From a virus: a stretch of DNA of 23,332 bases. The position numbers were made by a program, and so were the translations under genes. Positions 1 through 23,332 of the stretch are shown in pieces. The notes under the pieces were generated by a model, which was given only the letters and a program-made list of their open reading frames with translations, was not told the origin of the DNA and made no database searches. Location of the stretch: positions 1 through 23,332 of the IMG/VR virus record IMGVR_UViG_3300045242_000125. One strand, 5' to 3'. Every line of letters starts with the position of its first letter. Positions within the stretch are counted from its first letter, which is position 1.

Positions 1-2
1 CC

Positions 3-242
3 GCGAGCTTCTTGCGCCTTGGCACCGAAGCTACTGCGAATGCGCTGCTGCTGTTCAAGATCAAGAACCATGCGCAGGTCGAGGATCAGACGATGACCAT
101 CCGACAAGTCATTTCTGCCGATGCCATCCAGTCGATGATCGACGCCGCCTACGCCGAAGCGCCGCGCGTCGTGAAACTCGGGATGGAAAATTATGAGCGC
201 CGCGTCGTCGCCGGCAATAAGGAAATGGAGACCGCCGCATGA
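3..242 (+). CDS. 3' end of an unrecognised phage protein (partial at window edge)
   Basis: The reading frame is open from the left window edge to a TGA at 240-242, so the gene most likely begins outside the window. An internal ATG at 93 with GAGG about 8 bp upstream could be a start giving a 49-residue protein. The sequence before that ATG also reads like real protein, so I favour a truncated longer gene. The C-terminal part looks helical and charged. I recognise no family. Its stop overlaps the start of the IS110-like gene (ATGA), so the two are probably translationally coupled in one early operon. Confidence 0.45.
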   Translation, partial: ASFLRLGTEATANALLLFKIKNHAQVEDQTMTIRQVISADAIQSMIDAAYAEAPRVVKLGMENYERRVVAGNKEMETAA

Positions 243-1111
243 GATCCCCAGACAGAACGCAGACCGAAATCATCGATGACTTGCGCAGTCTTCACCGCGA
301 GCGACGCTATGCCATGAAGGTGCAGCAGAAGATCGACCGCGCCCTCGAAGCATTCGTGCGCAATAACGCTACGACGTGGTCGTTCGACATGGCGGAAGAC
401 GAACGCGAGAAGATCAATCGCGAGGTCAAGGCGATCATCGCAGCGGCGCGCAAGGACGGCACTGGACTTCCCCGCATCGTCGAGCTCGTCGGCACCACCG
501 ACCGCGCGCGTGGGCCGTTCGACGCGGTGCGCGAGGCGGCCGAGAAAAACATGGAGCAACTCGCCGCCAAGCTGCCGGTCATGGCGTGGATCAACACTGT
601 CAACGGCGCTGCCGCGCTCGGCCTCGCCACCATCATCGCCGAGACGGGCGACCTCGCCAATTATAAGGGGCCGGCAAAGGTGTGGTCGCGGCTCGGCTAC
701 GCACCATTCGATGGCAGCGCGGGCTCGACGTGGAAGCGCCCGACGTGGCGAACGCGCACGCTCTCGGCTGAAGAGTGGACCGAGCACCCCTTCAGCGGGC
801 AGCGCTACGCTTTGATCCACCAGATTTCGATCTGGTTAATCAACGCCCAATGGATCGGCGCCGACAAAAGCGAAAGCGGCGAGGGCGAGCCGGCCGGGTA
901 CTACGGATGGGTTTACAGCGAGCGGCGAAAGCACACAGCAGCGACGCATGCCGATTGGTCGAAGCAGCACAGTCGCATGGATGCGCTGCGCGTGGCCATG
1001 AAGGCGTTCTTGCGAGATTTGTGGTGTCAGTGGAATGACCGCCCCATGCCGGCGCGGCCTGAAACCGAGTTCGCGCCGAAGCCAAAACCGAAACGGAAAA
1101 CAAAGTCATGA
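239..1111 (+). CDS. IS110-like Transposase_20-domain protein without the DEDD domain
   Basis: A 290-residue protein. Residues 1-110 are charged and helical (probable coiled coil). Residues 116-158 match the helix-hairpin-helix start of the Transposase_20 domain of IS110/IS116/IS902 recombinases: a VNGAAALGLATIIAETGDL-type stretch, then AKVWSRLGYAP. The Gly-Ser-Ala-Gly-Ser at 159-163 lies where IS110 enzymes carry their catalytic Ser; S160 and S163 are candidates. Residues 186-260 resemble the remaining helices and end in AFLRDLW. The Lys-rich tail suggests nucleic-acid binding. IS110 enzymes normally carry an N-terminal RuvC-like DEDD nuclease domain, and I see no counterpart, so DNA cleavage in the usual way seems unlikely (inference). 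The gene is coupled to the one upstream, and its last codons lie inside the leader of the RNA-like array that follows, suggesting a protein-RNA pair. Family call fairly sure; function unknown. Confidence 0.72.
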   Translation: MRSPDRTQTEIIDDLRSLHRERRYAMKVQQKIDRALEAFVRNNATTWSFDMAEDEREKINREVKAIIAAARKDGTGLPRIVELVGTTDRARGPFDAVREAAEKNMEQLAAKLPVMAWINTVNGAAALGLATIIAETGDLANYKGPAKVWSRLGYAPFDGSAGSTWKRPTWRTRTLSAEEWTEHPFSGQRYALIHQISIWLINAQWIGADKSESGEGEPAGYYGWVYSERRKHTAATHADWSKQHSRMDALRVAMKAFLRDLWCQWNDRPMPARPETEFAPKPKPKRKTKS

Positions 1112-1115
1112 TCAG

Positions 1116-1218
1116 AACTGCGGTCGCCAGTCGAGCCTTGATGCCCAGGGGCAGCGTGCGACCGCATGCGCGCGGCCAAGCGAGGCGTGATGCCCAGAAG
1201 TCGTTTGCCGCGCGCTCT
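1116..1218 (+). repeat. Guide-like unit A
   Basis: Stem 1 arms lie at 1119-1127 and 1158-1166; stem 2 arms at 1168-1176 and 1207-1215. Loop 1 (1128-1157) carries GTCGAGCCT and GGGGCAGCG around TGATGCCCA. Loop 2 (1177-1206) carries AGCGAGGCG and GAAGTCGTT. The leader CAAAGTCATGATCAG (1101-1115) overlaps the last codons and stop of the upstream gene and recurs before unit C. Confidence 0.75.
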
Positions 1219-1232
1219 CTTTCACCACCTCG

Positions 1233-1335
1233 AACTGCGGTCGCCACTCGATGGCTGATGCCCAGGGAAGCGCTGCGACCGCATGCGCGCGGCCAGAAAG
1301 CCAGTGATGCCCAAAAAGCCGCTGCCGCGCGCTCT
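1233..1335 (+). repeat. Guide-like unit B
   Basis: Stem 1 arms at 1236-1244 and 1275-1283, stem 2 arms at 1285-1293 and 1324-1332. Loop 1 carries CTCGATGGC and GGGAAGCGC; loop 2 carries GAAAGCCAG and AAAAGCCGC, each around TGATGCCCA. The unit follows unit A after only 14 bp and lacks the 15-bp leader shared by A and C. Confidence 0.75.
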
Positions 1336-1359
1336 TCTTTCTCGGCTACGTCCAGGGAC

Positions 1360-1465
1360 GCAAATGGTGCGGGCAGTGCGGGGCTCGCCACGAAAGGTGC
1401 CCTCGGGCCCTGGGCGTTTCCAACTACTGACTCCCGGCAAGGGCACCGGCTCGCACACCATTTGC
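1360..1465 (+). ncRNA. Nested palindrome between units B and C
   Basis: Perfect outer inverted repeat GCAAATGGTG (1360-1369) / CACCATTTGC (1456-1465). It can be extended by CGGGC (1370-1374) against GGCTCGC-side bases (1449-1453) across a 2-nt bulge. Inside lies GGTGCCC (1396-1402) / GGGCACC (1441-1447). The element fills most of the 149-bp gap between units B and C and does not share the unit consensus. It could be a structured RNA (scaffold or processing signal), a small inserted repeat, or a DNA site; I cannot decide which. Confidence 0.45.
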
Positions 1466-1484
1466 AAGGCAAAGTCATGATCAG

Positions 1485-1587
1485 AACTGCGGTCGCCAAT
1501 CGAGCCTTGATGCCCATGAGCACGGTGCGACCGCATGCGCGCGGCCAAGATACTTCTGATGCCCAAAGCGCAAGTGCCGCGCGCTCT
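1485..1587 (+). repeat. Guide-like unit C
   Basis: Stem 1 arms at 1488-1496 and 1527-1535, stem 2 arms at 1537-1545 and 1576-1584. Loop 1 carries ATCGAGCCT and TGAGCACGG; loop 2 carries AGATACTTC and AAGCGCAAG, each around TGATGCCCA. The 29 bp at 1470-1498 are identical to 1101-1129, so unit C together with its leader looks like a duplicate of unit A with changed variable segments. A CT-rich tail follows the last stem, as in A and B. Confidence 0.75.
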
Positions 1588-1642
1588 TCTTCTTCTCAGG
1601 TCTAAAAAACACAAGTGCGTAAGCCAAACTAACGGTTGACAC

Positions 1643-1846
1643 ATGACCGAAAAACTACCTTTCACCCAGCAGTCCATTCGCCGCGCCATAGAGGCGGCTC
1701 GGAAGGCGGGCCTGCACGTGCTCGCCATCCGGGCCGATGGCACGGTGATTGTCGGCGAACACCCGGTCGACGGCAGCAAGCTGGTGCCGACCGCGCCGCA
1801 GACGGGCGACGAAGCCGAACGCGCGTATTGGGAGACTGTTAAATGA
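1643..1846 (+). CDS. Small conserved-type protein preceding the integrase
   Basis: A 67-residue protein with an N-terminal amphipathic helix (IRRAIEAARKAG) followed by a beta-like HVLAIRADGTVIVG segment. Small proteins of this style often sit immediately upstream of integrases in rhizobial prophages (recollection, not checked). Its TGA overlaps the integrase ATG (ATGA), so the two are translationally coupled. No clear Shine-Dalgarno precedes the ATG at 1643. An overlapping ORF in another frame (1636-1842) is rejected as a shadow. It could be an integrase accessory or excisionase-like factor, but no HTH is evident and I assign no function. Confidence 0.7.
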   Translation: MTEKLPFTQQSIRRAIEAARKAGLHVLAIRADGTVIVGEHPVDGSKLVPTAPQTGDEAERAYWETVK

Positions 1847-2913
1847 AGGTGCGGCTGAAATACCTGAGCATCGAGCGCTCCAGGCACGGCAAGGAAGTCG
1901 CCTATGTCATCGCTGGATCAGGCAAGCGCCGCCGCATTCGAATCCGCGAGTCGTTCGGCTCCCCCGGTTTCATGGCCGCCTATGAGACCGCGGTCGTCGA
2001 GCTAGGACAGCCGGTTGCACCGGGCAAGTCCGCTGAGCCAAAGAAGGGTACGCTGCGCTGGCTCGCCGGGCAGTATTTTGCCTCGCCGGTCTTCCGTAAT
2101 CTCGATCTGAAGTCACAAGGGGTGCGAATGTCCGTGATCGAGAGTTGCCTGCGCGAAGCGACGCCTCGCCCGATGGCCGAGTGTCCGTTGACAATGTTCG
2201 GCCCGAACCAAGTTCGCCTGCTGCGCGACCGCCGGTCAGCCCAGCCGGGCGCCGCCAACAACAGAATGAAATACTTATCCGCGATGTTTGGCTGGGCGCT
2301 CGAGAACCTGCCCGACGCGGTGACGAGCAACCCGGTGCGCGACGTTCAAAAGCTGAAATACGAGAAGACCGGCTTCCGCCCCTGGACCGAGAGCGATCTG
2401 GCGAAGTTCGAGGACGCCTATCCGGTCGGCACCAAGCAGCGGCTGGCCTTGGCGCTGCTGCTGTTCACCGGCGCGCGGCGATCCGACGTTGTCGACCTGG
2501 GCCCCGCCTGCGTGCGCGACGGCATGATCCGTTTCGTGCCTAAGAAGACCAAGCGCATCCGCGGAGAGGCAACGCCGAAGCCCTACCTGCCCGAACTGGC
2601 GCGGATCGTGGCGGCCACCAAGCTGCAGGGCCGTGAGACCTTCCTGGTGACCGACTACGGCAAGCCGTTCAGCGTCGCCGGGTTCGGTGGCTGGTTCGCC
2701 GAGCAGTGCCGCCGGGTCGGACTCGACGACTGCACCGCCCACGGCTTGCGCAAGCTCGGCGCCATGCGGGCGGCAATGGCAGGCGCCTCGCACTACCAAC
2801 TGATGGCGGTCTACGACTGGTCCACCCCGGCGCAGGCGCAGGCGTATATCAACCTTGCCGAGCGCGCCCGCGGCGCCGCTGCGGCGATGGGGTTCCTGGC
2901 AAAACGGGGGTGA
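1843..2913 (+). CDS. int: Tyrosine recombinase (phage integrase)
   Basis: 356 residues, the usual length for a phage integrase. The N-terminal half (about 1-175) fits arm- and core-binding domains. The catalytic domain shows box I TGARRSD (R212), a beta-hairpin Lys region PKKTKR (about 234-237), HGLR (H300, R303), a Trp in place of the second His (W326 in YDWST), and the nucleophile Tyr335 in AQAYI. It would catalyse site-specific integration and, with an accessory factor, excision. It starts at an ATG overlapping the stop of the 67-residue gene. No attachment core is identifiable with confidence; repeated GTTCGCAC motifs start 13 bp after the stop codon. The gene is intact. Confidence 0.95.
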   Translation: MKVRLKYLSIERSRHGKEVAYVIAGSGKRRRIRIRESFGSPGFMAAYETAVVELGQPVAPGKSAEPKKGTLRWLAGQYFASPVFRNLDLKSQGVRMSVIESCLREATPRPMAECPLTMFGPNQVRLLRDRRSAQPGAANNRMKYLSAMFGWALENLPDAVTSNPVRDVQKLKYEKTGFRPWTESDLAKFEDAYPVGTKQRLALALLLFTGARRSDVVDLGPACVRDGMIRFVPKKTKRIRGEATPKPYLPELARIVAATKLQGRETFLVTDYGKPFSVAGFGGWFAEQCRRVGLDDCTAHGLRKLGAMRAAMAGASHYQLMAVYDWSTPAQAQAYINLAERARGAAAAMGFLAKRG

Positions 2914-2925
2914 GGAATTCGAGTC

Positions 2926-3101
2926 CGACGTTCGCACCCTTCGTTCGCACCTTTTTATTTATTAGTAAAATCAAACACTTACGACCACGGTGGCAGGAGT
3001 GGAGGGACTGCAGAAAGTTAGCGGTCTCAAATACTTACCCGAAAGTGCGAACGTTTTCCGACCCCCATTTCATGGGCATAACCATAGCGACGTTCGCACC
3101 C
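2926..3101. promoter_or_regulatory. Cluster of GTTCGCAC motifs (arm-site or operator candidates)
   Basis: CGACGTTCGCACCC occurs twice exactly, at 2926-2939 and 3088-3101. CGTTCGCACC occurs at 2942-2951, and the inverted form GTGCGAACGT at 3045-3054. Four copies of an 8-bp motif in 176 bp directly behind int could be arm-type integrase sites or repressor operators. The sequence shows the repeats; the role is inference. Confidence 0.4.
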
Positions 3102-3130
3102 GCCACGGGCCGCCACAGGGCGCCACGGGC
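3101..3130. repeat. 10-bp tandem repeats, CGCCACGGGC type
   Basis: Three consecutive 10-mers: CGCCACGGGC, CGCCACAGGG, CGCCACGGGC. Weaker related decamers follow, and CCACGGGCC recurs near 3182. It is non-coding, extremely GC-rich and begins at the end of the last GTTCGCAC motif. Function unknown. Confidence 0.5.
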
Positions 3131-3306
3131 GCGTTTCGGGCCGCCCAGGGCCCAACGCCCCACCCCGACCCGCCGGGCGCACCACGGGCCGCCTGTGGGC
3201 GAAACGCCGAGCGAGGATTGCCAAATAGGGTAAAGGGGTGGGGCTTCCGATAGCGCGCTGCCCGCACTAGACTGCGGCTGGGTGTCAGAGCCCGGAAATA
3301 ACCTTG

Positions 3307-3338
3307 GGCGGATTCGGTAGCCCATATCCGAACCCGCC
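3307..3338. other. Hairpin in the intergenic region
   Basis: GGCGGATTCGG (3307-3317) pairs with CCGAACCCGCC (3328-3338): ten pairs, one A-C mismatch, and a 10-nt loop. No T-run follows, so it is not a classical terminator. It may be a protein-binding palindrome or an RNA structure in a leader. Confidence 0.4.
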
Positions 3339-3627
3339 GACGCGGCACGCGTTTCAAGCGCGCGCACGCAACGGACGCGCCTTGACGGGTGCGCCCTCCT
3401 GGCCAGTGTTGGCCGGGGGCGGGCGCCATGTCCAGGCCTCACGGCTAAAAGCGTCCGGCGGACCCGGTTATTTGTCCGCTCTGACCCCCCGGCTTTTCGG
3501 CACGGGGCTCATCGTGACGCACGACGCCATCCGCGACGCTAATCTCGACATCGGCAAAGGCCCGACTGGCTGGTTGGCCCGGTCGTGGTGCTTGCCGGCG
3601 ACGCCGAGTTCATGTGCGCGATTTAAC

Positions 3628-3633
3628 AGGAGG
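3628..3633 (+). promoter_or_regulatory. Ribosome binding site deciding the repressor start
   Basis: AGGAGG ends 10 bp before the ATG at 3644 and extends as AGGAGGGAGG. It favours this ATG over the in-frame GTG at 3614. Confidence 0.75.
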
Positions 3634-3643
3634 GAGGCTTGCC

Positions 3644-4051
3644 ATGCCAAACACGAAGACTCCTGACCTGATCGACCGGCACGTCGGCGGCAAGGTGCGG
3701 ATGCGCCGCCTGATGCTCGACATATCGCAGGCGAAGGTTGCCGACGCTTTGGGGATCACGCTCCAGCAGTTGCAAAAATACGAGAAGGGCAAAAATCGCA
3801 TCGGGGCGTCGCGCATGCAGCAGATCGCCCGCGTCCTGCAGGTGCCGGTTGCGTTTTTCTTCGAGGGAGCGCCGGGTGGTAACGGCGGCGCTGCCGCCGC
3901 CGCCGGTGCGGACGAGGTCCGCGATCTTCATGCATTTCTGGCGACGCCCCTTGGGGTCGCGTTAACCAAAACGCTGATGCGAATGGGCGACCGGCCGGTG
4001 CGCGCCCTCCTGGCTTTCGTGGAAGCGCTCGCTGACGAGGTGGAGCCATGA
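3644..4051 (+). CDS. XRE-family helix-turn-helix repressor
   Basis: 135 residues. Residues about 13-72 form an XRE/Cro-CI HTH domain: GKVRMRRLMLDISQAKVADA, then LQQLQKYEKGKNRIGASRM, then IARVLQVPVAFFFEG. This is the typical alphaproteobacterial small XRE type, with YEKG and VPVxFFFEG signatures. The rest is an Ala/Gly-rich linker and a helical C-terminal segment, probably for oligomerisation. The start was chosen by the strong Shine-Dalgarno. Its position between int and the late genes fits a lysogeny regulator. An operator-like cluster of CAGTATTC half-sites lies 69 bp downstream of its stop and is a natural candidate target (inference). A host-type regulator with another role remains possible. 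Confidence 0.88.
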   Translation: MPNTKTPDLIDRHVGGKVRMRRLMLDISQAKVADALGITLQQLQKYEKGKNRIGASRMQQIARVLQVPVAFFFEGAPGGNGGAAAAAGADEVRDLHAFLATPLGVALTKTLMRMGDRPVRALLAFVEALADEVEP

Positions 4052-4119
4052 GCCGCGCCATATCCGGGGCGATCTTCTGGCGGATGAGCCGCGAGTCACA
4101 TTTTAGCAACGAATGCTTT

Positions 4120-4178
4120 GAATACTGATTTTCTTTTCAGTATTCGCAGTATTCGACTTGCAATTACATTCGAATACT
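4120..4178. promoter_or_regulatory. Operator-like cluster of CAGTATTC half-sites in AT-rich DNA
   Basis: GAATACTG (4120-4127) and CAGTATTC (4138-4145) form a perfect 8-bp inverted repeat with a 10-bp spacer. A second CAGTATTC follows at 4147-4154, and CGAATACT at 4171-4178. The DNA is markedly more AT-rich than its surroundings and has TTCGAC (4153-4158) and TACTAT (4175-4180) in promoter-like spacing. It probably holds a promoter for the gene at 4216 overlapped by operators, perhaps for the adjacent XRE protein. Confidence 0.55.
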
Positions 4179-4215
4179 ATATTTTACTTTCATCAGAACA
4201 GGGGAGACACGGACA

Positions 4216-4341
4216 ATGACCAAGACCTTCGCTTTCCAAGTTGCAGTGAACGTAGCGGTGTTCGGGGTCGCGCTGCTGTTTGGCGCCGACTTCGTGGTGG
4301 CCGTCGGTGCTGGCCTCGGCGCGCAGCTCCTGTTCACCTAA
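4216..4341 (+). CDS. 41-residue hydrophobic membrane-type protein
   Basis: ATG at 4216 with AGGGGAG about 10 bp upstream, ending in TAA at 4339-4341. The product starts MTKTFAFQ and is then almost wholly hydrophobic with small residues (VAVNVAVFGVALLFGAD, then VVAVGAGLGAQLLF), suggesting one or two membrane helices. It sits behind the operator-like cluster and converges on the endolysin gene with an 18-bp gap. It is too short for family assignment. It may be a superinfection or lysis-related membrane peptide, but that is a guess. Confidence 0.5.
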   Translation: MTKTFAFQVAVNVAVFGVALLFGADFVVAVGAGLGAQLLFT

Positions 4342-4359
4342 CCGCCATGAATTGCCGCT

Positions 4360-4917
4360 CTAATCGTGTGGCGCGTCGACGGCCTGTGGCATCTCATCGC
4401 CCAACGGCACGACTTTGTCCGGCCTGCCGTCATAGTTTTCATCGGGGATGTTCTGAAACAGCAACGCCTCGCTTGCGCGGCGGCGCGTCAGTCCGGCCAA
4501 GACCTTGCCGCCGCCCTTGTTCCACCGTGCAAACTCTTTCGCGGCGCCGGCAAAGTCAGACGCGTTGACCTTCTTGAGCAAGGTTGATTTGGATAGGTTG
4601 CCCTCGCCGCAGTTGTACGCGAACGACACCAGTGCATCGAACTGCCACGGCTGCAACGGCACCTTGACCAGCCTGCGCACCGCGTCCTCGAAGCCCCGCA
4701 TGTCGGTCAGAAACTCTGCATTGCACTCGGCGCTGGACCAGACGTCGCCCATTGAGAACTTGCGGCCATGGTGATTGGTGTGGCCGAATCCGATTGTTGC
4801 GACACCCGCTGGGCATTTGTAAGCGGTGTAGTGATCCGGTCCGATCTTCTTCAGGCAGCCCTCGAAGTGCTTCACGAGGTTCGCGCCCGCGGCGGTCAGC
4901 TTGCGATCGTCGTTCAT
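4360..4917 (-). CDS. GH24 phage endolysin (lysozyme)
   Basis: 185 residues starting MNDDRK, with AGGGGAG in front of the ATG; a longer in-frame ORF upstream is not needed. Glycoside hydrolase family 24 signatures: catalytic Glu19 in KHFEG, then AYKCPAGVATIGFGHT with Cys35 and Thr41, matching the Cys-x5-Thr variant of the E/D/T triad. About seven extra residues sit between the Glu and this block compared with P22-type lysozymes. LQPWQFDALVSFAYNCG (about 88-104) and GLTRRRASEALLF (142-154) are further family landmarks. It would cleave peptidoglycan at lysis. No signal or SAR sequence is visible, so it should need a holin; the preceding gene encodes a membrane protein. Confidence 0.93.
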   Translation of the reverse strand: MNDDRKLTAAGANLVKHFEGCLKKIGPDHYTAYKCPAGVATIGFGHTNHHGRKFSMGDVWSSAECNAEFLTDMRGFEDAVRRLVKVPLQPWQFDALVSFAYNCGEGNLSKSTLLKKVNASDFAGAAKEFARWNKGGGKVLAGLTRRRASEALLFQNIPDENYDGRPDKVVPLGDEMPQAVDAPHD

Positions 4918-4931
4918 GTCATTCCGCTCCC

Positions 4932-5168
4932 CTATCGACCTGCAGGCGGAGGCACGATGCATTGCGAAAGCAGCTTCTGCACCTCCTTCTGAACGTCGAT
5001 GAATAGTTTTACGTTGTCCACACGCTGGGTGTTGAACAGCGAGCTTTGATAGTACACGAACCCGAGCAAAGCGAAGTTCATGACCACCAGCGACAGCGCC
5101 AACGGCTGTCCCTGCATGACCGCCATAAACCCTGTCGCTGCCTTCCCAACTTCTCCGCTGACCATCAT
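4932..5168 (-). CDS. Small one-TM protein of the lysis cassette (holin or spanin-like)
   Basis: 78 residues. A short polar N-terminus is followed by one strongly hydrophobic segment (about residues 23-43, ALSLVVMNFALLGFVYY) and a C-terminal amphipathic helix ending in a Cys and PPPAG. It lies 14 bp upstream of the endolysin and 15 bp downstream of the tail fibre gene, the usual place of lysis accessory genes. The single membrane segment with a helical soluble tail fits a holin or an inner-membrane spanin-like protein; sequence alone does not decide. Either of the first two Met codons may start it, and the Shine-Dalgarno is weak. Confidence 0.72.
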   Translation of the reverse strand: MMVSGEVGKAATGFMAVMQGQPLALSLVVMNFALLGFVYYQSSLFNTQRVDNVKLFIDVQKEVQKLLSQCIVPPPAGR

Positions 5169-5183
5169 TGGATTTCTCGCGCA

Positions 5184-7808
5184 TCAATTGCCCACCAGCG
5201 CGGCGGCGAAGACGTTGTCGCCGAAGGTGTTGCCGAGGACTCTGTCCGCTACGTCGCCGTTGTAGAAGTAGGCTTCGAGGATGTCATCGGCAGCGAGGTT
5301 GATGACATCGACGACTTGGCAGGACACGGGCGCCCCGGCCACGCCGATGCTCCAAGCAAACGCAAAGCAGATCGGCGAGCCGTTCTTGTAGACCGCGGCC
5401 TGGAACTGCTTATAGGCCGACACGCTCCCCATCTGGCCGCGCAATATGACCTGATACTTGCCGGGCGTCACACAATGAAACTTTGACGCGACCGCATCAT
5501 AACCATTGTCGTTGTCGAAAATTTCGAGCGCGAATGCAGCTTTGGTCCAGGCTGCGGCCACGAGGTTTGTGCCGATCTGCACGAGCGCCTTGAAGCCGTG
5601 CGCGTTAGGGATCTCGACAATGTTCGGCACCACGCCGACCGGCACCGGGCGCGCCTTGTCCATGATGTCCGCGTTGCCGAACTGCGCGAAGGCCCGGCCA
5701 TTCATGACGCCCTGATAGGTGGCGCCGAGCTGGTCGATGATGGTCCCGGTATCGGAGGCATAGGCAAAAGCGCCAGGGTAGTTTGGCGCGGTCCCTGCTA
5801 CCGCCAGCGCGAGCGAGCCGTCCACAAAACGGGTGGTCGAGCCCTGGTTGAGGATGTGCGACGAGCGCTCGGCGCGCAGCGCTGCGGTCGCGACCGACGG
5901 CATGAACATCTGCACGGTGCCGCGGATGAACTCCACCGCGGACTGCCATTGCGCCAGCAAGTTACAGTTCGCCGGACCGAAGATGACGTTGCCGATATAC
6001 AGGGTCGTGCGGAAGTCCGCGAGGATACCAATGCCGGTACCGTTGCCGTCAGGGTCGGGCGCGCCGCCCAGGCCTTGCACCCGCAGATCCGTGACGTACC
6101 AAGGCTGCGGGCAGTACACCGCGATGACGCCCCAGTTGGAACCGCCGTCGCAGACCACGGTGGAATTGTCGAGCCCGACATGCGAGCCGCACAGCCACGG
6201 CACGGTGAAGATCGCGCCCGGCACGCCGCCCGTCACGGGCCCCGGATCGACATTGCAACTGCCGACCCAGTTGCGCAGCACGACCGGCGGCCAGACCGCG
6301 CCGCCCGCGCGCGGATGCAGGATGATGCGCACCCGTGCGTTGTCGATAATCAGCGTGTCGCAGACAATCTGCATCGCCCGGTCCGCGGTCTTGAAGGCGG
6401 TTGCGAGCGAGAAGCCGTCGTTGGCGTCATTCCCGGCGACGTCGTCGACGTGATAGTCGCGCGGGGTCGAGATGCGTTCGCGCGAGTCGTACTGGATCTG
6501 ACGGAACCAGTTGACCGGATCGCCCACCGGATCGTGGTTGAGGTTGCCGCTCGTGAGGCTCGAATAATAGCCGCCATTGCGCAGGACGACGTCGCCGCTG
6601 GCATAGGTGACGGCGCTCGACCAGACCCCGCGATAGTTTCCGAGCACGCTCGGCCCAGGCTGGCCGGGCGGCCCCGAAATCCCGGTCGGGCCGATCGGGC
6701 CGAGCGGTCCCTGTGGACCGGTGTTCCCCTTAGGCCCTGCCGGACCAACTGGACCGATTGGCCCCGTCATGCCGGTTGCGCCGGCCGGGCCGACCGCGCC
6801 GCGATCGCCGGTGCGCGACACGACGATGTAGACGCCCTCGCCGTTGATCAGCGGCGTGCTCGACGTGGCGTAGGTGTTTTGGATCGCCAGCGAGCGCCAG
6901 ACGCCGTTGTCGGTCTCCGCCGCCATCTCGGCGCTGACAAATCGGGTCTCGGGATTGAGCACGGCGCAGATCTTGACGATGGATTTCACGGGCGACGTGG
7001 AGTCGTCCCAATGATCCATGATGCCGGCGATCGGGTTGCCGTCGGCGTCGATCTCGCTGAGGTTGATCAGTGTCGAGCCGCCTTGCGGCGAGGCGTTCAA
7101 GCGCAGGACGCCGTTGCCCGGATCGCCGCCGCCCGTCGCCGAGCTGAAGATGTAGCGGAAGGTTTCTGCGCTGGCGCGCACCGCACCGAGCGGCGACGGG
7201 ATGTCGTCGACTTTCCAGACCTCGACCTCGGCGTAGTATTCCGGCCCGCCGATATTGCTCGCGCGGCCGAGCCCGCTCACGGGTTTGTTGCCGCTGCAGA
7301 TGTGCGCGATGTGAAAGGTCGTGTTGACCGTGAGCGTCACCATCGTGAAGCCCGGCGACCACACCTGCGCATCGGCGGTGGCGCCCGCGACGGCCGACAG
7401 CCCGAGCTCCTGCACGGCGACCGCGGTGGTGTTGTGCAGATAGGTCCGGTGCTGCCCGACCTGATAGGCGGGAGCGTTCCACCGGATGAGGTAAGCGCCC
7501 GGAGTCAGCGTGAATTCGAAGCCACCGCTCAGCGTGGCGCCGATGATGTTGCGGACAATCGTGTTCAGTTTTCTAGTCGGGATCGCCGAGTTATTGAAGT
7601 CGCCGGCATCGACTCCTTGCGCGAACTGCTCACGCGCTTGAAAATCCGGCGCGCGCTGCGCGACCTTCGATTCAAGATAGGTTTCAATCTGCGTACCCCA
7701 CGCGGTGATCTCGGCCTTTACCGGCTTGTGCGCGCCCGACGACGCGATGCCCGTGTTTTCGTAGCCGCGCCAAATCTCGGTGGCGCGCTTGATCCAGCTG
7801 AGTGCCAT
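5184..7808 (-). CDS. Tail fibre/receptor-binding protein with collagen-like, beta-helix and C1q-like parts
   Basis: 874 residues from the ATG at 7808 (an upstream in-frame extension reads like intergenic DNA). Residues 1-330 form an N-terminal domain resembling those of other phage fibres. Residues 334-387 are Gly-X-Y collagen-like repeats (trimer shaft). Residues about 393-437 are aromatic-rich ([17 protein letters not shown]) like CBM5/12 modules. Residues about 452-730 ([21 protein letters not shown]) look like a right-handed beta-helix. Residues about 740-874 resemble a C1q/TNF-like jelly roll, with [11 protein letters not shown] and AVYKNGSP. The protein probably binds the host surface at the tail tip. 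It follows the gpJ-like gene by 20 bp and ends just before the lysis genes. No catalytic residues of a depolymerase are recognisable. Confidence 0.88.
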
Positions 7809-7828
7809 TGGTCTCGTCCCTTTTGGAT

Positions 7829-9667
7829 TCAGGAAAGCGGCGGCGGGCCCTCGCCCTCTTCGGTCGCCGGGTTCCAGGCATCGATCGTCGCGGGGTCGAC
7901 CAGAGTCCATGTCGCCGAGAGCGTTGCGGCCTGCAGATCAACACGCGCGTTCGAGATTTCGACGACGGCATTCGCGAGCTCGGGAATGCGATCGTCTTTG
8001 ATGGTGACCCACCGCTCGCCGAGCGCACGCAGGCCATAGAGCTTTAGCGCGATCGTCCCCGACGGCGCCGAGATCCGCGCCATGGCACGCTTGGCGAGCC
8101 GCCGCAATTGCGAGTGGCGATTGACCCATGGCAGCGTGAGCTGCTGGCTGCGCACCCGCCCGCGCGCGGCGATGTCGTCGTTGTCGCGCCACGGGTCGCC
8201 GGCCACATCCTTGTACTTGCTGGCCGGGTCGTTGAACGTCAGCGCCAGCTCGTTGACGACCTCTTCGTCGGGCCGCCCGTAGTTGATCGAGAGCCCGGCA
8301 ATGTGCCTCTTCTCAAGAGTGACTGCCGGCGGCGAATAGACGCCAACTTGCAGCGACAGCGCGCCTTCGCCATCCTCGCAGAACCACGCATCACAGGCGG
8401 CGCCGATGCCGGCGAGCACGTCGGCCGGGTCGTCGTCAAAGGCAAAGATGCCGTTCGCGGTATAGCGCGGGCCCATAGCGCCGGTCGCGTCGGCCACCAA
8501 CTCGTCGCAGAGATTCGCCTTGGCGAGGAAGTTCGCAAGCCGCGGAGTGATCGCGGTCGCGCGGTCGAGTCCCATGCCGTGATCGCTGTTGGTCAGATAG
8601 TCGATGAGTTGCAGGACCGGATTCGAAATCACCAAGCACCACTTGTCGGAATGCTGGTCGGGCTGGTTGCCGACGTTGCCGGCGACGCGCGAATAGTAGG
8701 GCGCGCCCGTCGGTAGCCACCAAGCGAGGTCGGTGACAGGGTGGCCGACGTTGCCGGTCTGGCGCGAATAATAGACCTTGTTGCTCTTGGCCACGACCGC
8801 ATAGCGCGCGTATGTCGTGCCGGCATTGTAGGTGTCGGTAATGCCGGCGCCGACCTTGCCGGCGTCCCAGCGCGAGAACACGACGCGCGCGCCGGCCGCA
8901 TAGGTGGCGGCAGGATTATAGGTCGGGTACGCGGTCCATGTGTCCGGGTTGTCGGGGTCCTGGCCGCCGTCGCGTGGGTCCCATACCGGATAGAGATCGA
9001 CCTCGGCCGATGCCTCGGGCCGCCCATTCGGAAATATCTTCGTGAAGTTGTTGAGATCGCCCGGCTGCGTCAGGAGCACCATGGCCGACGCGATGCCGTC
9101 GCCGCGGTGGCTCGCGTCCCAGAACGATGGCATGAGCGGCGACGTGTGCGCAGTTTCGGTCGGCAAGCCGACGCGCCAGCTGAGCTGCACCGCGCCGCTG
9201 CCATACTGACCGTTGGCCAGCGCGTTGACGACGGTGCTCTGCGGGCCGGTCGGCGTGTCGGTCGGCGCGTCCTCGTTGAGGTACCATTGCCCGTAGCCGC
9301 AGACGCGCCCCGAGACCAGCGCGAGCACGTCGATTGAGGATGCCTGCGCGCCACCCACGCCGACATCGAACAGCATGTAGCTGCCGGCGACGCGGCGATG
9401 GCCATAGCCGCCCTGCCGCACCGGGTTGGGTTGACGGATGTTGATGAGATTTTCAGTCGGCGAAGCCTGCTGCGGCGCCGCCGACTGCTGGAGCGCGTAT
9501 GAGAGCGCCACGCTGCCGGCGAGCAGGGCGGTCGAGCCGATCACCGAGGCCGAGATCGAGAGGCCGAGGACGTTGGCCGAGACGACGCCGGCCGCCGAGA
9601 CGGCCGACTGCGCGGCGCCGGCCTGCACCAGCCCGAAAATGATCAGCTCGCCGACAGTCGCGGCCAT
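7829..9667 (-). CDS. gpJ-like tail tip/host-specificity protein
   Basis: 612 residues from the ATG at 9667, four bp after the preceding stop. Residues about 6-58 are hydrophobic and Gly/Ala/Ser-rich (membrane-active or zipper-like). Residues 73-200 ([17 protein letters not shown], then GSYMLFDVG) and 345-580 ([37 protein letters not shown]) resemble the baseplate domains of gpJ-type tail-tip proteins. Between them, about 245-345, lie Tyr/Trp-rich repeats ([19 protein letters not shown]) like small carbohydrate-binding modules. It would form the tail-tip hub that carries the fibre. It is shorter than lambda gpJ, and the separate downstream fibre gene probably supplies the missing distal part. 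Confidence 0.82.
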
Positions 9668-9671
9668 GCGC

Positions 9672-10106
9672 TCACGCGCCGATGCGCCACGCGCGCAGCA
9701 TTGACAGCGGCGCGACGACGAGCCCGCGGTCGACGGTGAGCACCGCGACATCGCGGTCGCCGAGGCAGAGGGCGCCGGTCGGGCGGCGGACGATGCGGCG
9801 CCCTTGCTTGCCGATCGGCGCCCAGACTAGCGCGACATCGCCCTCGCGTGCGTCCTGCGTGTCGGCGAGAATGGGCATGCCGATCACGGCCATTGCGCTG
9901 CTGGCAAACGGCAGCATGCCGCCATGTGCGCGCATGAGCGCGTTACCCGCTTCCTGGGTGTTCACGTCGCGGTAGCCTGCAGCCGGATCGCGGCCAGTGC
10001 GCGCGACGATCCAGTCGGCGCAGAGCGTGAGGCAATTGCCGGCGGCCCAGTCGAACCGTTGCGCGGCGCGCGCGCGCAGGAATTCGATCACGCGTATTTC
10101 GGCCAC
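9672..10106 (-). CDS. DUF6950-type tail protein (NlpC/P60-like fold suspected)
   Basis: 144 residues from a GTG at 10106. The N-terminal half reads FDWAAGNCLTLCADWI, then TGRDPAAGYRD and a MRAHGG segment, the pattern of the DUF6950 family (Cys25 in a Gly-Asn-Cys context, then Ala-Asp-Trp). The C-terminal half is beta-rich (REGDVALVWA). In siphophages and gene transfer agents, NlpC/P60-like peptidases sit exactly here, between minor tail genes and the tip protein, and may open peptidoglycan at entry. Whether a full Cys-His triad exists is unclear. The gene overlaps the upstream gene by 19 bp, which is why the GTG start is less certain. Confidence 0.72.
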   Translation of the reverse strand: MAEIRVIEFLRARAAQRFDWAAGNCLTLCADWIVARTGRDPAAGYRDVNTQEAGNALMRAHGGMLPFASSAMAVIGMPILADTQDAREGDVALVWAPIGKQGRRIVRRPTGALCLGDRDVAVLTVDRGLVVAPLSMLRAWRIGA

Positions 10107-10699
10107 TGCTTTTGCCCGTTCATGGTGTAAAGCCGCGTGCGTTCGCAGAAATTGTCGGTCGGCGACCGCTCATGCTGATCCTGATTGCTGAAATAGCTCA
10201 GGCCGCGTTTGCGCCGCCCCGTCATCATGCTGCCGATCGAGAGCTTGGCGCTGTGCATGGTCTGTCCACCGGGGTCCGCAGCCGGCGTGACAGTGACCGA
10301 CATGAAGTCGGCAACGAAGTGGCGCATCCAATGCACCGGGCCAATCAGCGACCAATTGGAATCGAAGATCGCGACCCCGATGTCGCAGGACTTGCCGCGC
10401 ACGGCATTGGCCTCGGTCGCCAGATCGAGGATGCGCGGATCGACGCCCGACAGCGAAATCTCGGCGCGCTCGGCGGCGCCGTTCACGAGCTGTTGGAAAG
10501 CCGGCACGGCGAGCAATTGGCCGAAGCCGGAATAAAGCTCGTCGGTCGCGTCGATGGCATTGACGCCGGGGCGGATCGATCCGAGGCCGAGCCAGCAGCG
10601 CAGCGGCGGATCGACATCGAGCCGCAGAAACAGCCCGAGCCGCAGGCTGCCGACGGCGCCCGCGTCGAGCGCGGTGATCTCGGCAGGGGTGAGGGTCAT
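10088..10699 (-). CDS. Minor tail protein, possibly DUF2163-like
   Basis: 203 residues from the ATG at 10699 (ATGA overlap with the previous gene). Beta-rich throughout, with SLRLGLFLRLDVDPPLRCWL near the N-terminus, a central LSGVDPRILDL, and a C-terminal YFSNQDQHERSPTDNFCERT. The ending resembles tail proteins of the DUF2163/GTA type, which close with a DQ-x-R-x-P-x-D motif. It probably belongs to the distal tail or baseplate hub with its neighbours. The exact family is uncertain. Confidence 0.68.
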   Translation of the reverse strand: MTLTPAEITALDAGAVGSLRLGLFLRLDVDPPLRCWLGLGSIRPGVNAIDATDELYSGFGQLLAVPAFQQLVNGAAERAEISLSGVDPRILDLATEANAVRGKSCDIGVAIFDSNWSLIGPVHWMRHFVADFMSVTVTPAADPGGQTMHSAKLSIGSMMTGRRKRGLSYFSNQDQHERSPTDNFCERTRLYTMNGQKQWPKYA

Positions 10700-10920
10700 G
10701 GTCTCCCGAGGATGTGGACCATCGGCGTGCCCAGCAGCAACGTGGCCACGCAGATAACGAACAGCAGGAGGCATATCCCCAGATAGATGTGCTGGATGTT
10801 CTGCGGGATCGGCCATCCGAACATGCTGGCGACCCAGGCCACGAGCGCGCCCAGCAGCACGACGATGGCCACCAGGAGGATGCAGTTCAAGATGCCGATC
10901 AGAATGCCGGCGATGGACAT
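10696..10920 (-). CDS. Small two-TM membrane protein inside the tail operon
   Basis: 74 residues with two long hydrophobic helices (about 3-32 and 44-64) separated by a short polar turn with FGWPIPQNIQ. A strong Shine-Dalgarno (AGGAGG, complement of 10928-10933) lies 7 bp before the ATG at 10920 and overlaps the stop codon of the upstream gene. The stop overlaps the next start (ATGA). A holin-like topology is possible, but it lies away from the endolysin, among minor tail genes. Function not assigned; the translation signal shows it is a real gene. Confidence 0.75.
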   Translation of the reverse strand: MSIAGILIGILNCILLVAIVVLLGALVAWVASMFGWPIPQNIQHIYLGICLLLFVICVATLLLGTPMVHILGRP

Positions 10921-10931
10921 GGCCGCGCCTC

Positions 10932-11642
10932 CTATGCGTCGGGATAAAAGAACTCGACGAAGTCGAGGTCGGGCGCGCCGAAGCGACGCAGGGCCAGTTC
11001 AAGTTCCGGCACTGCGGCCAGCCGCATCACGCAGCGCGGCATGTCGAACTCGATCGCATCGCCGGCATTGACGGCCTCGCGCAACGGCGGCCGGAAGGTG
11101 ATGTCCATGCCGCCGCCGGGGTTCGGCACGGCGGTCTTGATCTCGTACATGCGCCAGTCTTGCGTCGGGTGCTGGATGGAGAAAATCTGCCCGGCCTCGA
11201 CGGTGCCGCCGCTGTAGGCGAACACAGTCAACGCGGTCGCGCGCAGAGCGGCGCCAAATGTGGCCAGGATGACAATGACAGGCTGGTCGTAGGGCGTACC
11301 GTCGTCGAAGTGCGCATCGTCGCTGTGAGGAACGTCGTAGGAATAGACCGGGTTGCCGCCGACGATAGGCACCGGCGCTTGCCGCCGATCGCAGCGCGGC
11401 ACCGCCAGCGGCACCGCGCCGTTCTCGGCGACAGCGATGATGGCGCGGAAGCCGTTAACGTGCTCTCGGCGCGTGACGGCAAGGCCCCGCAGTTTTGCAG
11501 CCCACAGCCCGCCGCCGTCGAAACGCACCAGCTCGAACGCGCCGGTGCCCCCCTGGCCGCCGCTGACGGTCGACGCGACAATGGTCCACGAGACCGATTG
11601 CTCGCGCATCAGAGAGCCGGGAAACGCGACGGTGTCGATCAT
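10932..11642 (-). CDS. Minor tail protein (unassigned, distal-tail position)
   Basis: 236 residues, starting MIDTVAFPGSLM 4 bp after the tape-measure stop. Almost entirely beta-type sequence with several Gly-rich turns; the last 30 residues (ELELALRRFGAPDLDFVEFF) are acidic and aromatic. Position directly after the tape measure suggests a distal tail or adaptor protein linking the tail tube to the tip. I recognise no named domain. Genes of this size and place are common in rhizobial prophages (recollection). Confidence 0.75.
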   Translation of the reverse strand: MIDTVAFPGSLMREQSVSWTIVASTVSGGQGGTGAFELVRFDGGGLWAAKLRGLAVTRREHVNGFRAIIAVAENGAVPLAVPRCDRRQAPVPIVGGNPVYSYDVPHSDDAHFDDGTPYDQPVIVILATFGAALRATALTVFAYSGGTVEAGQIFSIQHPTQDWRMYEIKTAVPNPGGGMDITFRPPLREAVNAGDAIEFDMPRCVMRLAAVPELELALRRFGAPDLDFVEFFYPDA

Positions 11643-11646
11643 GGTC

Positions 11647-13608
11647 TCAGCCGATCAGCGAGCGCTGCGAGGCAATGCGCGGCAGCAGTTGCCGGTCATA
11701 GCCGGTGAGCATGCTCGCCGCCGCGGCATTGGCGCGGCCGACGCCGGCCGCCACCGCGCGCTCAATCTCGGAATTGCCGGTCGGGTTGACGATGTTGACG
11801 TGCTGCACGATCGAGCTGCCGGCGCCGCCGCCCCGCAGCACGTCATTCGGCACGATCATGCCGGATGTCCCCGGCGTAAAAAGCTCGGGCCCCTGCTCGC
11901 CGACCAGATAGGCGCCGCCCGCAGTGACGCCGCCGCCGCCGGCGCGAGCGCCGAATAGGTTAAGCCCACCGACGCCGCTGAATAGGCTCGACGCCACCGA
12001 CTTGAACGCCGCGCGCGACAATTCGCGAACGATGTTGTTAACCATGTCGCGGACTGCGTCGGAGACGTTCTTCGTGCCGGTGACGACATCCGCAAACGCA
12101 TCGGCGGCCGAATTCATCGACGACACCGCGAGCGCGTCGAATTGTTTCATGGCGTTGCCGGCGTCGAGCATGCTGCGGGTGAGGTTGGGCAGCGCCGAGG
12201 CGCGGACCTGCGTTTCCTCGGCGGCCGCCTTGGCCTCGCGCCTTGCCACCGCATCGGCGGTCGCGCGCTCCTGCGCGTTCTTGATATAGCCCTTGGCCGC
12301 CTTGTCGCTGACCTCGGCGAGCTTTTGTGTCTCGATCTCGATCTGCGCCGCGATGCCGAGCGCCTCACGGGCGACGACCGCGGCGCCGCTTTGGGCGAGC
12401 CTGAAGGCGTTCAGCGCGCGGGTATATTCGCCCTGACCGATCGCGCCGTCAGCCATCGCCTTTTGCAATTCGAGGATCTTGAGCTTCAATTGTTCGGCCG
12501 GTGTGGCCGCGTCGCCAAGGCCCGCCACGAGCCGGCGCTGCAATTCCAACTGTGCCGCGAGGTCGGGGCCGGCCGGCCCCGCCGGCGCGGCCACCGTCAG
12601 GCTCGTCCGCGGCTGGCCAGTGAAGCGCTCTGCGAAGGTCGCCGGCTTTTCTGCGCCACTGGCCGGCTGGCCAGTCGCGGCGTGTTGAAAAGCCAATAGG
12701 GCCGAAAGACCTCTGGTGATCCATCCGACAATCGTCTGCCAGCTTTCCGCCATGCTTTTCTGGGCTTCGAGAACTTCGATTGAAACAGCCTGGGCCCACA
12801 TTTTATCAGTCGCGCGCTTGATGTCCTCAATGTCGAGCAGAAGCTGCCGCAAGCGCGGCGCCATCGTTTCGTCGATCGTTTTGCCCGCGGCTTGCAACTG
12901 CGCCTGAAGAGCTTGCAGTCCGCCGGCTTGGCCGAGTTGTTGGAAAAGACGGATTACGCCGGCAAATCCACGCTCGCCGCCGAGCGCGCGCGCAAGCAAT
13001 ACCCTTTGCTGATCGTCAAGATTTGCAAACGCTTTGCTGAGAATGTCGAGCGCGCTTGCGAGGTCTTTTGCCGACGCGACCTGCAGCAATAGCCCCCGGT
13101 CGATGCGCAAGAGCTCGTCGAACAGCTCGCCCGTGCCCTTCGTCCGCAGTTGCTCGAATCGCGTCGATAGACGCTCGATGGCCCGCACCGTCTCGTCGAA
13201 ATCGAGCCCGGCTTGCTTGCCGGCGCGGCCGAGCGCTTGCAATTGCGCCAACGTGAGTCCGGTGACGTCAGACGCCTCCTGCAGTTCTTTCATCTTTTCG
13301 GCGAAGACCGCGACCTTGCCGGCCAGAAAATCGAACAGCAGGACCATCGAACCCAAAGTCGCGGTGACGCCGATTCCGATCGGCCCCAGGGCCGATATTG
13401 CGACCCCGAGCACGCCGAGTTGCGAGGTCGCGTTGCTGGCGAATCCCGTCAGTTTGTCGCTGATGACCTTGCCGCTGGCGGCGAAACGATCCTCCATCTG
13501 CTTGATCGACTTGTCGGCGATCTGATTGGCCTGGTCCATGTCCTTTTGAAACTTGGACACCTGCGCAGAGAGCGCGACGACGAGGGCTGCGGTATCGTTG
13601 CCGGCCAT
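11647..13608 (-). CDS. Tail tape measure protein
   Basis: 653 residues. The N-terminus is helical (VVALSAQVSKFQKDMDQANQ), followed by a hydrophobic segment at about 62-100 and the LTLAQLQALGRAGKQAGLDF signature of lambda-like tape measures. A long helical middle follows, then a Gly-rich C-terminus with GAYLVGEQGPELFTPG and IVPNDVL, typical for this family. It sets tail length and is ejected during infection. At roughly 1.5 angstrom per residue (established relation), a tail of about 100 nm is expected, so a siphovirus. It follows the tail chaperone pair, as in lambda. Confidence 0.93.
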   Translation of the reverse strand: MAGNDTAALVVALSAQVSKFQKDMDQANQIADKSIKQMEDRFAASGKVISDKLTGFASNATSQLGVLGVAISALGPIGIGVTATLGSMVLLFDFLAGKVAVFAEKMKELQEASDVTGLTLAQLQALGRAGKQAGLDFDETVRAIERLSTRFEQLRTKGTGELFDELLRIDRGLLLQVASAKDLASALDILSKAFANLDDQQRVLLARALGGERGFAGVIRLFQQLGQAGGLQALQAQLQAAGKTIDETMAPRLRQLLLDIEDIKRATDKMWAQAVSIEVLEAQKSMAESWQTIVGWITRGLSALLAFQHAATGQPASGAEKPATFAERFTGQPRTSLTVAAPAGPAGPDLAAQLELQRRLVAGLGDAATPAEQLKLKILELQKAMADGAIGQGEYTRALNAFRLAQSGAAVVAREALGIAAQIEIETQKLAEVSDKAAKGYIKNAQERATADAVARREAKAAAEETQVRASALPNLTRSMLDAGNAMKQFDALAVSSMNSAADAFADVVTGTKNVSDAVRDMVNNIVRELSRAAFKSVASSLFSGVGGLNLFGARAGGGGVTAGGAYLVGEQGPELFTPGTSGMIVPNDVLRGGGAGSSIVQHVNIVNPTGNSEIERAVAAGVGRANAAAASMLTGYDRQLLPRIASQRSLIG

Positions 13609-13609
13609 A

Positions 13610-14199
13610 TCAATGCGCCGTCATTGCGCGGGAGTTGAGAACCATCACGTCAAATTCTTGCGCGCTCATGGGTTGGGGGAGGTCGTCGCCGCCGTTGGCG
13701 CGATTGAAGCCGTCAACGCAGGCGGCAAATTCCCAGAAGCTCAATTGATCGACCTCTCTTGGAGTGAATCCGATGGCGCAGCCGGTGCCATAGATGGCGG
13801 AGAAGGCGATCGGCTCGTCGTCGTCTCCGCGTCCGCTTTTTTTCCGGCTTGATCCTCGGGCGGCCCGGCATAGCCGGCGGCGAAGATGCCGGGCGCGATC
13901 AGCGCCGACTCGGGCAAGGGCTGCTCGTCGAAATAGCGGCGCATCAAACCCGGCACCTGCGCCAGCGGCAGGCCGCCGCCGATGAGGCCGAGCCGGATCA
14001 CCTCGCGCACCTCGTGCGGCCACGCATCGCCGCTCGCCAACAGGTGGTAAAAGGTATTTGGGCCGATCGGCTGCGCGCCGAGCGCACATCGCGGACGGTT
14101 GATCGCTTCTTGCAGTTCGCGGAACTGACCGATCTTGAGCCGGAAGCGGCGCGTTTCGCCGCCCCAATCGAGCATGATGGAACCGTCGCCGCTGCTCAT
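13610..14199 (-). CDS. Tail assembly chaperone fusion made by -1 frameshift (gpGT-like)
   Basis: The first 121 residues are those of the zero-frame chaperone (13741-14199). Slipping back one base on the A7 run (13837-13843) continues for 75 residues from SGRGDDDEPIAFSAI to the stop at 13610-13612. The extension contains AIGFTPREVDQLSFWEFAAC, resembling the small tail chaperone that follows the GTA gp10-like protein in gene transfer agents (DUF2376 type). It has no nearby ATG, GTG or TTG at a suitable place, which supports frameshifting over separate initiation. Lambda makes gpG and gpGT the same way. The efficiency is unknown, and a sequencing indel in the A7 run is the main alternative. Confidence 0.72.
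13741..14199 (-). CDS. Tail assembly chaperone, GTA gp10-like (Phage_TAC_11 type)
   Basis: 152 residues from the ATG at 14199 (ATGA overlap with the tail-tube gene). Family features: WGGETRRFRLKIGQFRELQ near the start, VREVIRLGLIGGGLPLAQV in the middle (about 70-88), then a C-terminal helix with FAAGYAGPPED. After residue 121 the zero frame becomes Ser/Pro-rich and stops at 13741-13743. It would bind the tape measure during tail assembly. The same gene holds the slippery A7 that yields the longer product. Confidence 0.82.
   Translation of the reverse strand: MSSGDGSIMLDWGGETRRFRLKIGQFRELQEAINRPRCALGAQPIGPNTFYHLLASGDAWPHEVREVIRLGLIGGGLPLAQVPGLMRRYFDEQPLPESALIAPGIFAAGYAGPPEDQAGKKADAETTTSRSPSPPSMAPAAPSDSLQERSIN
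13837..13843 (-). other. A7 slippery site for -1 frameshifting
   Basis: The minus strand reads GCC GGA AAA AAA GCG. After a -1 slip both Lys codons re-pair perfectly, and the next codon is AGC in the downstream chaperone frame. It matches the A-AAA-AAN class of bacterial slippery heptamers. Confidence 0.72.
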
Positions 14200-14651
14200 G
14201 GGACTGGCACCCAGGTCACTTGCCCGTCGCTGTCCATGGTGACATCGACCGTGACCTTGTCGCCGAGCGCGGCCTTGAGCGAGAACGCCGAAAGAATGAA
14301 CGAGCCCGCGTAATAGCCGAGGGCCAACCCGGTCGAGCCGGTCGGCGGCTGCAGCTCGACGCGCACGTTCTTGGCCAAGCCCGACAGCGACCAGTCGCGC
14401 CAGACATCGAACGATTCCGCGGCGAGCACGCCCGAGCCGGTGACTTTCGAGCTGAGCGATTTGACGACGCGCTCGATCCAGGCCGGCGCATCGGGGTCGT
14501 CGCAATCGGGCACCGCGACCTCGTTCGATGACGCCGCGGTGTCGAACCCTTTGCTCGTCAGCCCACACGGTGCGGCGAACACCTCGGGCGTCGCCCCGTC
14601 GCCGACGAGGATGAGCATCTTACTAAACGGCAGGGTGATAGGTTTTGCCAT
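14196..14651 (-). CDS. Major tail tube protein
   Basis: 151 residues. It starts MAKPITLPFSKMLILVGDG, continues with GLTSKGFDTAASSNEVAVPDC (about 30-50), AWIERVVKSL and SFDVWRDWSLSG, and ends in TMDSDGQVTW. This is the beta-barrel tail-tube pattern with the variable D/DPDAPAW segment typical of GTA-like and HK97-like tube proteins. It polymerises into the tail tube. It lies 6 bp after the DUF3168 gene and before the chaperones, the standard order. Confidence 0.9.
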   Translation of the reverse strand: MAKPITLPFSKMLILVGDGATPEVFAAPCGLTSKGFDTAASSNEVAVPDCDDPDAPAWIERVVKSLSSKVTGSGVLAAESFDVWRDWSLSGLAKNVRVELQPPTGSTGLALGYYAGSFILSAFSLKAALGDKVTVDVTMDSDGQVTWVPVP

Positions 14652-14657
14652 GGTGTG

Positions 14658-15068
14658 TCATGCCTCGTCTATGAGAGCGTGGAAGGTGACGACGCTGTGC
14701 GACGTCAGCCCGTCGGGTTCGTCGAGGTGCAGGGTCAAGTCGTGCTCGACCAGCACGAGCGCATAATCGGGTGCTAGCGGCAGGTCTTTGGTATTGATCG
14801 CCGTGACGATCGCGCCGGAAATTTTCTTCGCCTCGACTTTGCCGACTGCCTGCGAGAACACGTGACAATTGGCGAACACCTCAGTCGAGCCGTATAGGCA
14901 TTCCGCGTGTTGCGGCGTGACCTGATCGTCGCCCACGCGCACATACGGAAAGACCGCGTTGTTGGGCACGCGATCGTAGATGCGCCCGGCGACCAGCGCA
15001 TTGGTCGCTGCGTCTGCTTTGAGCACCGTCACCAGTGCCCCCTGCAACGCCAGACTTGGCTCGCTCAT
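14658..15068 (-). CDS. DUF3168 tail terminator/completion protein
   Basis: 136 residues with the DUF3168 pattern: ALQGALVTVLKAD at the start, AGRIYDRVPNNAVFPYVRVGD (about 27-47), then FANCHVFSQAVGKVEAKKISGAI and a final HSVVTFHALI strand. Members of this family cap the tail tube at the head-tail joint in HK97-like phages and GTAs. The start overlaps the previous stop by one base. Neighbours are the HK97 gp10-like and tail-tube genes, as expected. Confidence 0.92.
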   Translation of the reverse strand: MSEPSLALQGALVTVLKADAATNALVAGRIYDRVPNNAVFPYVRVGDDQVTPQHAECLYGSTEVFANCHVFSQAVGKVEAKKISGAIVTAINTKDLPLAPDYALVLVEHDLTLHLDEPDGLTSHSVVTFHALIDEA

Positions 15069-15472
15069 TACTCGGCCGAATACTTTTTGATAGTGCGGGT
15101 GAGCTTGCTTTTCATGGCGGCGACGATCTTTTTCTTGCGCAGCCGGTAGCTCGGAAAGAAAAACGGCCGCGCCTTCATGTTGACGGTGCCGAACTCGTCG
15201 CCGCGGGCGTAGTCGTACGGCTTCGATGACACCGACTTGCGGATGGTCAACTGCCCGCCCGCAACGATGCGCTTGACCAGCGGCGACTTGCCGTCGATCA
15301 CGCGGATCGAGTGTTCGAGATCGCCGGTCTCGCCGCGCGGTGCCACCGATGTCATCAACTGCGCCAGCAGATCGGCCTGCTTGTCGAGCTCGGCCGCCGC
15401 GTCGTCAAAGACCTGCTGTTTCATCTCGGCGGTGAGCTTGCGGAAGCGCTCAAGGCTGACGTTGCTCGGCAT
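15068..15472 (-). CDS. HK97 gp10-like head-tail connection protein
   Basis: 134 residues from the ATG at 15472. A helical N-terminus with many Lys/Gln (LAQLMTSVAP at about 36-45) is followed by the family landmark RGETGDLEHSIRV (46-58), then YDYARGDEFGT and ARPFFFPSYR (101-110), and a basic C-terminal helix. This is the HK97_gp10 family, thought to act as a tail-completion or neck protein. It lies 2 bp from the head-tail adaptor gene. Confidence 0.9.
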   Translation of the reverse strand: MPSNVSLERFRKLTAEMKQQVFDDAAAELDKQADLLAQLMTSVAPRGETGDLEHSIRVIDGKSPLVKRIVAGGQLTIRKSVSSKPYDYARGDEFGTVNMKARPFFFPSYRLRKKKIVAAMKSKLTRTIKKYSAE

Positions 15473-15474
15473 GA

Positions 15475-15837
15475 TCAGGTCGCGACCCCGGCCTCGGCCA
15501 TGATGTCGAAGAACTGCCGTTGCTCGTCGAAATTGGCGATCGAGCGCACGTTGTAGATTTTGTCTTTGCGCACATCCCTGATGCGGTCGTCGGTGGTGAG
15601 GGCGGCGATCGCCGCCGCGCACCGCACCGTGACGACCACCGGCTGCGTGCCGGTCAGCCGCCGCTGCATGACCTGCTCGCCGCCCATCAACGGCATGATG
15701 CGGGCGGCGCAGCGGTGAAGCTCGGTCCAGTCGCTCGTCACCACGTTGCCGAAGCCGTCGTCTGCCGTCTGCCGCCGCTCGAACGCGACGCGCTCGCGCA
15801 TATCGCCGGGAGATATGGTCGTGTGCTGTTTGGGCAT
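15475..15837 (-). CDS. Head-tail adaptor (head closure) protein
   Basis: 120 residues. DMRERVAFERRQTADDGFGN at about 12-31, then WTELHRCAARIMPLMGGE and IRDVRKDKIYNVRSIANFDE, are the pattern of the Phage_H_T_join/SPP1 gp16-like family. It would close the portal channel after packaging. It is placed 3 bp after the connector gene. Confidence 0.92.
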   Translation of the reverse strand: MPKQHTTISPGDMRERVAFERRQTADDGFGNVVTSDWTELHRCAARIMPLMGGEQVMQRRLTGTQPVVVTVRCAAAIAALTTDDRIRDVRKDKIYNVRSIANFDEQRQFFDIMAEAGVAT

Positions 15838-15840
15838 GGC

Positions 15841-16392
15841 TTAAACGCGCGGCACCCACCAGGTCGAGAAATTGTCCATGATCCAGGCCGGGATCGACTC
15901 GCCGCCGGGGCCGGCGTGGACATAGATTTCGCGATGCTCGTAGAGGTGCGTCGCGAACGTAAAGACGCAATCGACGATCCCGGGCGGCACCTTAGTGGCG
16001 TCGGCGTAGCCGCTCTCGAACGTGAACTTGATACCCGCCTGCCATGCGCCCGCGACCTTGTAGGACGGCGCGCCGAACAGCGTGTTCGTCGTCAGCGTGA
16101 AGGCGGCGCTGATGTCATTGCCGTCTGCATCCTTGACCGCCATGCTAGTGACCGGCGTGACCGGAACCACCGCTTCGCCGCAATGGAAGTCTCGCGAGAC
16201 CGGAAACCAACTGATCGTCGTCGGGTTCACCGCTACCTCGGTGACGCGCTGAAAGTAATCGATGGCGCGGCCGACGACCTGTTTGACGTAGAGGTCATCA
16301 TCCGTGAAGTCGATCCGCATGTGCGCCTTGGCGTCGGTGAGCAGACCCGTCGGCAGCACCGCGATGTCGACCGCATCGATGGTCTTGCTCAT
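15841..16392 (-). CDS. Head-tail connector (gp6-like)
   Basis: 183 residues from the ATG at 16392 (ATGA overlap with the collagen-like gene; a longer ORF upstream is a shadow). LTDAKAHMRIDFTDDDLYVK (about 18-37) followed by RAIDYFQRVT is the signature of the gp6-like/phage connector family. The rest is beta-rich with AYKVAG-like turns, ending in a helix with FATHLYEHRE. It forms the ring attached below the portal. Confidence 0.9.
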   Translation of the reverse strand: MSKTIDAVDIAVLPTGLLTDAKAHMRIDFTDDDLYVKQVVGRAIDYFQRVTEVAVNPTTISWFPVSRDFHCGEAVVPVTPVTSMAVKDADGNDISAAFTLTTNTLFGAPSYKVAGAWQAGIKFTFESGYADATKVPPGIVDCVFTFATHLYEHREIYVHAGPGGESIPAWIMDNFSTWWVPRV

Positions 16393-17249
16393 GCGCGCCG
16401 TTCCTCGTGATAGCGCTCGAACAGCGGGCGCAAGTTCACGACGCCCTCGGTGCCGTCGCTCATGAGGACGACCAGCGACCAATCGACGAGGTCGAAACTG
16501 TCGATGCCGCGACCGGGCGGGCCGTCCTTGCCGCGGTCGCCTTTGTCGCCTTTATCGCCCGGCTTGCCCTTAATGCCCTTGGCGCCGAGCACCCATCCGG
16601 GCCCTGGCAACTCGCCAGGGTTGTCGCGCACCGCCCGCCATTCGGAATTGTGCGCCGCCACCACGTCCAGCGCGCGATAGCTGGCGGCGGGATCATGCAA
16701 GCCGCAGGCCCGGCCTGGATAGCCGTCCTTGCCGTCGCGGCCGGCGAGCGCGACCGGCGCGAAGTCGTCGTGCGGCGGCGCCTGCGCGGTATCCCGTAAC
16801 GCCGCATAGGTCGAGCCCTCATGATGCACGAGCTCGTTGGCATAGGTCACCCGCCCCGGCTCATAGGCGCGCGGCGGCACCAGCCGGCCGGGCGCGCCAG
16901 GGGGCCCAGGATCGCCCGTGGTGCCGTTTTCGCCGGGGAGGCCACTTTCCCCCGGCTCGCCCTTTTCGCCGCGCTCGCCGGGCAACCCTGGCGGCCCTGG
17001 CGGCCCTGGCGGCCCTGGCGGCCCCTGTTCGCCGGGGTCGCCCTTTTCGCCGCGCTCGCCGGGCGCGCCGTCACGCAATGTTTCGATCCGCGCGCGTGCG
17101 TGAGCCAGCAGCCGCTCGACCGCGAGCTGGCCTTCCAGCGCAATCGCCCGGATCTGGCTCGCCTCGGCCGCCCAGTCGCGGCGGACATTGGCGAGCTGAA
17201 TTCGGATGCTTTCAGCCAGCGGCGCGAGCGCCGAGCCGTTCAACTTCAT
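16389..17249 (-). CDS. Collagen-like protein in the head gene cluster
   Basis: 286 residues from the ATG at 17249 (a TTG at 17261 would add four). Residues 1-58 are a probable coiled coil (LAESIRIQLANVRRDW). Residues 61-121 are about 20 Gly-X-Y triplets with many PPG and ERGEKG-type triplets. Two aromatic modules (about 125-172 and 183-218) resemble CBM5/12 repeats. A second collagen tract spans about 222-248, and an acidic tail ends in LFERYHEERR. It overlaps the portal gene by 38 bp and precedes the connector gene. A trimeric fibre on the capsid or neck is the simplest reading; a tail or whisker protein is the alternative. Confidence 0.85.
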   Translation of the reverse strand: MKLNGSALAPLAESIRIQLANVRRDWAAEASQIRAIALEGQLAVERLLAHARARIETLRDGAPGERGEKGDPGEQGPPGPPGPPGPPGLPGERGEKGEPGESGLPGENGTTGDPGPPGAPGRLVPPRAYEPGRVTYANELVHHEGSTYAALRDTAQAPPHDDFAPVALAGRDGKDGYPGRACGLHDPAASYRALDVVAAHNSEWRAVRDNPGELPGPGWVLGAKGIKGKPGDKGDKGDRGKDGPPGRGIDSFDLVDWSLVVLMSDGTEGVVNLRPLFERYHEERRA

Positions 17250-18639
17250 GGGTCGGCTCAAAGTAGTCGTTCCACTCGGCGACGGTGATGTCGCTCTCGT
17301 CGAGGTCGTTGGCGTTTGCGGCCGCCGGTGCCGGCGCCGGGCCGGCGGGCGCGCCGGCCGGCGGCGATGGCGGCCTCGGCTCGGTGGCGAAGCTCAAGGG
17401 CACGACCTGCTGCTGCACGCGTGGCTCGTCGCCCGCCTTTGCCGCCGGCAACCCGAATTCGGCGCGCGCCTCGTTGGGGGCATAGATGCCGCCGATGACG
17501 CCGCCCGAATATGCCTCGATGCGGTCCTTGAGGTTCGAGCGCAGCAGCACCTCGGAGTCGAGTTCGCAGCATTCGTTCGGCCCCAACGCAAACAGCTTGT
17601 CAAACGCCTGCTCGACCCGGTCGAGCGCGAAGCCGAGCCCGCCGCTGATCCAGAAATTCATCAGCGCTTCGGTCGAGCCCATCGGCTGCGATTCTGAGCC
17701 GACGATGGCGAGCGGCACGCGAAAGACCTGCGCGATCTGCGCGTCGCTGAGTTTCAAGGCTTCGGCGATTTGGCCGTCCTTTGCCGAGACGGCCACCGGA
17801 GCGAATTTGAGCCCGTGCGTCAGGATCGGCGTGCCGCCCGCGTTCAATCCTTTGGATTGTTCGTCCCAGCGCGCGCGCAAATCCTCGGTTTGCGCCTTGG
17901 TAAGTGCCAAGTCGGTCTGCAGCACGCCGCCGGGGCGGCTTTGATTTTGAAAGAACGCGATTGACTGCGCCATGATCGCATTGGTCGCGGCGACCGCCAT
18001 GGCAGCGGCGCCCAGCGGCGACTCGCCGTGCAACACGTCGCGGATCGAATTGAGTTTGATGTGCAGCACGTCGCGCGCCGGCACAAAATTGAGCAGCGAG
18101 GCATCCAGCTCCTGAGCGGTGATGCGGCTGTTAACCACGTAATTGCCGCCGAGTTGGTAGATGATCTCGCCGTCGAGCGGCTGGCCGCGGCTCATGCGCG
18201 GATTCATCTGGTGCAATTCGGCGATCTCAAAACGGTTGTTCCTGACGGCCAACGCATAAGCGTTGCCGTCGAGGTAGAGCGAGCGGACCATGTTGAGCAG
18301 AAATTCCGACCGCGTCTGGTAGTCGTTCGGCGCCAGCGCGATACGCGAAAGCGCCGAGGTCGTGACCTGCTCGCGGCCGCCATTGTCGAGCAGGGCATAG
18401 TGATACATCGGGCATTGGGCCACGGTCTGCGCGTAGGCCGAGACGCAGGCCTCGACCATCGCCGACATCCCGCCTGGAACCGGGTCCAGGTCCATCTGCC
18501 AGTGATTCCAGTAGCCCCAGGCATGCGGCAGCATGCCGGTCATGTTGCCGTAAGTAATTTGATACGGGCCGTCGTGGTAGGCGCCTTCCGGCGCCGCCTT
18601 GGCCGACAACAGCGATCCGATCTTGCTCAACCAGCTCAT
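17212..18639 (-). CDS. HK97-family portal protein
   Basis: 475 residues, starting MSWLSKIGSLLS, with a good family match: ACVSAYAQTVAQCPMYHY (about 65-82), LLNMVRSLYLDGNAYALAVR (114-133), HQMNPRMS, DVLHIKLNS, SPLGAAAMAVAATNAI, and SDAQIAQVFRVPLAIVG near 300-317. It forms the dodecameric DNA gate at the capsid vertex and docks the terminase. The C-terminus is an Ala/Pro-rich linker (about 420-450) followed by an acidic tail. The start overlaps the stop of the Gln-Pro repeat gene (ATGA). Confidence 0.95.
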   Translation of the reverse strand: MSWLSKIGSLLSAKAAPEGAYHDGPYQITYGNMTGMLPHAWGYWNHWQMDLDPVPGGMSAMVEACVSAYAQTVAQCPMYHYALLDNGGREQVTTSALSRIALAPNDYQTRSEFLLNMVRSLYLDGNAYALAVRNNRFEIAELHQMNPRMSRGQPLDGEIIYQLGGNYVVNSRITAQELDASLLNFVPARDVLHIKLNSIRDVLHGESPLGAAAMAVAATNAIMAQSIAFFQNQSRPGGVLQTDLALTKAQTEDLRARWDEQSKGLNAGGTPILTHGLKFAPVAVSAKDGQIAEALKLSDAQIAQVFRVPLAIVGSESQPMGSTEALMNFWISGGLGFALDRVEQAFDKLFALGPNECCELDSEVLLRSNLKDRIEAYSGGVIGGIYAPNEARAEFGLPAAKAGDEPRVQQQVVPLSFATEPRPPSPPAGAPAGPAPAPAAANANDLDESDITVAEWNDYFEPTHEVERLGARAAG

Positions 18640-19028
18640 TTGCGAACCGGGGCGCCTTTTGTCGGATAGTGGGCGTTTTCCTCGGCGACCATGTCACGCG
18701 TGTGCGGCTTTGCATGCGGCTGCGGCTGCGGCTGCGGCTGCGGCTGCGGCTGCGGCTGCGGCTGCTTGGCCTCGTGCTCGTGCTCGCGCGGCTTGTCCTT
18801 GTGCCTCGGATCGAGGACCGGCTCACCGCGCAGGCGCGGCGCTGCGGCGACGGCCGCCTGATAAATCCGCTCGCGATCTTCGTCGGTCTGCTCGGCCGGC
18901 GGTTCGGCCGGCGGGACCGCAAAGGGGTCGTAAGCCCACCCCTCGCTGATTGCCGAGCTTGCATCGGCCTCGGAGACGGCTAGGCGCTGGTTGCGATATG
19001 GGCCCGCGGTGACTTGGATCATGGGCAT
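18636..19028 (-). CDS. Small head-region protein with Gln-Pro repeats
   Basis: 130 residues from the ATG at 19028, with AGGGAGG 8 bp upstream; an alternative Met lies two codons later. Residues 1-40 look folded (IQVTAGPYRNQRLAVSEADA, GWAYDPFAV). The rest is Pro/Glu/His-rich and disordered, with about nine Gln-Pro dipeptides near residues 89-105 encoded by a perfect hexanucleotide repeat. It lies between the major capsid protein and portal, where small head accessory proteins occur. Function not recognised. Confidence 0.78.
   Translation of the reverse strand: MPMIQVTAGPYRNQRLAVSEADASSAISEGWAYDPFAVPPAEPPAEQTDEDRERIYQAAVAAAPRLRGEPVLDPRHKDKPREHEHEAKQPQPQPQPQPQPQPQPHAKPHTRDMVAEENAHYPTKGAPVRK
18715..18762 (-). 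repeat. Hexanucleotide repeat, eight TGCGGC copies
   Basis: Eight perfect tandem copies of TGCGGC on the plus strand encode the Gln-Pro tract in the minus-strand gene. Copy-number change by slippage would keep the frame and change only the length of the linker. Confidence 0.9.
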
Positions 19029-19059
19029 CGGCTCAACCTCCCTTAATGTTTCGCATTGA

Positions 19060-19093
19060 AACGCAAGCGCGAGGCAGGCCCCGCGCTTGCGTT
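19060..19093 (-). terminator. Strong hairpin behind the major capsid gene
   Basis: On the minus strand AACGCAAGCGCG and CGCGCTTGCGTT form a perfect 12-bp stem with a 10-nt loop, starting about 8 nt after the capsid stop codon. Only three Ts follow the stem, so it is either a leaky terminator or attenuator, or an mRNA-stabilising structure, in the only gap over 60 bp in the late operon. Confidence 0.6.
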
Positions 19094-19100
19094 GGATGCT

Positions 19101-21146
19101 TTACCAGCCGACGGTCGCGATCCATTGCACCATGCCAGGACGCCGCATGACCCAGGACACGTAGAGCGTGAGCCGGATCGCGATGCTGTCGGTCTGAAAC
19201 AACGAGCGAACCGGCGCGGCGACCGTCGCGGGCGCACCCGGCGTGCCGATGGCAAGCGGCGTGGTGTCTTCTTCGTGGAGCGTCGCCTCGTTTGAAATCG
19301 CCAGCCGCGGCGTGTCGCCAGTCGCAGTCGCAAATTCGTAAGCATCGACTGCGACCACCGTCCCGATCGGCACGTTCTGCGATACGATGAACGAGCAGTT
19401 GAACTTCTGCCCGGCCTCAACGACCGACGCAAACAAGAATTCGCCCGTCGTCGTCTGAGCGAACCCCAACGCGAACGCCTGCGCAGGATTGAGCAGAATC
19501 ACGGGATCTTGGCCGCCGCCGGTTGCGACCATCGCCTGCACGAGCGCCTTGAGGTCGGCGACCATCTTTTCCAGCGCCGTGCCGGTCGAGGCGGCCGTGA
19601 TCGGGACCACGCTGTTAAGCAGGCCAGCCGGTCGGATCGAGCTCGATGCGGTGCCGTCGATCAGGTAGGCATCGAGCGATTGCTGCGTATCGTCCTGCAG
19701 GCCCTGCCGGATAATCGCCTCGATGGCAGGGTTGCTGTAGAGCGCCATTTCTTCCGTGAAGGTCGAGATCACGGCGAGCTTGTGCGGCACCAACGGGACC
19801 GACGAGAACGACGCCCGCTTGACCGGCTTCGGTGCGCCTTCGCCCACCCACACGCCGGTCAGCAAGTTAGTGTTTGTGCGCACCGGGATCTTGAGCTGCG
19901 AGACGCCGCTTGGGAACGTGTAGCGCTGGCCACGGTTCGACAGCGGTTGATAGATCGACTTGAACAGCAGCCGATTGATGAACCCCGCATTGACAGTTTG
20001 CGCCAGTTCGGCCGCCCAACCCGCGACCGTCGTCATGGCCGGGTTCACCGCTGCGCGCAACACCATGTTCAGGTTTTCGTCGCGGTCGCCGTAGCGAGTC
20101 CGCAGCACATTCTCCAGCGGCTCGCGGGAGGCCACCGACGAGAGCCAAGTCGCGAGCGAGCGGAAGACATAGTCGCTCGGATCGATCTTCTGCTTGCCGG
20201 CGAACGAGTCGGCGCCGAACGGCCGGCGCTCGACCTCGCGCGACGGCTCGGTCCGCCTCGGCTCGGTGCCCTCGCCGCGATACACCGTGACCTCGGTGCC
20301 CGATGCCGTCCGCTGTTCGCTGGCGGCCGGATCGGGCGCGCGGGGCGTAGCGGCCACGCTGCCATTGCGGCGGCCAAGCGCGCGCTCCTGTGCGAGCAGG
20401 TCGTTGAGCGTGGTTTCGGCCGCGGTCATTTCCGTGGGGATCTCGGAAGCGCGACGCGCCTCCTCCTCGGTCTGCTGTTCCTGTTCGGAGAGCTCCTTGA
20501 GCCGTCCGGTGAGCGCGATAAGGTTTTGTTGTGCGGTCTGGATTCTCTGACCCAGGGTTCCTTGCAATCTCATGACTGAACTCGCGATGCTGCGAGGGAT
20601 TTGGCTTACACGCCGGTTAGGCACGAGAGCAGGCGCCATGTCTTCGGATGCGTTCACGCGGAAGAGGGTGGCGATGATCTCGGGCTGTAGATTGAGCGAC
20701 CGCGCGAGCTGCACGGCATTCGGATTCGCCGGTACCGAGACCAGCGATGCCTCGATCAGCTCGGACTTGAGGTAACGAAACGGGCCGAAGTATTCGCTGG
20801 CATCGGCAGTGAGCGGCTCTTGCCGGAGCGGAATGAACCCGACCGACACTGCGCGCAGAATGCCCTGCGAGCGCAGGCGGCGGATGCTGTCGACGAGCGG
20901 ATTGGTCCCTTCGTCGGCGAGGACGAGCTTGCCGGTGAGCCTGTTGGCCTCGACCTTCACGTCGGCCCACTCGCCGACGATCTGATTGCGGTCGTGGTTG
21001 AACAGCGCAATCGGGTTGCGGCCAAAGTTTGCCAGATCCCAATTCTGCTCAATGACGTCGCCGACGCGGTCGACGCTGGCATCGGACAGAACGAATTTAT
21101 CCGGCTCGCCGGTGGGTGCCGGCGCCGCACGCGTTGCGTATTTCAT
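19101..21146 (-). CDS. Fused prohead protease, scaffold and major capsid protein (HK97 fold)
   Basis: 681 residues in one frame. Residues 1-165 are a HK97-type prohead protease: FNHDRNQIVG (His51), RAVSVGFIP (Ser101), LIEASLVSVPANPNA (about 130-144). Residues about 175-270 are helical and Glu/Gln-rich, like a scaffold delta domain. Residues about 325-681 are the HK97-fold capsid protein (NAGFINRLLFKSIYQPLS, VWVGEGAPKPVKRASF, LLNPAQAFALGFAQ, GIA-like C-terminal strands). Self-cleavage should release the mature capsid subunit; the site is probably in the Pro/Arg/Glu-rich stretch at about 270-325 (inference). In most HK97-like phages these parts are separate genes, though fusions are known. A hairpin follows the gene. 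Confidence 0.93.
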   Translation of the reverse strand: MKYATRAAPAPTGEPDKFVLSDASVDRVGDVIEQNWDLANFGRNPIALFNHDRNQIVGEWADVKVEANRLTGKLVLADEGTNPLVDSIRRLRSQGILRAVSVGFIPLRQEPLTADASEYFGPFRYLKSELIEASLVSVPANPNAVQLARSLNLQPEIIATLFRVNASEDMAPALVPNRRVSQIPRSIASSVMRLQGTLGQRIQTAQQNLIALTGRLKELSEQEQQTEEEARRASEIPTEMTAAETTLNDLLAQERALGRRNGSVAATPRAPDPAASEQRTASGTEVTVYRGEGTEPRRTEPSREVERRPFGADSFAGKQKIDPSDYVFRSLATWLSSVASREPLENVLRTRYGDRDENLNMVLRAAVNPAMTTVAGWAAELAQTVNAGFINRLLFKSIYQPLSNRGQRYTFPSGVSQLKIPVRTNTNLLTGVWVGEGAPKPVKRASFSSVPLVPHKLAVISTFTEEMALYSNPAIEAIIRQGLQDDTQQSLDAYLIDGTASSSIRPAGLLNSVVPITAASTGTALEKMVADLKALVQAMVATGGGQDPVILLNPAQAFALGFAQTTTGEFLFASVVEAGQKFNCSFIVSQNVPIGTVVAVDAYEFATATGDTPRLAISNEATLHEEDTTPLAIGTPGAPATVAAPVRSLFQTDSIAIRLTLYVSWVMRRPGMVQWIATVGW

Positions 21147-21162
21147 GGGACGGACCCTGGCT

Positions 21163-22800
21163 TTAAGCGACCATTGCGGCGATCTCGACGACCGGCGCGC
21201 TCGAGGCTTTCATGGCGCCGATCGCCATCACGGCGGCGACGGCGAGGTCGATGCGGCCGTAAGACTTGGCCTTGTCGAGCTTGCGATTGCCCGCCGGATC
21301 GCGAGCGATAACGCTATTGGCGAAGCACCAGCGCATCACCGGATGAGCGCCGTGCCGCACCTTACCGGCGAGCGCGAGCTCCTCGAACGCCTCGACGCAA
21401 GGGCTCATGTCCTTGAAGCCCTGGCCGCACTCGACGAGCGGCGGCGCGACGCCGATCTGCGCGAGCGTCTGGCGCAACAGCGCAATGCGCCAGCGGTCAT
21501 AGTTGATGCGCGTGATCGCCATTTCGGCGGTGACCTCCGCGAGCGTTTGCGCCACCCACGCATAGTCGATGCTGGTCCCCGGCACCGCGAGCAGATGACC
21601 GTCGCGCACCCAGGCCTCGTATGACGCGCGGTCGCGGTCGCCGCGCTGCTTGAGCGTGTCGCCCGGCGTCCAGGCGAACGGCATCAACTCGACCACGCCG
21701 TCATCAGCCTCGGCCGCCAGCACGAGCGCGGTGAGATCGGTGCGGGCCGAAAGATCGATGCCACCGCAGACAGGCCGGCCGTCGCTGAAAATTTCCGGGT
21801 GGATCGGCGCTGCGCAGGCATCGTAAATCGAGGGCGAGAGGAACGGCGCTTCGGCGTGGACGCGCTGGTTGAGGTAGAGCACGCGCACCGAGCTTTCGAG
21901 CGACGGCACCTTGACCGCACGCATGACCGCGCTGCGCAGCTCGCCGAGATCGCGATAGTCGCCGAGCCCAGGGTTGGCCTTTTTCCATTCGCGCGGGTCG
22001 GTGATGTCGGCCTCGCGCGGCACCGAATAGACGTGGCTCACGAAGCTCTCGTCCTCGATGATTCCCGCGTTGACGCGCTCGCCGTAGTCGATCAGCTCGG
22101 ACAACAGATGCTGGTCGGACGGCGCCTGCGTCGAGATGATCATCATGAGCGGCTCGGGCTGGGAACCGAGCGACGTCATCAGCGCATCGTAAAGCGAGCG
22201 GCTCTTCGCCTGCGCCAGCTCGTCGTAGCAGACGAAGTCCAGCCCCATGCCGAACTGCCCGCCGGCTTCGGCCGAGACCGCAGCATAGTAGGAGCCATCT
22301 TCGCGATGCACGATGCGCTTAACCGAGTCGATCACCTTGAGACGCTTTCGCAGTGAGGCATTGACGCGGATCATGTCGGCGACGAAGCGAAAGACCAGCG
22401 AGGCCTGCGCGCGCGTCGTTGCCGCGGAAACGATGGTCGCATTTGGTCGCTTGCAGGGGCCCGCGAGGTGCGCGAGCACGAGCACGCCCGCCAGCAGCGT
22501 CTTGCCGTTGCGCCGCGCCACCGAGAGCAACGCCTGCTTAACCAACCGCTTATTGGTCTTCGGATCGCACGAGTTGTATACCGCGCGAATGAACTTGATC
22601 TGGAACGGCCGCAGCCGCAGCGGCGTATTGATGTGCGTCCCGGCCGGCACGACGAGCATGTGCGCGAATGCGATCACCGCTCCCGACGTGTGCCCCCAAT
22701 CCTGACGCGGCACCTCGAAGCGTTCGTAAAGCTCGCGCTGCTCGCGCGAGAGCCTAGGCGGCCTGCGTGCGCGCGTTGCGCTCACAGGCGACGTATTCAA
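21163..22800 (-). CDS. terL: Terminase large subunit
   Basis: 545 residues from a TTG at 22800 that overlaps the small-subunit stop; a GTG five codons later is an alternative. ATPase: Walker A VARRNGKT (K100), Walker B FVCYDE (D193, E194), coupling motif IISTQA (221-226). Nuclease: GGIDLSARTDLTAL (D349), then YDRWRIAL and a final GRIDLAVAAVMAIGA. It powers DNA packaging and cuts concatemers. It lies directly before the protease-capsid gene, as in HK97-like phages, so cos or headful packaging cannot be told from sequence alone, although P27-type small subunits often go with cos ends. Confidence 0.95.
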   Translation of the reverse strand: MNTSPVSATRARRPPRLSREQRELYERFEVPRQDWGHTSGAVIAFAHMLVVPAGTHINTPLRLRPFQIKFIRAVYNSCDPKTNKRLVKQALLSVARRNGKTLLAGVLVLAHLAGPCKRPNATIVSAATTRAQASLVFRFVADMIRVNASLRKRLKVIDSVKRIVHREDGSYYAAVSAEAGGQFGMGLDFVCYDELAQAKSRSLYDALMTSLGSQPEPLMMIISTQAPSDQHLLSELIDYGERVNAGIIEDESFVSHVYSVPREADITDPREWKKANPGLGDYRDLGELRSAVMRAVKVPSLESSVRVLYLNQRVHAEAPFLSPSIYDACAAPIHPEIFSDGRPVCGGIDLSARTDLTALVLAAEADDGVVELMPFAWTPGDTLKQRGDRDRASYEAWVRDGHLLAVPGTSIDYAWVAQTLAEVTAEMAITRINYDRWRIALLRQTLAQIGVAPPLVECGQGFKDMSPCVEAFEELALAGKVRHGAHPVMRWCFANSVIARDPAGNRKLDKAKSYGRIDLAVAAVMAIGAMKASSAPVVEIAAMVA

Positions 22801-23279
22801 TTTGCAAGCGGTCGTTCATCGCTCCACGCCTTGCCATGCGGCCCCAGCAGCACCGCCAGGGCGTCTTCCTCAACGCTCTCGGGCGCCGTCAGCCTAGCGC
22901 GCGCCGCGGGCGATAGGCCGAGCAGGAAGCCGCATTCATGCATCTGCGCCGCCGCATGCCGGCGCACGGTCAGCAACGGATTGCGGATCTCGCCATGCTG
23001 GCCGCGCGTCAGCAAGCCGCTCTGATTGATCGCGATCTGCGCCTGCCGGAACTCGGCCCACGCCACCGCCATCCGCTCTAACGTCGAGACATCCGCCGCG
23101 CACAGCAGGCCATCCGGCAGCGAACCCACCACGTCCTGCCATCGATCGCGCTGCTCGGCCGTCAGGTGCGCGGGCGGCTGCGGACGGCCAACGCCACGCA
23201 GCTCGTCCTTGCGGATCGGGCGTTTCGATCGGTTGCCTTCAAGCTCGCGGATTAGCGTCGGCTTTTTCGGATTACTCAT
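22797..23279 (-). CDS. terS: Terminase small subunit, P27 family
   Basis: 160 residues from the ATG at 23279 (MSNPKKPT); an upstream in-frame ATG at 23288 would add three. Neither has a clear Shine-Dalgarno. The P27/Terminase_4 pattern is present: LEGNRSKRPI near the N-terminus, PAHLTAEQRDRW (about 36-47), ADVSTLERMAVAWAEFRQA, a hydrophilic RNPLLTVRRHAAAQM and LLGLSPAARARLTAP. It recognises the packaging site and regulates the large subunit. It is the first late gene in the window; promoter and upstream genes (often an HNH endonuclease) lie outside. Confidence 0.92.
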   Translation of the reverse strand: MSNPKKPTLIRELEGNRSKRPIRKDELRGVGRPQPPAHLTAEQRDRWQDVVGSLPDGLLCAADVSTLERMAVAWAEFRQAQIAINQSGLLTRGQHGEIRNPLLTVRRHAAAQMHECGFLLGLSPAARARLTAPESVEEDALAVLLGPHGKAWSDERPLAN

Positions 23280-23304
23280 GCAGCCCATGCAAGGTTAAGA
23301 AATC

Positions 23305-23322
23305 AGCCGAAGTGCGGCTTTT
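23305..23322 (+). terminator. Small hairpin with T-run at the window edge
   Basis: AGCCG-AAGTG-CGGCT followed by TTT on the plus strand: a 5-bp stem, 5-nt loop and short T-run. It would act against transcription entering from the left (antisense to the late operon) or merely be a structured leader of the small terminase mRNA. Short and weak. Confidence 0.3.
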
Positions 23323-23332
23323 CGCGTTGGGA

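What the first reader, a model, noticed from the sequence alone, without database searches (positions are those of the whole stretch)
239..1111. IS110-type recombinase domain without its RuvC-like nuclease half
The C-terminal Transposase_20 features, including Ser candidates S160/S163, are recognisable. The first 110 residues are helical with no DEDD motif, although in IS110 enzymes the DEDD and Ser domains build a composite active site. If the protein binds the adjacent RNA units, it could be an RNA-guided DNA-binding protein without cleavage, analogous to nuclease-dead TnpB-derived repressors (TldR). Alternatively it may work with another nuclease. Piv/MooV invertases show that the family has non-transposition roles.
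Basis: partly seen in the sequence, partly recalled or inferred. Interest (0 to 1): 0.85.

Follow-up and report, generated by a model that had tools for sequence, protein, structure and literature searches.

The report
Nuclease-free TIGR-Tas guide system in phage
This phage gene is not a broken jumping-gene enzyme but the nuclease-free protein of a recently discovered guide-RNA system (TIGR-Tas), sitting next to six intact dual-guide RNA hairpins and an uncharacterised partner gene, so it probably lets the phage bind chosen DNA sites without cutting them.

Summary
In detail: ORF 239-1111 has an IS110-like C-terminal half and no nuclease domain. Its identity is different. It is TasA, the nuclease-free effector of TIGR-Tas systems (Faure et al., Science 2025). 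NCBIfam TIGR_Tas is the best family match (54.6 bits, below its curated cut-off of 100). The predicted fold matches TasH (Z 15.4) and TasR (14.1) better than IS110 (12.0), starting after their nuclease domains. The "adjacent RNA units" are six perfect tigRNA stem-loops at 1119-1584: 8-bp stem, box C CCA, 9-nt spacer A, TGATGCCCA, 9-nt spacer B, box D TG. Relatives carry such units close to tasA: 147 on its strand, 2 on the other. Stems covary; spacers differ. S160/S163 are not conserved catalytic residues. Beyond the published text that I could read: (1) an uncharacterised gene ("tasX") adjoins tasA in 52 of 60 phage loci and in a cultured Rhizobium phage; (2) in the window and several close relatives hairpins come as adjacent pairs with two different stems; (3) many arrays lie in open sense reading frames, some coupled to the preceding gene. 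Most likely role: tigRNA-guided, non-cleaving DNA binding that silences or competes with other mobile elements. Natural targets were sought and not found.

The parts
1..242 (+). 3' end of tasX (uncharacterised partner gene; C-terminal 79 residues, the rest lies off the record); its stop overlaps the tasA start (ATGA)
   Evidence: Aligned with full-length tasX of L002, L003, L004 and L006; found by profile next to tasA in 52 of 60 loci
239..1111 (+). tasA: coiled coil (about 8-109) plus Nop-type RNA-binding domain (about 112-274), no nuclease domain
   Evidence: NCBIfam TIGR_Tas_endo 54.6 bits; fold match to TasH, TasR, IS110 and Nop5; profile match to 9mty TasR
1108..1605 (+). open reading frame of 165 codons that spans the whole array; its ATG overlaps the tasA stop (ATGA)
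   Evidence: possible translated precursor, not shown
1119..1166 (+). tigRNA unit u1h1: stem TGCGGTCG/CGACCGCA, spacer A GTCGAGCCT, loop TGATGCCCA, spacer B GGGGCAGCG
1168..1215 (+). tigRNA unit u1h2: stem GCGCGCGG/CCGCGCGC, spacer A AGCGAGGCG, spacer B GAAGTCGTT
1236..1283 (+). tigRNA unit u2h1: stem TGCGGTCG/CGACCGCA, spacer A CTCGATGGC, spacer B GGGAAGCGC
1285..1332 (+). tigRNA unit u2h2: stem GCGCGCGG/CCGCGCGC, spacer A GAAAGCCAG, spacer B AAAAGCCGC
1488..1535 (+). tigRNA unit u3h1: stem TGCGGTCG/CGACCGCA, spacer A ATCGAGCCT, spacer B TGAGCACGG
1537..1584 (+). tigRNA unit u3h2: stem GCGCGCGG/CCGCGCGC, spacer A AGATACTTC, spacer B AAGCGCAAG

Best explanation
[quoted passage not shown] tasX, tasA and the array are probably transcribed together (inferred: tasX and tasA overlap by ATGA and the first hairpin starts 8 nt after the tasA stop). 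The six hairpins are released as tigRNAs. A TasA dimer binds box C (CCA) and box D (UG) of one hairpin; spacer A pairs with one DNA strand and spacer B with the other, opening and bending an 18-bp target (shown for TasR in PMC12045711, inferred here). With no nuclease domain the complex stays bound without cutting. It most likely blocks transcription or replication of competing mobile elements, or regulates chosen sites, and spacers are replaced over time. Shown here: protein family and fold, absence of a nuclease domain, intact guide hairpins of a kind conserved in relatives, conserved partner gene. Inferred: RNA processing, DNA binding, biological role.
For: TIGR_Tas is the best family match and covers almost the whole model (relatives 71.6 and 69.3 bits). 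Fold Z: TasH 15.4, TasR 14.1, IS110 about 12, Nop5 7.5. Six units with exactly the published box C/box D and dual 9-nt spacer anatomy, absent from 2000 shuffles. In relatives 147 units lie on the tasA strand, all within 3 kb of tasA, against 2 on the other strand; the stems covary. A partner gene adjoins tasA in 52 of 60 loci and in a cultured phage.
Against: The NCBIfam score is below the curated cut-off. No natural target was found, so DNA binding and role are by homology. No RNA or protein data exist for this locus. Some relatives show no unit with these boxes.
Confidence: 0.8

Rival explanations
1. RNA-guided aid to phage recombination or integration: TasA bends chosen DNA sites for the integrase or the recombination proteins rather than silencing competitors.
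For: An integrase lies close by in the window (1843-2913) and in L002 (12049-13116), where genes that look like YqaJ exonuclease and RecT precede tasX (named by eye). The founding paper proposes the idea because TasR bends DNA by nearly 180 degrees.
Against: Several loci carry many different guides (L003 22, L007 about 24), more than one integration site would need; in L003 the module lies next to genes that look structural. No guide matches the window itself with 2 or fewer mismatches.
Confidence: 0.12
2. TasA acts with a nuclease or another effector in trans, possibly recruited by TasX, so that the target is cut or modified after all.
For: tasX is nearly always next to tasA and has no known function.
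Against: tasX shows no nuclease family or fold match; its model is helical with pLDDT 68.5, so this is weak evidence.
Confidence: 0.15
3. A degenerate IS110 element: the remnant of a transposase that lost its DEDD domain and has no function.
For: Weak Transposase_20 and IS110 matches.
Against: Conserved at 24-63% identity in phages that share little else, with intact guide arrays; closer to TasH and TasR than to IS110 by profile and fold.
Confidence: 0.03

Closest known systems
TIGR-TasA with stem-loop array (Peromyscus leucopus gut contig; Faure et al. 2025, PMC12045711)
   Same: Solo-Nop TasA without nuclease; [quoted passage not shown] variable palindromic stems
   Different: Here a constant TGATGCCCA loop (4 nt between boxes), two alternating stems in adjacent pairs, the array in an open frame, and tasX upstream; sequence identity to that locus not measured
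TasR (9mty) and TasH (9vzx, 9w02-9w04, 21kl)
   Same: Coiled coil plus Nop domain (Z 14.1 and 15.4); dual-spacer guide RNA
   Different: They carry N-terminal RuvC or HNH nucleases and use dual-repeat arrays; the window protein has neither nuclease
IS110 recombinases (IS621, ISCro4)
   Same: Same C-terminal fold and coiled coil (Z about 12)
   Different: No DEDD domain here; the catalytic serine region is not conserved; an array of many guides instead of one bridge RNA
TldR (nuclease-dead TnpB derivatives)
   Same: Proposed RNA-guided DNA binding without cleavage in phages (general knowledge)
   Different: Unrelated protein and guide type; no target known here

Membership tests
TIGR-Tas (TasA, stem-loop array type) | Nop domain with coiled coil, related to TasR and TasH | tested here: met
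   Fold Z 15.4 and 14.1, well above unrelated rows at about 7; profile match to 9mty at E 2.7e-5
TIGR-Tas (TasA, stem-loop array type) | Adjacent array of units with two 8-12 nt spacers flanked by box C (CCA) and box D (UG), closed by palindromic stems | tested here: met
   Six units of one form at 1119-1584, none in 2000 shuffles
TIGR-Tas (TasA, stem-loop array type) | No nuclease domain (TasA) | tested here: met
   Alignment to TasH starts at about 65 and to TasR at 111, after the nuclease domains; no nuclease family match
TIGR-Tas (TasA, stem-loop array type) | Array processed into tigRNAs that guide DNA binding | not testable with these tools
   Needs small-RNA sequencing and binding assays
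NCBIfam NF052498 TIGR_Tas_endo (equivalog naming rule) | Score at or above the curated cut-off of 100 bits | tested here: not met
   54.6 bits, E 1.4e-14. This is a naming threshold for the endonuclease equivalog, not a defining feature of TIGR-Tas
IS110 family | N-terminal DEDD (RuvC-like) domain | tested here: not met
   Model match starts at position 115 of 343; structural alignment starts at 124-125 of IS621
IS110 family | Conserved catalytic serine in the C-terminal domain | tested here: not met
   S160 variable; S163 conserved only among the closest relatives
IS110 family | Bridge RNA with target and donor loops, and element ends | tested here: inconclusive
   Six short hairpins of TIGR type instead; adjacent pairs recall a two-loop RNA, but bridge-RNA structure and element ends were not searched for specifically; Rfam gave nothing
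TldR | TnpB ancestry | tested here: not met
   Only IS110 and TIGR-Tas type families matched, besides chance-level rows

The most novel reading that the evidence does not exclude
Stem-loop TIGR-TasA systems are two-gene modules (tasX-tasA) whose guide arrays are kept as translated reading frames coupled to the neighbouring genes, so that one mRNA makes the partner, the effector and the guides, and translation protects the guide precursor from early termination. It would be a guide-RNA array under reading-frame constraint, and TasX would be the missing piece for explaining what nuclease-free TasA does.
Probability: 0.3. Interest if true: 0.85.

Novelty: new variant of a known kind. Interest (0 to 1): 0.62.

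Why it matters
TasA is the commonest TIGR effector, and its function is an open question in the founding paper, which reports only a ParB-like associated protein for some TasA genes. A partner gene found beside tasA in 52 of 60 loci and in a cultured Rhizobium phage, complete guide sets, and a simple search pattern (stem-CCA-N9-TGNNNNCCA-N9-TG-stem) make that question testable. The reading-frame signal in the arrays, if confirmed, would be a new way for a phage to protect and co-regulate a long guide-RNA precursor.

Tried and rejected
Targets: all 133 distinct guides against about 0.9 Mb of fetched phage DNA gave no excess over wrong-order, wrong-strand and shuffled controls. Exact scans of 2.9 million viral contigs for three window guides gave 9, 2 and 10 hits; the 10 fall into 5 independent places, and a wrong-order control gave 5, so they look like chance. 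The 11 contigs of the first two scans share almost nothing with the window phage (one weak endolysin match); those of the third were not compared with it. No self target with 2 or fewer mismatches; the best has 3, inside tasA, near chance.

Host: no tasA relative confirmed in 84,980 genomes by the pattern-based scans, which can miss distant relatives; relatives cannot be drawn for a virus record.

Rfam and PADLOC: nothing. Fold of the array RNA as one piece: no more stable than shuffles (z -0.18), so the long RNA gives no extra support. TasX fold searches: only unrelated helical rows with Z 7 or less. A tasX scan of viral contigs returned only the two query loci, so whether tasX occurs without tasA is not settled.

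Considered and dropped: catalysis by S160/S163; a dual-repeat TIGR array (the edges are palindromic stems, not repeats); the 165-codon array frame as an ordinary protein gene (no family match).

Full report
What the window is. A 23.3-kb virus record: a temperate tailed phage with a terminase 43% identical to that of HK97-like phages, a tyrosine integrase at 1843-2913 whose relatives are mostly in alphaproteobacterial phages and plasmids (mycobacterial and cyanobacterial phages also appear), and an HTH regulator at 3614-4051. The finding concerns the first 1.6 kb.

The protein. ORF 239-1111 matches Pfam Transposase_20 weakly and below its cut-off. In NCBIfam its best match is TIGR_Tas_endo (54.6 bits, E 1.4e-14, residues 49-265, nearly the whole 215-position model), ahead of IS110 (35.1 bits, model positions 115-277 of 343). 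Both are below their curated cut-offs. Relatives in L002 and L003 score 71.6 and 69.3 bits for TIGR_Tas. A five-sequence profile finds TaTasR (9mty, E 2.7e-5) among solved structures and TasH more weakly (E 0.004). The AlphaFold2 model (pLDDT 81.5, pTM 0.77) aligns with TasH at Z 15.4 (203 residues, 3.2 A), TasR 14.1, IS110 enzymes about 12, Nop5 7.5 and Prp31 7.2. The last two lie within the range of unrelated helical rows and are not relied on alone. The match begins at about residue 65 of TasH, 111 of TasR and 124-125 of IS621, that is after each nuclease domain. Residues 8-109 are the coiled coil, not a divergent DEDD domain. S160 is H or L in close relatives; S163 is invariant in the nearest relatives only.

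The RNA units. Downstream of tasA lie six hairpins of one anatomy: 8-bp perfect stem, CCA, 9-nt spacer A, TGATGCCCA, 9-nt spacer B, TG, stem. This is the published stem-loop TIGR unit, with box C = CCA and box D = UG. Two stems alternate (TGCGGTCG and GCGCGCGG), giving three adjacent pairs in which the two hairpins are 1 nt apart. No unit appears in 2000 shuffles. The segment at 1470 is an 84% copy of that at 1101, with one spacer nearly kept and the rest changed, so the array probably grew by duplication followed by spacer change (inference).

Relatives. A profile scan of viral contigs gave 59 relatives, 24-63% identical. They share little else with the window phage, so the module moves between phages. 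Units with 9-nt spacers and 4-nt loops number 147 on the tasA strand, every one within 3 kb of tasA, and 2 on the other strand (these two are in L006 and are themselves a well-formed adjacent pair). Without asking for a stem, the core CCA-N9-TG-N4-CCA-N9-TG occurs 198 times near tasA, 4 times elsewhere and 5 times on the other strand; 147 of the 198 have flanks pairing over 6 bp or more, several Watson-Crick pair types occur at every stem position, and 82 of 133 left arms are distinct. The loci are related, so these are not independent events, but the diversity of perfectly paired stems is not explained by descent of one palindrome. Some relatives show no unit with these boxes, for example L008.

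The partner gene. The window begins inside a gene whose stop overlaps the tasA start (ATGA). A homologous gene stands before tasA in L002, L003, L004/L005 and L006. An iterated profile search over 8681 open frames of all loci ended with one hit per locus in 52 of 60 loci (a few of them copies of one phage), 51 just upstream of tasA and one (L050) just downstream. Iteration can drift, but drift would not land next to tasA each time. Most of the eight loci without a hit start at or near tasA, so the gene may be off the contig; L024 and L051 do not. Outside the training set, the profile finds the gene upstream of the TasA of the cultured Rhizobium phage RHph_X2_25 (QWY83252.1 before QWY83253.1, E 3.8e-20) and, marginally, of Gordonia phage Morrissey (E 8e-4). 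I call it tasX here. It has no convincing family or fold match; its model is helical and of modest confidence. The founding paper reports a ParB-like partner for some TasA genes; its supplementary tables were not readable, so prior notice of tasX there is not excluded.

Reading frames in arrays. In the window the whole array lies in an open frame whose ATG overlaps the tasA stop. Over 21 blocks of three or more units, distances between neighbouring units are multiples of three in 47 of 77 distinct cases (one third expected, binomial p 6e-7; 22 of 37 in the distant loci alone, p 0.001; 6 of 13 between separate blocks, no clear excess). The best sense frames hold 15 stops in all against 46 expected after shuffling spacers and linkers (p 0.0005); the opposite strand holds 23 against 36 (p 0.003). 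In the window, L002, L006, L007, L055 and L039 the frame that holds the array starts with an ATGA overlap with the preceding frame. Cautions: distances within a locus share ancestry, the frame was chosen as the best of three (allowed for in the shuffles), the opposite strand also shows a deficit, and not all arrays obey (the downstream block of L003 does not; in the window only the pair-to-pair distances, 117 and 252, are multiples of three). I take this as suggestive. CRISPR arrays can suffer from polarity that a boxA element relieves (PMC7862264); translation would be another answer to the same problem.

Targets. By the published rule a target should read spacer A followed by the reverse complement of spacer B with a gap of 0-2 bp (this order is my derivation from the cleavage geometry in PMC12045711). 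No excess of matches was seen in the fetched loci or in whole-collection scans for three guides against a wrong-order control. The role therefore remains inferred.

Verdict. In its core a member of a known kind (TIGR-TasA with a stem-loop array) and not an IS110 remnant, with features not in the published text that I could read: a conserved second gene, and arrays that often keep an open frame.

Noticed in passing
L006 10846-11447; L003 1734-2133; L040 5750-6623: Guide units lie inside the tasA open frame itself, as an in-frame C-terminal (L006) or N-terminal (L003, L040) extension without stops.
   Followed up: partly
L006, opposite strand, about 18278-18382: A second, well-formed pair of tigRNA hairpins on the strand opposite to tasA, about 7 kb downstream of it.
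   Followed up: no
L089 (MW960032.1 21262-29206): Cultured Rhizobium phage RHph_X2_25 has tasX and tasA annotated as hypothetical proteins, with tandem hairpins between and after them that appear to use slightly different boxes (read by eye).
   Followed up: partly
L090, L091, L092, L093: TasA-like hypothetical proteins in cultured Gordonia, Mycobacterium, Microcystis and Arthrobacter phages, beside other small hypothetical genes; no units with CCA/TG boxes found.
   Followed up: partly
window 711-729: Guide u1h1 matches the opposite strand of tasA itself with 3 mismatches and a 1-bp gap; near chance, but it lies in a conserved codon stretch.
   Followed up: no
L008 9950-11600: A close TasA relative (53%) with tasX upstream but no recognisable CCA/TG unit nearby; its array may use other boxes or be missing.
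   Followed up: partly
window 1341-1470: Between the second and third hairpin pairs lies a stretch with a long imperfect inverted repeat (GACGCAAATGGTGCG ... TCGCACACCATTTGC), unlike the tigRNA units.
   Followed up: no

What the first reader, a model, noticed from the sequence alone, without database searches (positions are those of the whole stretch)
1101..1587. Array of bridge-RNA-like units with interchangeable guide segments
Seen in sequence: three 103-nt units, each with two adjacent perfect 9-bp stems enclosing exactly 30 nt. All six loops read CA-N9-TGATGCCCA-N9-T. About 67 positions are invariant in all three units and 36 vary. Such a fixed scaffold with exchanged blocks of fixed length is what programmable guide RNAs look like. 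Established: IS110/IS1111 recombinases use a bridge RNA (seekRNA) with two internal loops, each with a left and a right guide, one for target and one for donor. Here the units follow directly behind an IS110-type gene. Inference: a phage-borne, multi-guide relative of bridge RNAs, arrayed like CRISPR spacers; I know of no described system of this form.
Basis: partly seen in the sequence, partly recalled or inferred. Interest (0 to 1): 0.96.

Follow-up and report, generated by a model that had tools for sequence, protein, structure and literature searches.

The report
Phage TIGR-TasA guide-RNA hairpin array
This bacterial virus carries a set of six short RNA hairpins, each holding two exchangeable 9-letter address tags, beside the gene for the protein that should load them; it belongs to the recently described TIGR-Tas family of RNA-guided DNA binders, and comparison with sister viruses suggests that such guides point at early genes and control switches of rival viruses.

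Summary
In detail: three copies of a two-hairpin unit (six hairpins, 1119-1584), every loop CA-N9-TGATGCCCA-N9-T, directly behind a 290-aa gene. The units are guide RNAs related to bridge RNAs, but the system is described: TIGR-Tas, stem-loop class (Faure et al. 2025, PMC12045711). The gene encodes a solo-Nop TasA (fold match TasH Z 15.5, TasR 14.1, IS621 12.2), without the IS110 DEDD nuclease; it is not a recombinase. About 430 distinct guides from related phages give two results beyond that paper: (1) the last bases of spacers A and B co-vary as complements (198/431, z 11.6; the only such pair of 81), implying a 17-bp target whose central base pair both spacers read; (2) at exactly that spacing, and at none of 18 others, guides match related phages perfectly (4 cases; 0 of 1000 permutations). 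Those targets are tasA, recT, a DnaA-like gene and the CI/Cro operator of sister phages, so TasA is probably an RNA-programmed repressor used between rival temperate phages. No target was found for this window's own six guides, and transcription is untested. A guide array of a known kind, with evidence on its open question, natural targets.

The parts
239..1111 (+). tasA: solo-Nop-domain TIGR-associated protein, 290 aa
   Evidence: AlphaFold model pLDDT 87; VIA-align Z 15.5 to TasH-tigRNA, 14.1 to TasR, 12.2 to IS621, 8.5 to Prp31, 7.6 to Nop5; only a sub-threshold Transposase_20 hit in Pfam, no nuclease domain
1119..1166 (+). tigRNA hairpin 1: stem TGCGGTCGC/GCGACCGCA, spacer A GTCGAGCCT (1130-1138), loop repeat TGATGCCCA, spacer B GGGGCAGCG (1148-1156)
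1168..1215 (+). tigRNA hairpin 2: stem GCGCGCGGC/GCCGCGCGC, spacer A AGCGAGGCG (1179-1187), spacer B GAAGTCGTT (1197-1205)
1236..1283 (+). tigRNA hairpin 3: spacer A CTCGATGGC (1247-1255), spacer B GGGAAGCGC (1265-1273)
1285..1332 (+). tigRNA hairpin 4: spacer A GAAAGCCAG (1296-1304), spacer B AAAAGCCGC (1314-1322)
1334..1475 (.). unrelated insert between units 2 and 3, able to form a long hairpin; ends in a copy of the sequence at the 3' end of tasA
   Evidence: no match in any related locus except 38 nt at E 0.04; MFE -51.8 kcal/mol for 1352-1470; 1470-1487 repeats 1101-1118 exactly
1488..1535 (+). tigRNA hairpin 5: spacer A ATCGAGCCT (1499-1507), spacer B TGAGCACGG (1517-1525)
1537..1584 (+). 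tigRNA hairpin 6: spacer A AGATACTTC (1548-1556; identical spacer A in sister phage G024), spacer B AAGCGCAAG (1566-1574)
1843..2913 (+). tyrosine integrase downstream of the array (context; shows a temperate phage)
   Evidence: Phage_integrase E = 4.4e-8

Best explanation
A TIGR-Tas system of the stem-loop class with a nuclease-free TasA, in an HK97-like temperate phage. Likely working: the array is transcribed with or behind tasA and cut into six hairpin RNAs (tigRNAs). A TasA dimer binds each through its two box D (UG) / box C (CCA) pairs, one at the stem and one in the TGATGCCCA loop repeat. Spacer A then pairs with one strand of a DNA target and spacer B with the other strand of the adjoining DNA. 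Inferred here: the two 9-nt spacers meet on one shared central base pair, so the target reads A1-A8, X, reverse complement of B1-B8 (17 bp). Without a nuclease, binding should block transcription rather than cut. The matches found for relatives' guides suggest that the targets are early genes and immunity operators of related, competing phages: an RNA-programmed counterpart of a phage repressor. Shown by computation: TasA fold, hairpins, guide hypervariability, A9:B9 covariation, enrichment of exact targets in related phages. Inferred: expression, processing, DNA binding, repression. I give about 0.97 to the identification, about 0.75 to the 1-bp overlap rule and about 0.5 to rival-phage repression as the main role.
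For: Identity: fold matches TasH Z 15.5, TasR Z 14.1, above IS621 12.2, Prp31 8.5 and Nop5 7.6. Loop and stem anatomy equals the published stem-loop class: dual 8-12-nt spacers, box C CCA, box D UG, palindromic edges. Linkage: 53 of 79 loci fetched by TasA protein alone hold 9-9-9 hairpins, 376/380 on the tasA strand, 0 of 22 control loci. Structure: 342 of 393 loop-motif matches, chosen without looking at stems, have at least 7 of 9 pairs, at most about 8% when slid; most stem positions use several pair types. Guides: window against sister G024, 16 differences, all inside N9 blocks. Geometry: A9:B9 complementary in 198 of 431 (102 expected, z 11.6), the only strong outlier of 81 position pairs. 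Targets, using only A1-8 and B1-8: exact hits in related phages number 4 at spacing 1 and 0 at 18 other spacings; 1000 permutations average 0.09 and none reaches 4. Content: tasA of G019/G022/G059 (guide of G040), recT of G047 (guide of G055), a DnaA_C-type gene of G014 (guide of G004), and in G042 the 19-bp operator-like palindrome ACTTTGC-TGGTG-GCAAAGT between divergent HTH repressor and Cro-like genes, with a second copy (one mismatch) upstream of the early yqaJ gene. That motif occurs nowhere else in the loci examined, and the guide's three owners lack this CI/Cro pair in the parts sequenced.
Against: No expression or binding data. None of the window's own six guides has a convincing target: three were scanned exactly against IMG/VR and gave 18, 2 and 2 hits, none in a relative. 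Only a few per cent of all guides have a target in the DNA available. The covariation is weak in the 72 guides added later, mostly from more distant TasA clades (22 against 18 expected, z 1.0), so the overlap rule may not hold for all. Near-matches in a phage's own genome are also in excess (35 against about 17 at 1-2 mismatches), which fits self-regulation as well. Own alleles at the homologous sites differ about as much as the surrounding gene does, so selection for self-avoidance is not shown. Relatedness cut-offs were chosen after seeing the data, though thresholds of 3, 6 and 10 shared ORFs all leave 4 exact hits at spacing 1.
Confidence: 0.82

Rival explanations
1. The guides mainly regulate the phage's own genes (lysogeny control, timing), and matches in sister phages are by-products of shared genes.
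For: Self-matches at the 17-bp geometry are enriched: 0/5/30 hits with 0/1/2 mismatches against about 0/0.9/16 at other spacings. TasA has no nuclease. The G024 guide fits its own integrase at 15 of 17 positions.
Against: No exact self-match among 370 guides at any spacing, while exact matches sit in other phages. The clearest guide targets an operator of a CI/Cro pair not found in its owners.
Confidence: 0.25
2. A multi-guide relative of the IS110 bridge RNA driving recombination.
For: Nop-type RNA-binding fold shared with IS621 (Z 12.2); two-hairpin units with left and right guides.
Against: No DEDD nuclease domain; TasH and TasR match better than IS621; the two loops of a unit are equivalent, and relatives carry odd numbers and single hairpins.
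Confidence: 0.03
3. TasA is an RNA-guided helper of the phage integrase, as Faure et al. suggested in their discussion.
For: In the window and in G024 the array lies just upstream of the integrase gene.
Against: In other TasA phages the integrase is kilobases from tasA or not on the contig: 19 of 40 records have one. The best-supported targets are not attachment sites.
Confidence: 0.07
4. The A9:B9 covariation reflects a direct contact between the two spacer ends in the folded tigRNA, not a shared base pair of the target.
For: Covariation alone cannot tell the two apart; G:U combinations are also common (48 of 245).
Against: The target search that ignores A9 and B9 independently picks out spacing 1, and 4 of the 6 exact hits there also fit both A9 and B9.
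Confidence: 0.2
5. The repeats belong to a protein-coding gene (open frame 1108-1605, 165 aa).
For: The frame is open over the array.
Against: No meaningful Pfam hit; changes fall in complete N9 blocks; unit spacings of 48 and 49 nt shift the frame in relatives; stems change by compensation.
Confidence: 0.01

Closest known systems
TIGR-Tas, stem-loop array class with TasA (Faure et al. 2025, PMC12045711; the Peromyscus leucopus gut contig)
   Same: Solo-Nop Tas protein; tandem hairpins beside the gene; [quoted passage not shown] palindromic edges; in phages
   Different: Here every spacer is 9 nt and the loop repeat is a fixed TGATGCCCA (the paper allows for such a form as an intermediate); hairpins come in pairs with two alternating stems; A9:B9 covary, a property the paper's text does not report; natural targets proposed
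TIGR-Tas, dual-repeat class (TasR, TasH)
   Same: 9-nt spacers A and B around a loop repeat starting with UG and ending in CCA; Nop fold
   Different: No nuclease; stems in place of edge repeats; published TasR targets are 18 bp with 0-2-bp gaps and no spacer covariation, here 17 bp with one shared base pair (inferred)
IS110/IS1111 bridge RNA (IS621, ISCro4)
   Same: Nop-like RNA-binding fold; left and right guides for opposite DNA strands
   Different: No DEDD nuclease, no donor loop, many guides, no sign of a transposon
Box C/D snoRNP (Nop5) and Prp31
   Same: Nop fold, two guides anchored by box C/D-like motifs
   Different: No fibrillarin- or L7Ae-type partner looked for or noticed; predicted DNA target
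Lambda-type CI/Cro immunity
   Same: One relative's guide spells the operator-like palindrome of a sister phage's CI/Cro switch, so the proposed effect equals repressor-mediated immunity
   Different: Specificity is held by RNA and can be changed by swapping 9-nt blocks

Membership tests
TIGR-Tas (stem-loop class) | Tas protein with a Nop domain, closest to other Tas proteins | tested here: met
   VIA-align Z 15.5 TasH, 14.1 TasR, then ISCro4 12.4, IS621 12.2, Prp31 8.5, Nop5 7.6; Foldseek E 3e-5 to TasH
TIGR-Tas (stem-loop class) | TasA type: no nuclease domain | tested here: met
   290 aa, model covered by the Nop fold from residue 6-10 onward, no nuclease family in Pfam
TIGR-Tas (stem-loop class) | Array next to the tas gene | tested here: met
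   First stem 8 nt behind the tasA stop; association across 79 loci
TIGR-Tas (stem-loop class) | Two 8-12-nt spacers per unit flanked by box C (CCA) and box D (UG) | tested here: met
   CCA-N9-TGATGCCCA-N9-TG in all six hairpins; 9-9-9 is the only geometry found in relatives
TIGR-Tas (stem-loop class) | Palindromic stems in place of edge repeats | tested here: met
   Perfect 9-bp stems; compensatory changes in relatives
TIGR-Tas (stem-loop class) | Array transcribed and processed into Tas-bound tigRNAs | not testable with these tools
   No RNA data
TIGR-Tas (stem-loop class) | Spacers A and B guide binding to opposite strands of one DNA target | tested here: inconclusive
   Relatives' guides have exact targets in this arrangement; none found for the window's own guides
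IS110/IS1111 RNA-guided transposon | N-terminal DEDD (RuvC-like) transposase domain | tested here: not met
   No such domain in Pfam; model contains only the Nop part
IS110/IS1111 RNA-guided transposon | One bridge RNA with a target loop and a donor loop | tested here: not met
   Six equivalent hairpins, up to 30 distinct in one relative
IS110/IS1111 RNA-guided transposon | Mobile element with defined ends | not tested
   Sister G024 has the array but no tasA in the part sequenced; ends were not mapped

The most novel reading that the evidence does not exclude
Stem-loop TIGR-TasA systems are RNA-programmable phage repressors: each tigRNA reads a 17-bp site with the two spacers meeting on one base pair, and the arrays of temperate phages collect guides against early genes (tasA, recT, replication genes) and against the CI/Cro operators of heteroimmune sister phages, giving a lysogen programmable immunity without cutting DNA.
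Probability: 0.5. Interest if true: 0.92.

Novelty: new member of a known kind. Interest (0 to 1): 0.72.

Why it matters
TIGR-Tas was published in 2025 with its natural targets, the role of nuclease-free TasA and the targeting of stem-loop arrays left open. The family around this window gives about 430 distinct natural guides with regular geometry, a testable 17-bp target rule and named guide-target pairs, including a guide that spells the likely immunity operator of a sister phage. That makes the question 'what is TasA for?' directly testable with a reporter and a plaque assay in laboratory strains, and adds a 290-aa, nuclease-free RNA-guided DNA binder of possible use as a programmable repressor.

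Tried and rejected
Bridge-RNA recombinase: rejected, no DEDD domain and better match to Tas proteins. Coding repeat: rejected. Known Rfam RNA in 1-3000: no match up to E = 5. Folding the whole transcript: not more stable than shuffled sequence (z -0.74), as the long transcript mispairs identical stems; single hairpins and covariation are the useful evidence. An integrase target for guide 6 was examined because the G024 guide with the same spacer A fits integrase genes at 15 of 17 positions, but no integrase fits guide 6 with fewer than 2 mismatches, and the site is not unusually divergent between the two sister phages (8.8% of windows are as divergent): kept as a weak lead only. General palindromicity of targets: none, so operator-like targets are not the rule. 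Close relatives by single-protein search in GTDB genomes: none; the profile search found only distant relatives, mostly in Alphaproteobacteria. Phage records in GenBank: only one weak match. A promoter and terminator scan gave nothing beyond chance.

Full report
What is there. The window is a whole IMG/VR virus record of an HK97-like temperate phage: terminase, portal, head, tape-measure, endolysin and repressor genes by PHROGs and a tyrosine integrase. At 239-1111 lies a 290-aa gene; eight bases behind its stop begins a series of six hairpins in three pairs. Every loop is CA-N9-TGATGCCCA-N9-T and every stem is a perfect 9-bp helix; two stem sequences alternate (TGCGGTCGC and GCGCGCGGC).

What it is. 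The protein gives only a sub-threshold Transposase_20 hit, but its AlphaFold model (pLDDT 87) matches solved Tas proteins best: TasH Z 15.5 and TasR Z 14.1, then the IS110-family recombinases ISCro4 and IS621 at 12.4 and 12.2 and Prp31/Nop5 at 7.6-8.5. It has no nuclease domain, so it is a TasA. The hairpins carry the published hallmarks of TIGR stem-loop arrays: two spacers per hairpin, each preceded by box C (CCA) and followed by box D (UG), and palindromic edges (PMC12045711). The TGATGCCCA loop repeat starts with UG and ends with CCA exactly as in TasR loop repeats. The paper foresees this form: stem-loop arrays whose intervening sequence keeps a fixed length and sequence.

Relatives. A scan of IMG/VR with the bare loop pattern found 112 stretches, a scan for one stem type 32, and a profile of 19 TasA proteins 80 loci. 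Of 79 loci fetched by protein alone, 53 hold 9-9-9 hairpins, 376 of 380 on the tasA strand; 22 control loci have none. Other spacer or loop lengths give practically no hits, so the geometry is exact. Without selecting on stems, 342 of 393 loop matches have at least 7 of 9 stem pairs, with full exchange of pair types at most positions. Against the closest sister (G024), 177 aligned nt differ at 16 positions, all inside the N9 spacers, none in 141 nt of scaffold and flank. These are guides under fast replacement in a fixed scaffold. In named genomes, distant TasA relatives sit mainly in Alphaproteobacteria such as Rhodoplanes, Bosea, Magnetospirillum and Hyphomicrobium.

A targeting rule. For 245, then 431 distinct spacer pairs I asked which positions of A and B co-vary as complements. 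Only one of 81 position pairs stands out: A9 with B9 (124/245, z 9.8; 198/431 against 102 expected, z 11.6). This is what a target read as A1-A8, X, reverse complement of B1-B8 would produce, with both spacers pairing to the two strands of one central base pair. Faure et al. state that spacers A and B of the dual-repeat class show no obvious covariation and are unlikely to overlap, so the stem-loop class may differ. Caveat: 72 guides added later, mostly from distant clades, show it only weakly (22 against 18).

Natural targets. Searching 1.85 Mb of these phages (arrays masked, duplicates removed) with the 16 outer spacer bases only, so that A9 and B9 cannot bias the result, the predicted spacing of one base is the only one with exact hits in related phages: 4, against 0 at 18 other spacings. 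1000 permutations that keep the A9:B9 relation average 0.09 and never reach 4. One-mismatch hits are also raised (19 against a mean of about 8 in related phages). The exact targets: the tasA gene of G019, G022 and G059 (guide from G040, whose own tasA differs at 6 of 17 positions); the recT gene of G047 (guide from G055); a DnaA_C-type gene of G014 (guide from G004); and an operator-like site of G042 (guide shared by G019, G022 and G059). A one-mismatch target is recT of G019 and G059 (guide from G034). An exact hit in a phage not scored as related is an MT-A70 methylase gene of G033 (guide from G057).

The operator case is the most telling. In G042, two HTH genes are transcribed divergently. 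Between them lies the palindrome ACTTTGC-TGGTG-GCAAAGT, and a second copy ACTTTGC-TGATG-GCAAAGT (read on the other strand) lies upstream of the early yqaJ gene. Within the loci examined the motif occurs only there, and the G042 repressor pair has no homolog in the guide's owners as far as sequenced. Spacers TTTGCTGGT and ACTTTGCCA spell 17 of the 19 palindrome bases exactly and the second copy with one mismatch. That these palindromes are repressor operators is inferred from position and symmetry, not shown.

Mechanism proposed. TasA has no nuclease, and TasR bends its target by about 180 degrees when bound (PMC12045711). Bound TasA-tigRNA would therefore most simply block transcription of early genes, as a repressor does, and a prophage with such guides could hold down related phages that its own repressor does not recognise. 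Self-regulation remains the main rival because imperfect self-matches are also in excess.

Limits. For the window's own guides no target was found. Expression, processing and binding are untested here. The relatedness test was designed after the covariation was seen, but the spacing it tests was fixed by the covariation beforehand. Most records are metagenomic fragments, so missing genes prove little.

Verdict. The window is a new member; what goes beyond the literature read here is the 17-bp rule and the first candidate natural targets.

Noticed in passing
L200:6995-7013 and 7469-7487 (phage G042): Two copies of a perfect-armed palindrome at a CI/Cro-like control region and upstream of early genes, matched by a tigRNA of three sister phages.
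   Followed up: yes
L175 (G024), L163 (G004), L200 (G042): Phages with hairpin arrays but no tasA found on the contig; they may be fragments, or rely on another prophage's TasA.
   Followed up: partly
window 1548-1556 and L175; L082 and L081 (phage G014): Half-guides are shared: the same spacer A with different spacer B (AGATACTTC) and the same B with different A (CTCCACGGA), as if halves recombine at the loop repeat or track variants of one target.
   Followed up: partly
window 1130-1138, 1247-1255, 1499-1507: Spacer A of all three first-position hairpins has the form NTCGA, two of them NTCGAGCCT; reason unknown.
   Followed up: no
window 1334-1475: About 140 nt with a very stable hairpin, absent from all relatives, ending in a repeat of the tasA 3' end; possibly an inserted element or the scar of a recombination.
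   Followed up: partly
L322 and L323 (Rhodoplanes elegans DSM 11907): Two TasA loci with the same seven hairpins about 63 kb apart on one scaffold of a cultured strain: a possible laboratory host for experiments.
   Followed up: no
L171:5769-7030 (phage G019): Hairpin pairs are spread between genes of the early operon (tasA, yqaJ, recT), so tigRNAs would be made with early transcription.
   Followed up: partly
L204-L207 (G050), L208-L210 (G052), L211-L212 (G053): The loop repeat changes by phage (TGAACTCCA, TGAAACCCA, TGATGCCCA), suggesting matched TasA-tigRNA specificity.
   Followed up: no
window 1566-1574 and L175:2008-2024: Guide 6 and its G024 counterpart resemble the conserved integrase stretch coding NRMKYL (2 or more mismatches): weak lead to an integrase target.
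   Followed up: partly
window 16389-17261 and 5184-7910: Two proteins with collagen-like GPP repeats (tail fibre type), and a (QP)n tract coded at 18715-18765.
   Followed up: no
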